From NCBI RefSeq assembly GCF_000376845.1, contig NZ_AQXY01000029.1, forward strand, positions 186,001 to 250,000: 64,000 nucleotides of DNA, given 5' to 3'. The stretch is from Thioalkalivibrio sp. ALE14 (lineage in GTDB: Bacteria > Pseudomonadota > Gammaproteobacteria > Ectothiorhodospirales > Ectothiorhodospiraceae). Numbering within the stretch: position 1 is the first letter of the stretch; each line of letters starts with the position of its first letter. The position numbers and the translations under genes were made by a program. The notes under the pieces were generated by a model, which worked only from the letters and a program-made list of their open reading frames with translations, was not told where the DNA came from and did not search any database. Of this stretch, positions 1 to 64,000 are shown piece by piece.

Positions 1-1487
1 ATGAAGCTGACCGGAACGCCGAAGAACCCGGCAATGCCGTAGGTCTGGTAATCCCCGATGGTCTCGAGCTGGCGGCGGATCCGTTCGGAGCGCACATCGA
101 TACAGAACAGCAGTTGGGCGAACGGGCGCTTTGCGCGTGGTGCGGGTGACCCGCGACGCAACCGCGCGAGCAGCGAACGCCGATAACCCGCCTCCATGGC
201 CTCCAGCCAGACCATGCCCTCGCGCTGTTCGAACGCGGCCAGCTCCTTCAGCACCCGGCCCAAATGCTCCCGATCCAGCTGGTGGAACACCTCCGGCATG
301 CCGGCATGTTCCGCCAGATCGTCGAGTGCCCGGGCCTGGCGCTGACTCTCGGCGTTCCGCCGGGCCGGGATATACCGGCTGAGCAATGTGGCGACCTCGT
401 CGGGTCGACCGCGGGCGACGACATCCTCGACGTGTTCTGCCTGCGCCGGAAGCACTGCACCGGTGAACAACTCGTGGCGCAGGTAGCACTCGGCCGGGCA
501 CTCGGTGAGCAAAGCCTCCAGCTCGGTCCGGTTTGCGGGCATCCGCCAGCGCAACGCATGCTCGCGGACGAGCGCCAGCGCGAGAACCAGGCGAATGGCC
601 AGAAAGTCCACCAGATCGGCGGGGTACGCGCGGGCCCAGTGGTAGTGACTGGCCGTCGAACGCCAGCGGATGAAGCCCGCCCAGCCACGCATGTGCGTCA
701 GTTCCCGCACAATCAAGTCCGGCCAGGCCTCCTCGGGGATACCCAGTTCGTCGAGGATGAAGGCGATGACCCCCTCGGGCGAATCGGCCTGCGCGACGAT
801 CTTTTGCACGTGCAGCCCACGCAGGAACAACCGCAGATTGCGCCGGGCCAGGCGACTCCAGGCTGCAAACAGCCCCTTCTCCCGACCAGGCATCTGCCAG
901 GCAGACTGGCCCTCGTCGAAGAAATCCAGGCAGGTCTTGATCAACAGCTCGTCGAGGGTCTCCCCTGCCCGAGTCCCGTAAAGTGCGTCCAGGGCCTCGT
1001 AAAACGGGCGTTCGGGCGGGAATTCGCCGCGCAGGTGATCCGCGAGCGCTTCGACATTCACGGCGTCCGGTGCGGCGTGCGGTGTCTTGCCGGCAAGGGC
1101 TGCTGCGACGTCATCGAGGCGGGCGACCTTGCGTTGACAGATGACCGGGTCGCGCCGGCGAGTCAGCAGGGCATGGACCAGCGCGCCACCCGCGATCGAT
1201 TGCAGCGTCGGGTATTCGCCAAGGGCCGAGTGGATGCTGGCCTCCAGCGAATCGCGATCGATCCGCCCATCGGCAAGCCACCGCTGGTAGTCGGCGCGCC
1301 TGAGGAACCCGCGACCATGGAACAGCGCTTCGCCGCGCGCGACCGCTTGGGGAAATGGCAGCTCCTCCAGCCCGTGCAGCGGGTTGTGGTGAATGAACGT
1401 GCGCATTGGCCAGAAGTTCGGGATCGGCTCGGCGGCCATGTGCACCATCGACCGAATCTTCAATCGGCGTCCGAGGGAAAGGGTCAC
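1..1487 (-). CDS. dabA: DabA (DUF2309/UPF0753), inorganic-carbon pump subunit; 3' part beyond window
   Basis: This is the soluble, zinc-dependent beta-carbonic-anhydrase-like subunit of the DAB dissolved-inorganic-carbon pump. Only about the first 495 residues lie in the window; the family usually has 800-1000 or more. The GTG start at 1487 overlaps the upstream stop (GTGA) and is preceded by GGAGGTG. The N-terminus shows the family motif FIHHNPLHGLEELPF. Near the window edge is LFCIDVRSE, whose Cys and Asp (CxD) correspond to two ligands of the zinc site, followed by GIAGFFGVP. The remaining His and Cys ligands must lie outside the window. It is the third gene of a tightly coupled operon with DabB, which anchors the complex in the inner membrane. 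The identification is firm; whether the gene is intact cannot be judged. Confidence 0.93.
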   Translation of the reverse strand, partial: MTLSLGRRLKIRSMVHMAAEPIPNFWPMRTFIHHNPLHGLEELPFPQAVARGEALFHGRGFLRRADYQRWLADGRIDRDSLEASIHSALGEYPTLQSIAGGALVHALLTRRRDPVICQRKVARLDDVAAALAGKTPHAAPDAVNVEALADHLRGEFPPERPFYEALDALYGTRAGETLDELLIKTCLDFFDEGQSAWQMPGREKGLFAAWSRLARRNLRLFLRGLHVQKIVAQADSPEGVIAFILDELGIPEEAWPDLIVRELTHMRGWAGFIRWRSTASHYHWARAYPADLVDFLAIRLVLALALVREHALRWRMPANRTELEALLTECPAECYLRHELFTGAVLPAQAEHVEDVVARGRPDEVATLLSRYIPARRNAESQRQARALDDLAEHAGMPEVFHQLDREHLGRVLKELAAFEQREGMVWLEAMEAGYRRSLLARLRRGSPAPRAKRPFAQLLFCIDVRSERIRRQLETIGDYQTYGIAGFFGVPVSF

Positions 1488-2236
1488 AGGGCACCTCCGG
1501 TCCAGACCAGGCCGGCGGCCACGATCAAACCGATCAGCAAGGCCGCCCACCAGGCCGCAAAAGCGGACAAATCCGGCGCGACGGGGCCGCTGCGCGGACC
1601 GAACACCGTGCCCTCCAGCAGACGCGCACCTGCCCAGCTCCACAGCAGCCAGGTCAGCAGGATGCCGATCGCCACCCATAGGGTCGCCCCACTCAGCACG
1701 GCGAGCAGGGCGAAGAATCCCGGGAACAGCGGCAGGGCCATTGCCGCCAGCGTCGTCACCACAATCAACCCCGACAGCCGCGGCAGGTCCCGTGCCAGTC
1801 CGCCGTGCAGGCCCGTGTACGCGGCCTCGAGGCGGCTTGCGAGGGCCGCACGCACCACCAGTATCAGCACGGGGGCGGCCGTCAGCGCCAGGGTGAAGGC
1901 AACGAGACTCGGCGCGGTCGGGGCCTGCAGGGCATACAGCCACGCCAACGGCCAGGCGGAACTCGCCAGCATGGCGCTCCAGCGGCCTACCTCACGCACG
2001 GTCAGCATCCTAAACGCGTAGAGGATCGCGCTGAGCACCGCCCAGGCCGCGATCACCCCGGGCCCGACTGCAAGATCGCCCCACAGGATCAGTACCACTC
2101 CGATCTGGGGCCAGATAACGAACAAGGCCACCCGCGCCGCGAGGTGGTCACTGGCGGCGGCCAGGCGATTGAACACGACACTGGCCGGGAACAGGGGAAG
2201 AAAGAACACGGCGAGGAGCAACACGAGGATGGACAT
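1484..2236 (-). CDS. Small membrane protein between dabB and dabA (antiporter-like)
   Basis: A 250-residue, very hydrophobic protein with about seven predicted membrane segments. It lies between dabB (1-nt gap, TGACATG) and dabA (4-nt overlap, GTGA), so translation is probably coupled through all three genes. The segment LPLFPGFFALLAVLSG resembles the proline/glycine-broken helices of NuoM/NuoN-type proton-translocating subunits, so I infer a small relative of that superfamily. Some DAB loci, including the carboxysome-linked one of Halothiobacillus, carry an extra unnamed gene in this position. No catalytic motif is visible. The role is unknown beyond probable membership of the DAB complex. 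Confidence 0.72.
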   Translation of the reverse strand: MSILVLLLAVFFLPLFPASVVFNRLAAASDHLAARVALFVIWPQIGVVLILWGDLAVGPGVIAAWAVLSAILYAFRMLTVREVGRWSAMLASSAWPLAWLYALQAPTAPSLVAFTLALTAAPVLILVVRAALASRLEAAYTGLHGGLARDLPRLSGLIVVTTLAAMALPLFPGFFALLAVLSGATLWVAIGILLTWLLWSWAGARLLEGTVFGPRSGPVAPDLSAFAAWWAALLIGLIVAAGLVWTGGAL

Positions 2237-2237
2237 G

Positions 2238-3920
2238 TCAGCTCCACCTCAACCAGACGTTCAGACGTTTGGAGAGATCCAGCAACCGCGCCGTCCCACG
2301 CTCGTAAATGTCGGCCACGTACAGCTCGCGCGAGAACAGCGAATACATGCTCAGCCAGACACCGCCGCGCCCGTCGTCGACGGGCTGGCGGCGCACCCGG
2401 GTGAAGTAGGCGCCCAGCCAGCCCAGTACCATCAGGACGGCCAGCAGGACCACCAGCATGTTGAAGGTCAGCTCATGGATGCCGGCGGCCGAGTAAAGCG
2501 CGGCGCGGAACGCGGCATCGGGGTACAGGAAGGCCTCGAAGGTATGGCCGACCATCACGTAGCCCACCACGATCACCGCGAACGACAGGATGATCAGCGC
2601 CATCATGCGTAGCGGGTTTTCGGTGTCCAGGCGATAAGCGGAAAACAGCACCTGGACGCCGGCCACCCAGCCGAAGAACAGCAGGACAATGGCACCCTGC
2701 TGCTGGAAGAAACCGGGTGCCACCCAGGCATGGACGATCACCAGGATGGCCAGCGGCACGATCAGGGTGATCGCCGCAATCATCAGCCATGGCAGGCTCG
2801 CCGGAGCGGACTTGCGCTCGACCAGGAAGTCGTAGAGCGGGTCGTTGGGGACGCCATCGTGCCGGCGCGCGGCGTTGATGACATTGCCGGCGTTGAGAAA
2901 CAGGGTGCCCTTGAACAGGCCGTGGGCGATGAGATGGAAGATCGCGAGGGCAAAGGCCCCGGCGCCGGCCTCCATCACCATGAACCCCATCTGCCCCATG
3001 GTGGAGTAGCCCAGCGCCTTCTTGATGTCGTTCTGCGTGAGCATCAGCACCGAGCCGATCAGCGCCGTCAGCAGGCCCACCACGAACAGCAGATGCAAGA
3101 CCTCGCCACTGTGGACAAACACCGGGGCGAAGCGATTGATGATGATGCCGCCGGCGTTCACGACCCCCGCATGCATCAAGGCCGAGACTGGGGTCGGCCC
3201 CTCCATGGTATAGGGCAGCCAGGTGTGCAGCGGGAACTGGGCGGACTTGGCGAAGGCGGCCAGGGCCACCAGGAAGGCGACGGCGCCGGTGACCGGAAGA
3301 TCCAGGAACGTACGCGCGTCCGGCGTCGCGGCGATGCGTTCGAACAGGGTCGGGAAGTCCAGCACGCCATAGGTCTGGAACAGGATTACCGCCGCCAGGA
3401 CCAGTGGCAGGTCGCCCAGCCGGTAGGCAATGAACGTCCAGAACGCGTACCGCTGCGTACGCGGCGGCTCGGTGTTGTGCCCGAGCAGGAAGTAGAGCAT
3501 CACCCCGATCAGGTGCCAGGCGACCAGCAAGGTAATCAGATCGCCGGCCATGACCATGAGCAGGATCGACCCGGTCATCAGGTCGAGCAACATGAAGAAG
3601 CGGCCGTACCCGGGCTCCTCGACCATGTAGCGCACCGAGTAGATGTGCACCACCAGGCTGATGCCCGACACCACCAGCGCCATGATGGCGCTCAGCGGGT
3701 CGATCTGCAGACTGCCCCAGCCACCCGTCAGAGCCACCCACTGGGGCCCGGAATCCGCCGCGATGTAGTGAAACAGCTGGTAGGCCGCGAGGATCAGAAC
3801 GACCAGGTTGAGCCCCACACTGAGGCGTGCGACCCGCTGGCCCAACCGCCCCGAAAGGAGGTGCACCAGCAGCGCTGCGACAAAGGGCAGCAGGGGTATC
3901 AGCCACTGCAGCTCGATCAT
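2238..3920 (-). CDS. dabB: DabB, NuoL-like membrane subunit of the DAB pump
   Basis: A 560-residue proton-conducting-transporter family protein (NuoL/MrpA-like). In DAB pumps it partners with DabA and is thought to use a cation gradient to drive vectorial CO2 hydration. The family signature HTWLPYTMEGPTPVSALMHA is present, with many membrane helices. Because dabA follows, this is DabB rather than a complex I subunit. The ATG at 3920 is the only in-frame start after an upstream stop. The best Shine-Dalgarno, GGGAGGTG, sits 8 nt before a different ATG that opens a four-codon reading frame (MVNR) whose stop overlaps the dabB start as ATGA. dabB may therefore be translated by re-initiation. Confidence 0.92.
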   Translation of the reverse strand: MIELQWLIPLLPFVAALLVHLLSGRLGQRVARLSVGLNLVVLILAAYQLFHYIAADSGPQWVALTGGWGSLQIDPLSAIMALVVSGISLVVHIYSVRYMVEEPGYGRFFMLLDLMTGSILLMVMAGDLITLLVAWHLIGVMLYFLLGHNTEPPRTQRYAFWTFIAYRLGDLPLVLAAVILFQTYGVLDFPTLFERIAATPDARTFLDLPVTGAVAFLVALAAFAKSAQFPLHTWLPYTMEGPTPVSALMHAGVVNAGGIIINRFAPVFVHSGEVLHLLFVVGLLTALIGSVLMLTQNDIKKALGYSTMGQMGFMVMEAGAGAFALAIFHLIAHGLFKGTLFLNAGNVINAARRHDGVPNDPLYDFLVERKSAPASLPWLMIAAITLIVPLAILVIVHAWVAPGFFQQQGAIVLLFFGWVAGVQVLFSAYRLDTENPLRMMALIILSFAVIVVGYVMVGHTFEAFLYPDAAFRAALYSAAGIHELTFNMLVVLLAVLMVLGWLGAYFTRVRRQPVDDGRGGVWLSMYSLFSRELYVADIYERGTARLLDLSKRLNVWLRWS

Positions 3921-3990
3921 CGATTCACCATTGTCGGCTCACCTCCCGCTCATCGAGCTTAGCAGGAAGATTCCTACATGGTGAATGATC
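3921..3990 (-). promoter_or_regulatory. Leader of the dab operon with minicistron and 9-bp inverted repeat
   Basis: The 276-nt gap between ribBX and dabB holds the probable dab promoter. ATTCACCAT at 3923-3931 and ATGGTGAAT at 3978-3986 form a perfect 9-bp inverted repeat that could bind a LysR-type or other dimeric regulator. On the minus strand TTGAAA followed by an AT-poor TAGGAA element is a weak sigma-70 candidate. A strong ribosome-binding site (GGGAGGTG) precedes the minicistron described under dabB. No regulator gene is adjacent. The rest of the gap has no gene I can support. Confidence 0.35.
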
Positions 3991-4196
3991 CTTTCAACCG
4001 GGAATGCGCCGCGTCGCCCCTTGGGCGGGGCCGGTCATACGGCCGCGGCCCTGCGCCAAGCCCGCCGATGACTGCAGCGCGGAAGACTTCTTGAGGATTG
4101 CCCCCCCCGGGCGGCCGGCGGGCCCTGCTATGCCACGGGCCGCAGCAAACGGCTCGCCGCGGCGTTGCCCCGCTCGCGGTGCCTGGCCGCGGGAGC

Positions 4197-5303
4197 CTAC
4201 TCGTGGACGTAGTCCACCACCTCCAGGCCAAAACCGCCGAGGCCGTGGAAGCGCTTGGGCGCGGACATCAGCTTCATGCGGCCCACACCGCAATCGGCCA
4301 GAATCTGCGCGCCGATGCCATACATACGCCATTCGGCGGAGTTCTCGCGCCCGCTGCTCTCCTCTGGCGCAGGCTGCCCGATATGCTCCAGACGCTGGGC
4401 CAGGGCGTCTGCGCTCTCGTGTTTGCGCAGCACCACCACGACGCCCTCGCCCGCCTCGTCGATCCGGCGCAGGGCATCATCCAGCGGCCAGCCACGATCC
4501 GGGCCGGCATAGCCGAGCGTGTCGTACAGGGTGCTCTCCAGATGCACGCGCACCAGGGTGTCCTTGTCCGGTTTCGGCTCGCCACGCACCAGCGCGAAGT
4601 GGAGCTCGTGATCCACCTCGTCCTCGAACGCCAGCAGGCGGAAATCGCCGTACTCGGTCGGGAAGGGGCGCTCGGAAACCCTCTGCACGGTCTTTTCGTT
4701 CTCGATGCGGTAGCGGATGAGGTCCTCGATCGTCCCCATCTTCAGGTCATGCTCGGCGCAGAAACGTTCGAGATCGGACCGCCGCGCCATGCTGCCGTCT
4801 TCGTTCAGGATCTCCACGATCACCGCCGCCGGCTCGGCCCCGGCCAGGCGCGCCAGATCGCAGCCCGCCTCGGTATGGCCAGCACGCACAATCACCCCGC
4901 CCGGCTGCGCCATCAGCGGGAACACGTGACCCGGCTGGACGATGTCCTCGGGCTTCGCATTGGGGGCCACGGCCGTGCGGATGGTGTGGGCCCGGTCGTA
5001 GGCCGAGATGCCGGTGGTCACGCCCTCGGCCGCCTCGATCGACAGGGTGAAGTTGGTGCCGTGCACGTCGTTGGTGTCGGTCACCATCAACGGCAGCGCC
5101 AGCTGCTTGCAGCGCTCGCGGGTCAGCGTCAGGCAGATCAGTCCGCGGCCGTACTTGGCCATGAAGTTGATGTCCTCCGGCCGCGCGTGCGAGGCGAGCA
5201 TCAAGAGGTCGCCCTCGTTCTCGCGGTCCTCGTCATCGACGATGACCACCATGCGCCCGGCCTGCAGCTCTTCCAGAATGGTTTCGGTATCGGAAAATTC
5301 CAT
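4197..5303 (-). CDS. ribB: 3,4-dihydroxy-2-butanone-4-phosphate synthase with degenerate GTP cyclohydrolase II domain (RibBX type)
   Basis: Makes the four-carbon precursor of riboflavin from ribulose 5-phosphate. The N-terminal half (about residues 1-205) carries the DHBP synthase motif DDEDRENEGDLL and the later HTEAGCDLARLAG. The C-terminal half aligns by position with GTP cyclohydrolase II (GIGAQILADCGVGRMKL, GLGGFGLEVV) but lacks the zinc cysteines: VRVHLESTLYDTLGYAG stands where VRVHSECLTGD...CDCG is expected. The QEGRGIGL motif is also missing. Only the RibB activity is therefore expected, as in RibBX hybrids described from other proteobacteria. It follows ribE by 24 nt and ends the rib cluster; ribH and nusB do not follow. 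Confidence 0.92.
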   Translation of the reverse strand: MEFSDTETILEELQAGRMVVIVDDEDRENEGDLLMLASHARPEDINFMAKYGRGLICLTLTRERCKQLALPLMVTDTNDVHGTNFTLSIEAAEGVTTGISAYDRAHTIRTAVAPNAKPEDIVQPGHVFPLMAQPGGVIVRAGHTEAGCDLARLAGAEPAAVIVEILNEDGSMARRSDLERFCAEHDLKMGTIEDLIRYRIENEKTVQRVSERPFPTEYGDFRLLAFEDEVDHELHFALVRGEPKPDKDTLVRVHLESTLYDTLGYAGPDRGWPLDDALRRIDEAGEGVVVVLRKHESADALAQRLEHIGQPAPEESSGRENSAEWRMYGIGAQILADCGVGRMKLMSAPKRFHGLGGFGLEVVDYVHE

Positions 5304-5327
5304 AGATTCCTGCTTTCGGCCGCGGGG

Positions 5328-6011
5328 CTAGTCGCGCGGACCGGATTGATTGGGAAAGCCCTGCTCGGCAAGCCAGGCCTCGGACAGATCACCCGCCTTT
5401 GTACCCGGCTCGGCCGCACGATCGCCCAGCATCAGGCGTTCCAGGTAGCGGGCGATCAGGTCCACCTCGAGATTGACCGGTGTGCCCACCGCATAGATGG
5501 CGAACCGGGTCAGCGACCAGGTATGCGGGATGATGTTCACCTCGAACTCGGCGCCGTCCACCCGGTTCACGGTCAGGCTGGTGCCGTCGATGGTAATCGA
5601 GCCCTTGGCGGCGATGTAGCGCGCCAGCGGCGCGGGCGCGCGAAAGCGCACCCGGGTCGAACGTGCATCGGGCTCCATTGCGACAACCTCGCCCACGCCG
5701 TCGACGTGCCCGGAGACCATGTGCCCCCCCAGGCGATCGCCCAGCGCCAGCGCGCGTTCAAGATTCACCCGGTCTCTTGGGCCGAGCCCGCCCAGCGTGG
5801 TGACATCCAGCGACTCGCGCGAGACGTCGGCGGCAAAGCCATCACGGGCGAGATCGGTCACCGTCAGGCAGACCCCGTTGACCGCGATGGAATCCCCCAG
5901 CCGGGTGTCGGACAGGTCCATCCCGGTGGCGTTTACGTGCAGTCGCACGTCGCCACCGCTGGGGGTCAGGCGTTCCAGGCTGCCTAGGGTCTCGATGATT
6001 CCGGTAAACAT
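5328..6011 (-). CDS. ribE: Riboflavin synthase, alpha subunit
   Basis: Dismutates two 6,7-dimethyl-8-ribityllumazine molecules to riboflavin, the last step of the pathway. The protein has 227 residues, a normal length. It starts with the family hallmark MFTGIIETLG and has two lumazine-binding repeats: residues 1-97 containing GDSIAVNGVCLTV, and residues 98-195 containing GSITIDGTSLTVN. The C-terminal tail after about residue 200 is variable in the family. Its start lies 371 nt downstream of ribD, and the gap contains a repeat element. Named ribC in E. coli usage and ribE elsewhere. Confidence 0.96.
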   Translation of the reverse strand: MFTGIIETLGSLERLTPSGGDVRLHVNATGMDLSDTRLGDSIAVNGVCLTVTDLARDGFAADVSRESLDVTTLGGLGPRDRVNLERALALGDRLGGHMVSGHVDGVGEVVAMEPDARSTRVRFRAPAPLARYIAAKGSITIDGTSLTVNRVDGAEFEVNIIPHTWSLTRFAIYAVGTPVNLEVDLIARYLERLMLGDRAAEPGTKAGDLSEAWLAEQGFPNQSGPRD

Positions 6012-6382
6012 GGACGTCCGCTCGTTCCGGGGTGCCCGGACGGACCGCGCCGGGCTGCTCGCCGCCCATCATAGGGAAACCCTAATGAATTCGCACCACG
6101 CCCCGGCCGGTTGCCCGGTTCTATCAAGAAAAATCTCGGTTCACCACGGAGGGCACAGAGAACACGGAGGACGGCCAGTCAGGGTCAAGAGCGATCAACA
6201 GGAAGACGCGAAGATTGGAAGAATGATGATGTTTTGGGACAGACGCCCAACGCCACGCAGGGGCATACCGGGAGCAGCGGTCATCCGTCTTTACTGTAAA
6301 CCTCTTCCCATCTTCCAACCTTCGTGTGAACCGCCTTTGACCTTCTCCGTGTTCTCTGTGTCCTCCGTGGTACACAAAGCCC
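6012..6382. other. Gene-free gap between ribD and ribE holding a palindromic repeat
   Basis: No real gene is visible. Positions 6140-6372 are an inverted-repeat element, listed separately. Short reading frames here, such as those giving HGGHREHGEG-like peptides, are translations of the repeat and should not be annotated as proteins. The base composition is noticeably more AT-rich than the flanking genes. Confidence 0.7.
6140..6372. repeat. Palindromic 'CACGGAG' element, copy 1
   Basis: The element opens with TTCACCACGGAGGGCACAGA and closes with the inverse TCTGTGTCCTCCGTGGTACA, giving long terminal inverted repeats built from degenerate CACGGAG/ACACGGAG units. The interior contains GGGTCAAGAG followed by a GGAAGACGCGAAGA segment. 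The same interior pattern recurs in inverted orientation in the element at 27751-27978, so the two are relatives. Such elements are widespread in proteobacterial intergenic regions; their mechanism is unknown. It sits inside the glyA-rib cluster and could fold in the mRNA. Confidence 0.8.
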
Positions 6383-7558
6383 TTACGGACGTGGGTAGGC
6401 GCGCAGGCGCAGGGTCTCGCCGACCCAGCGGGTGTCGACGATCTCGAGCTCGGCGCGTTCCGACATCCGGGTCAGGGGCCATTCCACCAGGGGGCGGGCA
6501 CTGGAACCCAGCAGCAGAGGCGCCTGATAGATCAGCCATTCGTCCACCCAGCCCCCGCGGGCCAGCGCCCCCGCCAGGCCGGGGCCGGATTCCACGTGCA
6601 GCTCGTTGATCTCGGCGCGTGCCAGCTCGCTCAGCACGGCGCCCAGATCCAGACCGCCCTCGGCCGATTCCTCCGCCAGCGGCACCGCACGAACCTCCGC
6701 ACCCTTGCCGCGCAGCGCGTCCGCTGCGGGCGAGTCGGCCACTTCGGGCTCCGTGAGGATCCACACCGGGCTCTCGCGCAGGATCTGCGCGCCCGGTGGC
6801 GTGCGCAGGCGGGCATCCAGGATCACCCGCAGGGGCTGGCGCGCCGGCAGGTTTTGATAGTGCGGGTCGTCCGGAAAGCCGGCGTGGGCCGCCAGGTCAA
6901 ACGGCTTCATGCGCACGTTCAGGCGCGGATCGTCGCCGACCACGGTACCACTGCCGGTCAGGATCGCCCCGGCCCGCGCGCGCCACAGCTGCACGTCGCG
7001 GCGCGCCACCTCGCCGGTAATCCACTGCGACTCGCCGGAGGCCATGGCCGTGCGTCCGTCCAGGCTCGCCGCAAGCTTGACCCGCACCCAGGGACGCCCC
7101 TGCTCCATGCGCTGCACGAATCCGGGATTCAGGGCTCGCGCCTCGGCCTCCAGCACACCGCTGTGGACCGGAATGTCCGCCGCCCGCAGGGCCTCGATCC
7201 CGCCGCCGCAGACCTGCGGGTTCGGGTCCTGCATCGCGATCACGACCCGCGCCACACCGGCGGCGATCAGGGCGTCGGTGCAGGGCGGGGTCCGACCGTG
7301 ATGGCTGCAGGGTTCCAGGGTGACGTAGGCGGTGGCGCCGCGCGCGGCCTCGCCAGCCGCCTGCAGTGCGTTCACCTCGGCATGGGGCTCGCCGGCCTTC
7401 CAGTGCAGGCCCGCGCCGACCTCGCGCCCGTCACGCACGATCACGCAACCCACCCGCGGGTTGGGGTCCGCGGTGAACCGACCATAGTCCGCCAGTTCCA
7501 GGGCCCGCGCCATGTGGCGGCGGTCGGCGATCACCTGCTCGGTCGTGGGCGTCTCCAT
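6383..7558 (-). CDS. ribD: Bifunctional riboflavin biosynthesis deaminase/reductase RibD
   Basis: Catalyses deamination and then side-chain reduction of the pyrimidine produced by GTP cyclohydrolase II. The 391 residues comprise an N-terminal CDA-like deaminase with zinc motif PHAEVNAL and PCSHHGRTPPC, and a C-terminal reductase beginning near VRVKLAASLDGRTA. The reading frame runs open upstream, but the ATG at 7558 (METPTTEQV) is the start: it overlaps the nrdR stop by one base (TAATG), showing coupled translation, and N-terminal homology begins there. It is slightly longer than the roughly 367 residues of the E. coli enzyme. Confidence 0.95.
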   Translation of the reverse strand: METPTTEQVIADRRHMARALELADYGRFTADPNPRVGCVIVRDGREVGAGLHWKAGEPHAEVNALQAAGEAARGATAYVTLEPCSHHGRTPPCTDALIAAGVARVVIAMQDPNPQVCGGGIEALRAADIPVHSGVLEAEARALNPGFVQRMEQGRPWVRVKLAASLDGRTAMASGESQWITGEVARRDVQLWRARAGAILTGSGTVVGDDPRLNVRMKPFDLAAHAGFPDDPHYQNLPARQPLRVILDARLRTPPGAQILRESPVWILTEPEVADSPAADALRGKGAEVRAVPLAEESAEGGLDLGAVLSELARAEINELHVESGPGLAGALARGGWVDEWLIYQAPLLLGSSARPLVEWPLTRMSERAELEIVDTRWVGETLRLRAYPRP

Positions 7559-8139
7559 TACTCCCCCTTCTCCGAGCCGCTCCCGGTCTCCGGAGTGGCC
7601 CGTCCATCCGCCGTCGGTTCCGGGACGATGCCGGTCGCCTCCTCGTCGATCAGGCGCATCTGCGACCGGCGCATCTCCGGGCTGAGATCTTCCTCCAGCC
7701 GTTCGATCGCCTCGCGGAAGGACTGCACACTGGCGAAGCTGAGATAAATGGAGGCAAACCGGATATAGGCCACATGGTCGAGCCCGTGCAAGGCCGCCAG
7801 CACCATTTCGCCGATCCGGTCGGACTTCACCTCGGGGGCCGTGAGTGCGGAGAGCTGGCGCTTGATGTCGTCGATCACCCGCTCGACATCGTCGGTCTTC
7901 ACCGGGCGCTTGTGCAGGGCCCGGCGCAGACCGCTGCGCAGCTTTTCCTCGTCGAAGGCGACCCGTTCGCCGGAACGCTTGACCACCCGCGGCAGGCTGA
8001 ACTCCGCCCGCTCGAAGGTGGTGAAGCGCGCCCCGCAGGCGCGGCACTGACGCCGGCGCCGGATCTGTTCCTGCTCCGGGCCGGCCACCCGCGAATCGAC
8101 CACGCGGGTGTCCTGGTCATGACAGGACGGACAGCGCAT
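7558..8139 (-). CDS. nrdR: Ribonucleotide reductase regulator NrdR
   Basis: A transcriptional repressor of nrd genes that senses ATP/dATP. The N-terminal zinc ribbon shows MRCPSCHDQDTRVVDSR and CRACGARF, followed by an ATP-cone domain (about residues 49-139). The protein has 193 residues against about 150-160 for most homologues. The extra 35-40 residues are a C-terminal, Pro/Gly/Glu-rich, probably disordered tail (about residue 155 onward) that overlaps the ribD start. It lies 30 nt after glyA in the classic glyA-nrdR-rib order. Confidence 0.96.
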   Translation of the reverse strand: MRCPSCHDQDTRVVDSRVAGPEQEQIRRRRQCRACGARFTTFERAEFSLPRVVKRSGERVAFDEEKLRSGLRRALHKRPVKTDDVERVIDDIKRQLSALTAPEVKSDRIGEMVLAALHGLDHVAYIRFASIYLSFASVQSFREAIERLEEDLSPEMRRSQMRLIDEEATGIVPEPTADGRATPETGSGSEKGE

Positions 8140-8169
8140 CCCGCGCCCGCAGCCCGCGGCTCGCCGTGG

Positions 8170-9429
8170 TTATTCGCCGGCGCCGTACACCGGGAAGCGA
8201 CGGCAGATCTCCAGCACCTTTTCGCGCGTCGCGTCGATCACCTGCTCATTCTCGACATCGTCCAGCACGTCGGCGATCCAGCCGGCCAGCTCGCGCGACT
8301 CGGCTTCGGTGAAGCCACGGGTGGTCAGCGCGGCCGTACCAATGCGGATGCCGGAGGTGACGAACGGGGACTGCGGGTCGTTCGGTACCGCGTTCTTGTT
8401 GACCGTGATGTTGGCACGACCCAGCGCGGCGTCCGCCGCCTTGCCCGTGATGCCCTTGGCAACCAGGCTCAGCAGGAACAGGTGGTTATCGGTACCACCG
8501 GAGACGATGTCAAAGCCGCGCTCCACCAGCACCTCGGCCATCGCACGGGCGTTGGCGATCACCTGCTTCTGGTAGGTCGTGAACTCGGGTTCCAGGGCCT
8601 CCTTGAACGCCACCGCCTTGCCGGCGATCACGTGCATCAGCGGACCACCCTGGGTGCCCGGGAAGATCAGCGACTGGAACTTCTTGTTCAGTTCCGGCTG
8701 GCCCTTGGAGATGATGAAACCGCCACGCGGACCGCGCAGGGACTTGTGCGTGGTGGAGGTGACCACGTGGGCGTGGTCGATCGGGTTCGGGTACTCGCCG
8801 GCGGCGATCAGGCCGGAGACGTGGGCCATGTCCACCATCAGGTAGGCACCGACGGAATCGGCGATCTCGCGGAAACGCTTCCAGTCCACCACGCGGGAGT
8901 AGGCGGAGAAACCCGCGACGATCATCTTCGGCTGGTGTTCGGTGGCCAGGCGCTGGACCTCGTCGTAATCGATCAGGCCTTCGTCGGTGATGCCGTACTG
9001 CACGGCATTGTAGATCTTGCCGGAGAAGTTCGGCTTGGCCCCGTGGGTGAGGTGGCCGCCGGCATCCAGGCTCATGCCCAAGACGGTGTCATGCGGCTGC
9101 AGCAGGGCCATGTACACGGCTGCGTTGGCCTGCGAACCGGAATGCGGCTGCACATTGGCGTAGTCCGCGCCGTAGAGCTGCTTCAGGCGATCGATCGCCA
9201 GCTGCTCAACCACGTCGACATGCTCGCAGCCACCGTAGTAGCGCTTACCCGGGTAGCCCTCGGCGTACTTGTTGGTCAGCACGGAGCCCTGGGCCTCCAT
9301 CACGCGCGGGCTGGTGTAGTTCTCCGACGCGATCAGCTCGATGTGCTCTTCCTGGCGCTGCGCCTCCTTGCTGATGGCGCCCCAGAGTTCGTCGTCGTAA
9401 CCGTGGATACTCATGTCGATCGAAAACAT
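8170..9429 (-). CDS. glyA: Serine hydroxymethyltransferase
   Basis: A PLP enzyme interconverting serine and glycine with tetrahydrofolate; in the photorespiratory context it takes the methylene-THF released by glycine cleavage. It has 419 residues, as expected. Visible motifs include [20 protein letters not shown], the YPGKRYYGG substrate loop and the PLP-lysine region [17 protein letters not shown] chose the ATG at 9429 ([16 protein letters not shown]), preceded by GGGAGA, over a longer in-frame extension to 9501 that overlaps the promoter. It is the first gene of the glyA-nrdR-ribD-ribE-ribBX run. Confidence 0.97.
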
Positions 9430-9512
9430 TCGGTTCTCCCGTTCAAGGCTTCGGATTCGGCGGATTGCGGCGCGCCCGCCGGAAGGCGGCACTGCCGTCA
9501 AAAAGGCCGCTT

Positions 9513-9541
9513 ATCATACGTCATCCGGCCCCTGTTTTCAG
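9513..9541 (-). promoter_or_regulatory. Probable sigma-70 promoter of glyA operon
   Basis: On the minus strand CTGAAA (9536-9541) and TATGAT (9513-9518) are separated by exactly 17 bp. They would start a transcript about 75-80 nt before the glyA ATG. The -10 matches 5 of 6 consensus bases and the -35 matches 4 of 6. No riboswitch or operator was recognised in the leader. Confidence 0.5.
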
Positions 9542-9701
9542 GCCGGGCGGCTCCCGGGGCGCCCACCACGACGCCTCCCGAACGGCGCGGAAAGACGGGT
9601 TTCGCAAGTTTGATCAAGTACTTTGATGCCGGCCCACCCGGCCGGGACAGGGCCGACTCAAGCCCCTGCCCGCAACCGTGGAATACCGCGCCCAGCGCGC
9701 C

Positions 9702-10496
9702 TCAGGCGGGTCCGTCGATCCGCTGGACACCCACCTCGTGGCGAATGGGATAGACCGGCAGGCCGAACTGGTTGTAGATCGCCACGTCCGCCGCGTCGCG
9801 ACCGTAGCCCACCACCACGTAGCCACCGCGCAACTCGGACTGGGTGGGATCGAAGCTGTACCAGCGCCCACCGACAAAGGCCTCGAACCAGGCATGCATA
9901 TCCATCGGCTGCAGGCCGTGCAGGTATCCGACCACCATGCGCGCCGGGATGCTGAGACTGCGGCAAAGCGCGATGCCCAGATGCGCCAGGTCACGGCACA
10001 CCCCGCTCCCGCGCTGGTTCACCTCCACCGCCGAAATCGGGATATCGCTGGTACCCGGGAGATACTCGATGCGCTCGCGCAGCCACTGCGTGATCGCAGC
10101 CACCTGGTCGTAGCCCAGCCACTGGCCCGCGGTGATCTCGGTCGCCATCAGGTTGAACCGGTCCGATTCGCAGAAGCGGCTGGGCAGGAGGTAACCCAGT
10201 ACCGCATCCGGCAAGGACTGCACCTCGATGAACGGAGCGCCGGGTGCCCGATCCAGGGCATCGGCCGTCTGTACCTCGGCGGCGGTGTGGATCGAGAATG
10301 GCCCCGGTGGTGCCACCAGACGCTGGCAGAGGTTGCCGTATACGTCCACGAACTCGGTCACCTGTGCGTTCGGCACCAGGCGATATTCCTCGCGGGCCAC
10401 CCACTGCAGCGGGCCGCTGCGGGGGCGCAGCATCAGCACGAACGGCGTCGGGACCGGGATCTCGAACTCGAAGTCACAGCGGGTTTCAAGCCACAT
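9702..10496 (-). CDS. Transglutaminase-like protease-fold protein (COG1305)
   Basis: A 264-residue cytoplasmic-looking protein of the bacterial transglutaminase-like superfamily. The catalytic triad is visible: Cys in [11 protein letters not shown], His in [10 protein letters not shown] and Asp in WYSFDPTQ. The N-terminal 100 residues form the beta-rich domain usual for this subfamily. Homologues are often annotated as probable cysteine proteases; the substrate is unknown. The ATG at 10496 (MWLETRCDF) fits homology. A GTG at 10529 would add 11 residues, and neither start has a convincing ribosome-binding site. It stands alone between glyA and the divergent TAXI-TRAP genes. Confidence 0.82.
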
Positions 10497-10647
10497 GGGG
10501 GCAATGCCTGCGTCGGGTGAAACTCCCACCCTACGCGCCCGCCCGCGTCAGAACCAGCAAATTCACGTGTCCGGGCTACCCGGGCGAGCGTGTACATTGG
10601 GCGGCAATTCCCTACACTCGCGGTACCGCCTGTTCCCCGGAGCACAC

Positions 10648-11646
10648 ATGCGAGCAATCCCCGTGCGCTGCACCCCGAAACGCGCCCTGACCGGCGGACT
10701 GCTGGCCCTCGGCCTGTTGCTGCTTGCACCCATGGCTGCGGCCGAACAACGCTTCATCAACATCGGCACCGGCGGCGTCACCGGAGTGTACTACCCCGCC
10801 GGCCAGCACCTGTGCCGGCTGTTCAACACCCGCCGCGACAGCCACGGGATGCGCTGCACCGCGGAGAGCACCGGCGGTTCGGTATTCAACCTGAACATGG
10901 TGCGTTCCGGCGACATGGACTTCGGGGTGGCCCAGTCGGACCTGCAGTACCACGCCTATCACGGCAGTGGCCGCTTCGAGGCCTTCGGACCCGGCGACCA
11001 CCTGCGGGCGATGTTCAGCCTGCACCCCGAGCCACTGACCCTGGTGGTGCGCCCGGATGCGGACATCCAGGGTCTGGACGACCTGCCGGGCAAACGGGTG
11101 AACATCGGCAATCCCGGCTCCGGCCAGCGCACCCTGATGGAACAACTGATGGCGGAGCTCGGCTGGGACCACGACACCTTCCGCCGCGTCAGCGAGCTGC
11201 CCTCGCGCGAGCAGGCGCAGGCGCTGTGCGACAACCGGATCGACGCCTTCGTCTTCTCGGTGGGCCATCCCTCGGCGGCGATCCAGGAGCCGATCGCCAC
11301 CTGCGACGCGCGCCTGGTGTCCATCGAAGGCGCGGCCATCGAGGAGCTGATCCGCTCGACCCCGTACTACCTCACCGCCGTGATCCCCGCCGACACCTAC
11401 CCGGGGCAGGACGAGGACATCCACACCTACGGCGTGGGCGCCACCCTGGTCACCTCGGACCGCACCTCGAATACCGCCGCCTACGAGCTGACCCGCGCCG
11501 TGTTCGAAAACTTCGAGACCTTCCGCGGCTTGCACCCGGCCTTCAGCGGCCTCGAACGCAAGAGCATGGTCGACGAGGGCCTGTCCGCCCCCATGCACCC
11601 CGGTGCCCGGCGCTACTTCCGCGAGGCAGGACTGATCGATGACTGA
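10648..11646 (+). CDS. TAXI-family TRAP transporter substrate-binding protein
   Basis: A periplasmic ligand-binding protein of 332 residues with a signal peptide (positively charged start, hydrophobic LLALGLLLLAPMAAA, cleavage near AAAEQ). The mature start FINIGTGGVTGVYYPAG and the later ESTGGSVFN are typical of the TAXI group, which often binds dicarboxylates, glutamate or related organic acids; the ligand cannot be read from sequence. It overlaps the following permease gene by 8 nt, so the two are co-expressed. The longer upstream reading frame is not used, because the signal peptide begins at this ATG. Confidence 0.92.
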   Translation: MRAIPVRCTPKRALTGGLLALGLLLLAPMAAAEQRFINIGTGGVTGVYYPAGQHLCRLFNTRRDSHGMRCTAESTGGSVFNLNMVRSGDMDFGVAQSDLQYHAYHGSGRFEAFGPGDHLRAMFSLHPEPLTLVVRPDADIQGLDDLPGKRVNIGNPGSGQRTLMEQLMAELGWDHDTFRRVSELPSREQAQALCDNRIDAFVFSVGHPSAAIQEPIATCDARLVSIEGAAIEELIRSTPYYLTAVIPADTYPGQDEDIHTYGVGATLVTSDRTSNTAAYELTRAVFENFETFRGLHPAFSGLERKSMVDEGLSAPMHPGARRYFREAGLIDD

Positions 11647-14422
11647 GACCCGAGCACAGGATCCCGCCACTTCGGAGGACCGCCAGGTCGCCGAACTGGA
11701 GACCGGCGGCCGCCACCCCGGCCGCGCGACCCGCACCCTGATCTGGCTCACGGCCGTCGCCTGGTCGCTGTTCCAGATCTGGATCGCCTCACCGATCGCC
11801 GACTGGGTGGACATCTTCGTCGTCTCCGAGACCGAGGCTCGCTCCATCCACCTGGCGTTCGCGATCTTCCTCGGCTACCTGCTGTTCCCGGCGGTCCGCG
11901 CCACCGCCCGCGGCAAGGGCTGGCAGCACGCGATCGGCATCCTGTATGCGCTGGGCGGGCTGGCCCTGATTGCACTGGGGCTGTGGCAATTCCTCGGCCT
12001 GGAACGCCTGGGAGAAGTCTACCTGGCGCTCGGCATCGCCCTGGTGGGAGTCGCGTGGCCGCTGCTGCACGGAAATGACCCCGTACATCGCGTACCGGTG
12101 GGCGACTGGGTATTCGCCGTGGTCGCGGCCTTCAGTGCCCTGTACCTGTACCTGTTCCACGAGGCCCTGGCGGCACGCCCCGGCGCCCCCACCGAGCTGG
12201 ACCTGATCATGGCCGGGGTCGGTCTGATCCTGCTGCTGGAGGCGACCCGCCGCGTGCTCGGGCCGGCGCTGACCATCATCGCCGCGATCTTCCTGTTCTA
12301 TACCTTCGCCGGCCCCCTGATGCCGGACCTGATCGCCCATCGCGGCGCCAGCTACCCGCGCGCGATGGCCCAGCAGTGGCTGTCCAACGAGGGGGTGTTC
12401 GGCATCGCGCTGGGGGTCTCCACCAGCTTCGTGTTCCTGTTCGTGCTGTTCGGCGCGCTGCTGGAGCGCGCCGGGGCTGGCGACTACTTCATCCGCGTCG
12501 CGTTTGCCCTGCTCGGGCATCTGCGTGGCGGCCCGGCCAAGGCGGCGGTGCTGGCCTCCGGGATGACCGGCGTGGTCTCCGGCTCCTCGATCGCCAACGT
12601 GGTCACCACCGGCACCTTCACTGTTCCGCTGATGAAGCGGGTGGGCTTCGCCCCGCACAAGGCAGGCGCGGTGGAGGTGGCCAGCTCGGTCAACGGCCAG
12701 CTGATGCCGCCCGTAATGGGCGCCGCGGCCTTCCTGATGGTCGAGTATGTCGGCATCCCCTATGTCGAGGTGCTCAAGCACGCCATCCTGCCGGCCCTGA
12801 TCGCCTATATCGCACTGATCTATATCGTCCACCTGGAGGCCTGCAAGAACGGCATGGAGGGCCTCCAGCGCGCGACGGCCACGACCTGGCGCGGGCGCCT
12901 GATCAGCTTCGCCCTGACCGTGGCCAGCCTGATCATCCTGGCCGGCGCGGTGTACTGGGGACTGGGCTGGATCAAGACCGTCGCCGGGGATGCCGCGGCC
13001 TGGATCATCGCCGGCCTGTTGTTCGCCACCTACCTGGTACTGGTCTGGATCGTCGCGCACGAGCCGGACCCCGAGGCCCTGGATACCGAACGCCCGCTGC
13101 CGCGCGTCGCCCCCACGGTCCTGAGCGGCCTGCACTACCTGCTGCCGCTGGTGGTGCTGGTCTGGGCCCTGGTGGTGGAACGCCTGTCGCCGGGGCTGGC
13201 GGCCTTCTGGGCGGTGGCCTTCATGATCTTCATCGTGCTGACCCAGCGCCCGCTGGTGGCCCTGTTCCGGCGCCAGGGGCGGCTCGTCCAGGCCGCCTGG
13301 GTCGGGGTCTGGGAACTGTTCCAGGGCTTCGAGACCGGCGCGCGCAACATGATCGGTATCGGCCTGGCCACCGCCGCGGCCGGGATCATCGTCGGCACGG
13401 TCGCGATGACCGGCGTCGGGCTGGTGCTGACCGACCTGGTGGACACCCTGTCCGGCGGCAACCTGCTGCTGGTACTGGTGCTGACCGCGGTGATCAGCCT
13501 GGTCCTTGGCCTGGGCCTGCCGACCACTGCGAACTACATCATCGTGGCCACCCTGATGGCGCCGATCATCGTCGATCTGGGGGCCCAGCACGACATCCTG
13601 ATCCCGCTGATCGCGGCCCACCTGTTCGTGTTCTATTTCGGCATCATGGCCGACGTGACGCCACCGGTGGGCCTGGCCTCCTTCGCCGGCGCGGCAATCG
13701 CGAAGGCCGACCCGATCCGCACCGGGATCCAGGCCTTCGCCTACAGCCTGCGCACCATCGCGTTGCCGTTCTTCTTCATCTTCAACAGCCAGTTGCTGTT
13801 GATCGGGGTGGACAACGTGTTCCAGCTGGCGCTGGTCTTCCTCGGCTCGCTGGCCGGCATCCTCGCCTTTACCGCGGCCACCCAGGGCTGGTTCCTGACC
13901 CGCAGCCGCTACTGGGAATCCGCCGCGCTGATGGTCATCGCCTTCGTGCTGCTGGTACCCACGGTGCTGATGGACCGCCTCGTGCCGCCCCACCAGCACC
14001 AGCCGCCGGAGACCCTGTTCGAGGTCGTCCAGACCATCCCGGACCGCGATTCCTTGCGCCTGGAGGCCACCGGCATCGACCTCGAGGGCCGCGAGATCAC
14101 CCGCACCGTGATGTTCCCGCTGGGTGACCCCGACCTGGCCCCGCGCGAGCGCCTGGCCGATGCCGGGCTGGATGTGCGCTTCGATCCGGAGGACCAGAAG
14201 GCGCAGATTCAGACGGTTGCTTTCGGCAGCCCGGCCGGCCGAGTAGGCTTGGAGGGTGGCTGGACCATTACCGGCGTGCTGGTGCCCACGGACCGCCCGA
14301 GTCCCTACTGGTTCTATCTCCCCGCGCTGGGTCTCGGGCTCCTGGTCGCCTGGAACCAGCGCCGCCGTTCGGAGCCGCCGGGCGGCGGCCCGACGGCCGG
14401 CGCACCCGCGCTTTCGGCGTAG
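11639..14422 (+). CDS. TRAP transporter fused 4TM/12TM permease with DUF3394 tail
   Basis: The inner-membrane partner of the TAXI binding protein, 927 residues long. Residues 1-230 correspond to the small (DctQ-like) part. The large DctM-like part follows, with MTGVVSGSSIANVVTTGTFT near residue 310 and GLGLPTTANYIIVATLMAP near residue 625. Residues from about 785 form a soluble DUF3394-type C-terminal extension ending in a last helix. Fusion of both permease subunits is normal for TAXI systems. Secondary transport driven by Na+ or H+ is expected from the family. Confidence 0.93.
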   Translation: MTETRAQDPATSEDRQVAELETGGRHPGRATRTLIWLTAVAWSLFQIWIASPIADWVDIFVVSETEARSIHLAFAIFLGYLLFPAVRATARGKGWQHAIGILYALGGLALIALGLWQFLGLERLGEVYLALGIALVGVAWPLLHGNDPVHRVPVGDWVFAVVAAFSALYLYLFHEALAARPGAPTELDLIMAGVGLILLLEATRRVLGPALTIIAAIFLFYTFAGPLMPDLIAHRGASYPRAMAQQWLSNEGVFGIALGVSTSFVFLFVLFGALLERAGAGDYFIRVAFALLGHLRGGPAKAAVLASGMTGVVSGSSIANVVTTGTFTVPLMKRVGFAPHKAGAVEVASSVNGQLMPPVMGAAAFLMVEYVGIPYVEVLKHAILPALIAYIALIYIVHLEACKNGMEGLQRATATTWRGRLISFALTVASLIILAGAVYWGLGWIKTVAGDAAAWIIAGLLFATYLVLVWIVAHEPDPEALDTERPLPRVAPTVLSGLHYLLPLVVLVWALVVERLSPGLAAFWAVAFMIFIVLTQRPLVALFRRQGRLVQAAWVGVWELFQGFETGARNMIGIGLATAAAGIIVGTVAMTGVGLVLTDLVDTLSGGNLLLVLVLTAVISLVLGLGLPTTANYIIVATLMAPIIVDLGAQHDILIPLIAAHLFVFYFGIMADVTPPVGLASFAGAAIAKADPIRTGIQAFAYSLRTIALPFFFIFNSQLLLIGVDNVFQLALVFLGSLAGILAFTAATQGWFLTRSRYWESAALMVIAFVLLVPTVLMDRLVPPHQHQPPETLFEVVQTIPDRDSLRLEATGIDLEGREITRTVMFPLGDPDLAPRERLADAGLDVRFDPEDQKAQIQTVAFGSPAGRVGLEGGWTITGVLVPTDRPSPYWFYLPALGLGLLVAWNQRRRSEPPGGGPTAGAPALSA

Positions 14423-14451
14423 CCATATCCATTGCCAACGGAGTACCCGCC

Positions 14452-14856
14452 ATGGAACAACCCAAGTACGGATTCAACGTCATCGTCCGGGGCGACATCA
14501 CCAGCGTGATCGAGCGCACCACGGCGGCCCTCGGTGAGGAAGGCTTCGGCATTCTCAGCGACATCGACGTCGCCGGCGCCTTCAAGAAGAAACTGGACCT
14601 GGATCATCGCCCCTACCGCATCCTTGGTGCCTGCAACCCGAACCTCGCCCGGCAGGCGATCGAGGCCGATCCCAACATCGGCCTGCTGCTGCCGTGCAAC
14701 GTGCTGGTTCAGGACAACGGAAACGGCTCCTGCACCGTCGGCTTCATGGACCCGGTCGCGGTGATGGGCCTGGTCGACAAGCCCGGCGTCGAGGACCTGG
14801 CCACCGATGTGCGCCACCGTCTGGAGCGTGTGCGCCTGGCCCTGGAGACGGGCTAG
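14452..14856 (+). CDS. DUF302 domain protein
   Basis: A soluble protein of 134 residues covering a complete DUF302 domain (ILSDIDVAGAFKKKL; YRILGACNPNLARQAIEADP; GLLLPCNVLV). The biochemical function of the family is not established; homologues are frequent in sulfur oxidisers. It lies 29 nt after the TRAP permease and 22 nt before glcE, so it may be in either transcription unit. There is no signal peptide. Confidence 0.85.
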   Translation: MEQPKYGFNVIVRGDITSVIERTTAALGEEGFGILSDIDVAGAFKKKLDLDHRPYRILGACNPNLARQAIEADPNIGLLLPCNVLVQDNGNGSCTVGFMDPVAVMGLVDKPGVEDLATDVRHRLERVRLALETG

Positions 14857-14878
14857 CGCCCGCTTCCGCAAGCCCCCG

Positions 14879-16000
14879 ATGGAGACCGGAACCGACCAGT
14901 CCGCCATGCTGGCCGAGCGCATCCGCTCGGCCAGCGCCGCCGGGCACCGCCTGGCCATTGCCGGTGGCGGGAGCCAGCGCGCGCTCGCGTTCCCCGCGGG
15001 GTTCGAGCCGGACGTCCGGCCGCTGGAGGCCAGCGGCCACCAGGGGATCGTCAATCTGGCCCCCAGCGAGTTGGTGGTGACGGTGCGCGCCGGAACCCCG
15101 GTCATGGAACTGCAGGCCGCGCTGGAGGAGGTTGGCATGATGCTCCCCTTCGAACCGGCCATGCCCACACCGTCCAGCACCGTCGGCGGCATGGTGGCTC
15201 TGGGCCTGTCCGGCGCCCGGCGCCCGTGGACCGCCAGCCTGCGTGATGCCGTGCTCGGCACCCGGATCGTCAACGGGCGCGGCGAGATCCTGCGTTTCGG
15301 CGGCGAGGTCATGAAGAACGTCGCCGGCTTCGATGTCTCGCGCCTGATGGCCGGCAGCCTCGGCAGCCTGGGCCTGCTGCTGGAGATCAGTTTCAAGCTG
15401 CTGCCCGCCCCCGCCTACCAGGCCTGGCTGCGCCGCGAGGCGACCGCCACCGCCTTCATCGAGCAGGCCCGCGACTGGGGCCGCACCGCCTTGCCGTTCT
15501 CGGGCCTGGCCTGGGCCGATGGCGTCAGCCACATCCGCCTGGGGGGCGGCCAGGAGGCTGTACAGGAGGCCGCCGAGCGACTCGGCGCGGAGGCGGACAT
15601 CGACGGCCCGGCCTTCTGGTCACAGCTGCGAGACCGCCACATGCCTTTCCTGACCCGAACGACAAGCGGCGACGAACGCCTGTGGCGCCTGAGCCTGCCA
15701 CCGGCGACCCCGCCCCTGGACCTGCCCGGCGAGTGGCTGCTCAACTGGGGCGGCGGCGAACGCTGGCTGCGTTCCACCGCCCGCCCCGAAGCCGTTCGCG
15801 CGGCGGTCGAAGACGCGGGCGGTCACGCCCGGCTGTGGTTCGGCGATCCGGCCGGCGCGTCCTGGCTGCATCCACGGCCAGCGGCCCACGCACGCCTGGA
15901 AGGCGAGGTCCGTGCAGCCCTGGACCCGGACGGGGTGTTCTTCGCCCCGCTGATCGCTCCCCATCCGCGTACCGCCCAGCCGACCCGGAACCCGAGCTGA
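14879..16000 (+). CDS. glcE: Glycolate oxidase FAD-binding subunit GlcE
   Basis: A subunit of membrane-associated glycolate oxidase, which converts glycolate to glyoxylate. The 373 residues contain the PCMH-type FAD-binding fold (SELVVTVRAGTPVMELQAAL; PSSTVGGMVALGLSG; GEVMKNVAGFDVSRLMAGSL). The ATG at 14879 follows the DUF302 stop by 22 nt; an earlier in-frame start at 14807 would lie inside DUF302. glcF follows after 4 nt. The catalytic flavoprotein subunit GlcD is not encoded next to it, unlike the usual glcDEF order. Confidence 0.93.
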   Translation: METGTDQSAMLAERIRSASAAGHRLAIAGGGSQRALAFPAGFEPDVRPLEASGHQGIVNLAPSELVVTVRAGTPVMELQAALEEVGMMLPFEPAMPTPSSTVGGMVALGLSGARRPWTASLRDAVLGTRIVNGRGEILRFGGEVMKNVAGFDVSRLMAGSLGSLGLLLEISFKLLPAPAYQAWLRREATATAFIEQARDWGRTALPFSGLAWADGVSHIRLGGGQEAVQEAAERLGAEADIDGPAFWSQLRDRHMPFLTRTTSGDERLWRLSLPPATPPLDLPGEWLLNWGGGERWLRSTARPEAVRAAVEDAGGHARLWFGDPAGASWLHPRPAAHARLEGEVRAALDPDGVFFAPLIAPHPRTAQPTRNPS

Positions 16001-16004
16001 GACC

Positions 16005-17273
16005 ATGCAAACCCGCCTGCACCCCCGCTTCGAGAACGACCCGGCGGCCCGTATCGCCGAGGATGCGCTCCGCGCCTGCGTGCACTGTGGCTTCTGCAAC
16101 GCCACCTGCCCGACCTACCAGGAACAGGGCGACGAGCTGGACGGTCCGCGTGGACGCATCTACCAGATCAAGGAGGTCCTGGAGAGCGGCGAGGCCAATG
16201 CCACCACCCGCACCCACCTGGACCGCTGCCTGACCTGCCTCAACTGCATGACCACCTGCCCTTCCGGCGTGGACTACAACCACCTGGTGGCGGTGGGCCG
16301 CGAGGTCGTTGAACGGGACCTCGACCGCCCCTGGCGCGAGCGGCTGCTGCGCGGCCTGCTGGTGCGCGCCCTGCCGGCAGGCTGGCCATTCCGTCTGGCC
16401 CTGGGCCTGGGACGCCTTGCCCGCCCGGTCCTTCCGGCCGGGCTCAAGCGGCGCGTGCCGCGCGCTCACGCCACCAAGGAAGATACGGCCCGTTCGTCCG
16501 CGCCCGCCGCAGCATCCGGCTTCGAGCATGGCCGGGTCCTGCTGCTGAGCGGCTGTGTCCATGACGCCATCGACGCCCGTATCAACGCCGCCCTGCGCCG
16601 CCTGCTGGCACGTCTCGGCGTTGAGGTCGTCGAAGCAGGAGAGGCCCGGTGCTGCGGGGCCGTGGAACACCATCTAGCCTTCGAGGAACGCACCCGCGCC
16701 CGAGTCCGCGCCAACCTCGACGCCTGGGAACCGACCCTGGACCGCGGCGTGGACGCGGTCGTCAGCACCGCGAGCGGCTGTGGCGTGCTGCTGCGCGACT
16801 ACGGGTACCTTCTGGCCGACGACCCGGCCTACGCCGACCGCGCGGCCCGGCTGGCGGCTCGGGTTCGCGACCCGGTGGAACTGTTCGACGCCGACAGCAT
16901 CCGCGAACTCGGGATCCGCGCGTCGGCCGACCACCCACCCGTGGCCTGGCACGCTCCCTGCACCCTGCAACACGGCCAAGGCCTGGCGGGGCGCGTGGAA
17001 CCCCTGCTGCAGGCTGCCGGCTTCGATCTGGTGCCGGTCATCGAGCCGCACCTGTGCTGCGGCTCCGCCGGTACCTACTCGATCCTGCAGCCCGAAATGG
17101 CCGGGCGCTTGCGCCAGCGCAAGCTGGACAACCTCGAGGCCGGCGGCCCCGCGCGCATCGTCACCGCCAACATCGGCTGCCAGACCCATCTGCAAAGCGG
17201 CACGGACACCCCGGTCGAGCACTGGCTCACACTGCTCGAGCGCCATTGCCCCGCAACTCCCGCCGGTGCGTAG
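16005..17273 (+). CDS. glcF: Glycolate oxidase iron-sulfur subunit GlcF
   Basis: Carries electrons from the GlcD/GlcE flavins to the membrane quinone pool. Two 4Fe-4S motifs are visible near the N-terminus, CVHCGFCNATCP and CLTCLNCMTTCP. Two CCG domains follow: one with LLSGCVHDAI and ARCCGAVEHHL, the other with WHAPCTLQHGQG and PHLCCGSAGTY. Length is 422 residues, normal for GlcF. The next gene, for a glyoxylate aminotransferase, handles the product of this enzyme, supporting a photorespiratory role. Confidence 0.95.
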   Translation: MQTRLHPRFENDPAARIAEDALRACVHCGFCNATCPTYQEQGDELDGPRGRIYQIKEVLESGEANATTRTHLDRCLTCLNCMTTCPSGVDYNHLVAVGREVVERDLDRPWRERLLRGLLVRALPAGWPFRLALGLGRLARPVLPAGLKRRVPRAHATKEDTARSSAPAAASGFEHGRVLLLSGCVHDAIDARINAALRRLLARLGVEVVEAGEARCCGAVEHHLAFEERTRARVRANLDAWEPTLDRGVDAVVSTASGCGVLLRDYGYLLADDPAYADRAARLAARVRDPVELFDADSIRELGIRASADHPPVAWHAPCTLQHGQGLAGRVEPLLQAAGFDLVPVIEPHLCCGSAGTYSILQPEMAGRLRQRKLDNLEAGGPARIVTANIGCQTHLQSGTDTPVEHWLTLLERHCPATPAGA

Positions 17274-17337
17274 GGGCGCTTGCCCGCGCCCGGCCCGCGA
17301 TCTAGATTCCCCCTTTTCCAATCCGGTAGACGCATCC

Positions 17338-18522
17338 ATGCAGGCAAAATCCTTTCTCCCCCCACAGCGCACCCTGATGGGCCCCGGCCCCTCCGACGTG
17401 AACCCGCGCGTGCTGAGCGCGATGAGCCGCCCGATTATCGGCCACCTGGACCCGGTGTTCGTCGGCATGATGGAGGAGATGAAGGGCCTGCTGCAGTACG
17501 CCTTCCAGACCAGCAACGCCCTGACCCTGCCGGTCTCCGCCCCCGGGTCCGCCGGCATGGAGACCTGCTTCGTGAACCTGGTCGAGCCGGGCGACAAGGT
17601 CATCGTCTGCATCAACGGCGTGTTCGGTACCCGCATGAAGGAGAACGTCGAGCGCTGCGGCGGCACCGCCGTGGTGGTCGAGGACGACTGGGGCGCCCCG
17701 GTCTCCCCGCAGAAGGTCGAGGACGCGCTGAAGGGCAACCCGGATGCGAAGATCCTGGCCTTTGTGCACGCCGAGACCTCCACCGGGGCGCGCTCGGATG
17801 TCGAGACCCTGTGCCGCCTGGCCCGCGAGCATGACTGCCTGAGCATCGTCGACTCGGTCACCGGCCTCGCCGGCAGCCCGCTGTACGTGGACGACTGGGG
17901 CGTGGACGCGATCTACTCCGGCTCGCAGAAGTGCCTCTCCTGCACCCCCGGCCTGTCGCCGGTCAGCTTCAGCGAGCGCGCGGTGGAACGCATCCAGGCG
18001 CGCAGCCACAAGGTCCAGAGCTGGTTCCTCGACCTGAACCTGGTCATGGGCTACTGGGGTGGCGGCGGCAAGCGCGCCTACCACCACACCGCGCCGATCA
18101 ACGCCCTGTATGCCCTGCATGAATCGCTGGTGATCCTCGCCGAGGAAGGCCTGGAGAACAGCTGGTCGCGCCACGATCGTCATCACGATGCCCTGCGCGC
18201 CGGCCTCGAGGCCATGGGTCTGAGCTTCCTGGTCGATGCCGAGCATCGCCTGCCGCAGCTGAACACCATCCACGTGCCCGAGGGCGTGGACGAGGCCGCG
18301 GTACGCAGCGAACTGCTGAACCGCTACGGCCTGGAGATCGGCGCCGGACTCGGCCCGTACGCCGGCAAGGTCTGGCGCATCGGCCTGATGGGCTACGGCG
18401 CCAACGAGAAGAACGTGCTGTTGTGCCTGTCCGCGCTGGAGGCCGTGCTGGCCGACATGGGGGCCGTCACCCCGGGTCGCGCCATGCCCGCCGCCCGGGC
18501 CGCCTACGCGCAGCAGGGCTGA
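17338..18522 (+). CDS. Class V aminotransferase: alanine/serine-glyoxylate aminotransferase
   Basis: Transfers an amino group to glyoxylate, giving glycine. The 394 residues form a complete fold type I class V aminotransferase. It begins MGPGPSDVNPRVL, has the PLP-lysine segment YSGSQKCLSC, and ends with the RIGLMGYGA region typical of AGT/SGAT enzymes. The amino donor (alanine or serine) cannot be decided from sequence. It lies 64 nt downstream of glcF on the same strand, so glycolate oxidation and glyoxylate amination are probably co-expressed. Confidence 0.9.
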   Translation: MQAKSFLPPQRTLMGPGPSDVNPRVLSAMSRPIIGHLDPVFVGMMEEMKGLLQYAFQTSNALTLPVSAPGSAGMETCFVNLVEPGDKVIVCINGVFGTRMKENVERCGGTAVVVEDDWGAPVSPQKVEDALKGNPDAKILAFVHAETSTGARSDVETLCRLAREHDCLSIVDSVTGLAGSPLYVDDWGVDAIYSGSQKCLSCTPGLSPVSFSERAVERIQARSHKVQSWFLDLNLVMGYWGGGGKRAYHHTAPINALYALHESLVILAEEGLENSWSRHDRHHDALRAGLEAMGLSFLVDAEHRLPQLNTIHVPEGVDEAAVRSELLNRYGLEIGAGLGPYAGKVWRIGLMGYGANEKNVLLCLSALEAVLADMGAVTPGRAMPAARAAYAQQG

Positions 18523-18594
18523 ATCCACATACCACCAGGGGCCACCGCGTCCGTGCACGCGGGCGGCCCCGCGAGACCCAACGGGAGGCGCACG

Positions 18595-18924
18595 ATGACG
18601 CTGAGTGAACTGCTGCAGTATCTGGATGAACACATGGACGGCGTGTTCCTGGACGGCGACCCCGCCGCGTCGCTGGAAAAGGCGCGTAGCGGCGAACACC
18701 GCAACCCCATCGCGGCCGAGGTCGTCGTCGCGCTGATGGACGGGGCCGGCGCCGACAGCCCGGACACCACCCTGGAGCGCGCCGAGGCGGTCAAGTCCAT
18801 CGGCCCGACGCGCCTGAAATACATGGGGGATGACGCCCCGGTGGAGGGCTTCCGCCTGGTGGAGAAGACCATCGTCACGATCGACGCCGCCTACAACGAG
18901 GAGGCCCTCGCCTCGCGCGGCTGA
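18595..18924 (+). CDS. Small acidic protein of unknown function
   Basis: A 109-residue acidic, soluble protein; I do not recognise the family. It has a convincing start: ATG at 18595 with GGGAGGCG just upstream. Codon use matches the neighbouring genes. No signal peptide, membrane segment or metal motif is visible. It follows the aminotransferase gene by 72 nt and may be the last gene of the glycolate operon. Co-occurrence with glycolate genes in other genomes would be the useful test of its role. Confidence 0.6.
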   Translation: MTLSELLQYLDEHMDGVFLDGDPAASLEKARSGEHRNPIAAEVVVALMDGAGADSPDTTLERAEAVKSIGPTRLKYMGDDAPVEGFRLVEKTIVTIDAAYNEEALASRG

Positions 18925-19088
18925 CCCCACCTGCCCTGCCATCATCCCGGAAACCGCGCAGCGGTTATCCGGGATCTCCGACGCCGGAACAGACCAAGGC
19001 GGAGGAGAATTGTGGACGCGGAAGCTCCCGGCTCCGCGCTTCGCTGCAGCCGGGATGACGGGCCGGGCGAGCCTTCCGGAAGGGCTAG
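18925..19088. repeat. 'GTCATCCCGG' palindromic repeat, copy 1
   Basis: The segment from about 18940 to 19061 starts ATCATCCCGGAAACCGCGCA and ends GCAGCCGGGATGAC, forming a stem-loop of outer GTCATCCCGG arms. A related copy lies at about 30946-31048. The pattern is a common proteobacterial intergenic repeat. It fills most of the space between the small unknown gene and the MITE; no gene is present. Confidence 0.65.
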
Positions 19089-19367
19089 GGAAACACTGAT
19101 TAATGCACACGCTCGCGTTGGCACGCCAGGTTTTCCGAGACAAGGCGCGCCGTGCAGCGGGTAGTGGTTCTACCCGCAAGCGGTGCAACGCAGGATCGGG
19201 GAACCTGGGGTACCAACCCCACAACTTAATGAACGAAGGGGCTCGGCCGCTTTTGCGCGCGCACGGCGTTGCGGGTCCTTTGTGCAGAATGACTGCACGG
19301 CAGTCGCCGCGCCTTGTTCGCACGCAAAAGCGATCGAGCGCGAGCGCGTGCATGAATCAGTGTTTCC
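19089..19367. mobile_element. MITE with IS5-like ends, copy 1 (279 bp)
   Basis: A non-coding element bounded by near-perfect terminal inverted repeats (GGAAACACTGATTAATGCAC at the left; the inverse reading in GTGCATGAATCAGTGTTTCC at the right). It is flanked on both sides by CTAG (19085-19088 and 19368-19371), a 4-bp target duplication of the kind made by the IS5 group. Inside are hairpins such as GCGGGTAGTGGTTCTACCCGC-like arms. No transposase is encoded, so movement would need one in trans. A second copy, in opposite orientation and closely similar throughout, lies at 57245-57539. Its right CTAG supplies the PAP2 stop codon. Confidence 0.85.
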
Positions 19368-19898
19368 CTAGAACAGCCCCGCGACCCAGAGCACCGCACC
19401 CGCCATCGAGGCCCCGATCAGCGCGCCCATGGCGATGTCACTGGGATAGTGCAACGCCAGCACCAGCCGCGAGGCGGCTACCAGCGTCGCAAACGGCACC
19501 ACCAGCCAGGCCCAGACCGGGAGCCAGGCCACCAGGACTACGGTGAATCCCACCGCGTGCATGGTGTGGCCGGACGGGAAGCTGAACTCGTCCAGCGGGT
19601 CCACCGTGCGTGCGAACGGACGGTCGCGATGGCAGGGACGCCGCCGGCTGGTGCGCCGCTTCAGCCACTTGTACACCGGCAACGACAGCAGACCGACCAC
19701 CGCCATCTGCAGGCTGACCCATACCGCCTGCGGGCCGTGCAACAACGGCAGCGCCAGCATCAGGACATACCAGGCCACCCCGTCCCCGAGCCGGCTCACC
19801 GCCCCGAAGAAGCCGCTCACGGCACGGCGCCGATTGTAGTGGTTGAACTGCCGGCAGACCGCCAGCTCCAGCTCATCCATCCATTGCAGGACTCGCAT
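19368..19898 (-). CDS. PAP2-family membrane phosphatase
   Basis: An integral membrane phosphatase of the PAP2/PgpB superfamily, 176 residues. The three phosphatase motifs are visible: KRRTSRRRP (KX6RP), FSFPSGHTMHA and SRLVLALHYPSDI. The ATG at 19898 is preceded by AAGGAGGCGCGTG and overlaps the end of the glycosyltransferase gene by 26 nt. Family members dephosphorylate phosphatidate, phosphatidylglycerophosphate or undecaprenyl pyrophosphate. In this lipid cluster release of diacylglycerol is plausible, but this is an inference. Its TAG stop lies inside the CTAG target site of the adjoining MITE. Confidence 0.88.
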   Translation of the reverse strand: MRVLQWMDELELAVCRQFNHYNRRRAVSGFFGAVSRLGDGVAWYVLMLALPLLHGPQAVWVSLQMAVVGLLSLPVYKWLKRRTSRRRPCHRDRPFARTVDPLDEFSFPSGHTMHAVGFTVVLVAWLPVWAWLVVPFATLVAASRLVLALHYPSDIAMGALIGASMAGAVLWVAGLF

Positions 19899-21108
19899 CA
19901 CGCGCCTCCTTCAGGGTTCCCAGACAATGCGCCTCGAACCCGGCCACCACCTCGACCCAGTCGAGCCCGCGGGCATGCGCCCGGGCATTTCGCCCCATCT
20001 CGCCCCAGGCCTCCGAATCCTGCGCGAGCGCGGCAGCCGCTCCGGCAAACGCGGCCGCATCCACGCTCGCTTCGCCCGTAAGGGGCACCCGCACCCCACT
20101 CACCGCGGTCGTCACGTGCTCGTGCGCCGCAGCGGTGTCGAAGGCCAGCACCGGAAGCCCGCTGGCCATGGCCTCGATCACCACGTTGCCGAAGGTCTCG
20201 GAGGTCGACGGGAACAGGAACAGGTCAGCGCTGGCGTAGTGCTGGGCCAGGGCCTGCCCCACCTGCTGCCCGGTAAAGATCACGTCCGTATGCGCCCGTT
20301 CCAGTGCGGCCCGCGAAGGACCGTCCCCAACCAGGACCAGGCGCGCCTCCGGCAACTGCGGCTGTAGCGCGCGAAAGGCTTCGATGACCAGCGCGAGGTT
20401 CTTCTCCGGTGCCAGCCGGCCCACGTACAGCACCACCGGTGTGGCGGTTCCGGCGCCCCACTGGCGGCGCAGGCGCGACGAGCGTCGCGCCGGGGTGAAG
20501 CGCCGGGTATCGACGCCCCGCGCCATGACCCGTACCCGTTCGAAGCCTTGCGCCGCGAGCGTGGCCGCCAGCGCCTGCGTCGGGGCCAGCGTCACGTCGC
20601 AGCGGTTGTGAAAGCGCCGGAGAATCGACCGCACTGCGGGCGTCAACCAGCCGACGCCGTAGTAGCGCGCATAGCCATCAAAGTGGGTGTGAAACCCCGC
20701 GATCACCGGGATCCCGAGACGCCGCGCCGCGCCCAGGGCCGAGTGGCCCAGGGGGCCTTCGGTGGCGATGTACACCGCGTCCGGCCGGTTTTCCGTCCAC
20801 AGGCCCTGCAGGCGACGGCGGGCGGGGAGCCCCATGCGCAGGCCGCTGTAACCCGGGATCGGCAGGCCGGGCAGCAGCCGGTCCCCGGGATCGCGGGCAT
20901 CCGGATCGTCACGCAGCGCCAAGGCCTCGCCCGGCTGCCGGGGACGGAACACCTGCACGCGATGACCGCGATCGCGCATCCCTTCGACCAGGCGCGCGAG
21001 GGTATGGGCGACGCCATTGACCTCCGGCGGCCAGGTCTCGGTGACCAGGGCCAGGTGAAGCGAAATTCGGGGCGGGCGGCGGGATTCGGTGCCGGACCGG
21101 GGCGACAT
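19873..21108 (-). CDS. GT4-family glycosyltransferase
   Basis: A 411-residue GT-B glycosyltransferase. The N-terminal domain begins LALVTETWPPEVNGVAHTL, the usual start of the MgtA/SqdX/PimB-like group. The C-terminal nucleotide-sugar domain has LYVGRLAPEKNLALVIEAF and the EX7E motif in SETFGNVVIEAMASGLP. The ATG at 21108 has a good GAGAGGG ribosome-binding site; the longer frame to 21297 is not used. Relatives attach sugars to diacylglycerol or phosphatidylinositol. Given the acyltransferases upstream and the lipid phosphatase downstream, glycolipid synthesis is the best guess. Acceptor and donor sugar are unknown. Confidence 0.87.
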   Translation of the reverse strand: MSPRSGTESRRPPRISLHLALVTETWPPEVNGVAHTLARLVEGMRDRGHRVQVFRPRQPGEALALRDDPDARDPGDRLLPGLPIPGYSGLRMGLPARRRLQGLWTENRPDAVYIATEGPLGHSALGAARRLGIPVIAGFHTHFDGYARYYGVGWLTPAVRSILRRFHNRCDVTLAPTQALAATLAAQGFERVRVMARGVDTRRFTPARRSSRLRRQWGAGTATPVVLYVGRLAPEKNLALVIEAFRALQPQLPEARLVLVGDGPSRAALERAHTDVIFTGQQVGQALAQHYASADLFLFPSTSETFGNVVIEAMASGLPVLAFDTAAAHEHVTTAVSGVRVPLTGEASVDAAAFAGAAAALAQDSEAWGEMGRNARAHARGLDWVEVVAGFEAHCLGTLKEARDASPAMDG

Positions 21109-21131
21109 GATGAATCCCTCTCCGCCCGTCG

Positions 21132-21908
21132 CTATGCAGAAGCGCGGGCGGTTGCGCGGCCCGATGGCGGATCGACCGGCAGGCCGAGGACCTCGACGAT
21201 GGCGCTGCGAGACCCGTCCGCGAGGGCACGCCGCTCCTGGTCCAGGGTTTCCAGCGGCGCCAGGAAGTGCAGATCCACGTGCGTCTCGCGGCGGCACAGC
21301 AACTGCCAGACATTGGGGATCAGGCGGTCGCGATCGGCATAGGAGACAGGCACCGGGCCGTCGGGCAGGCGTTCGTAGGCCAGCGCCACCGGCTGCACCG
21401 GGTGGCGGGTGCCGGTCACGGCCGCGAACAGTCGCGGATGAAAGCGGCGCACGAACTCGCCGCGGCTGGTCGTGCCCTCAGGGAACACCACGAAGTGACG
21501 CCCCTCTTCCAGGCCGGCCTGCATGGCTTCTACGTGGGCGGAGGCCTGGTGCGCGCCGCGCTCGATGAAACGGGTGTCGTGCTGACGCGCCAGCCAGCCG
21601 ATGATTGGCCAGCGCGCGATCTCCGCCTTGGACAGGAAGCACGGATCCACCGCCGCCCCGATCAGCGGGATGTCCAGCCAGGAGACGTGATTCGCCACCA
21701 CCAGCGAGGGCTGCCGGGGTGGCTCGCCGTGGACCCGGAAACGCACACCCGCAATCCACAGGGCGCGGTCATACCAGGCCCGGCGGACGCGACTGCGCTC
21801 CTCGAAACCGGCTTCGCGACGGGCCATCCGCCAGGTCAGCCAGACCCCTGCCAGCATGTGCAGCACGATGCGCATCAGTCTACCCAGGGCCCGCAGTGTT
21901 CCGGTCAT
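21132..21908 (-). CDS. olsA: 1-acyl-glycerol-3-phosphate/lyso-ornithine-lipid acyltransferase (OlsA/PlsC family)
   Basis: A membrane-bound O-acyltransferase of 258 residues with the HX4D motif NHVSWLD and the acceptor motif FPEGTTSRG. Next to the OlsB-like gene this is most likely OlsA, which adds the second fatty acid to lyso-ornithine lipid. PlsC activity cannot be excluded. The ATG at 21908 begins the N-terminal hydrophobic segment and overlaps the olsB end by 29 nt, consistent with one transcript olsB-olsA-GT4-PAP2. Confidence 0.82.
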   Translation of the reverse strand: MTGTLRALGRLMRIVLHMLAGVWLTWRMARREAGFEERSRVRRAWYDRALWIAGVRFRVHGEPPRQPSLVVANHVSWLDIPLIGAAVDPCFLSKAEIARWPIIGWLARQHDTRFIERGAHQASAHVEAMQAGLEEGRHFVVFPEGTTSRGEFVRRFHPRLFAAVTGTRHPVQPVALAYERLPDGPVPVSYADRDRLIPNVWQLLCRRETHVDLHFLAPLETLDQERRALADGSRSAIVEVLGLPVDPPSGRATARASA

Positions 21909-22695
21909 GCTCCGTTCCTCGGCTTGCGGGCGCCGCGGCGCCCAGGAAGTGCCGATGGTAACGGTCCGGCATGGCGCGCACATCCAGCAGGACGAGCACG
22001 TCCGCCACGTTGAAGTCGGGATCGAAACAGGCCTCGCCGCAGACCCGGGCCCCCAGGCGCAGGTAGGCCTTCAGCAGCGGCGGCATGCCGCTGCGACTGG
22101 GCGTCCCGTGGCAGATGGTCAGGGCATTCGGGAGCGGCCGGCGCGGCGTGACCCGCAGGCGCGACGGGGCCCGGTGGAACATGCGCAGCCAGGCCAGCTG
22201 GGCCGGCGTCTTGTCGGTCAGCGGCAGGCTCGCACAGCCCATCAGATAGTCGAAGCGATGGGCGTTCATGAAGCGCGCCAGACCGGTCCACAGCGCGTTG
22301 ATCGCAGCGCCCTGGCGATGGTCGGCGCGCACGCAGGTACGACCGACTTCCAGGGTCCGGCCGGGCAGGTTCATCAGCGGGCCCAGCTCGAACTCCGACA
22401 ATGAATAGAAGCCGCCGGCGGTGCTCGCGCTCTCCTCCGTCAGGATGCGCGTGCAGGCCACCACACAGCCGGAACGCCGTTCGCGCACCAGCAGGTGATG
22501 GCAGTACGGGTCCAGGGGATCGCGATCCAGGCCCGAGGCGGTATCCGGAAGTGCCGCACCCATCTCGCCGGCGAAGACCTCGTGGCGCAGGCGCTGGGCC
22601 GCTTCCAGGTCGCCGGGACTGGAGGCCAGATGAACCTGGTAGGCAGTTTCGGCATCCGCGGGCAATGCGGACGGGGAGCGAAGCGGTGCGGTCAT
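21880..22695 (-). CDS. olsB: OlsB-like ornithine N-acyltransferase (acyl-ACP dependent)
   Basis: Expected to transfer a 3-hydroxyacyl group from ACP to the alpha-amino group of ornithine, the first step of the phosphorus-free ornithine lipids. The 271 residues show the hemolysin/OlsB-type GNAT pattern: LRHEVFAGEMGA near residue 35, DPLDPYCHHLLV, EVGRTCVRADHRQGAAINALW, and a C-terminal FDPDFNVADVLVLLD. The ATG at 22695 has GGAGGTCGCC upstream. It is the first gene of the lipid cluster. A single perfect Pho half-site (CTGTCAT, minus strand 22769-22763) precedes it. Confidence 0.83.
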   Translation of the reverse strand: MTAPLRSPSALPADAETAYQVHLASSPGDLEAAQRLRHEVFAGEMGAALPDTASGLDRDPLDPYCHHLLVRERRSGCVVACTRILTEESASTAGGFYSLSEFELGPLMNLPGRTLEVGRTCVRADHRQGAAINALWTGLARFMNAHRFDYLMGCASLPLTDKTPAQLAWLRMFHRAPSRLRVTPRRPLPNALTICHGTPSRSGMPPLLKAYLRLGARVCGEACFDPDFNVADVLVLLDVRAMPDRYHRHFLGAAAPASRGTEHDRNTAGPG

Positions 22696-22802
22696 GGTGG
22701 CGACCTCCGGTTGAACTGTCCCGGAGACTACGCCGCGTGGTTGACCACCCCGTGTAGGAACGATGACAGCCGCGTGAATCCGTTGCCGTACCAATGGCCG
22801 GC

Positions 22803-22850
22803 AACAATACCCTGCGGGGTGCGGGCCACGGCGGCCCGAACCCCGCAGGG
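22803..22850 (-). terminator. Strong hairpin after the rhodanese gene
   Basis: On the minus strand, 25 nt after the rhodanese stop, CCCTGCGGGG pairs with CCCCGCAGGG (22841-22850 with 22810-22819), and GGGCC/GGCCC extends the stem inward. The following TATTGTTG is only moderately U-rich. It probably terminates the rhodanese transcript before the lipid cluster. Confidence 0.6.
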
Positions 22851-22874
22851 ATTACGGCTGTTGGGGCGCGAGTC

Positions 22875-23288
22875 CTACGGCAGCGGGCCGTCGTAGGCGC
22901 CGGATTCCACCGGCAGGTCCTCGGCTTCCCAGCCCTTGATGCCGCCGGCAATGTTCACCACGTTGGTAAAGCCCATGTCCTGCAGCCGCTGCACGGACAT
23001 CGCGGCACGGCCGCCGGTCGCGCACATCACGGCCACCGGCTTCTCGCGCGCATTCACCAGGGCGTCGATGCGGTGCGGGGTGTTGGGATCGGCCGCGCCT
23101 TCCAGCAGGCCGCGCGGGACGAGGATGGACTTCGGCGCGTGCATCTTTTCGAACTCGTAGGGCTCGCGCACATCGACCACCAGCCAGTCCTCGCCGTTCT
23201 CCATCTTCTCGGCGAGATCCGCCGGGGCGATCTCCTTCACGTTCTGCCGCGCCTCGGCGACGAAATCCATCAGTTTCTTCTCGCTCAT
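22875..23288 (-). CDS. Cytoplasmic rhodanese-like sulfurtransferase
   Basis: A single rhodanese domain of 137 residues with the active loop CATGGRAA (catalytic Cys followed by Arg) and VVDVREPYEFEKMHAP. There is no signal peptide. In a sulfur oxidiser such a protein could carry persulfide sulfur in the cytoplasm, but partner genes such as tusA or dsrE are not adjacent. The ATG at 23288 (MSEKKLMDF) is preferred over an upstream extension because the latter reads through a REP palindrome. Confidence 0.9.
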   Translation of the reverse strand: MSEKKLMDFVAEARQNVKEIAPADLAEKMENGEDWLVVDVREPYEFEKMHAPKSILVPRGLLEGAADPNTPHRIDALVNAREKPVAVMCATGGRAAMSVQRLQDMGFTNVVNIAGGIKGWEAEDLPVESGAYDGPLP

Positions 23289-23323
23289 TCGAACATTCCC
23301 TTTTGCAATGATCTGGATGTCTT

Positions 23324-23403
23324 TGTAGAGCCTGCTTGCAGGCGAATGCCCCTGCCCGCATCCGACTCTGGCAGGGGCATTCGCCTGCAAGCAGGCTCCT
23401 ACA
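23324..23403. repeat. REP-like palindrome
   Basis: TGTAGAGCCTGCTTGCAGGC at the left and the inverse GCCTGCAAGCAGGCTCCTACA at the right form arms of more than 30 bp that continue through GAATGCCCCTGCC/GGCAGGGGCATTC. The core AGCCTGCTTGCAGGCGAATG is of the type found repeated in Pseudomonas and related gammaproteobacteria. It lies between the rhodanese and YyaL genes and could act as a bidirectional transcript end. Confidence 0.8.
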
Positions 23404-23446
23404 CACCGGACTTCTCTATTCTACCGTGGGTGCGCGACCGGGTGAT

Positions 23447-25480
23447 TCAACCCGGTGCAAGTGCGCCTTCCAGCGCAGCGGGATCGGTCACGGGCGCTTC
23501 GCATTGCAGGCCGCGACAGAGATAGGCGCGCACGCCCGTCTCCGGGGCCGCCTTCTCCGCCAGCGCGTCCGGCAGGTTTCCGGACTGTGCGGGAATCGCG
23601 AAGGCCCAGACCGGGACATCCTGCGCCCGCAGGCGCTGCTGCCAGTCGGGCAGGTCAGCGGCCGTCCCGCGCAGCACGACCAGGGCCGGCGGCTGGTAGT
23701 GGATGTCCAGCGCCATCAGCAGGCTCATGTGTCCCACCGGGGCCTGCTCGATCATCGGTCCGGCGTTGGCGAGGGTGCGCTCGGCCGCCTCGAGGTACCG
23801 TGGCTCGGCCAGCAGGAACCCCAGCTTCTGCAAGGCCTGCGCCGCGACACCGTTGCCGTTGGCCATGGCATCGTCCGCATAGACCTTCGGCCGCTGGATC
23901 AAGGCCTCGTGGTCGCGGGCGGTGAAGAAGAAACCGCCGTGCCCGGAATCCTCGAACTCCGCCAACAGGGTGTCGGCTAGCGTGGTGGCCCAGGCCAGCA
24001 ACTCGCTGTCCCACTCGGCCTCCAGCAGCGTCAGCGTGGCCTCCAGCAACAGGGCGTGATCGTCCAGATAGGCGCGCGGCATCGCGCCGGTCGCCCCCTC
24101 GCGCACGCTGGCGTACAAGCGGCCGTCGCGCCACAGACGCTCGCGCACGGCGGTCATCGCCTCGCGTGCCAGGCGCAACCATTCCGGGCGCTCCAGGGCG
24201 CGCGCGGCACGCGCCAGGCCCGAGATCATCAGGGCATTCCAGGCGCCCAGGATCTTCTCGTCGCGATGCGGTCGCACCCGGTCCTGGCGTGCCGCGAGCA
24301 GGCGTTCGCGGGCCCGGTCCAGGCGCGTGTTCGCCTCCGCCTCGTCGATCCCCAGCGCATCCGCGACGGTCGCCGCTGGTGCCACCTCGTGCAGATGCCA
24401 GCGCCCCTCGAAATTGGCCGGGCCGTTCAGTCCCCAGACCCGGCTGGCGACGGCCCACTCGTCCTCCGTCAGGAGCGCCTGGACCGTCTCCGGGTCCCAG
24501 ACATAGAAGCGTCCCTCCTCGCCCTCGGAGTCCGCGTCCAGGCTCGAGTAGAAGGCCCCGGATGCATCCCGCATTTCGCGCTCCAACCAGGCCACCGTCT
24601 GCTCCACGACCCGTCGGGCCCGGGTATCGCCGTTGGCCGCGCGCTCGGCGTAGAGCCCCAACAGGGGACCGTTGTCGTAGAGCATCTTCTCGAAGTGCGG
24701 GATCATCCAGCGGGCATCCACCGAATAGCGGCAGAAGCCGCCCCCCACCTGATCGAAGATGCCGCCCGAGGCCATCGCGTCCAGGGTGCGCCCCAGCATG
24801 CGTTCGGCCTCGCCATCGCCATGACGGGCCGCGTGCCAGGCCAGCCACTCGAGCGAGGCCGGGTGGGGGAACTTGGGGGCATCCCCGAAGCCACCGAACT
24901 GACCGTCGAAGGTCTGCGCCAGTTCCGCGCGCCCCTTGTCGATGACACTGAGCGCGGGAACCGCAGCACCCGCGGGGCGGTAGATCCGGCCCAGCGCCTG
25001 CTGCAGCGATTCGTTCTGGCGCTGGATCTCGTCGGGGTGCTCGGCGAGGAAGTCGGCCACCCGTGTCATCAGATCCACGAACGACGGCAGGCCGTGGCGC
25101 GGGGTGCTCGGGAAATACGTCCCGGCAAAGAACGGCACCTGGTCCGGCGTCAGGAAGACCGTCAATGGCCAGCCACCGGGGCGCTGCGACAGCAACATGT
25201 GCGCATTCTGGTAGATGCGGTCAAGGTCGGGACGCTCCTCGCGATCCACCTTGATGTTGACGAAGCGCTCGTTCATCACCGCGGCGGTGTCCGGGTCCTC
25301 GAAGGACTCGTGCGCCATCACATGGCACCAGTGGCAGGCGGAGTAGCCGATCGAGAGCAGGATCGGCTTGCCCTCGCGGCGGGCGCGTTCCAGCGCCTCC
25401 TCGCCCCAGGGGTACCAGTCCACGGGGTTGTCGGCGTGCTGCAACAGATAAGGGCTGCTGGCCCCGGCCAGTCGATTCAT
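23447..25480 (-). CDS. YyaL/SSP411-like thioredoxin-domain protein (DUF255)
   Basis: A 677-residue protein. It has an N-terminal thioredoxin-like DUF255 domain ([19 protein letters not shown]; redox motif [10 protein letters not shown]) and a large alpha/alpha-barrel domain related to six-hairpin glycosidases ([43 protein letters not shown]). The family is highly conserved but its biochemical role is unproven. The ATG at 25480 ([13 protein letters not shown]) starts exactly at the conserved N-terminus. It is divergent from lgt, with 101 nt between the starts. Confidence 0.92.
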
Positions 25481-25581
25481 CGCGCGACCTCCTGGAAAGT
25501 GGATCCGGCTGCCCGCATGCAGGTGCATGCCAGGGTCAGGCCGGGTAGCATGTGCAGCCGGTTTTTCATCCGCAAGCGCCC

Positions 25582-26397
25582 ATGCCCACACACCCGTTTA
25601 TCGACCCGGTCGCGCTGTCCATCGGCCCGCTGACCCTGTACTGGTATGGCCTGATGTACCTGGTCGGCTTCATCGCCTTCTGGGCACTCGGCGTCTGGCG
25701 CACGCGTACCCGCGACTGGGACCCCCTGCACCCGTGGCAGGTGGGCGACCTGCTGTTCTGGGGCGTGATCGGCGTCGTAATCGGCGGGCGCCTCGGGTAT
25801 GCCCTGTTCTACAACCTGGACACCACGCTGGCCGACCCGCTGAGCCTGTTCCGCATCTGGGAGGGCGGCATGGCCTTCCACGGCGGACTCGCCGGGGTAC
25901 TGGTCACCTGCTGGCTGTACGCCCGCAAGATCGGCCAGCCGTTCTTTCGCCTGACCGACTTCATCGCCCCGCTGATCCCGATCGGTCTCGGGGCCGGGCG
26001 CATCGGCAACTGGATCAACGGCGAGCTGTGGGGCAAGCCAACCGACCTGCCCTGGGCGATGGTCTTCCCGGCGGCGGACTACATCCCCCGTCATCCGTCG
26101 CAGCTGTACCAAGCCTTCCTCGAAGGGCTGGTGCTGTTCGTGGTGCTGTGGGTCGTCTCGCGCCAGCCGCGGCGTACCGGACTGATCTCCGGGCTGTTCC
26201 TGACGCTCTACGGCAGCTTCCGGTTCGCGGTCGAGTTCGTTCGCGTGCCGGATGCACACATCGGCTACCTCGCCTTCGACTGGCTCACCATGGGCCAGGC
26301 CCTCAGCCTGCCGGTGATCCTGTTCGGGGTTGCCCTGATCGTCTGGTCACGGCGCAACCCCCTGCCCGCACCCCGTCCGGCCCCGGAGGCCTCCTGA
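25582..26397 (+). CDS. lgt: Prolipoprotein diacylglyceryl transferase
   Basis: Transfers diacylglycerol from phosphatidylglycerol to the lipobox cysteine of prolipoproteins at the inner membrane. It has 271 residues and seven expected membrane helices. The Lgt signature [13 protein letters not shown] and the active-site region FHGGLAG are present. It is followed after one base by thyA and then folA, the standard gammaproteobacterial lgt-thyA-folA order. Confidence 0.96.
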
Positions 26398-26398
26398 G

Positions 26399-27217
26399 AT
26401 GCAGCAATACCTGGACCTGGTCCGGTACATCCGCGACCACGGCACGGATCGACCGGACCGCACCGGCACCGGCACACGCTCGGTCTTCGGCTACCAGATG
26501 CGCTTCGACCTGGCCGACGGCTTCCCGCTGGTTACCACCAAGCGCACCCACCTGCGCTCGGTGATCCACGAACTGCTGTGGTTCATCGCCGGCGATACCA
26601 ATGTCGGCTACCTGCGCGAGCACAAGGTCCGCATCTGGGACGAGTGGGCCACCGCGGCCGGCGACCTGGGCCCCGTCTACGGCGCGCAGTGGCGCAACTG
26701 GGCCGGCCACGACCAGCTTGCCGAACTGATCGACAACCTGAAGAACCGCCCCCACTCCCGGCGCCACATCATCAGCGCCTGGAACGTGGCCGACCTGCCG
26801 GACGAATCCGTATCGCCGCAGGCCAACGCGGAGGCCGGGCGCATGGCCCTGGCGCCCTGCCACACCCTGTTCCAGTTCTACGTGGCCGAGGGCCGGCTAT
26901 CCTGCCAGCTCTACCAGCGCAGCGCGGATGTCTTTCTCGGGGTGCCGTTCAACATCGCCAGCTACGCCCTGCTGACCCACATGCTCGCGCAGGTGGTGGG
27001 CCTGAAGCCCGGCGAGTTCGTCCATACCTTCGGCGACGCCCACCTCTACCGCAACCACCAGGAGCAGGTCGAAGAACTGCTCGGGCGGGAGCCGCTGCCG
27101 TTGCCCACCCTGCACCTGAACCCGGACATCACCGACCTGTTCGCCTTCACCTTCGACGACATCGAGGTGCGCGACTACCAGTCGCACCCCCCGATCAAGG
27201 CCCCCATCGCCATCTGA
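26399..27217 (+). CDS. thyA: Thymidylate synthase
   Basis: Methylates dUMP to dTMP with 5,10-methylene-THF, producing dihydrofolate. It has 272 residues; the catalytic Cys is in [12 protein letters not shown] and the folate/dUMP-binding [14 protein letters not shown] follows. It starts one base after the lgt stop (TGAGATG), so translation is coupled. The dihydrofolate it makes is reduced by FolA, encoded 17 nt downstream. Confidence 0.97.
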
Positions 27218-27234
27218 GCGTTTCCGGAGTCCGC

Positions 27235-27729
27235 ATGCCCCAGCCCGAGATTCATCTGATGGTCGCGCTCGATCCGGATCACGTGATCGGGCGCGACAAC
27301 GACCTGCCCTGGCGCCTGCCGAAGGACCTGCAGCACTTCAAGCGGGTCACCGACGGCCACCCAATGATCATGGGTCGACGCACCTTCGAATCCATCGGCC
27401 GGCCATTGCCCGGGCGTCGCAACCTGGTGCTGACCCGCCAGCCGGACTGGCAGGCGGAGGGAGTCGAGGTCTACCGCGACCTGGACGCGGCCCTAGCGAC
27501 CATCGACGCCGGCCCGGCCTTCGTGATCGGCGGCGCCGGCCTGTTCGAGGAGGCCCTGCCGCGCGCCGACGTGCTGCACCTGACACGCGTGCACGAGTGC
27601 CACGCCGGGGACACCTTCTTCCCCGCCCTCGACCCCGCCGACTGGGACGTCGTCTGGTACGAACACCACGAGGCCGACGACCGCCACGCCTGCCCCTTCA
27701 CCTTCGAACGCCTCGAACGCCGCCGCTGA
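27235..27729 (+). CDS. folA: Dihydrofolate reductase
   Basis: Reduces dihydrofolate to tetrahydrofolate. It has 164 residues with the expected VIGRDNDLPWRLPKDLQHF active-site loop and the NADPH-binding IMGRRTFESIG. Asp, rather than Glu, at the usual acid position of the active site is the common bacterial form. It is the last gene of lgt-thyA-folA; a GC hairpin with TTTTA overlaps its end. Confidence 0.96.
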   Translation: MPQPEIHLMVALDPDHVIGRDNDLPWRLPKDLQHFKRVTDGHPMIMGRRTFESIGRPLPGRRNLVLTRQPDWQAEGVEVYRDLDAALATIDAGPAFVIGGAGLFEEALPRADVLHLTRVHECHAGDTFFPALDPADWDVVWYEHHEADDRHACPFTFERLERRR

Positions 27730-27749
27730 CCGCTGGGCGGCGCCCTTTT
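27719..27749 (+). terminator. Possible terminator at the end of folA
   Basis: CGCCGC (27721-27726) can pair with GCGGCG (27737-27742), followed by CCCTTTTA. The stem is short and overlaps the folA stop codon, so the call is tentative. Confidence 0.35.
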
Positions 27750-27750
27750 A

Positions 27751-27978
27751 TTCACCACGAAGCACACGAAGGCACGAAGAAAGCCAAGGTCAAAACCAAA
27801 GAGCCTGAACAGGAAGAAAGGAAGTATGGAAGTATTCTGAAATGGATCTGTGCCTGCGGTGCGGGTCTGTGCCCGCCGATTCGCCCCCCATTCAGATCAT
27901 TCTTCGCGTCTTCTCGTCTTCCTGTGAATGCTCTTGACCTGGGTTTTCTTCGTGCCTTCGTGCGCTTCGTGGTGAATA
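27751..27978. repeat. Palindromic 'CACGAAG' element, copy 2
   Basis: It begins TTCACCACGAAGCACACGAA and ends CTTCGTGCGCTTCGTGGTGAA, forming long terminal inverted repeats of CACGAAG-type units. Read on the minus strand, its interior carries AGGTCAAGAGCATTC and GGAAGACGAGAAGACGCGAA, which match the interior of the element at 6140-6372. It is AT-rich compared with flanking genes, contains no gene, and separates folA from znuB. Confidence 0.8.
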
Positions 27979-27986
27979 CAGGGGTT

Positions 27987-28808
27987 TCAGCGGCCGCCGA
28001 AGTGGGGGATCAGGCGGCCGGGCAGCAGGTGGACCAGGATGAAGCCGAGCATCGCGGCGACCACGATGGTCGGGCCGGTCGGCGTGTCGTACTGGAAGGA
28101 ACCCCACAGCCCGGCCCCCACGGCCAGCATGCCGATGATGCCGGCGAGGATCGCCATCTGCTCGGGGGTGGCCGCGAAGCGCCGCGCACTGGCCGCGGGG
28201 ATGATCATCAGCGCCGTGATCAGCAGCACGCCGACCACCTGCATCGCCGCCGCGATCACCAGCGCGATCAGCAGCATCAGGCCCAGCCGCACCAGCAGCA
28301 CCGGCACACCCTCCACCTGGGCGAGCTCCTCGTGCACCGTCAGCGCCAGCAGCGGGCGCCACAGCAGGATCAGCAACAGCAGGGCCACGCCCCCGCCAAT
28401 GGCGATGGACAGCAGGTCCCCAGTGCCCACCGCGAGGATGTCACCGAACAGGTAGGCCATCAGGTCCACCCGCAGCCCCTCGATGAACGTCACCGCGACG
28501 ATCCCCAACGACAGCGCGCTGTGCGCCAGGATCCCGAGCAGGGTGTCCGACGCCAGTTCCTGGCGCCGCTGCAGCAGGACCAGCAGGATCGCGATCGCCA
28601 CGCACACCAGCGTGACCATCAGGTTCAGGTTCAGTCCGAGCAAGACGCCGAGCGCCACGCCCAGTAGCGCGGAATGCGACACGGTATCGCCGAAGTACGC
28701 CATGCGCCGCCAGACCACGAAGGCCCCCAGCGGCCCCGCGACGGCGGCCACCATCAGCCCCGCCAGCAGGGCACGCATCAGGAAATCGTCGAGCAGGCCA
28801 CCCATCAT
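27987..28808 (-). CDS. znuB: High-affinity zinc ABC transporter permease ZnuB
   Basis: The ABC-3 family inner-membrane permease of the zinc importer: 273 residues, about eight helices, with the family region VSHSALLGVALGVLLGLN. Its start overlaps the znuC stop as ATGA, so expression is coupled. An alternative ATG lies one codon downstream. The substrate assignment rests on the neighbouring His-rich ZnuA and the Zur site. Confidence 0.93.
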   Translation of the reverse strand: MMGGLLDDFLMRALLAGLMVAAVAGPLGAFVVWRRMAYFGDTVSHSALLGVALGVLLGLNLNLMVTLVCVAIAILLVLLQRRQELASDTLLGILAHSALSLGIVAVTFIEGLRVDLMAYLFGDILAVGTGDLLSIAIGGGVALLLLILLWRPLLALTVHEELAQVEGVPVLLVRLGLMLLIALVIAAAMQVVGVLLITALMIIPAASARRFAATPEQMAILAGIIGMLAVGAGLWGSFQYDTPTGPTIVVAAMLGFILVHLLPGRLIPHFGGR

Positions 28809-29638
28809 CGCGAATCGCCCCCGGGACCGGGCCGGTGGCCATGGGCACAGCCGGCGTGATGTTCATGCACCTCCCCGGCCACATCGTGCACGTGGTCGTG
28901 ATCGTGCCGGTAGACGCCGATCCCCTGCATGTCCGTCTCCGGGAACAGACGCTGGTACTCGGGATGCCGTGACACCTCCTCCGGGCGTCCGGTACAGCAG
29001 ACATGCTGGTTCAGGCAGATCACCGCGTCGGCTCCGGCCATCACCAGGTGCAGGTCGTGCGACACCATCAGCACCCCGCAGCCGGTCTCGTGGCGGATAT
29101 CATCGATCAGCTTGAACACCTCGCCCTGGCCGACGATATCCACGCCCTGGGCAGGCTCGTCCAGGACCAGCAGGTTCGGTCGATTGAGCAGGGCGCGCGC
29201 CAGCAGGACTCGCTGCATCTCGCCGCCGGAGAGCGACTGCACCGGCTTGTGCAGAAGATGCGGCACACCGACCCGCTCCAGGCGTTCTAGAAGGACACCC
29301 TCCGGCGCCCGCTGGCGCAGCGTCAGAAAGCGCCGCACCGACAGCGGCAGCACCGGCTCGATCTGCAGCCGCTGCGGCATGTAGCCGATGCGCAGACCGC
29401 GCCGGCGCTGTACCCGGCCCTGCCCCGGCTTCCACAGCCCCAGCAGGACCCGCAACAACGAGGTCTTGCCCGCCCCGTTGGGACCGATGACCACGGTCAC
29501 CTCGGCCGGCCGCACCTGGACCGAGACGTGATCCAGGATCACCCGTCCGGCGCGTTCCAGCGACACATCCCGGGCCGACAGCAACGGGACGGCATCGGAA
29601 TCGGGTTCGGCCGGCAGGGAGGGGGTTTTTCGCATCAT
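28805..29638 (-). CDS. znuC: Zinc ABC transporter ATPase ZnuC with His-rich tail
   Basis: The ATPase of the zinc importer, 277 residues. Walker A is GPNGAGKTS, the signature is SLSGGEMQRV and Walker B is LLVLDEPAQGVD. From about residue 245 there is a histidine-rich tail (HDHDHVHD, HEHHAGCAHGH), presumably metal-binding. Two adjacent ATG codons begin at 29638. No ribosome-binding site is visible and the Zur operator ends only four bases upstream, so the mRNA may be leaderless or nearly so. Confidence 0.94.
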   Translation of the reverse strand: MMRKTPSLPAEPDSDAVPLLSARDVSLERAGRVILDHVSVQVRPAEVTVVIGPNGAGKTSLLRVLLGLWKPGQGRVQRRRGLRIGYMPQRLQIEPVLPLSVRRFLTLRQRAPEGVLLERLERVGVPHLLHKPVQSLSGGEMQRVLLARALLNRPNLLVLDEPAQGVDIVGQGEVFKLIDDIRHETGCGVLMVSHDLHLVMAGADAVICLNQHVCCTGRPEEVSRHPEYQRLFPETDMQGIGVYRHDHDHVHDVAGEVHEHHAGCAHGHRPGPGGDSR

Positions 29639-29641
29639 ATT

Positions 29642-29654
29642 GGTATACTATAAC
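29642..29654. promoter_or_regulatory. Zur operator between znuC and znuA
   Basis: GGTATACTATAAC matches the gammaproteobacterial Zur core GTTATANTATAAC at 12 of 13 positions. It lies between the divergent znuCB and znuA genes, and a TATACT -10-like element overlaps it. Zinc-loaded Zur bound here would repress both directions. Confidence 0.8.
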
Positions 29655-29683
29655 GTTAATTAGACCCAATGGAGAATCCGCCC

Positions 29684-30802
29684 ATGCGTTCCGCTGCACG
29701 CCGTCCGACCTTCCCCGCCCTGCTGCTGGCTCTGGCCGCGCTGGTGGCACTGGCTGCACCGGTCCAGGCGGAGAACTCGCGTATCGTCGCCTCGATTCTA
29801 CCGGTCCACAGCCTCGTGTCCGCGCTGGCCGGCGACACCCACCAGGTCGAACTCCTGGTACCGGCCAGCGCCTCGCCCCACGGCTACGCCATGCGGCCCT
29901 CCGAGGCGCGCCGCCTGCAACAGGCGGACATCGTCATCTGGGTGGGCCCGGAACTGGAAGGCTTCCTGGAACGGTCTCTGCACGGGGCCTCCGACCGCGC
30001 GACCGTCATCAGCCTGATGCACGATCTGGATCTGCCCCTGCTGGAGGGTCGCAGCGGTGGCGTCTGGGAAGGCCACCATGACCACGGCGATCATGACGGT
30101 CCTGAGCATGACGATCACCGTCACGGCGATCACGGACATGACCATCATGCCCAGGACGCGCACGCTCACGGCGACGATCATCACGGACACGATCATGGCA
30201 CGCACGACCACGGTGCTCACCGATCGGACGATCACGGGCGTGGCGCGCATGACGACGACCACGGGCATGCGCATGGCGATGTCGACAGCCACCTGTGGCT
30301 GTCGCCGGCGGTGGCTCGCGCGATTGTCGAACAGCTGGCCGACCGCCTCGCGGAACACGCCCCGGACCAGGCCGCAACGATCCGGGAGAACCAGGAGCAA
30401 CTGCTCCAGCGCATCGCCGACCTGGATGCCGACATCGCGGAACAACTGGCCCCGGTGCGCGACCAGCGCTTCATGGTGTTCCACGACGCCTACCAGTACT
30501 TCGAACGGCACTACGGCCTGAATGCGGCCGGTTCCATCAGCGTCGACCCGTCGCGCATGCCCGGGGCACGCCGCCTGTCCGAACTGCGCACGCGTCTGGC
30601 CGAGGGCGATGTCACCTGCCTGTTCACCGAACCGCAGTTCCGCCCGGCGCTGGCGGAGACCGTAGCCGAAGGCACTGGCAGCCGCCTCGGCGTTCTGGAC
30701 CCGATCGGCGCGAACCTCGAACCCGGTCCCGATGCCTGGTTCCAGCTGATGCGGGGCATGGCCGCCGGCTTCACGGACTGCATGAGCTCCATCGACTCCT
30801 GA
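29684..30802 (+). CDS. znuA: Zinc ABC transporter substrate-binding protein ZnuA with very long His-rich loop
   Basis: The periplasmic zinc-binding component, 372 residues. The signal peptide ends near APVQAEN. The cluster A-I fold shows SILPVHSLVSALAG, the zinc His in PASASPHGYAMRPS and a second His in FMVFHDAYQYFE. The charged loop after about residue 125 is greatly expanded: some 75 residues rich in His, Asp and Gly with repeated HDHGDHD-like units, before DSHLWLSP. I chose the ATG at 29684, which has GGAG nine bases upstream, over 29669, which has no ribosome-binding site. Confidence 0.94.
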   Translation: MRSAARRPTFPALLLALAALVALAAPVQAENSRIVASILPVHSLVSALAGDTHQVELLVPASASPHGYAMRPSEARRLQQADIVIWVGPELEGFLERSLHGASDRATVISLMHDLDLPLLEGRSGGVWEGHHDHGDHDGPEHDDHRHGDHGHDHHAQDAHAHGDDHHGHDHGTHDHGAHRSDDHGRGAHDDDHGHAHGDVDSHLWLSPAVARAIVEQLADRLAEHAPDQAATIRENQEQLLQRIADLDADIAEQLAPVRDQRFMVFHDAYQYFERHYGLNAAGSISVDPSRMPGARRLSELRTRLAEGDVTCLFTEPQFRPALAETVAEGTGSRLGVLDPIGANLEPGPDAWFQLMRGMAAGFTDCMSSIDS

Positions 30803-30945
30803 CGGGCCTGCATGCCCCGCGCACCGGCGCGGGACCAACGCCGCCGGGCTTCCTCCCCGCCATACGGGCCACGGACGGCCCTGTATCGCCAACGGGGAGA
30901 ACCCCGCCTCATTCCCATCATCCCGGGCACCGCCCACCCCATGCC

Positions 30946-31048
30946 GTCATCCCGGACACTGCGCAGCGGTTAGCGGGGATCTGCCACCCATGGGTAGCCC
31001 CGGCACCGGAGGTCCCGGCTCTGCGCCTCGCTTCGGCACGGATGAACC
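30946..31048. repeat. 'GTCATCCCGG' palindromic repeat, copy 2
   Basis: Between znuA and dgkA, GTCATCCCGGACACTGCGCA and the inverse CTTCGGCACGGATGAAC bound a repeat related to that at about 18940-19061. A truncated additional unit (CATCATCCCGGGCACCGCCC) lies just upstream at about 30916-30935. There is no coding potential. Confidence 0.65.
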
Positions 31049-31055
31049 ACGGCGG

Positions 31056-31415
31056 TCAGAGCAGGATCAGTCCCCAGACCATAGCCGCCAGCAGGAAACT
31101 CGCCAGCACCGCGGCCGAGGCCATGTCCTTGGCGCGGGCCGACAGCGGGTGATGCTCATCGCCGAAGCGGTCGATCGCCGCCTCCACCGCGGAATTCAAC
31201 AGCTCCACGACCAGGATCAGCAGCACGCTCCCCGCCAGAAGGGCCCGTTCCACGCCGCTGTCACCCAGCCAGATACCCAGCGGCAGCAACACCGCCACCA
31301 GCACCAGCTCCTGGCGAAACGCGGCCTCGTGTCGGTACGCGTCGCGCAGCCCGCGCCAGGAATAGCCGAATGCGTGCCACACCCGGGCCAGACCGCGGCG
31401 CCCGCTATGCGCCAC
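31056..31415 (-). CDS. dgkA: Diacylglycerol kinase
   Basis: A small integral membrane kinase that phosphorylates diacylglycerol to phosphatidate and recycles lipid turnover products. It has 119 residues, three membrane helices and an amphipathic N-terminus. The family motif region EAAFRQELVLVAV and the active-site segment VVELLNSAVEAAIDR are present. It lies 39 nt after the PAS/GGDEF gene on the same strand. PgaB/PgaC and ornithine-lipid genes elsewhere in the window do not obviously link to it. Confidence 0.95.
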   Translation of the reverse strand: MAHSGRRGLARVWHAFGYSWRGLRDAYRHEAAFRQELVLVAVLLPLGIWLGDSGVERALLAGSVLLILVVELLNSAVEAAIDRFGDEHHPLSARAKDMASAAVLASFLLAAMVWGLILL

Positions 31416-31454
31416 AGAACCTTCCCGAGACGCGCGCCGTTCCAGAACGCATGT

Positions 31455-33827
31455 TCACCGCTGCACTTCCACACGATCGCGACCGTGCCGCTTGGCGGCA
31501 TACATCGCGTCGTCCGCGCGTTTGATCCAGTCCTTGATGGCCTCGCCGCGGTGACACTCGGCCACCCCGAGGCTGATGGTCACATGCCCCACATGCGACA
31601 GCTCCAGCGCCGCGACCTGCCGCCGCAGATCCTCCGCCAGGCGGCAGGCCGCCTCGGCACGGGTACTCGGGAGCAGGACCATGAACTCCTCGCCACCCCA
31701 GCGGCCCAGCACATCCGACTGACGCAGCCGGTCGCTCGCCACCGCCACAACCCGCCGCAGGACCTCGTCACCGACGTCATGGCCGTAACTGTCGTTGATC
31801 CGCTTGAAGTGGTCCAGATCGAGCATCACCAGCGAACAGGGATCGGCGTAGCGATCGGCGCGCCGGGCCTCCTGTTCCAGCAGGGCCTCGAAGTGGCCGC
31901 GATTGGCCGCATCGGTCAGCGGATCGTAGAAGGCCTGGTGTTCCAGCGCCGCCTCCAGCTCCTTCTGCCGCGAGATATCGTGAAACATGGCGACGTAATA
32001 CTCGATCGCCCCGGTGGCATCCCGGATCGCGGTGACGATCTCGTGCAGCGGGAAGACGCGGCCGTCCTTGCGCCGGTTCCATACCTCGCCCGACCAGTGC
32101 CCCTGCTCGCGCACGGCTCGGAACATCTCCTCGTAGAAGCTGCGGTCCTGGCGGCCGGAGTTCATGATCCGGGGGTTCCGGCCCAGCGCATCGGCCTCGG
32201 TGAAGCCGGTCAGCTCGGTGAAGGTGGCGTTGACACGCTGGATCGTCCCCTCGACGTCGGTGATGAAGATCGCCTGACTGCTGTCGAAGGTCGCCGCCAG
32301 CAGGCGCTGCTCGCGCTCCAGCTGGTGACGCTCGGTGATGTCCTGCACCGTCCCGATCATGCGCAAGGCCCGGCCGTCCTCGGCGAATTCGACGTAGCCG
32401 CGCTCGTGCACCACGCGTTCCTCGCCGCCGGGGCGCAACACGCGATGGATGGTATCGAGCGTTCCCTCCCCGGCCATCGCCGCATCCACCTCGGCCTGGA
32501 TGCGGTCACGATCGTCGGGATGGACGGACTGCATGAAGGCCTCGTGCGTCCCGCCCCACTGGCCCCGCCGCAGGCCGAAGATCCGGAAGACCTCGTCGGA
32601 CCAGCGAATCTCGTTGCGCACGAAGTCCGACACCCAGTTGCCGATATGGGCAATGCGCTGGGCCTCGGCCAGCTCGCGCTCACGCTGATGGAGCGCCTCC
32701 TCGGCCCGCACCTGCTCGGTGATATCCAGGATCACGCCATTCCAGAGCACACTGCCGTCGTCCAGGGCCTCGGGGCTGGAGTGCCCTTCCAGCCAGATTT
32801 CACCGCGGTCGGGATGGTGCACTCGGTAGCGCTGGCGCCAGGGGGTCAGACAGCGCATGGACGCCTCGATGCTCACCGTCACGCGGTCCAAGTCCTCCGG
32901 ATGGACCACCTCAAAGACGCAACGGGCGTCCCGCATCACTGCCTCGGGCGTGACCCCGTAGACATCCACGATCCCCTCGCTGGCATACGGGAACGTCGCA
33001 TGCCCGTCCGGGGACTGACGGTACTGATAGATCACCCCCGGCAGGTTCTGCGCGATCTTCTCGAGGTGACGCTCGGTTTCCACCCGGGCGCCCACGTCCT
33101 GGAAGGCGCCGATCAGCTCGACCACCGCCCCCTGATCGTCCCGGATCGCGGTGACCTGGTCCTCCAGCCACTGCCAGTGTCCGCCGGGCATGCGCTGGCG
33201 ATAGTTCAGGCGACAGAATCCGCGGGCGCCTTCCGCCAACCAGCGTTTGATCTGGCTTGCGCAGCGCCGATAGTCCTCGGGGGCGAGATGGGTGAGGAGC
33301 CAGTCCGGCTCGCGCGTGATCTGCTCCGGACTCCAGCCGGTCACCGTCTGCACGTTGCGGCTGAGCCAGGTCATGGTGCCCAGATCCGACGGATCCATGG
33401 TGTAGATCACCGCCGGGCTGGCCCGCAGGAGGGTCTCGGTGCGCTGCTCGGCCGCCTTGCGCGTGCCGATATCGTTGACCACCACGAGCAGCGCCTCGGG
33501 GCTGTCCTCGGTGGCCGGGATGCGGCTGGTCGTCAACTCCACCCACTGGGCCTGGTCGGTGGCATCCAGCAGCCGAGCCTCGACCTTGCCGTTGCCGCAC
33601 CCGCCATTCAGCAGGGCATGGCGATGAGCCTCCACCCGCTCGCGGTCGTCCGGGCAGACGTGCGCTTCCAGCGTGGCACCGGCCAGATCCGCCGGATCAA
33701 AAGCCAGCAGGGCCCCAAGGCGGAGATTGGCGCGCAGGATGCGCCCCTCGGTATCCATCTCGGCCAGCCCCACCGGCGCATGTTCGAACAGCGCCGCATA
33801 GCCGTGGATGCCACAAATCTCGCTCAT
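31455..33827 (-). CDS. Multi-PAS diguanylate cyclase
   Basis: A 790-residue protein with about five tandem PAS/PAC domains (for example YAALFEHAPVGLAEMDTEGR near residue 10 and SSQAIFITDVEGTIQRVN near residue 525), then a GGDEF domain from about residue 650. The catalytic motif is GGEEF, and RQSD lies five residues before it, an intact inhibitory I-site, so an active, product-inhibited c-di-GMP synthase is expected. There are no membrane segments. The ATG at 33827 with AAGGAA upstream is preferred to a GTG at 33881. The PAS ligand is unknown. Confidence 0.92.
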   Translation of the reverse strand: MSEICGIHGYAALFEHAPVGLAEMDTEGRILRANLRLGALLAFDPADLAGATLEAHVCPDDRERVEAHRHALLNGGCGNGKVEARLLDATDQAQWVELTTSRIPATEDSPEALLVVVNDIGTRKAAEQRTETLLRASPAVIYTMDPSDLGTMTWLSRNVQTVTGWSPEQITREPDWLLTHLAPEDYRRCASQIKRWLAEGARGFCRLNYRQRMPGGHWQWLEDQVTAIRDDQGAVVELIGAFQDVGARVETERHLEKIAQNLPGVIYQYRQSPDGHATFPYASEGIVDVYGVTPEAVMRDARCVFEVVHPEDLDRVTVSIEASMRCLTPWRQRYRVHHPDRGEIWLEGHSSPEALDDGSVLWNGVILDITEQVRAEEALHQRERELAEAQRIAHIGNWVSDFVRNEIRWSDEVFRIFGLRRGQWGGTHEAFMQSVHPDDRDRIQAEVDAAMAGEGTLDTIHRVLRPGGEERVVHERGYVEFAEDGRALRMIGTVQDITERHQLEREQRLLAATFDSSQAIFITDVEGTIQRVNATFTELTGFTEADALGRNPRIMNSGRQDRSFYEEMFRAVREQGHWSGEVWNRRKDGRVFPLHEIVTAIRDATGAIEYYVAMFHDISRQKELEAALEHQAFYDPLTDAANRGHFEALLEQEARRADRYADPCSLVMLDLDHFKRINDSYGHDVGDEVLRRVVAVASDRLRQSDVLGRWGGEEFMVLLPSTRAEAACRLAEDLRRQVAALELSHVGHVTISLGVAECHRGEAIKDWIKRADDAMYAAKRHGRDRVEVQR

Positions 33828-34000
33828 TGGATTGCATTCCTTGCCCGTCTTGGTCTCTCTTGGCGGAGACTTGATCGACACACGCTCGCGGTGCCGGCTG
33901 CCCTCGGGCCTGACAGTGCTTGAGTAGACTGAATCCAGAAACTACCAGATGCCGAGTCTGGTTTCTGCTTGACCCTACAAAATCGCGATTACTGCCGTGC

Positions 34001-34031
34001 AAAACGAGAACGCCCCCGGCGAGCGGGGGCG
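34001..34031 (-). terminator. Rho-independent terminator of the gcv operon
   Basis: On the minus strand, 40 nt after the gcvPB stop, an 8-bp stem CGCCCCCG/CGGGGGCG with a five-base loop is followed by TTCTCGTTTTG. It separates gcvPB from the downstream PAS/GGDEF gene. Confidence 0.75.
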
Positions 34032-34071
34032 TCTCGAGCAGGGCGCCGAAGCGCCCGGGGTGGATCCGACC

Positions 34072-35580
34072 CTAGCCGTGAGTACCGGTCCGGGGCGCGC
34101 TTTCGCCCCCCTCGTCGGTGGGCTGGAACACCACATCCAGCGCCTTGGCCGCGGCCACCTCGTTGAAACGTCGATTGGGCAGCGTGTGCGGGGCGGCCTT
34201 GATGGTCTCCATGTCGTTCTCCGACTCGGCCAGGATGCAGGCCATCGCCTCGACGAAGCCGTCCAGCGTCTCCTTCGATTCGGTCTCGGTCGGCTCCACC
34301 AGCAGGCACTCCGGCACCAGCAGCGGGAAGTACGTCGTCGGCGCGTGGTAACCGTGGTCCAGCAGGCGCTTGGCGACGTCGCCCGCGGTCAGGCCGCGTT
34401 CCTTCGCCTGCTTCTTCAGCGTGACGATGAACTCGTGGGTGGCGCGGCGCTTGGGATAGGCCAGATCGAAACCGGCCGCGGCCAGTTCCCGGGCCAGGTA
34501 GTTGGCGTTCAGGGTAGAAAACTCGGAGACCCGCACCATGCCCTCGCGGCCCAGCATGCGCATGTACACATAGGCGCGCAGCAGCACGCCGGCATTACCG
34601 GCAAACGCGGACAGGCGGCCGATGCTCTGCGGGCGGTCGGACTCCTCGGCAAAACGGTAACCGCCCTGCTCCGCTTCGATCACGTGCGGGATCGGCATGA
34701 ACGGCAGCAGGCGCTCGGAGACGCCCACGGCACCGGAACCCGGACCACCCCCGCCATGCGGCGTGGAGAAGGTCTTGTGCAGGTTCATGTGGATCACGTC
34801 GAAGCCCATGTCCCCCGGGCGCACCTTGCCAAGGATCGCGTTCAGGTTCGCGCCGTCGTAGTACAGCAGGCCGCCGGCGTCATGGACGATCTTCGCGATC
34901 TCGGAGATCCGCCGCTCGAACACGCCCACGGTGGACGGATTGGTCAGCATGATCCCGGCCGTCTGCGGGCCCACCGCGGCCTTCAGGGCCTCGATATTCA
35001 CGTCGCCGGTCTCGTCGGTGGGGATCTCGCGCACCTCGTAGCCGCACATGATCGCGGTGGCCGGGTTGGTGCCGTGCGCGGCGTCCGGGACAATGATCTC
35101 GCGGCGCTCGGTATCGCCGCGGGCGTCGTGGTAGGCGCGGATCATGGCCACGCCGGTGTACTCGCCCTGGGCACCCGCCATCGGCGCCAGCGACACGGCC
35201 TTCATGCCGGTCACTTCCTTCAGCATCTCCTGCAGCTCGAACATGGTCTGCAGGAAGCCCTGGCTGTGGCTGGCCGGGGCATGCGGATGCCGATTCAGGA
35301 ACCCGGGCAGCATCGCCAGGCTGTTACAGGCGCGCGGGTTGTATTTCATCGTGCACGAGCCCAGCGGATAGAACTCGGTATCGATGGAGAAGTTCTTCTG
35401 CGACAATCGCGTGTAGTGCCGCACCACGTCCAGTTCCGAGGCGGCCGGCAGACCCGGCGCGGACTTGCGCTGCAGGTTCGCGGGGATACGGGTCGCGGCA
35501 TGGTCGCGCGGCGCCTGGGCCACGGCCGAGCGACCGGCACGGGAACGTTCGAAGATCAGATGGGCGTCTGTGGTGCTCAT
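34072..35580 (-). CDS. gcvPB: Glycine dehydrogenase (decarboxylating) subunit 2
   Basis: The beta part of split P-protein, which with GcvPA decarboxylates glycine and loads the aminomethyl group on lipoyl-GcvH. The 502 residues carry the PLP-lysine motif [16 protein letters not shown] and [14 protein letters not shown] near the N-terminus. The split P-protein form is usual in many autotrophic gammaproteobacteria. It is the last gene of the riboswitch-controlled operon and is followed by a terminator. The gene for thiol peroxidase lies between it and gcvPA. Confidence 0.97.
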
Positions 35581-35660
35581 AGCGGTTTCTCGCTTGCGTA
35601 TTCGGGTGACGGCGACCGGGCTGGGCTCGGCCGCCGGCGGCGCGGAGTTTGTCCGGCCGG

Positions 35661-36188
35661 TTACTGGGTCGGGCTCAGGTTGGCCCGGTCATCCAGGGCC
35701 GCGAACGCGGCATCGTAGTCCGGCTCGTCGCCGATTTCGGAGACCAGCTCGGCGTGCATCACCAGGTTGTCGGTATCCAGCACGACTACGCCGCGGGCGG
35801 TGATCCCGGCCAGCGGACCGTCCTGGATGAGCACGCCGTAGTCCTTGGCGAAGTTACGATCGCGCATCATCGACAGCACGGTCACGCGCTCCAGGTTCTC
35901 GGCGGCGCAAAAGCGGCTCATCGCGAACGGCAGGTCGGCGGAGACGATCAGGATCTCGAGATCCGGACGGCTGGCGACCATCTCGTTGAACTTCTTGGTG
36001 GAGTCGGCACAGACCGGGGTATCCAGGCTGGGCACGATGGAGATCAGCTTGCGCTTGTCGCCGAAGTCGCCCAGCGAGACGTCCTGCAGATCCTTGTTGG
36101 TCAGCTTGAAGTCCGGGGCCGGCGAGCCCACGTGTGGCAGGTCGCCGTTGGTGTTGATCGGATTACCTTGCAGCTTGATTTCGGCCAT
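35661..36188 (-). CDS. tpx: Thiol peroxidase Tpx
   Basis: An atypical 2-Cys peroxiredoxin reducing peroxides with thioredoxin, 175 residues. The peroxidatic Cys lies in [16 protein letters not shown] and the resolving Cys in [12 protein letters not shown], both conserved. The gene is inserted between gcvPA and gcvPB on the same strand with gaps of 62 and 80 nt, so it is probably co-transcribed and thus under the glycine riboswitch. Peroxide is a by-product of glycolate oxidation in some systems, which could rationalise the placement; that is speculation. Confidence 0.95.
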
Positions 36189-36250
36189 GGTTGCCTCCCG
36201 GCTTGGTGTGTATGGCGCGTGGTGTCGTTGACCGAGGGTGGCGGGCCGTC

Positions 36251-37603
36251 TCAGGCGGCCTGCTCCCAGGTGGTCACGTACTGCTCGAGGTCGGATTCGG
36301 TCTTGGTCTCGGTGGCGCAGACCAGCACGCAGCCGTCCAGCTGGGCGTAGTCGCGGCCCAGTTCGAAGCCCGCCAGCACACCCGCGTCGGCCATCGCCTG
36401 CACGCGGCTCGCGGCATCGCCGCCGAAGTCCAGCGCGACTTCGTGGAAGTACTCGCCGGTAAAGCGCGGCTTGATGCCCTTGGCGGCGAGTTTCTCCACC
36501 AGCGCATGGGTGTTGGCGTAGCAGGCCTCGGCCACGCGGGTCAGGCCCTCGTCACCCAGCATGGACATGTGGATGGTCGCGGCGGTCACCACCAGACCCT
36601 GGTTGGTGCAGATATTCGAGGTCGCCTTGGAGCGGCGGATATGCTGCTCGCGCGCCTGCAGGGTCAGCACGAAGCCGGGCTTGCCGTCGGCGTCCTCGGC
36701 ACGGCCGACGATGCGCCCCGGCATCTGCCGGATATGCTTCTTCAGCGTGGTCATGAAGCCGAAGTACGGCCCCCCGGAGGACAGCGGCGCCCCCAGCGGC
36801 TGGCCCTCGCCGACCACGATGTCGACGCCGCTGGTGCCCCATTCGCCCGGCGGCTTCAGCAGCGCCAGCGAGACCGGGTTCACCACGGCGATCACCGGGA
36901 TGCCGCGCTCCTCGGCCCAGCCCGTCAGGGCGTCCACGTCTTCGAGGATGCCGAAGAAGTTCGGCTGACTGATCACCATGGCGGTGACGTCCTCGTCGGC
37001 GTGCGGCGCCAGGGCGTCCATCGGGGTCTGTCCGGTGGTCTCGTCGAACGGCAGCTCCACCAGCTCGATGCCCTGGTTGCCGATCAGCGTCTTCACCACC
37101 TTGCGGTAGTCCGGATGCAGCGCGCCCGGCAACAGCACGCGCTTGGCCTTGGAACGGCGATTCACGCGCACCGCCATCAGCACAGCCTCGGCAAGCGCGG
37201 AGGCGCCGTCATACAGGGAGGCGTTGGATACCTCCATCCCGGTCAGGCGACTGATCATCGTCTGGTATTCGTAGATTAGCTGCAGCGTGCCCTGGCTGGC
37301 CTCCGCCTGGTACGGCGTGTAGGCGCTGTAGAACTCGCCGCGGGTGGCGATCTGCCACACGGCGGCCGGGATATGGTGCTCGTAGGCACCGGCCCCGATG
37401 AAATTGGATGGCATGCCGTCCTTCGCGGCCCGCTCCTGCATCAGGCGGGTGATGCCCATCTCGTTCTCGCCCTCGGGGATCCCCGTGAGCGGCGGCGAGC
37501 GCAGATCGGCGGGGATCTCGTCGAACAGGTCCTCGACGGAATCGGCACCGATGCTGTCGAGCATGGCGCGGATGTCTTCTTCGGTATGCGGGATAAACGG
37601 CAT
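36251..37603 (-). CDS. gcvPA: Glycine dehydrogenase (decarboxylating) subunit 1
   Basis: The alpha part of split P-protein, 450 residues, with the typical start [15 protein letters not shown] and the [14 protein letters not shown] motif. It does not carry the PLP lysine, which is in GcvPB; the two subunits form an alpha2-beta2 enzyme. It lies between gcvH (84 nt upstream) and tpx. Confidence 0.97.
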
Positions 37604-37687
37604 GTCAGGTCTCGCTTTCGCCGATTGCGGCGAACTTCGGTTGGGTCCCGGCCGGACGCGGCCGGGACCGGTAATGCGCGGCTACGC

Positions 37688-38080
37688 TCAGGATTCGGCC
37701 TCGACGTGCGCGGCATAGGCATCCGCGTCCATCAGGGCGTCCAGCTCGCCGGCATCCGAGGGCTGCACCTTGAACAGCCAGCCGTCCTCGAAGGGCGACT
37801 CGTTGACCTTCTCGGGGCTGTCCGCCAGCTCCTCGTTGACCTCGGTCACCTCGCCGGAGATCGGCGCATAGATATCCGAGGCGGCCTTGACCGATTCCAC
37901 GGTGGCACAGGCCGTGCCGGCCTCGATGCTGCTGCCCGCTTCCGGGGCCTCGACGAACACCAGATCGCCCAGCAGTTCCTGTGCGTGATCGGTGATGCCC
38001 ACGGTCACGCTGCCATCGGCCTCGCTGCGTACCCACTCGTGGCTCTTGGTGTACTTCAGATCCTTCGGTGCTTCGCTCAT
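37688..38080 (-). CDS. gcvH: Glycine cleavage system H protein
   Basis: The lipoyl carrier that shuttles the aminomethyl group between P, T and L proteins. It has 130 residues, and the lipoyl-lysine lies in [18 protein letters not shown]. The N-terminus [12 protein letters not shown] is typical. It is the second gene of the operon, 65 nt after gcvT. The L protein is not in the window; it is normally shared with other dehydrogenases. Confidence 0.97.
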
Positions 38081-38145
38081 GACGTCTTCCTTATCTCGAT
38101 TGAACCCGCAGCCGCAGTGTAGTCACTGCGCACTGGAAATGTGCA

Positions 38146-39252
38146 CTATCCGGCGCTCGGCAGCTCGATCTGCGGCTCGCCATTGCGGACGAACACCGGC
38201 TTGACCACACGCACCGGCAGCTTGCGTCCGCGGATGTCCGCGTGCAGCTGCTCGGCCTCGACCCCGGCCGGGATCCGCGCGAACGCGACCGACACCCCGA
38301 GGCTGGGCGAGAAACTGCCGGAGGTGACCACGCCGTCACCGGCCTCGGTCTCGATGCGGGTGCCGCCACGCAGCACCCCGCGACCGTCCAGCACCAGCCC
38401 GACCATGCGTTCCTTCACGCCCTCGGCCTTCGACTGCTCGATCGGCGCGCGGCCGATGAAGTCGCGCTCGACATCCTTCAGCGCGATCGTCCAGCCGAGG
38501 TTGGCGGTCAGCGGATTGGTCTGGTCGTCCATGTCCGTGCCGTAGAGATTCATCCCGGCCTCCAGACGCAGGGTGTCGCGCGCGCCGAGACCGATGGGGT
38601 GCACGCCGGCGGCCTTCAGCTTCTCCCAGAAGCCGTCGGCCTGTTCCGCCGGCAGCATCACCTCGAAGCCGTCCTCCCCGGTATAGCCGGTGCGGGCGAC
38701 AAACCATGTGTCATTCCAGACCGCGGAGAACGGCTTGAGATCCCCGGCACTACGCAGGTCATCCGGCAGCAGCGGCAGGGTCTTCTCCACCGCCTGCGGG
38801 CCCTGGATCGCGATCAGCGCGAACTCCGGGCGCGGCTCGACGTTCACGTCGAAATCCTTCGCCACCTTTTGCATGTGGGCGATATCGCCCTCGGCGGTCG
38901 CGGCATTGACCACCGCGCGGTAACTGGCACCCCCGGTCCAGTAGATGATCAGGTCATCGATCACCCCGCCGGCCTCGTTCAGCATGCAGCTGTACAGCGC
39001 GCGGCCTTCGGTCTTCAGCTTGGCTACGTCGTTGGCCAGCAGGTAGCGCAGGAACGCCTGCGCCTGCGGGCCGTGGATATCCACGACCTGCATGTGCGAG
39101 ACATCGAACATGCCGGCGGATTCGCGTACCCGCTTGTGCTCCTCCATCTGGGAGCCGTAATGCAGCGGCATCTCCCAACCGGCGAAATCGACCAGCTTGG
39201 CCCCCGCGCGCTGATGCGCGGCATGGAGCGGAGTTGTCTTCAACGTCGTCAT
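38146..39252 (-). CDS. gcvT: Aminomethyltransferase (glycine cleavage T protein)
   Basis: Transfers the methylene group to tetrahydrofolate and releases ammonia. It has 368 residues with LKTTPLHAAHQRAGAKLVDF at the start, AGMFDVSHM and TGYTGEDGFEVM. The ATG at 39252 is the start; the reading frame extends upstream into the riboswitch but there is no homology there. It is the first gene of the operon, about 90 nt beyond the riboswitch terminator. Confidence 0.97.
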   Translation of the reverse strand: MTTLKTTPLHAAHQRAGAKLVDFAGWEMPLHYGSQMEEHKRVRESAGMFDVSHMQVVDIHGPQAQAFLRYLLANDVAKLKTEGRALYSCMLNEAGGVIDDLIIYWTGGASYRAVVNAATAEGDIAHMQKVAKDFDVNVEPRPEFALIAIQGPQAVEKTLPLLPDDLRSAGDLKPFSAVWNDTWFVARTGYTGEDGFEVMLPAEQADGFWEKLKAAGVHPIGLGARDTLRLEAGMNLYGTDMDDQTNPLTANLGWTIALKDVERDFIGRAPIEQSKAEGVKERMVGLVLDGRGVLRGGTRIETEAGDGVVTSGSFSPSLGVSVAFARIPAGVEAEQLHADIRGRKLPVRVVKPVFVRNGEPQIELPSAG

Positions 39253-39339
39253 GTGATTCTCGCCTTGCTTGCGTGTCGTGGTCGGCTCGCCGGCTTCCGC
39301 CGGTGGAACCGCGAGGCCCGGGCGCCGTGCGCCGGGCAT

Positions 39340-39381
39340 AAAAAAAGGGGCGGCCAGCAGGGATAATCTGCCAGCCGCCCC
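39340..39381 (-). terminator. Terminator of the glycine riboswitch expression platform
   Basis: The minus strand reads GGGGCGGCTGGCAG, a loop ATTATCC, CTGCTGGCCGCCCC and then seven U residues. This is a 14-bp stem with two G-U pairs, a near-ideal intrinsic terminator placed directly after the second aptamer. Glycine binding presumably prevents its formation and turns the gcv operon on. Confidence 0.88.
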
Positions 39382-39384
39382 TCT

Positions 39385-39590
39385 GTCCTGAAACCTGAGA
39401 GTTTGCGTCGCGTCAGCCCGTTGCCGGACTGCGTGACCGCCCCCTTCGGTGGGCCGTTTCCGGCCGCTCTCCAGAGTGTGTCTCCTGCACCGTTCCGGTC
39501 CTGTAGCCTGAGCGATTCCGGGCGGATGTTGCGCCTTCGGCGTCTGCCAATCGACTTGCGATCGCAGATCTCTTCCAGAACAGTGTGCGG
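39385..39590 (-). ncRNA. Tandem glycine riboswitch
   Basis: Two consecutive aptamers can be read on the minus strand. The first has TGGAAGAGATC, CGCCGAAGGCGCAAC and CGCTCAGGCTACAGGACCG. The second has TCTGGAGAGCGG, CCACCGAAGGGGGC and AACTCTCAGGTTTCAGGACAG. These are the conserved blocks of the gcvT-type glycine riboswitch. It lies upstream of gcvT, as in many bacteria, and is followed by a terminator. It would couple expression of gcvT-gcvH-gcvPA-tpx-gcvPB to cellular glycine. Confidence 0.93.
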
Positions 39591-39619
39591 GCATTGTCGG
39601 GCACCCGCAGACGAAACTA

Positions 39620-39648
39620 ATTGTAGACCAAAATATCTCCGGAGCGAA
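39620..39648 (-). promoter_or_regulatory. Probable promoter of the gcv operon
   Basis: TACAAT (minus strand, 39625-39620) is a good -10, with a 17-bp spacer to a poor -35 (TTCGCT). It would start transcription about 20 nt before the first aptamer, the expected spacing. Confidence 0.45.
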
Positions 39649-39720
39649 AGCCCGGACGCCCGGCGGCGACTTTCCGGCCCGGAGCAACCGCTCGACCCGC
39701 GCCCCCTTCGCGCAACCGGG

Positions 39721-39840
39721 GCACCGTCATTGCGAGGCGCCGAAGGCGACGCGGCAACCTCCGGAAGCTGGCAGAGCGTCAGCATCCGCTGGTTTCGTAA
39801 GGAGGTTGCTTCGTCGCTGCGCTCCTCGCAATGACGGTGC
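39721..39840. repeat. 'CATTGCGAGG' palindromic repeat
   Basis: GCACCGTCATTGCGAG (39721-39736) and its exact inverse CTCGCAATGACGGTGC (39825-39840) bound a 120-bp element with further internal pairing (GCAACCTCC/GGAGGTTGC). This class of GTCATTGCGAG repeat occurs in many proteobacterial genomes. It lies 16 nt beyond the ZIP stop and may form its transcript end. Confidence 0.85.
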
Positions 39841-39856
39841 CAGTGGCGACTATGCC

Positions 39857-40777
39857 CTACAGCGCCAGGTCGATCGCCAGCAGGACGACGAAACCGACCA
39901 GCACGCCGACCGTGGCCTGCGCCTCGTGCCCCTTGCGGTGCGACTCGGGGATGATCTCGTGACTGATCACGAACAGCATCGCTCCAGCCGCGAACGCCAG
40001 CCCCCAGGGCAGCAGGAACTCCATCAGCGTGATCGCTCCGGCCCCGATCAGGCCGCCGATCGGCTGCACCAGGCCCGTCAGCAACGTCACCCCGAATGCC
40101 GCCCACTTGCTGTAGCCCAGCGACAGCAGGGCGATGGCGACCACCAGCCCCTCGGGCATATTCTGCAGCCCGATCCCGATGGCCAGGGCGATACCGTCGC
40201 TCACGTCATCGCCGCCGAAGCCCACGCCCACGGCCAGACCTTCCGGCAAGTTGTGCAGGGCGATGGCGAAGATGAACAGCCAGACGCGGCGGATCTTTTG
40301 CGGGTCCGCCCCGCTTTGCGGGCCGATAAAGAAATGCTCGTGGGGCACCAGCTTGTGCAGTGCCAGCAACGCGCCACCGCCCAGGCCGATACCCACCGCG
40401 AGCACGACAATGGCCATGCCCACGCCGCCGTACTGCGCTTCCGCCTGCTCCACCGAGGGCAGCACCAGCTCGAAGGCCGTGGCCGACAGCATCACGCCGG
40501 CGCCGAAGCCCATCATTGCATCCTCGACCGACTGACTGATCCGGCGCAGGAAAAAGATCGGGATCGCTCCCACCGCGGTCATCAGCCCGGCGACGAAGCT
40601 CGCCAGCAGCCCGATCTGCAGCGTACTCAGATCGGCGATGCGATCTTCCAGCATCGGCCACAGAAGACTGACCAGCCAGATGAAGACCGCCAGGGCGATC
40701 AGCGATCCCACGAGGAAGATCCGGGGTACCGGTTTGCCGTGCTCCGGTTCGGAAGCGGCGGAAGAGGATTCGGTCAT
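39857..40777 (-). CDS. ZIP-family divalent metal transporter
   Basis: An integral membrane protein of 306 residues, about eight helices. It has the ZIP metal-site motifs ALHNLPEGLAVGVGFG (helix 4) and GLQNMPEGLVVA plus ISHEIIPESHR (helix 5). The best fit is the ZupT/GufA group, importers of zinc and other divalent metals; substrate and direction are not certain. The ATG at 40777 (MTESSSAASEP) is preferred over the longer frame. It is divergent from the AGCS gene. Confidence 0.9.
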   Translation of the reverse strand: MTESSSAASEPEHGKPVPRIFLVGSLIALAVFIWLVSLLWPMLEDRIADLSTLQIGLLASFVAGLMTAVGAIPIFFLRRISQSVEDAMMGFGAGVMLSATAFELVLPSVEQAEAQYGGVGMAIVVLAVGIGLGGGALLALHKLVPHEHFFIGPQSGADPQKIRRVWLFIFAIALHNLPEGLAVGVGFGGDDVSDGIALAIGIGLQNMPEGLVVAIALLSLGYSKWAAFGVTLLTGLVQPIGGLIGAGAITLMEFLLPWGLAFAAGAMLFVISHEIIPESHRKGHEAQATVGVLVGFVVLLAIDLAL

Positions 40778-40945
40778 GCGTCGTCCTTGAGAGTCGATAC
40801 CGGTATTGAAACAGGGTCCACGGCGGCGTTCCACAGACGCGCCCTATGCCCAGGTTCGACAAAACCTATCGTCAACACCCTTCGTGCGCGGTAGAGTTTT
40901 GAGCCACAACCGCACCGGCCCACCCCGGACCACAAGGACCCTCCG

Positions 40946-42337
40946 ATGCTCGACACCATCGACCAGTTCCTCGGCGACACCGCCGGCCTGCTTTGGGGCA
41001 ACCCGATCACCCTGATCCTGCTGCTGGGCACCGGGCTCTATCTCACCATCCGCCTGGGCCTGGTCCAGGTGGTGGCCTTCCGCGAGGGCTGGCGCGCCCT
41101 GCGCGGTTCCGACGGGCGCGCCGGCGGCACCGGGCAGATCTCGCCGTTCCAGGCGCTGTCGACCGCGCTGTCCGGCACCATCGGTACCGGGAACATCGCC
41201 GGCGTGGCCACGGCCATCGCGCTGGGTGGCCCCGGGGCGTTGTTCTGGATGTGGGTCACTGCCTTTTTCGGCATGGCCACCAAGTTCGCCGAGACGACCC
41301 TGGCCGTTCGCTACCGCGAGATCGCCCCGGACGGCAGCATCGCCGGCGGGCCGATGTTTACCCTGCTCAACGGCCTCAAGATGAAGAAGCTGGCGATCCT
41401 GTTCGCCGCCTTCACGCTGATCGCCTCGTTCGGCATCGGCAACATGGTGCAGGCCAACTCGGTGGTCGACGGCCTGACCTTCATCGTGCCGGACCTGCGC
41501 GCCGACGACGACATCATGGGCTGGATGGCCCTGATCATCGGCCTGACCATGGCCGTGCTCGTGGCGCTGGTCATCATCGGCGGCGTCAAGCGCATCGCCA
41601 TGATCGCCTCGACCATCGTCCCGTTCATGGCGGTGATCTACATGCTGGGCGCCTTCGTGGTCATCGTCGCCAACATCAACGCCGTTCCGGCCGCAGTCGG
41701 CACCATCCTGAACCTCGCGCTCAACCCCTGGGCGGCCGGCGGCGGTGCCATCGGCCTCGCCATCCAGTACGGCGTCGCCCGCGGCATGTTCTCGAACGAG
41801 GCGGGCCTGGGCTCCTCGGCCATGGCCCACGCCGCGGCCAAGAACGGCGATCCGCCCCGCGAAGGCTCGGTGGCCATGCTCGAGCCGTTCATCGATACCA
41901 TCGTGGTCTGCACCTTGACCGGTCTGGCCATCGTGGTTACCGGGGCCTATATCGACCGCGCCGACGACGTGGTCGGCGCGTCCCTGACCGCCACTGCCTT
42001 CAGCTCCACGCTGGGTCCGTTCGGTGCCATGGTGGTCGGCATCAGCCTGATGCTGTTCGCCTTCTCCACCATGATCGCCTGGTCCTACTACGGCGATCGC
42101 TCGGCCTACTTCCTGTTCGGGGAACGCGCGGTGCTGCCCTACCGCGTCGTGTTCGTCATCCTGATCGTGATCGGCGCCACCATCCCGCTGGGCGTGGTCT
42201 GGAATTTCTCCGACATCGCCAACATCGCCATGGCGGCCCCCAACCTGATTGCGCTGATCCTGCTGGCCGGCCTGGTCAAGAAGCTGCGCGACGACTATGT
42301 GGCCTACCGCCCGATGCCGGATCGTCATGAGCGATAG
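40946..42337 (+). CDS. Sodium:alanine/glycine symporter (AGCS family)
   Basis: A 463-residue secondary transporter with about ten helices. The AGCS signature region is present (ALSTALSGTIGTGNIAGVATA; EAGLGSSAMAHAAAKN). The family imports alanine or glycine with Na+. Given the glycine-centred genes in this window glycine is an attractive substrate, but no riboswitch was seen in its leader. nadC overlaps its 3' end by 11 nt. Confidence 0.92.
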   Translation: MLDTIDQFLGDTAGLLWGNPITLILLLGTGLYLTIRLGLVQVVAFREGWRALRGSDGRAGGTGQISPFQALSTALSGTIGTGNIAGVATAIALGGPGALFWMWVTAFFGMATKFAETTLAVRYREIAPDGSIAGGPMFTLLNGLKMKKLAILFAAFTLIASFGIGNMVQANSVVDGLTFIVPDLRADDDIMGWMALIIGLTMAVLVALVIIGGVKRIAMIASTIVPFMAVIYMLGAFVVIVANINAVPAAVGTILNLALNPWAAGGGAIGLAIQYGVARGMFSNEAGLGSSAMAHAAAKNGDPPREGSVAMLEPFIDTIVVCTLTGLAIVVTGAYIDRADDVVGASLTATAFSSTLGPFGAMVVGISLMLFAFSTMIAWSYYGDRSAYFLFGERAVLPYRVVFVILIVIGATIPLGVVWNFSDIANIAMAAPNLIALILLAGLVKKLRDDYVAYRPMPDRHER

Positions 42338-43235
42338 GCAACCCATTGCCGGTGGACCGGTCGACCCGTTCGCCCAGGGCCCCGCGCGGCCGGATGCCGC
42401 CATGCTCGTGCGCGAGGTCGAGGCCGCCCTCGCGGAGGACCTGGGCCCCAACGGACTGGACGGCGACCTGACCGCGGCCCTGGTCCCCTCCGAGCGTGTC
42501 GCACGCGCCACACTGCTGCTGAAGGAACCCGCGGTCCTCTGCGGTCAGGCGTGGTTCGATCGCGTCTTCGCCAGCCTGGCGCCGGAGACCCGGATCGACT
42601 GGCAGGCCGCCGAGGGCACCCATCTGGACGCAGGACTTGAACCAACCGTGGTCGCCACACTGGAAGGTCCCGCGCGGGCCGTTCTGGCGGCCGAACGCGC
42701 GGCCCTCAACCTGCTGCAGACCCTGTCTGGGACCGCCACCGAGACCGCCCGCTGGGTCGCCCGCCTGGCGGGCACGGACAGCCGCATCCTCGATACCCGC
42801 AAGACCCTGCCGGGCCTGCGGCACGGGCAGAAGTACGCCGTGCGCTGCGGCGGCGGCTACAACCACCGCCTCGCGCTGTGGGATGCGGTCCTGATCAAGG
42901 AGAACCACATCGCCGCCTGCGGCTCCATCGCCGCCGCAGTCGAGCGTGCACGCGCCCTGGGGGCTGGACGCTGGGTGGAGGTGGAGACCGAGACCCTCGA
43001 CGAGGTCGATCAGGCCCTGGCCGCCGGTGCCGACGTCATCATGCTCGACGAGCTGTCGCTGGAGGACCTGGCGACTGCCGTGCAGCGCATCCGTGGCCGC
43101 GCGATCTCCGAGGCCTCGGGCGGGATCACGCCGGACAGCCTGGCGGCTATCGCGGCCACCGGCGTGGACTACATCTCGGTCGGCGCCCTCACCAAACACC
43201 TCCACGCCATCGACTACTCCCTACGCCTGGACTAG
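42327..43235 (+). CDS. nadC: Nicotinate-nucleotide pyrophosphorylase (carboxylating)
   Basis: Converts quinolinate and PRPP to nicotinate mononucleotide in de novo NAD synthesis. It has 302 residues, with the catalytic/substrate segments DTRKTLPGLRHGQKYAVRCGG, KENHIAACGS and the C-terminal SGGITPDSL. The ATG at 42327 overlaps the AGCS gene end. Nothing co-directional follows; the next kilobase is repeats and a tRNA. Confidence 0.96.
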   Translation: MSDRQPIAGGPVDPFAQGPARPDAAMLVREVEAALAEDLGPNGLDGDLTAALVPSERVARATLLLKEPAVLCGQAWFDRVFASLAPETRIDWQAAEGTHLDAGLEPTVVATLEGPARAVLAAERAALNLLQTLSGTATETARWVARLAGTDSRILDTRKTLPGLRHGQKYAVRCGGGYNHRLALWDAVLIKENHIAACGSIAAAVERARALGAGRWVEVETETLDEVDQALAAGADVIMLDELSLEDLATAVQRIRGRAISEASGGITPDSLAAIAATGVDYISVGALTKHLHAIDYSLRLD

Positions 43236-43290
43236 CCCAGCGGTTGCGATCCCGGCGTTTACGGCGCTCCGCTTACCGTCTGGGACCGGG

Positions 43291-44025
43291 CCTGGTTCAT
43301 CCTTCGGAGTTTACGGTGGCTTCGGTCCGCCGCCTGCCACACGCTCTCTCGCGAGCGCACCGCGAGGTACTTTCTTGCTTGCCCAAGAAAGTACCCAAAG
43401 AAGGGCACCCGGATTCCGCCCGGGAACCTCGCTCCGGACGCGCTGGGCCGGCGGCGCTGAACTCGCTGCGCCTTCGGCTCCGCTCAGACATCCAGCGCCC
43501 CGAATTTGTAGAAAACGGGCCGGCCCATCACGCCCTCCGCGAGGGGCTCCATACGGGAGGCGAAGGTCAAAACAGGAGGTATCCCAGCCCCGCAGCATGA
43601 CAACAGTCATTGCCGTCTGAAGGCCCCCGGCGCCCGCTTTGCGGGCGCGGCACGCAACGGCCGAAGGCCGAGCGTGCCGAAGATGTCCGAAAGCCTAGCC
43701 ATCATCCACTGGCAACAACGCCGGGATAGCCGTTGTTTGGACCTTCCTCCCCGTTGTCGTCGCGCCGAGTGGAGAGGCTTTTCGCGGGAGAAGAGGCGCT
43801 GGATGTCTGAGCGAAGCCGCAGGCGCAGCGAGTTCAGCGCCGCCCGCGAAAAGCCTCGGAGCGAGGGAAACCCCGGCCCGCGCAGCGGGCCGGGGTCGCG
43901 GCAGTCGGGCGTGTTTCTTGGGTACTTCTTTGCACGAGCAAAGAAGTACCTCGCGGCGCGCTGGCGAGTCAGCGCCTGGCAGTATGCGGGCCGAAGCTAC
44001 CGTAAACACCAAGTGACGAACCAGG
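43291..44025. repeat. Large inverted repeat (arms about 210-230 bp, core about 295 bp)
   Basis: The left arm 43291-43499 begins CCTGGTTCATCCTTCGGAGT and the right arm 43795-44025 ends ACCAAGTGACGAACCAGG; the arms are imperfect inverse copies. Shared blocks include TTTACGGTGGCTTCGG, CGAGGTACTTTCTTGC with an internal AAGAAAGTACC hairpin, CTCGCTCCG, GGCGGCGCTGAACTCGCTGCG and CGCTCAGACATCCAGCGCC. The GGTACTTTCTTG motif is common in intergenic DNA of sulfur oxidisers and xanthomonads and often yields false proteins. No transposase or integrase is present. Confidence 0.8.
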
Positions 44026-44030
44026 ACCAG

Positions 44031-44149
44031 CCACCGGTCGAACCACCGTATTCATTGATCGAGGATTCCAATCCCGGCACTTCCGGGGCCAGACATGCAA
44101 AAGGGGCCACACGGGCCCCTTTGCTGAATCTGGCGGAGAGGGAGGGATT
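44031..44149. repeat. 119-bp direct repeat, copy A, with remnant of tRNA-Ser 3' end
   Basis: It is the same length as copy B (44217-44335), without gaps and with only scattered substitutions. It contains the hairpin CAAAAGGGGCCACACGGGCC and ends with CTGGCGGAGAGGGAGGGATT, which is identical to the 3' end (CCA, acceptor arm and part of the T arm) of the adjacent tRNA-Ser. Beyond that point the sequence diverges into unrelated GC-rich DNA. Confidence 0.88.
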
Positions 44150-44216
44150 GCGGCGACGGAGTCGCCGCCCTGCGGGCCGCCTCCGCTCCGCTTCGGCGTT
44201 CCGGCGTCGCTACGCG

Positions 44217-44335
44217 CCACCGGTCGAACCCCCGTGTCTATCAATCGAGGTTTCGAATCCCGGCACCTCTGGGGCCAGACATGCAAAAGGGGCCACACGG
44301 GCCCCTTTGCTGAATCTGGCGGAGAGGGAGGGATT
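44217..44335. repeat. 119-bp direct repeat, copy B, running into intact tRNA-Ser
   Basis: This copy ends inside the intact tRNA-Ser gene and includes its terminator hairpin. The two copies are offset by 186 bp and separated by 67 bp of GC-rich filler. The arrangement resembles a tRNA 3'-end duplication of the kind made by integrative elements, but no integrase is nearby, so simple tandem duplication is equally possible. Confidence 0.88.
44284..44309 (-). terminator. Terminator after tRNA-Ser
   Basis: The minus strand reads GCAAAGGGGCC, loop CGTGT, GGCCCCTTTTGC just after the tRNA. An identical hairpin stands in repeat copy A at 44098-44123, so there are two terminators in series. Confidence 0.65.
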
Positions 44336-44407
44336 CGAACCCTCGATACGGGGTTACCGTATACACACTTTCCAGGCGTGCGCCTTCGACCGCTCGGCCA
44401 CCTCTCC
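44317..44407 (-). tRNA. tRNA-Ser (anticodon GGA)
   Basis: A class II tRNA with a long variable arm. The acceptor 5' strand GGAGAGG (44407-44401) pairs with CCTCTCC (44327-44321). The anticodon loop reads CTGGAAA with anticodon GGA (reads UCC/UCU), the variable arm is TATACGGTAACCCCGTAT-like, and the T arm contains GGTTCGAATCC. CCA is encoded at 44319-44317. The sequence agrees closely with E. coli tRNA-Ser(GGA). Confidence 0.95.
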
Positions 44408-44502
44408 GTTTTCCGCGACCGCTGGACGGCCACAGAGCGCGGAATCCTAAACCAGGCACGGCATCGGCGCAATGGATGGTCACAAAACAGGCGCTTGCGG
44501 GT

Positions 44503-44832
44503 TCAGGAACCACACTTGCCCGGCAGGCCGGGAAAGGCATGCACGTTGCCACCGCCAGTGCCCGCGTCGTGGATGCGCGGCGTCCCCACGGCCGTGACTT
44601 CGTCGATGCGGATCAGCGCGTGCATCGGTACGTGGAAGCGCTCCACGCCCTCGAACTCGGTGCGCAGCCGTTCCTCCGAGGGATCCACCACCATTTGCGT
44701 GCGCTCACCGAACAGCAGGCCCTCGATGGTGACGAACCCGTAGAGCTCGTCCTGGTAGACGTCACGGGCAAACAGCTCGTACGTCTTGCCGTTGTTCAGA
44801 AAGCTGATTCGGTAGCGTATGTTCTTTTCCAT
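44503..44832 (-). CDS. DUF1820 family protein
   Basis: A small soluble protein of about 109 residues matching the DUF1820 family of gammaproteobacteria (IRYRISFLNNGKTYELFARD; FGERTQMVVDPSEERLRTEF). No function is established. Several in-frame ATGs cluster at 44844, 44841 and 44832; homology starts with MEKNIRYR, so I use 44832. It is divergent from the AurF-like gene. Confidence 0.85.
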   Translation of the reverse strand: MEKNIRYRISFLNNGKTYELFARDVYQDELYGFVTIEGLLFGERTQMVVDPSEERLRTEFEGVERFHVPMHALIRIDEVTAVGTPRIHDAGTGGGNVHAFPGLPGKCGS

Positions 44833-44944
44833 GGGTCCCATCATGGGGGAGCAACCGCAGATTGCAACGGGTTGGCGTTGGTCCATGCGGACAGAGTCGG
44901 TATGATTCCCGCCGTCATCCGCATGGGCCGCCGGCACGCCAACG

Positions 44945-45805
44945 ATGGATTCCTCCCAGGAGCTGCTCGATCACTTGAGCCGCAACAGCTCGCCGTACCA
45001 GGATCCGCTCACGCGGATTCGCTGGGATGCGCTGTCGTCGGAGGACTACTGGATCCCGGAAGAGGCCATCTCGCTGTTCGGCACCCCGGAATACTCGGCG
45101 CTGTCCGGCGAACAGAAACGTCGCCTGTCGCAGTACGAATTCCTCTACTTCATCAGCGGCGCGCTGTGGCTGGAAGGCCTGTTCATGGAGCGCATCTCGC
45201 GCATCTCCATGCATTCGACCGGCCGTCTGGACCGGCTGAACTACCGCCTGCACGAACTGCGCGAAGAGGCCGGGCACAGCCTGATGTTCATCGAGTTCAT
45301 GCGCCGCAGTGGCCTGGACCTGCCGGAGAAACGGTTCCCGAAGCCCCGGCTCGCCACCCTGGTCGGCCGCTTTGCCCCGTTCGAGTCTTCGGTCTTCTGG
45401 ATTGCGGTGATGATCGGCGAAGAGGTCCCGGACCGGATGAACCGCCTGATCCACCAGCGCCGCGACCAGATCAGCCCCACGGTGCATGACGTGGTGACCA
45501 CCCACATGATCGACGAGGCGCGCCACATGGCGCATGCCCGCGATACCCTCGAAAGCTACCTGGAAACCCTTCCAGCCTGGCAGAAGGCGACCTACCGCCC
45601 GTTGATGCGCCGCGTATTCCGGCAGTTCGTGCACGCCTTCTACTACCCCACGGCGGACATCTACCAGCTCGCGGGCCTGCCTGCGGGCCCGAATTATCGC
45701 CGCCTTGCCCGCGACAACCCTCGCCGTGCCGACTTCATCGACACCTGTGTTGATCCGGCCCTGCAGATCCTCCGCGCCCAGGGGCTGGTACTGAACTGGC
45801 GCTAG
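44945..45805 (+). CDS. AurF-like diiron oxygenase family protein
   Basis: A 286-residue, all-helical protein with the ferritin-like/AurF diiron ligand pattern: ExxH in REEAGHSLMF, then GEEVPDRM, and IDEARHMAHA with a further ExxxH. AurF itself oxidises p-aminobenzoate, but most bacterial relatives are uncharacterised. No antibiotic biosynthesis genes are nearby, so the substrate is unknown. The gene stands 49 nt before mltF on the same strand; the functional link, if any, is unclear. Confidence 0.8.
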   Translation: MDSSQELLDHLSRNSSPYQDPLTRIRWDALSSEDYWIPEEAISLFGTPEYSALSGEQKRRLSQYEFLYFISGALWLEGLFMERISRISMHSTGRLDRLNYRLHELREEAGHSLMFIEFMRRSGLDLPEKRFPKPRLATLVGRFAPFESSVFWIAVMIGEEVPDRMNRLIHQRRDQISPTVHDVVTTHMIDEARHMAHARDTLESYLETLPAWQKATYRPLMRRVFRQFVHAFYYPTADIYQLAGLPAGPNYRRLARDNPRRADFIDTCVDPALQILRAQGLVLNWR

Positions 45806-45854
45806 GAACGTCGCACAGGTCCCGTTCCCACGCTGCCCGCACGGCCGATTGGGT

Positions 45855-47420
45855 ATGATCGAGCCCATGGCCCCGCACCTCCACCTCCGCCCCCCGAGTA
45901 CCACCTGGCGCCAGATCGAGCTGGGCATCTTCATCGTTCTGCTGGTCATGATCGGCCTGCGCGTGTGGTTCCAGCCACCCTCCGCCCTGGAGCAACTGAC
46001 GTTCCGCGAGGAACTCCAGGTGGTCCTGGTCGATAACCCCCTGGGGCGTTCCGAACTGGCGGCCACCAACGGCCATGACCAGCTGGAACTGGACCTGCTG
46101 CACGGCTTCGCCCGAGAACTGGGTACCCGCATCCGCGTGACTCGCGTGGAAACAGCGGACGAGGCCCACCGGCGCTTGCGCGAGCAGCGCGTGGACCTGG
46201 CCGCCGGACTTCTGGTGGATCCCGCCGATCCGGCCATCAAGACGGGCCCGGAGATCCTCGCCGTCGAACAGGTTCTTGCCTTCTGGCGCAGTAATGAATC
46301 CACCCGCGCCCTGTCCTCCCTCGCCGAACTGCCCGCCGGTGCCCGCCTGGGGCTCACCGCGCAGTCGCCCCTGCCCGAGCGCCTGAAGGCCCATCTAGCC
46401 CATGCCGAAGCGGCCAGGCAGCACGGTTCCGGCGCGTCAGTGCGACCGGAAACCGACCAACCGGACGCGGAACCCTTCGAAACGCTGGGGTACGTGCCGC
46501 GGGACCCGCCAGTCGAACTGGTACCAATGGGGACCGCCGAGGCGCTGCGCCAGGCGCTGGCCGCGGGCGAGATCGACTACGCCCTGATGAACTCGCTGGA
46601 ATTCGGTCGTCTGCGCCGCCTGCATCCCGAACTGCGCACCGCGTATGGATTCGAACACGGGGCGGCCGTCACCTGGCTCTTCCCGTCGGGCTTCGATCAG
46701 AGCCTGATCGAAGCGACGGAGAACTACATCAACCGCCTGCGCGAAAACCGCGATCTGGAGCTGATGATCGACCGTTATCTGGGGCATCTGGAGATCCATG
46801 ACCTGGTGGACGCCCTGACCTTCGCCCAGCGGGTGGAGAACCGCCTGGACCGCTTTCGCGACCTGTTCGAACGCGCCGGCGAGGAATACGGACTGGACTG
46901 GCGATTCATTGCCGCGGTGGCCTACCAGGAATCCCACTGGAATGCGGACGCCATCTCGCCGACCGGGGTCCGAGGACTGATGATGCTAACCCAGAATACC
47001 GCGTCCGGGCTGGGCGTCGAGGACCGCACCGATCCTGCATCCAGCGTGGATGGCGGCACCCGCTATCTGCTGGATTTGCGCGAACGCCTGCCCGATCGCA
47101 TCCCGGAACCCGACCGTACCTGGATGACCCTGGCCGCCTACAACGTGGGACTGGGACACCTCCATGATGCCCGCCGCCTAGCCGACGCCCACGGCGACGA
47201 CCCCGACCGCTGGCTCGACGTGATGCACTGGCTACCCCGGCTGGCCGAACCGGAATGGTACGAACAGACCCGCTACGGCTACGCTCGGGGCTGGGAGCCG
47301 GTGGTCTATGTGCAGAACATCCGCAGCTATTACGACAAGTTGATCCAGCGCTTCCCCGAAAGCGGCGACCATCTTCCGCCACCGCCCGAACTCTATCGCC
47401 GCGTCCCGTTAACCCTGTAG
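45855..47420 (+). CDS. mltF: Membrane-bound lytic transglycosylase F
   Basis: A 521-residue protein. An N-terminal signal anchor (IFIVLLVMIGLRVWF) is followed by a solute-binding-like regulatory domain (about residues 50-300) and a C-terminal SLT lysozyme-like domain with the catalytic Glu in AVAYQESHWN and the motif GVRGLMMLTQ. It cleaves peptidoglycan to 1,6-anhydromuropeptides at the outer face of the inner membrane or periplasm. An ATG at 45867 is an alternative start. E. coli MltF is a lipoprotein; no lipobox Cys is seen here. Confidence 0.92.
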   Translation: MIEPMAPHLHLRPPSTTWRQIELGIFIVLLVMIGLRVWFQPPSALEQLTFREELQVVLVDNPLGRSELAATNGHDQLELDLLHGFARELGTRIRVTRVETADEAHRRLREQRVDLAAGLLVDPADPAIKTGPEILAVEQVLAFWRSNESTRALSSLAELPAGARLGLTAQSPLPERLKAHLAHAEAARQHGSGASVRPETDQPDAEPFETLGYVPRDPPVELVPMGTAEALRQALAAGEIDYALMNSLEFGRLRRLHPELRTAYGFEHGAAVTWLFPSGFDQSLIEATENYINRLRENRDLELMIDRYLGHLEIHDLVDALTFAQRVENRLDRFRDLFERAGEEYGLDWRFIAAVAYQESHWNADAISPTGVRGLMMLTQNTASGLGVEDRTDPASSVDGGTRYLLDLRERLPDRIPEPDRTWMTLAAYNVGLGHLHDARRLADAHGDDPDRWLDVMHWLPRLAEPEWYEQTRYGYARGWEPVVYVQNIRSYYDKLIQRFPESGDHLPPPPELYRRVPLTL

Positions 47421-47565
47421 GCCGGCGTTGATGCATCGGGTCGCAGGCCGCCCCGGACGGGTGGTCACTCTCTCGCACCTCTGAATATGGCCCGTCACGG
47501 GAATCAATTGGATCAATATCGGAGCCTGGCGCGTCTCTTTTTGAAACCCATCCCACAAGGTTTCA

Positions 47566-48870
47566 ATGGTCCGCTGTTTTGCCATCCTGTTTGTCGCCCT
47601 GGTCCCACTGCTTTCGAGCCCATTTATCGCTCTGGCGCAGGACGACGGCGTGTCGGCAGGCGCCGTGGATGCAGCCGCCCCGATCGAAGCCGGCGGCGCC
47701 GAGATCCCGGTGGAACGCTATCGCGCCGACGGCGACGCCGTGCTGGTGTGGTTCCCCTCCGAACACGGCCTGCGTGACGGTCATCGGGAACAGGCCCTGG
47801 CGCTGCAGGCCGTCGGGGTAGAGGTCTGGCTGGCCGATCCGTTCACCGGCCACTTCCTGCCGGAGGCGGCGTCGAGCTTTGACGACATGCCCACCGCCAC
47901 GGTGGTGGACCTGATCGAGGCGGCGCACGCCGACACCGGCCGACCGGTGTTCGCGTTCGGGCATGACCGCGCCCTGCCCTGGCTGCTCACCGGGCTCTAT
48001 CAGTGGCAGCAGACCCACCCCGATGCGGATCACCTGGCCGGCCTCCTGATGGCCAGTCCCTTCCTGCATACCGGAGTGGATACCGAAGCCACCGAACTCC
48101 AGCCCATCGTCGGGCTGACCAACCTGCCGGTGTACATCCTGCAACCCGTCCAGTCGCCCCAGCACCAGCAGCTCGGCCGGGTACGCGCCGCGCTCGCCGA
48201 GGGCGGCAGCACCGTGGGCGCCCGCCTGCTCCCGGACATCCGCGACCGCTTCTTCTTCCGCCCGGACGCCACCGAGGGCGAACGGCAGGCAAGCGAGACC
48301 TTCCACCACGAAATCGTCTTCGGCATGGACCTGCTGTCACGCCTGCCGCGCCAGAGGATACCGGCCGTCGCCGATGCCGACGCGGACCTGGCCGTGCGCA
48401 CTCCCAGCGGCAGCGACGCGCAACTCAACACCCTGAACGAACCGGTGGCCGCCCCGGCGCTGGAGCGTCCCGACCTCGCCGGCGACTTCCACCGCCTCGA
48501 GGACTACCGGGGCGAGGTGGTGCTGATCAACTTCTGGGCCAGCTGGTGCCCGCCCTGCGTACACGAGATGCCCTCCATGCAACTTCTGGAAGACGAGCTG
48601 CGCGAGGAGGGCTTCCGCATCCTGGCGGTGAATCTCGGCGAGGACGAGGACACCATCCGCCGGTTCATCGAGGAGGAGGTCCAGACGGAGTTCACCATCC
48701 TCCTCGATCCGGAACAGGACTCGCTCGACGACTGGCGTGCCATGGCCTACCCGACCAGCTACGTCGTCGACCGCGAGGGCCGCCTGCGCTATTACCTGTT
48801 CGGCGCCATCGAGTGGACCGAACCCGGCGTGATCGACCAGATCCGCGAACTCCTTGGCGAGGACGCCTAG
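47566..48870 (+). CDS. Periplasmic two-domain protein: degenerate alpha/beta-hydrolase-like domain + TlpA-type thioredoxin domain
   Basis: A 434-residue exported protein with signal peptide MVRCFAILFVALVPLLSSPF. Residues about 35-290 resemble an alpha/beta-hydrolase core, but where GxSxG is expected there is AFGHDRAL, so the nucleophile appears lost. From about residue 295 there is a TlpA/ResA-like domain with redox motif WCPPC in NFWASWCPPCVHEMPSM. It should act in periplasmic disulfide reduction or cytochrome/sulfur redox. A paralogue with the same two-domain layout lies at 56273-57849 and is broken by a MITE. A periplasmic rhodanese follows 126 nt downstream. Confidence 0.83.
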   Translation: MVRCFAILFVALVPLLSSPFIALAQDDGVSAGAVDAAAPIEAGGAEIPVERYRADGDAVLVWFPSEHGLRDGHREQALALQAVGVEVWLADPFTGHFLPEAASSFDDMPTATVVDLIEAAHADTGRPVFAFGHDRALPWLLTGLYQWQQTHPDADHLAGLLMASPFLHTGVDTEATELQPIVGLTNLPVYILQPVQSPQHQQLGRVRAALAEGGSTVGARLLPDIRDRFFFRPDATEGERQASETFHHEIVFGMDLLSRLPRQRIPAVADADADLAVRTPSGSDAQLNTLNEPVAAPALERPDLAGDFHRLEDYRGEVVLINFWASWCPPCVHEMPSMQLLEDELREEGFRILAVNLGEDEDTIRRFIEEEVQTEFTILLDPEQDSLDDWRAMAYPTSYVVDREGRLRYYLFGAIEWTEPGVIDQIRELLGEDA

Positions 48871-48996
48871 CGAGCGGCAGCCGGCAAACACTCACCAAAC
48901 CGCTCCTGCGAGCCCTTCCGGCTGTGCGGTCTTGCGTGCGGTCACGGCCGGCCCGGCCTATCTTCAGGATACGGGGGACGACGACCGGAGACGGCC

Positions 48997-49671
48997 ATGA
49001 AGACACCTCGGAATACGCGAACCGCCGTATACCCACTACTCGCGATTGCGGGCCTGCTCCTGGCCACACCGGCCTTCGCGGAGGTGGAGGTGGGCATCAC
49101 TACGGACATGAGCGAGTTCGAGGTACGCCACGGTGACGAGCGCGTGACGGTGTCCCGGGATCAGGACACCTTCGCCACGATCGACCTTGACTACGCCCAG
49201 ATCGCGCGCCCCTGCCCGCCCTTCTGCATCCAGCCAATGAGCCTGGGTCGCGGCATCGAGACGCTCGGCGAGCTTGAGTTCATCGACTACCTGAAGCAGA
49301 CCACCGAGCGCGACGACCTGTTGATCATCGATTCGCGCACCCCGCGGGAATACCGCCGCGGCACCATCCCCGGCGCCATCAACATCCCCTGGGACCGCCT
49401 GCACTTTGCCTCCGGAGCCGACCCGGACGATGTACGGAATGTACTGGTCGACGAGTTCGGGGTGATCTTCGACGGCGACTTCTACGACTTCAGCAACGCG
49501 AAGACCCTGGTGCTGTTTTGCAATGGTCCCTGGTGCGGGCAGTCCCCCACCAACATTCGCACCCTGACCAACCTCGGCTACCCGGCCGAACGCATCAAGT
49601 GGTACCGCGGCGGCATGCAGATGTGGCACGCCTTCGGCCTGACTACCGTCGAAGGCACGCCCCACGACTAG
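48997..49671 (+). CDS. Periplasmic rhodanese-like protein with extra cysteines
   Basis: A 224-residue exported protein (signal peptide ending ATPAFAEVE). The rhodanese domain (about residues 85-215) has IIDSRTPREYRRGTIPGAIN and an active loop LFCNGPWCGQSPTN carrying two cysteines, reminiscent of CXXCW-type rhodanese relatives. A further CPPFC pair lies in the N-terminal part (residues about 72-76). Sulfur transfer or thiol-disulfide exchange in the periplasm is likely. Pairing with the upstream TlpA fusion suggests a reductase/sulfurtransferase couple; this is an inference from proximity. Confidence 0.85.
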   Translation: MKTPRNTRTAVYPLLAIAGLLLATPAFAEVEVGITTDMSEFEVRHGDERVTVSRDQDTFATIDLDYAQIARPCPPFCIQPMSLGRGIETLGELEFIDYLKQTTERDDLLIIDSRTPREYRRGTIPGAINIPWDRLHFASGADPDDVRNVLVDEFGVIFDGDFYDFSNAKTLVLFCNGPWCGQSPTNIRTLTNLGYPAERIKWYRGGMQMWHAFGLTTVEGTPHD

Positions 49672-49736
49672 CCGACCCCATCCACCCCGTCATTGCCTAC
49701 GCCGCGACCGGCGGGCCGTCTGGCAACCCCGACCGG

Positions 49737-50279
49737 TCAACCGTAGCGGCGTTCACCGTCCGGATCCGCTGGATCAGCGTCATCGGATTCACCGGCGCCA
49801 CTCTCGAGTTCGGGAGGCGCCCCCGGAGCCACACACTGGACATCGATGATCCGCGCGGCTTCATCAAAATGAACCGTCACGATATTCGCCGTCGCGATCG
49901 TCTCGGCCGCCAGACGATCGATGCCGAAATGCCGGGCGAGCTCCTCAGTCCCGACCGGGTCCGGGGCATGTCGCCGTTCCTTGTTGTGGAAGCGGAACCA
50001 GTTGTAACCGGCCCAACCAATAAAGATCACGCCCGCCGAGAAAATGGCGAGGCCGTACACCTGGATCGCACGCAACGTGCCCATGGGGTCATCCAGAATA
50101 TGGCGTTCGAACAACTCGACGCCCAGGGCCCACCCGATCAACGCGATCAGGGGCATAAACAAGTAGATCCAGATACCCCAACCCACGATACTGATCAACT
50201 GACCCACATAGCGCTTTCCACTCGGCTCCAGGTCCGAGCGGTCGATCACCCTGGGAACACGCGGCCGCAAGTGCTTCAT
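49737..50279 (-). CDS. pgaD: PgaD, poly-beta-1,6-GlcNAc synthase accessory protein
   Basis: A 180-residue protein with two membrane helices (IVGWGIWIYLFMPLIALIG and AIFSAGVIFIGWAGYNWF). The context at the end of pgaABC and the overall PgaD pattern (IDRSDLEP near the start) support the call. In E. coli, PgaC and PgaD together bind c-di-GMP to activate PNAG synthesis. The C-terminal tail of about 60 residues is acidic. It begins 4 nt after the pgaC stop. Confidence 0.85.
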   Translation of the reverse strand: MKHLRPRVPRVIDRSDLEPSGKRYVGQLISIVGWGIWIYLFMPLIALIGWALGVELFERHILDDPMGTLRAIQVYGLAIFSAGVIFIGWAGYNWFRFHNKERRHAPDPVGTEELARHFGIDRLAAETIATANIVTVHFDEAARIIDVQCVAPGAPPELESGAGESDDADPADPDGERRYG

Positions 50280-50283
50280 GGGT

Positions 50284-51546
50284 TCATTTTTCCGGCGGCC
50301 GCAACCCGCGATCCGGGCTGATCCATCGAGCACGCTCCCCGGAACGCTTGAGGAGGGCGCGCGGAACGGCCGCGACCGTGGTCGCCATCGACAATAGCCA
50401 GAACGCCAGCGGATACCAGATCACCCAGAAGTAATTGCGAAAGAATCGGCGGTCAGATTCGTAGCGGCGGTCGATCATCAAGCTGACAGAGAACTGTACT
50501 AGCGCCGTCAGCCCGAGAATCACGCCCGCCCATTGCGGCAACAACCCCGGCTGGATCCAGCCTTCCGGAAGCTCGATCACCAGGCCCAGGAAAGCCACCA
50601 GAATGATGGCAAACATCACATAGGCCCAGACGATACTGGCCACGTACTCGAGCGCTACACCCCACAATCGCCGCTTGGGCCAATGGAACAGGCTGGTACC
50701 GTGGCGAAGGATCGTTTCCACCCCGCCTTGAGCCCAGCGCAGGCGCTGGCGCCAGAGGCCCCTCAGGGTCTCCGGCATGTAAATGTATGAAAGTGCATTG
50801 GGCTCGTATCGGATGTCCCAGTGATCCAGCTGCAGGCGCCAGGAAATATCAATATCTTCGGTGACCATGTCACTGCTCCAGTACCCGACACGATCGAGCG
50901 CCGTACGGCGAAAGCCCGCGATCACGCCCGAGACAGTGAATATGCGCCCGTACACCCGCTGCGCGCGCTTGATCAGTCCGATGGTGGCCGAAAACTCCCC
51001 CACCTGGAGCTTGCCAAGCAGGCTGCTGCGATTAACGATCCGCGGATTCCCGGTAACGGCGCCCACTCGGGGACCCGAGGTCAGGTGGAACATCATCCAG
51101 GCGACGGCGTTCGGATGCAGCAGCGCGTCGCCATCGATGCAGATCAGGAAGTCGTGCTTCGCCGCCAGTGCTCCGGTCCGCAGGGCCACGGCCTTGCCCT
51201 GATTCGTGGCCAGATGCACCACGCGCAGGCGGGGATACTCGTGGGTCAGTTGTTCGAGGATCTCGGGGCTAGCGTCGCTACTGCCATCATTGACGGCAAT
51301 GATCTCGAAGTCGTGGTATTCGCTGGCATGGGCGTAATGGATGGTGTCGCGAATCACCTCGGCCTCGTTGAAGCAAGGGATGATGATGCTGCACGAAGCC
51401 GGATTGCCGCTGTCGATCGGATGATCCGGATCGGTCTTGTTACGACCTTCCCAATGGAGGTAATACCAGACGCCCCCGATGATCCAGACCCACGCCATGA
51501 TCAGCGGATAGAAGAAGGCAAAGTTCATCAGGGCGTTGAAGGTCAT
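50284..51546 (-). CDS. pgaC: Poly-beta-1,6-N-acetyl-D-glucosamine synthase PgaC
   Basis: A GT2-family processive glycosyltransferase of 420 residues that polymerises UDP-GlcNAc and extrudes the chain. The catalytic motifs AVNDGSSD, CIDGDALL, TEDIDISW and QRLRWAQGG are all present, with N- and C-terminal membrane helices. It is the third gene of pgaABCD. Activity is expected to depend on PgaD and c-di-GMP. Confidence 0.96.
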   Translation of the reverse strand: MTFNALMNFAFFYPLIMAWVWIIGGVWYYLHWEGRNKTDPDHPIDSGNPASCSIIIPCFNEAEVIRDTIHYAHASEYHDFEIIAVNDGSSDASPEILEQLTHEYPRLRVVHLATNQGKAVALRTGALAAKHDFLICIDGDALLHPNAVAWMMFHLTSGPRVGAVTGNPRIVNRSSLLGKLQVGEFSATIGLIKRAQRVYGRIFTVSGVIAGFRRTALDRVGYWSSDMVTEDIDISWRLQLDHWDIRYEPNALSYIYMPETLRGLWRQRLRWAQGGVETILRHGTSLFHWPKRRLWGVALEYVASIVWAYVMFAIILVAFLGLVIELPEGWIQPGLLPQWAGVILGLTALVQFSVSLMIDRRYESDRRFFRNYFWVIWYPLAFWLLSMATTVAAVPRALLKRSGERARWISPDRGLRPPEK

Positions 51547-51558
51547 GCCAGGAGGCTC

Positions 51559-53613
51559 CTATCGCGCATGAGGGAAGGCATTCAGCGACATGCCTTCGAA
51601 CGTTGGGCCAAACTCCGGCTGATTCCGAAGGAAATCGTCCGGGTAGTACCCGAAATTCAGCACCCCGCGCCGCACAAGCTGTTCCATCCAGTCGCGCAGG
51701 AGCGTCGCCTCCAGCCAGCGGCCTTCGCCGCGCCAGTCACGCGCCTGCAACTCGAACACTACGTCCTCGAAGCCCCCGACCTGCTCCTCCACAGCATCCG
51801 CGAGTCGGGCCAGCCAGACATCCGGCGGAAGCTCGGTCCCATCCAGCCAGGGCATGGCCATGATGGCCACCTCGTCGTACGCCTCAACGGCAGCGGGCAG
51901 CGCCTGGGCGAACCGGGCCTCGGCTTCCGGGTCGAGAATTACTCGCGCATACAGGTTGCGTGCGGTGCGAAAATCGAGCGACAGGTTGGTAAAGGTGCGC
52001 AGTCGGCCGATCACCTCGTCCCCGAAATCGATCAGGGCCTGGGTCTTCTCCTCCGGTCTCAGGATGCATTCCGCAAGCGGGCGGTCCGTTCCGGGCCAGC
52101 GCGCCGCGTCCTGACAGGCGGCCAGATCCTCGTCGGCGGCCAGGTAAGCGTCGTCGTGGATCAGCACGCCGGCAATACCGCTCGCCGCCATGCCGAGGTC
52201 CTCGTAGATATCCCCAACAATCTCCAGCGACCGGGGAAGGAACGGGCTCAGGCGGCGATAGTCACGATCGGCCGGCACAGGATCGCCTTCCGGGCCGGGC
52301 CGCTGAACTGACAGTTCGGCGTGGAGATCCTGATCGGGCAAATCGAAGGCGAGCAACGGCATCCAGGCATACACGCGCACCCCGGCTCGCGTCCGGAGCT
52401 GCCAGGCGACGCGATTGAACAAATCTGCGCGCATGGGCAGATGCCGGTTCGGGAAATACAGGGCATCCGCGTTGCCATCACCGTTCGGGTCGGCGAAGGC
52501 CTGCAGGTAGACCGTGCGGACCTGCATGCGCTGGATGCGGTCCAGGAGCACACCAAGATTGCGATTGGCCTGTTCCGGATCAGGATCGTAGACGTAATCC
52601 AGGTCGACATGGATCACCCGCTGGGGCTGCGGTGATGCGGCCCGCCTCGCGGACTCGGGGCGTACACTCTGTGCGATCTCGACCGGCCGTGGATCTTCGC
52701 TGATCAGCAGCCGATTGAAGCGCGATTGTTCGGGGTGGTTGACCGGCTCCGCACCCAGCGAGATCGACCAGAGCATTCCGGCCTCGCTCGCGAGCGCGTC
52801 CACCTCCTGACTGTGCGCGCCGTACGGCCAGACGATGGCCCGCGGTGCCACACCCACCATCGCCTCCAGCAAGGCACTGCTGGCCCTCATGTCATCGAGA
52901 ATTCGCTGGCGAAACGCGTCGTGATCCTCGTAACGGCCGTGTTCCGGGTCATAACGCCGCGTAATGGCTGCTGGCTGCTCGTTACCCTGCGGATTGGCCA
53001 GGATTCCGCGATGCAGATCGTGACTGTGGCTGGCGAATTCCACCAGTCCCGATGCCTGCATCTCGCGCAGCTCGGACAGCGCCAAAAACCCCTCGGCCCC
53101 GAGCGGTGCCTCGTTGTACTGGACGGTCCCTGGCGGGGCTTGGTCCGCAGCCACCCCGGGACCCGAGCCATCGGCGAAGGTCTCGGGATTGTAGGTCACA
53201 TCCTCGCCGGCCCAGACCGTCTCCAGCCAGCCGGTCTGCAGCGCGACCAGCGCGGGGTATTCATAGGCCTGCAACAACGGGAACACGTGGCTGTAAACAC
53301 TGGCCAGGCCGTCGTCGAAGGTCAGCAGAACGGCATTGGCCGGCAGTGGTTCCCGCCCCTCGCGGGCATCCAGAATCTGCTGCAACGAAACCGGCTGCCA
53401 GCCATGCCGCTGCATCCAGTCAAACCATTCCACCAGACGCCGCGTGCTGACGGCGTACGGATCCGGGTCCCTTCCCGGAACCACGTCGTCGCGCACATCG
53501 TGATAGGACAGCGCCAGGAAGTGCCCCTCCGGGATGGTGAAGGCCTCCTGCGCATGCACCGGGCCATGCCCTATACCCGCAAGCATCAGCAGGATCATGA
53601 AAAGCCGTTGCAT
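51559..53613 (-). CDS. pgaB: PNAG N-deacetylase PgaB
   Basis: Partially deacetylates PNAG for export and cleaves the deacetylated polymer. It has 684 residues: a signal peptide (MQRLFMILLMLAGIGHG), an N-terminal polysaccharide deacetylase domain with ALSYHDVRDD and LLTFDDGLASVYSHV, then a C-terminal GH153-like domain from about residue 325 (VIHVDLDYVYDPDPEQ; IHDDAYLA). Unlike E. coli PgaB, no lipobox cysteine is visible, so it may be soluble in the periplasm. Its ATG overlaps the pgaA stop (TGATG). Confidence 0.95.
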   Translation of the reverse strand: MQRLFMILLMLAGIGHGPVHAQEAFTIPEGHFLALSYHDVRDDVVPGRDPDPYAVSTRRLVEWFDWMQRHGWQPVSLQQILDAREGREPLPANAVLLTFDDGLASVYSHVFPLLQAYEYPALVALQTGWLETVWAGEDVTYNPETFADGSGPGVAADQAPPGTVQYNEAPLGAEGFLALSELREMQASGLVEFASHSHDLHRGILANPQGNEQPAAITRRYDPEHGRYEDHDAFRQRILDDMRASSALLEAMVGVAPRAIVWPYGAHSQEVDALASEAGMLWSISLGAEPVNHPEQSRFNRLLISEDPRPVEIAQSVRPESARRAASPQPQRVIHVDLDYVYDPDPEQANRNLGVLLDRIQRMQVRTVYLQAFADPNGDGNADALYFPNRHLPMRADLFNRVAWQLRTRAGVRVYAWMPLLAFDLPDQDLHAELSVQRPGPEGDPVPADRDYRRLSPFLPRSLEIVGDIYEDLGMAASGIAGVLIHDDAYLAADEDLAACQDAARWPGTDRPLAECILRPEEKTQALIDFGDEVIGRLRTFTNLSLDFRTARNLYARVILDPEAEARFAQALPAAVEAYDEVAIMAMPWLDGTELPPDVWLARLADAVEEQVGGFEDVVFELQARDWRGEGRWLEATLLRDWMEQLVRRGVLNFGYYPDDFLRNQPEFGPTFEGMSLNAFPHAR

Positions 53614-56090
53614 CAGAAGGTCCCTCGCAGGCGCACAAGCCCGAAGAGCCGGTCTTCCCGGTTGCCGTCGTACGTCGTGGAACCCCAGCCCACGCCATAA
53701 TCGATGGACCAGCGACGATCCAGGTCCCAGCGATGCTCGTAGCGAAGCGCCACGGTCGGATCATTGCCGAAGCCAGACTGGTAACCGACACCGACGGCCG
53801 CGTGAAAATGTTGAGTAAAGGCCCGGTCATAGTCGCGCCAGGTAATCCAGTCGTGGTCCACCCGAACCGAGGAGCTGGCCGACCGCTCCGGATTGAAATA
53901 GGGTCCGCCCGGCTGGCTGTTCTGCTGGAAAAAGAGATCGGCGCCCACATCGGTCGCGTGGTGGGCTCTGGCATACACCCGCCGTGTCACGCCCCCGCCC
54001 AACGAGCTTCGGCGATTGCCGTCATCAATCGACAGCAGACCCACATTGGCATAGGCCGAAAGGGATTCGTTGGCCCGCCAGTCCACGGAAGCCGAGGCAG
54101 ACCAGCCTTCGAGACCCGCATCGATTGCCCTCAGGGGCGTTTGCATCGAGTAACTGTCCGCTTCAATCCCGATCCGCCAGTGGTCCCCGAGCCACTGCGA
54201 CCACCCCGCCGCGATGCCGGGGTTGGCATCGCCCTTGAGATCGCGGTCTAACCGCACCCAGGCCTGTTTGCGACGGGCGTCCCACTCGATTCCCGCACCA
54301 ATGCGGTCATAGCGACCTTCTGCATCGCCGAAAGTCGCCGTGGTATAGCGGTGTTCCAGAAAGGCCCGAAGTGGATGATCGGACCAGGGCGAATTCAGTC
54401 GTGTACGCCATTCCCGGTCGCGATCACCGCTGACCAGTCCGTCGCCGCCCGATGTGCGGCCAAAAATCACCTCGCTCTCGATGGATGGGCGACCGCGGTC
54501 CTCCAGCTCTTCGGACAGGCGCTGAACATCCGGCGACCGGGGGAAGTCGGACCGCAGGGAATCGACCTCCTGCGCCCAGATATCGTGCTCGCCGAGGTCG
54601 CGCGCGTTCTCCGCCCGATTGAGCCGCGTATCCCGGGCATCGGGTGCCCAGCGCTCGGCAATGTCAGTAATGTCCCGCGAGCGCACCGGCCAGCCGCGCC
54701 AGCGGGCCATGCGGGCCTGGGTGTTACGCAGCCCGGCGTGAGCCGGCGCCTGGCGGACCAGTTCCCCACTGCGCTCCCAGGCCAGTGCGAGATCCTGTCG
54801 ATAGGCCGCGTCGTACACCCGAAGCTGGTCGACATCGACACGTTCCCAGTTGGGGATCGGGTCGCGATCCGGGTCGATGCTCAGCCAGACCGGCGTGTGG
54901 TGATGGGCACGTTCAAGTTGGTCCGCCGCTGCGGAATAATCCTCCAGCGCGAGGTGTGTGTAATAGAGATCCAGCAGCAACGAGACGTCCGGAGGTTCGT
55001 TCTCGGAAACCAGGGACTCGTACAGCGGGAGAGCCTTTTCGGGCTGTTCTTCAGACAGGTAGGCATCTGCCGCCGCCCGGCGCACATAGGCGGGGGCGAT
55101 CAGGTCGTCCGGAAGTGCCTCGAATGACCCAATCGTCTCCGGCATTCGCTCGAGTTCACGCAACAGCGCGATGCGGTCGAAGCGAACCCGCAAATGTTGT
55201 GGGTGCGCCTCCGGAATACGCGAAAGAAACTCGTCTGCCCTCACCAGTGCCCGATTCAGTGCCCGGTTTCTCTCTTCATGGCGGCCCTCGGCCTCCATCC
55301 GAGAGCGCACATCCAGCGCCTGCCGGATGTCCGACGCAATGGCATCTGCCTCGGCCTGATAGCGAACGTCGTCCTCGAACAGGTCCGGGCGTTCCTGTAT
55401 CGCGGCCCACGCCCGGTGGCTGGCGCCAAGCGTCCACAGGGCCAGGATCTGCTCCTGGAATGCCAGGGGATGCTGGGGATCGCGGGCACGCGCGCGATTG
55501 GCCATCGCCAGGGCCTGCCGCGGAACACCCGACTGGCGCAAGCCATACGCCATCAGCGCCAACTCCTGAGCGGATTCGGGCAAGGGGGCGACTTCTGCGA
55601 GGGCCTGACGCGCCGTTTCTGCGTCACCGGCCTCGGCACTGGCGACGGCGAACAGAATTTCCGCGGAGGTACCCAGCCGCTTCCTGGATTGGCGCAGGAC
55701 ATCCGCCGCTGCCGCGAACTTGCCTTCGTCACGCATGGCAAAGGCCCAGCTCATGTGGGCATAGTCCGGAACGGATTCGGGATCGAACCCCTGGGTTCGA
55801 GAGGCGATCGCCGCGTTGTCTCCAGCCAGACGCAATACAACGATCAGGTCCGCTTGCAGGCGGGGCGCGCCGGGGAAACGGGCATCCAGCTCAAGCAGAC
55901 GATCAGCAGCCTCGGTCACCCGCCCCTGCTGGGCAAGCTCGACCGCCTGTTCTCGCTGATGGTCCAGAGCAGAAGCGTACCCAGGAAGCGGCAAGGCCCA
56001 TGGCAGCACGAGGAGACACGCGAATTGCACCCACCGTCCAATGGAGCGGTGAGGCAGGTGTGCCCGACCATACGCCACGTCCCTGTCCAT
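53613..56090 (-). CDS. pgaA: PNAG outer-membrane export porin PgaA
   Basis: An 825-residue exported protein. After the signal region (VQFACLLVLPWALPLPGYAS) comes a long TPR-rich superhelical domain (about residues 45-500), which binds PgaB or the polymer. The C-terminal 300 residues form the 16-strand beta-barrel and end in the typical LRGTF outer-membrane tail (C-terminal Phe). It is the first gene of pgaABCD; the 180-nt upstream gap should contain its promoter, but I saw no convincing -35/-10 pair. Confidence 0.95.
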   Translation of the reverse strand: MDRDVAYGRAHLPHRSIGRWVQFACLLVLPWALPLPGYASALDHQREQAVELAQQGRVTEAADRLLELDARFPGAPRLQADLIVVLRLAGDNAAIASRTQGFDPESVPDYAHMSWAFAMRDEGKFAAAADVLRQSRKRLGTSAEILFAVASAEAGDAETARQALAEVAPLPESAQELALMAYGLRQSGVPRQALAMANRARARDPQHPLAFQEQILALWTLGASHRAWAAIQERPDLFEDDVRYQAEADAIASDIRQALDVRSRMEAEGRHEERNRALNRALVRADEFLSRIPEAHPQHLRVRFDRIALLRELERMPETIGSFEALPDDLIAPAYVRRAAADAYLSEEQPEKALPLYESLVSENEPPDVSLLLDLYYTHLALEDYSAAADQLERAHHHTPVWLSIDPDRDPIPNWERVDVDQLRVYDAAYRQDLALAWERSGELVRQAPAHAGLRNTQARMARWRGWPVRSRDITDIAERWAPDARDTRLNRAENARDLGEHDIWAQEVDSLRSDFPRSPDVQRLSEELEDRGRPSIESEVIFGRTSGGDGLVSGDRDREWRTRLNSPWSDHPLRAFLEHRYTTATFGDAEGRYDRIGAGIEWDARRKQAWVRLDRDLKGDANPGIAAGWSQWLGDHWRIGIEADSYSMQTPLRAIDAGLEGWSASASVDWRANESLSAYANVGLLSIDDGNRRSSLGGGVTRRVYARAHHATDVGADLFFQQNSQPGGPYFNPERSASSSVRVDHDWITWRDYDRAFTQHFHAAVGVGYQSGFGNDPTVALRYEHRWDLDRRWSIDYGVGWGSTTYDGNREDRLFGLVRLRGTF

Positions 56091-56272
56091 CAGCCCCTGC
56101 GCCCACCGCTCTTTTTATTTTGTGAACTCTATCACACGGGACATTCAGCAAAACCGATATTCCCACTTTCCCCGCCGCTGGCGTCCAAACATGGTCCTCG
56201 GTACCCGGCAGCTACAGCTGGTGTTGCAAGGGCACGCCAGGCGATGGACGCCCCATTCCGCCCGCCGACGGG

Positions 56273-57849
56273 CTATTCGGGCTCCGCCATCAGGGCGCGG
56301 ACCGTGGCGATAACGTCGGGATCATCCCATTCGATGGCGCTGTTGACCGAATAGCGCACGCGGCCGTCGCGGCCGAGGATGAACGAGCTGGGGAAGGCAA
56401 ACACGCGCCAGTCAGCGGCGACCCGCCCGTCGAAATCCATCAGGACCGGGAAGTCCACCTGCACCTCGCCCATGAAGGCGGTGATGTGCTCGGCGCTCTC
56501 CTGGTAGTTGACCGATACGATCGCGAAGCTATCGCCCAGGGTCTCGGCCATGCGGTTCATCGACGGGATCTCGTGCACGCAGGGCGGGCACCAGCTGGCC
56601 CAGAAGTTCAGCAGGACCACCTGCCCTTCGTAATCGGACAGCGACTGCTCATCGCCTAGGTGATCGGTGAGCGTGAAATCGTCGACCGGTGGCGGGTGAT
56701 CGCGCTCGACCAGTCCCCGGCCGGCCTCGACCTCGCGTGCGATTTCCGGCATCGGCGCCGCCGCCAGCGGTCGCGGGACGCTGGCCAGCAGCCGGCCCGC
56801 CTGCAGCAACTGCACGGGCAGACGCGCGGCCGCGGCGGCCTCTTCCGGTTCGGGTTCGGAACGGCGCAGGCAGTAGAAATCGCGCACCCCCGGGACCATC
56901 TGCACGAACACCGCGCTGCCGCCACGGCGCAGGTCGGCCAGGATCTCGTCGAGGTGCCAGCGATAGACGCCCTGGGTCGGCTGCAACAGGAATACGGGCA
57001 GGCTGGTGGCCCGCACGACGTCCACGAACTCCGCGGGCGCACCGGCCACCGGGGTATCGACCATCAGGTTGGGGAAGGCCAGTGCCGCACCGAGCACATA
57101 GCCCGATTCGGGTCCGTCTTCCTGCCACTGGCGCAGGCCACGCAGGGCCGTGATGGCCGGGCGGCCGGAGGCCACCAGCATCACGTCCTTGCCCGTCTGC
57201 GCATGCGCCGCTCGCAGCAAAGCGGCCACGCTGACCCCGTCTAGGGAAACACTGATCAATGTACACGCTCGCGCTCGAGTCGCTTTTGCGTGCGAACAAG
57301 GCGCGGTGACTGCCGTGCAGTCATTCTGCACAAGGGAGCCGCAACGCCGTGCGCGCGCCCGTTTTTGATAACAACGGGCGGCCGAGCCCCTGCGTTCAAT
57401 CAATTGTGGGGTTGGCACCCCAGGTTCCCCGATCCGGCGTTGCGCCGCTTGTGGGTAGAACCACTACCCGCTGCGCGACGCGCCTTGTCTCGGAAAACCT
57501 GGGGTGCCAACGCGAGTGTGTACATTGATCAGTGTTTCCCTAGGCTGCGCATGCTCTCGTTGGTGCGGGGGAGGAAATGGGCATGCAGCAGGTCGATTTG
57601 CCAGACCTCGATGCCCATCGCGGCCAGCTCGCGGCCAAACACCGCATGATTGGCGTGTACGCCCGCCTGTGGCAGCAGCCAGAGGAAGATGCGGTCGCCG
57701 GCAGCCGGGTAAACGGTCACATCCAGCTCCACGCCGGCGGGGTCGGTCACGGTGACTGTGTGCGGCTCCAGCGTGTCGGCCGGCACCGGCGTAGACAGAA
57801 CGAACAGGCACAGGAGCAGGCAAAGACGCGGCAGAACGCTCATCGACAC
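56273..57849 (-). pseudogene. TlpA-type two-domain periplasmic protein, interrupted by a MITE
   Basis: A paralogue of the intact gene at 47566-48870. The 5' part (57849 to 57541) encodes a signal peptide (LPRLCLLLCLFVLSTPVPA) and the start of the degenerate hydrolase domain. It reads MRSL and then into the MITE, stopping after GKH. The 3' part (57241 down to 56273) resumes with DGVSVAALLRAAH and continues through the TlpA domain (NFWASWCPPCVHEIPSM). Removing 299 bp (element plus one CTAG) joins the halves in frame, giving about 425 residues against 434 for the paralogue. The nucleophile elbow position reads VASGRPA. The TlpA half could still be translated only from an internal start, without a signal peptide. 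Confidence 0.9.
57245..57539. mobile_element. MITE with IS5-like ends, copy 2 (295 bp)
   Basis: This is the inverse-orientation relative of the element at 19089-19367. The ends read GGAAACACTGATCAATGTAC and GTACATTGATCAGTGTTTCC (perfect inverses) and are flanked by CTAG at 57241-57244 and 57540-57543. Most of the interior is shared with copy 1 (for example GACTGCCGTGCAGTCATTCT and GCGCCTTGTCTCGGAAAACC), but copy 2 has a short extra hairpin segment around CCCGTTTTTGATAACAACGGG. There is no coding capacity. It sits inside the TlpA-fusion gene. Confidence 0.9.
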
Positions 57850-57934
57850 GCACGCAAGGATCAGGGAGACGGATCGCGACTATAGCGCCCCGCCGTATCG
57901 GCGAAAACGGCGTGGGCTTGCCGGGCGTACAGGA

Positions 57935-58507
57935 TCAGCGCGGGTGCGTGTGCCGGTAGGTTCGCAGGCGGCGGGTCTTCTCCACCATGCGCCAGAGGGA
58001 ACGGCTGTTGTTGTAGCGCGAGACATGCTGCAGCGGCACCCAGAGGATATCGTGCGACTCGTGACTTCCGGGCACCGGCAAACGGTCGTCGATCTCCAGC
58101 AGGAAGCGCACGTCGATGTGCTCGTGCATCGGGAAATCCGGCCTGGCCGGGATGGTGTGGATATCCAGGTCGAAGACGTCTTCCTCGACAAGCCGGATCT
58201 GCTCGGGGGCCAGGCCGGTTTCCTCATGGGTCTCGCGCAGGGCCACCTGCAGGATGTCGGCCTGGCCGTCGGCATGGCCGCCCGGCTGGAACCACCGATG
58301 GTGCTTGCCGTGCAGCAGCAACAGCGCCTGCTCGCGGTCCGGGCTGACCACCCAGGCGGAGCCGGTCACATGCGCCGGGGTCAAGTCACAATGGAAGCAG
58401 TCCGGGTGGTCGTTGATGAAATCCAGCGCCCGGCGCACGAAACCGGCCTCCTCGATAAAGGTCGTCTGGTGCCGGGCGAGCAGATCCAGCAGCTGCGAGC
58501 GATGCAT
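57935..58507 (-). CDS. Nudix hydrolase
   Basis: A 190-residue hydrolase of nucleoside-diphosphate-linked compounds. The Nudix box reads GGHADGQADILQVALRETHE followed by ETGL: the metal-binding REXXEE core is intact, while the first Glu of the consensus is Ala. The substrate cannot be predicted. The ATG at 58507 starts one base after the csoS1D stop (TGAGATG), so the two are translationally coupled. A role connected with the carboxysome, such as removing a phosphorylated sugar or nucleotide by-product, is a guess from that linkage. Confidence 0.88.
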   Translation of the reverse strand: MHRSQLLDLLARHQTTFIEEAGFVRRALDFINDHPDCFHCDLTPAHVTGSAWVVSPDREQALLLLHGKHHRWFQPGGHADGQADILQVALRETHEETGLAPEQIRLVEEDVFDLDIHTIPARPDFPMHEHIDVRFLLEIDDRLPVPGSHESHDILWVPLQHVSRYNNSRSLWRMVEKTRRLRTYRHTHPR

Positions 58508-58508
58508 C

Positions 58509-59123
58509 TCAGGTCCCGGCCGGATTGTGCAGCGCGTGGATGGCCGCACGCGCCGCCTCGTCCACATCGCCTTCCCGTCCCGCGAGGGTCAAGCGACCAA
58601 AGGCGCCGACAGCGCGCACGTCGATCAGCGAAACATTGGATGCCTTCAGTGCCTGGTTCGCGGCATAAATGATGTAGCCGGCCGGTTCCGCCTCGAGGAT
58701 GAACATGCTCTGGTCCGGCAGGATCATGTTCCCGCGGCGGTTCTGGCGGTTGATCAGCACGGTGTGGTCCGGGGTCATTCCACGGATGGTCTCCTGCCAC
58801 GGGATGCGACAGGGCTGGCGGTCATCCTGGCTGGCACCGAGACGCTCCAGCAGCACCCGGCCGGCCTCGATCACCTCGCTCTGGCTGCGATGGTGGATCA
58901 CCATGGAGCCGAATTCGCGCTCCACAACCTGCTGCGCCAGGTGCACGTTGGTCGCCTTCAGCGCGACGTCGGTCAGGCGGTGCACCGCCATCCCCGGCGA
59001 AACCTCCACCCACAGGCAGGAGTCCCCCGGAACGGGCAGAAAGCCCTGGGAGACCGTAGCCATGTATTCCGCCAGCTGCGGCTGGAGGGAATCCATGTAG
59101 ACGTAGGTACGCAGCTGGATCAT
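58509..59123 (-). CDS. csoS1D: CsoS1D, tandem-BMC-domain alpha-carboxysome shell protein
   Basis: A 204-residue protein with two fused bacterial-microcompartment domains, forming the trimeric pseudohexamer with a gated pore. Characteristic segments are [54 protein letters not shown] and [17 protein letters not shown], close to those of marine cyanobacterial CsoS1D. The ATG at 59123 omits the long N-terminal extension of the cyanobacterial form; an in-frame ATG at 59156 would add 11 residues. No other cso genes are in the window. In Halothiobacillus csoS1D is part of the wider carboxysome gene cluster. Confidence 0.93.
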
Positions 59124-59264
59124 CGATTCACTCTGGGCCGGGACCCGGGGTCCCATGGTTCCCGCACGTCGCGGCCCGAACCCGCACGGGAGTCCGCGCA
59201 CGCACACGGCGGGCCGCCATTTTCACGCCGGCCTGCGCGGGTACATGGGAGAATTGGAGAGCGT

Positions 59265-59293
59265 ATTGTGAACGCAGCGGGCCTCAAGCTCAA
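59265..59293 (-). promoter_or_regulatory. Candidate promoter of csoS1D-Nudix
   Basis: On the minus strand TTGAGC (59293-59288), 17 bp, CACAAT (59270-59265). Each hexamer matches 4 of 6 consensus bases. The leader would be about 135 nt. The 292-nt divergent region otherwise holds only the -10 of the facing gene. Confidence 0.35.
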
Positions 59294-59376
59294 TGTCCGG
59301 CACCGGTCCGCAACGCGCGCGGCGCCCCGTGCGGCCGTACCGGCACCGCGGGCAGCACCACCCGGCCCTGCGTTCG

Positions 59377-59382
59377 TATAAT
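59377..59382 (+). promoter_or_regulatory. -10 element for the COG4389 membrane protein gene
   Basis: A perfect TATAAT lies 33 nt before the ATG at 59416, an unusual AT-rich hexamer in this GC-rich region. No good -35 is seen 16-18 bp upstream. Confidence 0.45.
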
Positions 59383-59415
59383 GTCGCGGTCACGCCCACG
59401 AGCCCAGGGATTGCC

Positions 59416-61437
59416 ATGCCAAAGCAGGATGCGGAACACCTTCTCGCCTGCGTGGAAGACACCGATCTCGACCTCGCCGAGACCCTGCGCGAGATCGTCG
59501 ACTGGCTGCGCCCGGAAGACCCCCGGAACGTCGCCCCGGTGATCAACCGGATCGAACAACTGACGCTGGCGCTCGCGGACAACCCAAGCCTGCAGGACCG
59601 GCTACGCGCCCGGCTGGAGGACGGGCTGGAGGACGCCCGGCACCTGACGCTGTACACGGGTATCGGGCTGTTCTCGCGCAAGGGGTTCTTCCGCGAGGCA
59701 GCCGAGCTGATCTACGAGCGCATCAACCCGCGGCCAATGGATCGCCAGGATCTGAAGGACGTGCTGTTTCACGTCTTTCACCAGACCGATGACGCTACCT
59801 GGGTCGCGGCCCTCCCCGACGATGCCTGGTGGCGCCTGCTGGAAGCGCTGGGCTGTCTGTCCGGCGAACACCCGGGGGTACTGCAACGGGCCCGGGAGGA
59901 AATCCTTTATGCCCTGGAGATGCTCTCCATCTGGGTCGCGGCGGAGGAACTGGAGCCGGAGCTGCTGCGCCTGGACCCGTCGATCGCCGAACGCAACTCG
60001 GCCTTTGTCGCGCAGGAGCGCGAAATCTCGGCCTATGTGCGGGACTACCGCGCGGCGCTGGAGGATCCCAACCGCGAGCGCATGGACGACCGTCATGCCC
60101 GGGTGCTGCTGGAACAGTGCAGCGAACAGATCGCGCACCTGCGGCGGCTGGCGATTACCCATGGCAACAGCCTGTCGCTGACCCACCTGCTGGAACGACT
60201 GGACCAGACCCTCCGGCGTATCCACAAGCTGCTCGACCTGCTGGAACCCGATGCGAAACGTGACACGCGCAAGGCCTCGGTCGGGGTGTTCCGCGAGCTC
60301 ATCACCATCAGCGCCCGCCAGCACGGCGTGCGCGCGCTCTGGCAGGACAACATTAAACTGGTCTCGCGCAGCATCACCCAGCACGTCAGCGATACCGGCG
60401 AGCACTACATCACCCAGTCGCGGGGCGAATACCTGCAGATGCTGCGTTCCGGGGCCGGCGCCGGGCTCATCATCGCGGTCATGGCGTTGATCAAGATTCA
60501 GATCGGGGCCATGGACCTGTCCCAGGCGTCCTACACGCTGTGGACCAGCCTGAACTACGGCCTCGGTTTCGTGCTGATCCACATCCTGCATTTCACCGTG
60601 GCCACCAAGCAGCCGGCCATGACCGCCGCACGCCTGGCCGCCGCCATCGAGGAGAGCGAACGTGGTACCGCCGACCCGCGCAAGATGGCGGACCTCCTGA
60701 TGCGGGTGGGACGCTCGCAGTTCGCCGCGGTGCTGGGCAACGTGGGCATCGCGCTGCCGACCGCCATCCTGATCGGACTGGTCACGACCCGCCTGTTCGA
60801 CGCCCCGATCCTGTCAGGCCCCGAGGCCGACTACCTGATGGACGGACTGCGCCCGATCATGGGACTGGCCCTGTTCTTTGCCGCCATCGCCGGGATCTGG
60901 CTGTTCGTCTCCGGGCTGATCGCCGGCTTCTTCGACAACCGCTGCGCCTATCTCGACCTGCCGGGCCGGCTGCGCGAACACCCGCTGCTGCAACGGCTGC
61001 TCCCGACCGGCGCACGCCACCGCCTGGCCGACTGGATCGGCTACAACTACGGGGCGCTGATCGGGAACTTCCTGTTCGGCGTCCTGCTGGGCGTGACCGG
61101 CTACATCGGCTACCTGCTGAGCCTGCCGCTGGACATCCAGCACGTGGCCTTCGCCTCGGCCAACCTCGGCTATGTGACGGCCAGCGAGGCCCCGGGCCTG
61201 GCCACGTTCGCGCTGTTCCTGGTATTCGTGCTGCTGATCGGGGCGGTCAACCTGTGGGTCAGTTTCGGGCTGGCGCTGTACGTCGCACTGCGCGCCCGCG
61301 GGGTACGCATGGGGGCCTTCGGCCGCGTGTTCCGCGCCTATGGCCGCCATCTGCGCGAACGCCCCGGCGAATTCCTGTTCCCCCCGAGTGCCCAGGCCAC
61401 GGCCAACGGTGGCGACAACGACCCCGATGCGCGGTAG
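59416..61437 (+). CDS. 'Site-specific recombinase Gcr' family membrane protein (COG4389)
   Basis: A 673-residue protein. Residues 1-330 are soluble and helical; from about residue 340 there are several membrane helices (SGAGAGLIIAVMALIKIQIGA; LGLATLNV-like helices; LATFALFLVFVLLIGAVNLW). It matches the family labelled Gcr, originally linked to gonococcal pilin recombination, but no recombinase catalytic motif is visible and the membrane topology argues against DNA recombination. The ATG at 59416 follows a TATAAT. The lipase-like gene overlaps its end by 11 nt. Confidence 0.83.
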   Translation: MPKQDAEHLLACVEDTDLDLAETLREIVDWLRPEDPRNVAPVINRIEQLTLALADNPSLQDRLRARLEDGLEDARHLTLYTGIGLFSRKGFFREAAELIYERINPRPMDRQDLKDVLFHVFHQTDDATWVAALPDDAWWRLLEALGCLSGEHPGVLQRAREEILYALEMLSIWVAAEELEPELLRLDPSIAERNSAFVAQEREISAYVRDYRAALEDPNRERMDDRHARVLLEQCSEQIAHLRRLAITHGNSLSLTHLLERLDQTLRRIHKLLDLLEPDAKRDTRKASVGVFRELITISARQHGVRALWQDNIKLVSRSITQHVSDTGEHYITQSRGEYLQMLRSGAGAGLIIAVMALIKIQIGAMDLSQASYTLWTSLNYGLGFVLIHILHFTVATKQPAMTAARLAAAIEESERGTADPRKMADLLMRVGRSQFAAVLGNVGIALPTAILIGLVTTRLFDAPILSGPEADYLMDGLRPIMGLALFFAAIAGIWLFVSGLIAGFFDNRCAYLDLPGRLREHPLLQRLLPTGARHRLADWIGYNYGALIGNFLFGVLLGVTGYIGYLLSLPLDIQHVAFASANLGYVTASEAPGLATFALFLVFVLLIGAVNLWVSFGLALYVALRARGVRMGAFGRVFRAYGRHLRERPGEFLFPPSAQATANGGDNDPDAR

Positions 61438-62461
61438 CCCCGCCCTGCATCTGCTGATGCCGCTGGTCGGCCTGTGGGTGGCCGGCTGTGCCGGAGCGGT
61501 CCCCAGTCCCTCCGGCGGTGACACCCGCGCTCCGACGCTCACCCCGGAGGCCATCCAGGCCGCCGATGGCGATCCACTGCCACTGCATCGCTGGGGTCCA
61601 GAGAACCCGGAGCAGGTGGTGCTCGCCCTGCACGGCTTCAACGATCACGGGGGCAGCATGCAGGCCCTCGGCGAGGCCCTCGCCGAGCACGACATTGCAG
61701 TCTATGCCTACGATCAGCGTGGTTTCGGCGCCACGCGCAACGTCGGCTACTGGTCCGGCCACCGGCTGATGGCCGAGGACGCCCGCACCGTGCTGCGGCT
61801 GCTGGAGGCGCGCTATCCCGGGCAGACGCCGTATCTGGTCGGCAAGAGCATGGGCGGAGCCGTCGCGCTCCTCGCCGTGGGCGAGGCGAACGGTGCGTCG
61901 GATGCGTCGTCGCTCGTGGCCGGTACCGTGCTGATCGCACCGGCGGTCTGGAGCCGTGGCGACATGCCCTGGTATCAACGCTTCGGCCTCTGGCTGGGGG
62001 CGCGCCTGGCACCCGGCTGGCGTCTGGATGGGGAAATGGCCGCGGAACTGGATATCCGTCCCACGGATGATCCCGCCGTGCTGCGACAGATGCGCGACGA
62101 TCCACTGGTCCTGCGCGATGCCCGCATCGACGCCCTGGACGGCCTGACCACCCTGATGACCCGCGCACTGGAGGTCGGCCCCAACCTGCCCCCGCCCAGC
62201 CTGACGCTGTACGGGGCGCGCGACGACCTGGTGCCGCCACTCCCCCTGGCGCGCCTGCTGGAGGGCCTGTCCGCACCGGAATCCAGCGCGCATCGCGCCG
62301 TGCTCTATCCGGAGGGCTACCACATGCTGACCCGCTACACCGGTGCCGAAACCACCTTCGAGGACATCGCCACCTGGCTGCGGGATCCGCGCGCCGCTTT
62401 GCCCTCCGGCCACGAGCGCTCGCCCGACGCCCTGGCGCAACACCTGCGGGAGCTGGACTGA
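61427..62461 (+). CDS. Alpha/beta-hydrolase lipoprotein (lysophospholipase-like)
   Basis: A 344-residue protein with a lipoprotein signal (LLMPLVGLWVAGC; lipid-modified Cys near residue 23). The serine hydrolase fold of the monoglyceride lipase/PldB type shows LALHGFNDHGGSMQAL, the nucleophile Ser in VGKSMGGAVAL, Asp in YGARDDLVPP and His in EGYHMLTR. It probably hydrolyses acyl esters at the outer membrane or periplasm. It overlaps the COG4389 gene by 11 nt, implying co-expression. Confidence 0.87.
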   Translation: MRGSPALHLLMPLVGLWVAGCAGAVPSPSGGDTRAPTLTPEAIQAADGDPLPLHRWGPENPEQVVLALHGFNDHGGSMQALGEALAEHDIAVYAYDQRGFGATRNVGYWSGHRLMAEDARTVLRLLEARYPGQTPYLVGKSMGGAVALLAVGEANGASDASSLVAGTVLIAPAVWSRGDMPWYQRFGLWLGARLAPGWRLDGEMAAELDIRPTDDPAVLRQMRDDPLVLRDARIDALDGLTTLMTRALEVGPNLPPPSLTLYGARDDLVPPLPLARLLEGLSAPESSAHRAVLYPEGYHMLTRYTGAETTFEDIATWLRDPRAALPSGHERSPDALAQHLRELD

Positions 62462-62520
62462 CTGGCCGCGGCCGCGCATCGGCGCTACGGTGGACCCATC
62501 CAATCTCTGGAGAACGACCC

Positions 62521-62910
62521 ATGAGCCAATCGACCCCCAATCGCCTGGACAATCTGGTTGCCCGCAGCCGGCGCGACCAGGCGGAGCGCGAACGTGGCTA
62601 CCGCGAGCAGGCGCTGAAGATGTATCCATGGGTGTGCGGGCGCTGCGGGCGGGAGTTCACCCGCGCCAACCTGCGCGAATTGACGGTGCACCACCGTGAC
62701 CACAATCACGACAATAACCCCGCCGACGGCAGCAACTGGGAGCTGCTGTGCCTGTACTGCCACGACAACGAACACCAGCGCTACACCGATGCCACGCCGG
62801 GCAGCGGCAAGACGAGCGGGACCGCGGCCACGCACAACCCCTTCGCCGGACTGGCCGGCCTGCTCAGCGGGAATGACGAACAGGGTGGCGGCGACTCCTC
62901 GAAGTCGTAG
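62521..62910 (+). CDS. YajD-family HNH nuclease-like protein
   Basis: A 129-residue protein with two CxxC-type zinc pairs (VCGRCGREF; LCLYCHDNEH) around an HNH core (LTVHHRDHNHDNN), as in YajD. The family has the HNH fold; an in vivo role is not established. The C-terminal 35 residues are Gly/Ser-rich and probably disordered. ATG at 62521. Confidence 0.88.
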   Translation: MSQSTPNRLDNLVARSRRDQAERERGYREQALKMYPWVCGRCGREFTRANLRELTVHHRDHNHDNNPADGSNWELLCLYCHDNEHQRYTDATPGSGKTSGTAATHNPFAGLAGLLSGNDEQGGGDSSKS

Positions 62911-62934
62911 CCGGCGCCAGTGACCACGACCGGG

Positions 62935-63516
62935 TCAGAGCCGGCGCCACCAGAACTGCAATGGCTTGAGACTTTCCTGCGCCTCGCCAATGTCCGGCCA
63001 GGGGAAGTAGCCAATCACCCCCTCGGCGCGGCTATAGCCGCGTTTCTCCCAGAACCCGTCCAGGGAGCGGTAACGGGGCGGGCGCCGCGGGTGGTCGTCC
63101 GGACGCACCACGGCGCAGAAAGTGGCATGGGAAAATCCCAGGCGCCGGGCGGCTGCCTCGCGCTCGTCGAAAAACCGGTGCCCGGCTCCCTGACCGCGGA
63201 ACGCCGGCTCCAGCACTGACTCCGCGAGGTAGTAATACGCGACAGGGTCCAGGCCCTGCGCGCGGAACGGTGCCTGGAACTCCGGCTCGGCCGCGACCAG
63301 CGGCAGCGCCGTGGAGGCGCCGACGACCCGATCGCCGTCCAGCGCCAGCACCAGCGTGCTGTCCGGGCAGTCCACGTAGTCCTGCAAATAACGCGCCTCG
63401 TACTCCGCGCTGCCCTCGTAGAGATACGGCCACTCGCGGAACACCGCGATGCGCAGGCGCGCCACGTCTTCCAGGTAGGGCGCGATCCCCGCGCCGCTGA
63501 CGGTCCTGAACTCCAT
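62935..63516 (-). CDS. GNAT-family N-acetyltransferase
   Basis: A 193-residue GNAT-fold protein. The acetyl-CoA binding segment ESVLEPAFRGQGAGHRFFDE (motif A, RGQGAG) and the upstream beta strands VLALDGDRVVGASTA are clear. The substrate is unknown. The ATG at 63516 (MEFRTVSGAG) fits homology; the longer frame is not used. It lies 26 nt downstream of the next (partial) gene on the same strand and is probably co-transcribed with it. Confidence 0.85.
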   Translation of the reverse strand: MEFRTVSGAGIAPYLEDVARLRIAVFREWPYLYEGSAEYEARYLQDYVDCPDSTLVLALDGDRVVGASTALPLVAAEPEFQAPFRAQGLDPVAYYYLAESVLEPAFRGQGAGHRFFDEREAAARRLGFSHATFCAVVRPDDHPRRPPRYRSLDGFWEKRGYSRAEGVIGYFPWPDIGEAQESLKPLQFWWRRL

Positions 63517-63542
63517 TCGTCTCGAACTCCTCGAACGCCTCG

Positions 63543-64000
63543 TCAGGCCGGCCCGGGCGTCTCCGCCGGCACCGGTCGTCCCACGCCCCGCAGCAGTCGT
63601 CCCAGGATGTCGGTCCCGCTCAGGATGCGGCGCTGGTCGTCGGTCCACAGCAGTATCACGTCATCGCCGACAACCGTATCGCCGCTGCTGGCCGGTCGCA
63701 CCTTGAAATACGGCACCAGCCCTCCCAGACGGCGGCCAGCATCGTGCACCACCAGCGGGTGGTGACAGAGATGGTGGGGGTCGAAGCGATCCGGGGCAAA
63801 CAGGGCTTCGCGGGTAAACTCCGCCACCCGGATCACCGTGCGCGGCTCGCCCTCGGGGTCGGTGATGACCGTCCAGCTCCGCCCCGGCCGGTTGAGACGG
63901 CGCAGGAACGGATCGTCGGTGCGGGGCTCGATTGCCGGGAATACCGGACGCCCGTCCTCGAAATCGAGCGCGATCACGCTGTCCGGGTCCAGGGCCTCGC
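63543..64000 (-). CDS. Unrecognised protein, 5' part beyond window
   Basis: An open frame of about 152 codons enters from the right edge and ends at 63543. The visible part includes VIALDFEDGRPVFPAIEPR, TDPEGEPRTVIRVAEFTREA and DILGRLLRGVGRP. The repeated pattern of a short beta strand followed by DILGRLL suggests a CBS-like or related regulatory domain, but I am not sure. A GTG at 63977 is possible, though upstream in-frame sequence (EALDPDS) looks coding, so the true start is probably outside the window. It is paired with the GNAT gene. Confidence 0.65.
   Translation of the reverse strand, partial: EALDPDSVIALDFEDGRPVFPAIEPRTDDPFLRRLNRPGRSWTVITDPEGEPRTVIRVAEFTREALFAPDRFDPHHLCHHPLVVHDAGRRLGGLVPYFKVRPASSGDTVVGDDVILLWTDDQRRILSGTDILGRLLRGVGRPVPAETPGPA

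Follow-up and report, generated by a model that had tools for sequence, protein, structure and literature searches.

What has split a redoxin gene of a Thioalkalivibrio strain, a sulfur bacterium of soda lakes, into two halves, and has the gene lost its function? The window analysed here, a stretch of 64,000 nucleotides (G000:C29:186001-250000), belongs to a 3.02-Mb Thioalkalivibrio genome in 31 contigs. The gene lies on its minus strand. The 5' half (57544-57849; 102 codons with a GTG start at 57849) encodes a signal peptide, recognised by eye, and an N-terminal region, and the 3' half (56273-57241; 322 codons at 57241-56276 plus a stop) encodes an AhpC-TSA/Redoxin (TlpA/ResA-like) domain with the motif WCPPC. 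Both halves are open frames. They are separated by a 295-bp MITE with class A arms (57245-57539, plus strand), which is bounded by CTAG at both ends, at 57241-57244, adjoining the element, and at 57540-57543, as the initial annotation had described. Aligned to the orthologue L035, the 5' half covers residues 11-112 (74.5% identity) and the 3' half residues 114-435 (91%), with a single leucine between them, the codon of which spans the target site. This alignment bears out the proposal that the two halves follow each other directly within a single protein. The total insert amounts to 299 bp, which is not a multiple of three, and that a precise 299-bp excision would restore the frame is arithmetic on the sequence. 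The 5' frame continues into the element with Leu-Gly-Lys-His and then stops (ORF 57529-57849); another frame (ORF 56273-57418) opens with GTG within the element and runs through the 3' half. Loss of function is what we infer rather than observe, because the 3' part could still be produced, without a signal peptide, from this internal GTG.

The product of the gene is probably a secreted, thioredoxin-like, two-part redoxin of the TlpA/ResA-like type. The 3' half matches PF00578 (3.4e-23) and PF08534 (5.4e-20) in Pfam, the NCBIfam models for ResA, DsbE and TlpA match the redoxin part only below their cut-offs, and for the N-terminal 102 residues Pfam gives no match. An intact paralogue of 434 aa with the same domain order (PF00578, 8.5e-24) is located at 47566-48870 on the plus strand. 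The two halves match it in order along most of its length, with 34.9% identity over 63 aa for the 5' half (residues 38-100 to 43-105) and 36.4% over 324 columns for the 3' half (4-320 to 112-432). The earlier statement that the rejoined product (about 425 residues) has the domain order and nearly the length of the 434-residue paralogue thus holds, with the halves aligned separately. Because the two paralogues are only about 36% identical the pair is judged to be old, and therefore the intact paralogue need not replace the broken gene.

The neighbourhood of the gene is partly conserved. Four of its seven best-matching relatives (L031, L033, L035 and L036) have the paralogue first, followed by the rhodanese gene, the gene itself and the Nudix gene. 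A Nudix gene stands at one side in six of the seven (L031-L036), and paralogue and rhodanese gene stand together at the other side in those four, within the stretches examined. No rhodanese match was found in the stretch examined of L034; in L037 the rhodanese gene lies on the opposite side, and the stretch examined contains neither a paralogue nor a Nudix match. In the window a pgaABCD operon (49737-56090) separates the rhodanese gene from the broken one, with PgaA, PgaB, PgaC and PgaD all above the NCBIfam cut-offs. T. versutus AL 2 (L032/L105) likewise carries pgaABCD between the rhodanese gene and the gene, and no Pga protein was found in the examined stretches of six relatives (L031, L033-L037).

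The gene's closest relatives are found in strains of Thioalkalivibrio, a genus of Ectothiorhodospiraceae. A search for related loci retained 79, the seven best Thioalkalivibrio loci being L031-L037, and all seven read AGC CTG GA(C/T) GG without a break at the insertion site. A DNA search of 30 genomes of the genus returned, besides the gene itself, eight orthologues covering most of the query (L139-L146), seven of which are identical to L031-L037. In all eight the site is uninterrupted, the frame is open through it and a single copy of the 4-bp target is present, at the place now occupied by the CTAG at 57540-57543. This copy reads CTGG on the gene strand, i.e. CCAG where the window has CTAG in its own orientation, which is one transition and leaves the Leu of the gene unchanged. 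The site is likewise unbroken, but with another sequence, in a ninth relative that stands further off (L038, a MAG, 62%). The initial annotation had expected an empty CTAG site with an uninterrupted gene in related strains; the uninterrupted gene is there in all eight close orthologues, but the site reads CTGG and not CTAG. Because the eight close orthologues are uninterrupted, the insertion is, by this comparison, specific to the present lineage among the nine genomes. As all eight have CTGG, CTAG is not what is usually present at this site. Either a CTAG target would have preceded the insertion, or the flank would have changed together with it. In the 64-kb window CTAG is rare, with 23 occurrences against a mean of 80 in shuffles.

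The inserted element has inverted arms of 33 nt including the CTAG (57241-57273 and 57511-57543), which are 97% complementary. The 22-nt class A arm, allowing up to 3 mismatches, occurs at 80 sites in the strain's genome (40 + 40), and a 21-nt class B arm, allowing up to 2 mismatches, occurs 8 + 8 times; the reversed-pattern controls gave 0 sites for either class. At least 44 copies are present in this genome, comprising 41 long matches, for which 40 of the 82 first-look candidates were scored, and 3 more in further stretches examined. Element matches were found in 16 of the 30 genomes of the genus, and an order-wide search gave the same number of positives, 16, all within the genus, and none among 17 genomes of four other genera. 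The search of the genus covered at most 25 candidates per genome and the order-wide search at most 16, and copy numbers, for this and for the other genomes, are therefore lower bounds. Our alignment comprises 73 copies (44 from this genome and 29 from others, two duplicates having been dropped from 75), of which 67 carry two class A arms, 6 two class B arms and none a mixed pair. The copies range from 262 to 311 bp and cluster near 265, 280, 295 and 310 bp, length classes that are produced by three places with an alternating long and short loop; one short loop form is CCCC-TTC-GGGG. A second copy in the window (279 bp, 19089-19367, minus strand; C29:205089-205367) is flanked by CTAG at 19085-19088 and 19368-19371. 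With its short length, many copies, terminal inverted repeats and IS-like ends the element is, by these features, a bacterial MITE family; among the papers listed for Thioalkalivibrio with MITEs, transposable elements and IS5, none has a title or abstract start that describes this family.

The element was not taken as a gene of its own. The nonsynonymous share in its frame +0 is 0.72 against 0.68 expected, and none of the codon positions shows an excess of change (240, 201, 203), so no coding signature is seen, despite a frame more open than in shuffled copies (longest open stretch: median 93 codons vs 47) and changes to or from stops that are rarer than expected (0.014 vs 0.039). In 34 of the 73 copies one frame is open from end to end. 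Splitting a gene seems to be the exception for this family, because a coding-score survey, crude in that its threshold of 0.25 was set by eye, placed only 9 of the 44 copies of this genome (3 of them in frame, including the redoxin copy) and 7 of the 29 copies elsewhere (3 in frame) between coding sequence on the same strand. Coding sequence on one side only was scored for 21 of the 44 and 7 of the 29, and on neither side for 14 and 15, respectively.

The flanks of the family are less uniform than those in the redoxin gene. Identical 4-bp flanks were found in 31 of the 73 copies (23 CTAG, 5 TTAA) and unequal ones in 42; in 29 of these 42 the inner two bases are kept and the outer ones differ, and 52 of all 73 copies read AG directly before and CT directly after the element. 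The unequal pairs could possibly result from simple mutation of CTAG, from VSP-like repair or from carriage of donor bases, and the element may carry 2 bp of donor flank. Among the 73 copies a left CCAG is combined with a right CTAG in 7, a left CTAG with a right CTGG in 0, and CCAG is the left flank in 10, CTGG the right flank in 1. Among the loci examined, pairings of other copies with an empty site were mostly not clean. One further empty/filled pair is plausible from the alignment of L127 with L200, the empty site reading CTGG and the filled one being flanked by CTAG at the left and CTAT at the right. Three sites are shared between genomes among the copies examined. At two of them (L006/L125 and L128/L130) the loop lengths are the same. 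At the third (L135/L169; flanks 91% identical, TTAA on both sides) both copies have the same arms, including a shared mismatch, and two loop modules differ in length (296 vs 266 bp), which suggests that the core was altered where it stands, through conversion, recombination or slippage. The L006/L125 insertion, common to two genomes, adjoins a tRNA-Arg(CCT) gene (1420-1496 of both loci). Two end-to-end arrangements were also seen: at L025 (G000:C31:320457-321035) two MITEs, one of class B and the other of class A, have one CTAG between them, and at L210 (G005) the IS described below shares one CTAG with a 310-bp stretch that bears class B arms.

A candidate for the enzyme that moves the element is encoded in the same genome. 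For the helper search, 20 stretches with lone arm matches were considered; the ORF in C30:1-2201 was recognised by eye as a transposase and then confirmed by profiles, and among the 20 stretches the family-library search covered this ORF only. It belongs to an IS that occupies G000:C30:1-1200, and its transposase frame, open over 323 codons, matches NF033581 (IS5 family transposase, NCBIfam) with 322.8 bits against a cut-off of 140 and also PF01609 and PF05598. Base 1 of the contig is also base 1 of the IS, and the outer flank is therefore off the contig. Near-full-length homologues of the transposase were found in 5 of the 30 genomes (8 copies, 89-100% identity), and in 8 of 30 if weaker or partial matches are included. 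In all eight IS copies the end that lies downstream of the transposase gene has 16-17 of its first 17 bases in common with the class A arm. The upstream end agrees with the class B arm in 17/17 (G000) down to 12/17 (G015), being closer to class B in four of the eight copies, closer to class A in one and tied in three. The likeness between MITE and IS ends after about 17 bases, and the IS was not listed by the MITE search. In the relatives, five IS copies have identical 4-bp flanks (e.g. CTAG, GTAG, TAAG, TTAA) and two have unequal ones. Taken by its ends, this IS5-family element is the likely helper of the MITE. Another IS5 relative may serve instead, or the helper may since have been lost, because near-full-length copies of the transposase were found in only 5 of the 30 genomes and the MITE in 16.

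The split gene, the uninterrupted gene in eight relatives, the repeat family and the matching IS5 ends in the same genome are all seen directly. On these grounds we hold it very probable that a MITE with IS5-type ends inserted at a CTAG in the redoxin gene and inactivated it in this Thioalkalivibrio lineage. The CTAG target probably arose first, from the relatives' CTGG by a synonymous Leu CTG to CTA change; alternatively, the change would have been concurrent with the insertion. A non-autonomous MITE would then have inserted at the 4-bp CTAG within the gene, moved in trans by the IS5 transposase or that of a close relative, presumably late in the history of the lineage, and a working redoxin would no longer be made. 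In the simplest view the arms would be kept matched by template-switch correction and/or by selection for ends that the transposase recognises, with the core further exchanged or altered among the copies.

The strongest alternative takes the element itself as a structured-RNA gene or another functional RNA that spreads with IS5-type ends, its stems and exchangeable loops being kept by selection on the RNA and the knock-out being a side effect. We regard it as distinctly unlikely. In its favour, the element folds far below its shuffles (-191.7 kcal/mol vs -114.8, sd 5.7), and the long and short loop forms, CCCC-TTC-GGGG among them, would suit an RNA. The two strands, however, fold about equally well (-191.7 kcal/mol with z -13.6, and -188.3 kcal/mol with z -14.0), and as the plus strand is the better one in 31 of the 73 copies, folding energy does not assign a strand to a putative RNA. 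In the consensus of the 73 copies 84 pairs are formed, at 26 of which both sides have changed in some copy. Mapped on one tree, which is an approximation since the copies recombine, two-sided change at the 28 arm pairs falls on 56 branches against 12.4 under the null (sd 3.1, largest 21 of 300); for the 56 inner pairs the figure is 17 branches, where the null gives 4.9 (sd 2.0, largest 10 of 300). With the partner slid, the numbers drop to 2-7 and 2-8 branches, respectively. The co-change of the inner helices speaks for the RNA. That of the arms is also expected from template switching between them, which, as far as the available part of the source goes, maintains hairpin stems by shifting both arms together to another Watson-Crick pair (PMC8794818); the alternative source of the arm co-change would be selection acting on a folded strand. 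A claim of functional RNA by per-pair covariation failed against the strict null, only the pooled event test being significant: when a G test was applied to each pair under a simulated-tree null, no pair reached E < 0.05, the best having E 0.07. One-sided arm changes lead to G.T more often than to A.C (42 vs 18, P 0.003; if one column pair is left out, 32 vs 16 with P 0.03), as an RNA would favour, but these P values assume independent events, which changes in the copies of one family are not. Finally, a search of Rfam returned three matches, all to miRNA and all far below the gathering threshold, so that no known RNA family can be named. A broader version, which we put forward only tentatively and think rather improbable, would see in the family a palindromic cassette mobilised by IS5 and selected as a folded single strand, be it RNA or DNA, with concerted arms and stems, exchangeable loops, a core altered at fixed places in the genome and two arm classes, each of which goes back on its own to a different end of a single IS.

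The MITE knock-out remains our preferred reading, and its age bears on a further alternative. The initial annotation had called the event recent and clean. The insertion is later than the split from relatives whose 3' half is 77.5-89.0% identical at the DNA level (7 compared), the broken gene contains neither a second stop nor a frameshift, and there are signs of constraint; against a very recent origin, the best match to the element among its other copies in the same genome is only 94% identical. The constraint was assessed by unique changes in six of the nine sequences (the interrupted gene and L031-L035; the distant L036, L037 and L146 were left out). The interrupted gene has 10 nonsynonymous and 13 synonymous unique changes (4:5 and 6:8 in its halves), the other five sequences, both halves summed, 10:24, 10:19, 9:13, 28:36 and 11:12. 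With about 71% nonsynonymous changes expected in the absence of constraint, 10 or fewer among 23 have a probability of P = 0.005 at kappa 2 (0.002 at kappa 1, 0.010 at kappa 4). In this rough test with few changes, the result suggests that the gene's branch was mostly under constraint, and because of this the insertion is probably late. No signal of decay was found, as the ratio of 10:13 falls within the range of the intact orthologues (10:24 to 11:12). One unique change, Asp to His, lies near the site in a motif otherwise common to the relatives.

The same data could be read in favour of an old insertion, after which the halves were selected as two separate proteins, the 3' one starting inside the element. 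Both halves are indeed open with no further lesion, the ORF at 56273-57418 starts at a GTG inside the element, and the changes on the gene's own branch look constrained. Such a 3' product would, however, have no signal peptide, the insert is present in none of the eight relatives and the constraint is accounted for by the time before the insertion, so that we consider a split gene of this kind very improbable. Although a 31-contig draft with dozens of element copies might invite an assembly artefact, we can hardly give credence to a misjoin of identical repeats, because the site lies deep within a 348-kb contig, its flanks match eight relatives in order and no other copy closer than 94% was found in the genome.

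The MITE insertion, probably a late one, is a clear example of gene loss that can be set against eight empty sites; in this strain it breaks one of two redoxin fusions that lie close together in several relatives. Knock-outs by such repeats are known, and a loss of this type is ordinary. Of greater interest is the element family, whose two arm classes, concerted arms and loop modules merit the attention of specialists. Its many copies in each of many genomes of one genus would make it possible to study how the palindrome is kept up, how loops are exchanged and how the family depends on an IS5 helper. Among known systems, RUP, which is linked to IS630, is by description set apart from the Thioalkalivibrio element in IS family, length and target, and BOX is built of repeated box modules. 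The Thioalkalivibrio element is by description also unlike BOX in having three alternative loop forms within one palindrome and IS5-type ends. In what the available part of PMC3049150 describes, both repeats split genes in Streptococcus pneumoniae, some of which are intact elsewhere; RUP is like the present element in being small, with IS-like ends and many copies, and in splitting genes that are intact in other strains, and BOX, which is judged parasitic there, in being modular, with extensive secondary structure and the ability to split genes. Bacterial MITEs such as NEMIS/Correia, ERIC, YPAL, Nezha and TIMEs are, in the portions of PMC3733652 and PMC4133298 at hand, up to about 300 bp long, with inverted ends like those of an autonomous element and no coding signature; the length and the ends are the same here, and no coding signature is seen here either, though one frame is unusually open. 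In contrast to MITEs in general, the present family has two arm classes, each with its best match at a different end of a single IS in this genome, and is restricted to one genus among the genomes searched; it is also distinct from the short REPs of Thioalkalivibrio described in that portion of PMC3733652. With IS5-family IS (NF033581) the element shares the ends and the 4-bp flanks of CTAG/TTAA type seen in the IS copies of this genus, but it is without a transposase gene. The maintenance of stems by template switching, in the part of PMC8794818 considered, resembles the co-change of the arms seen here, and is a mutation mechanism and not an element family.
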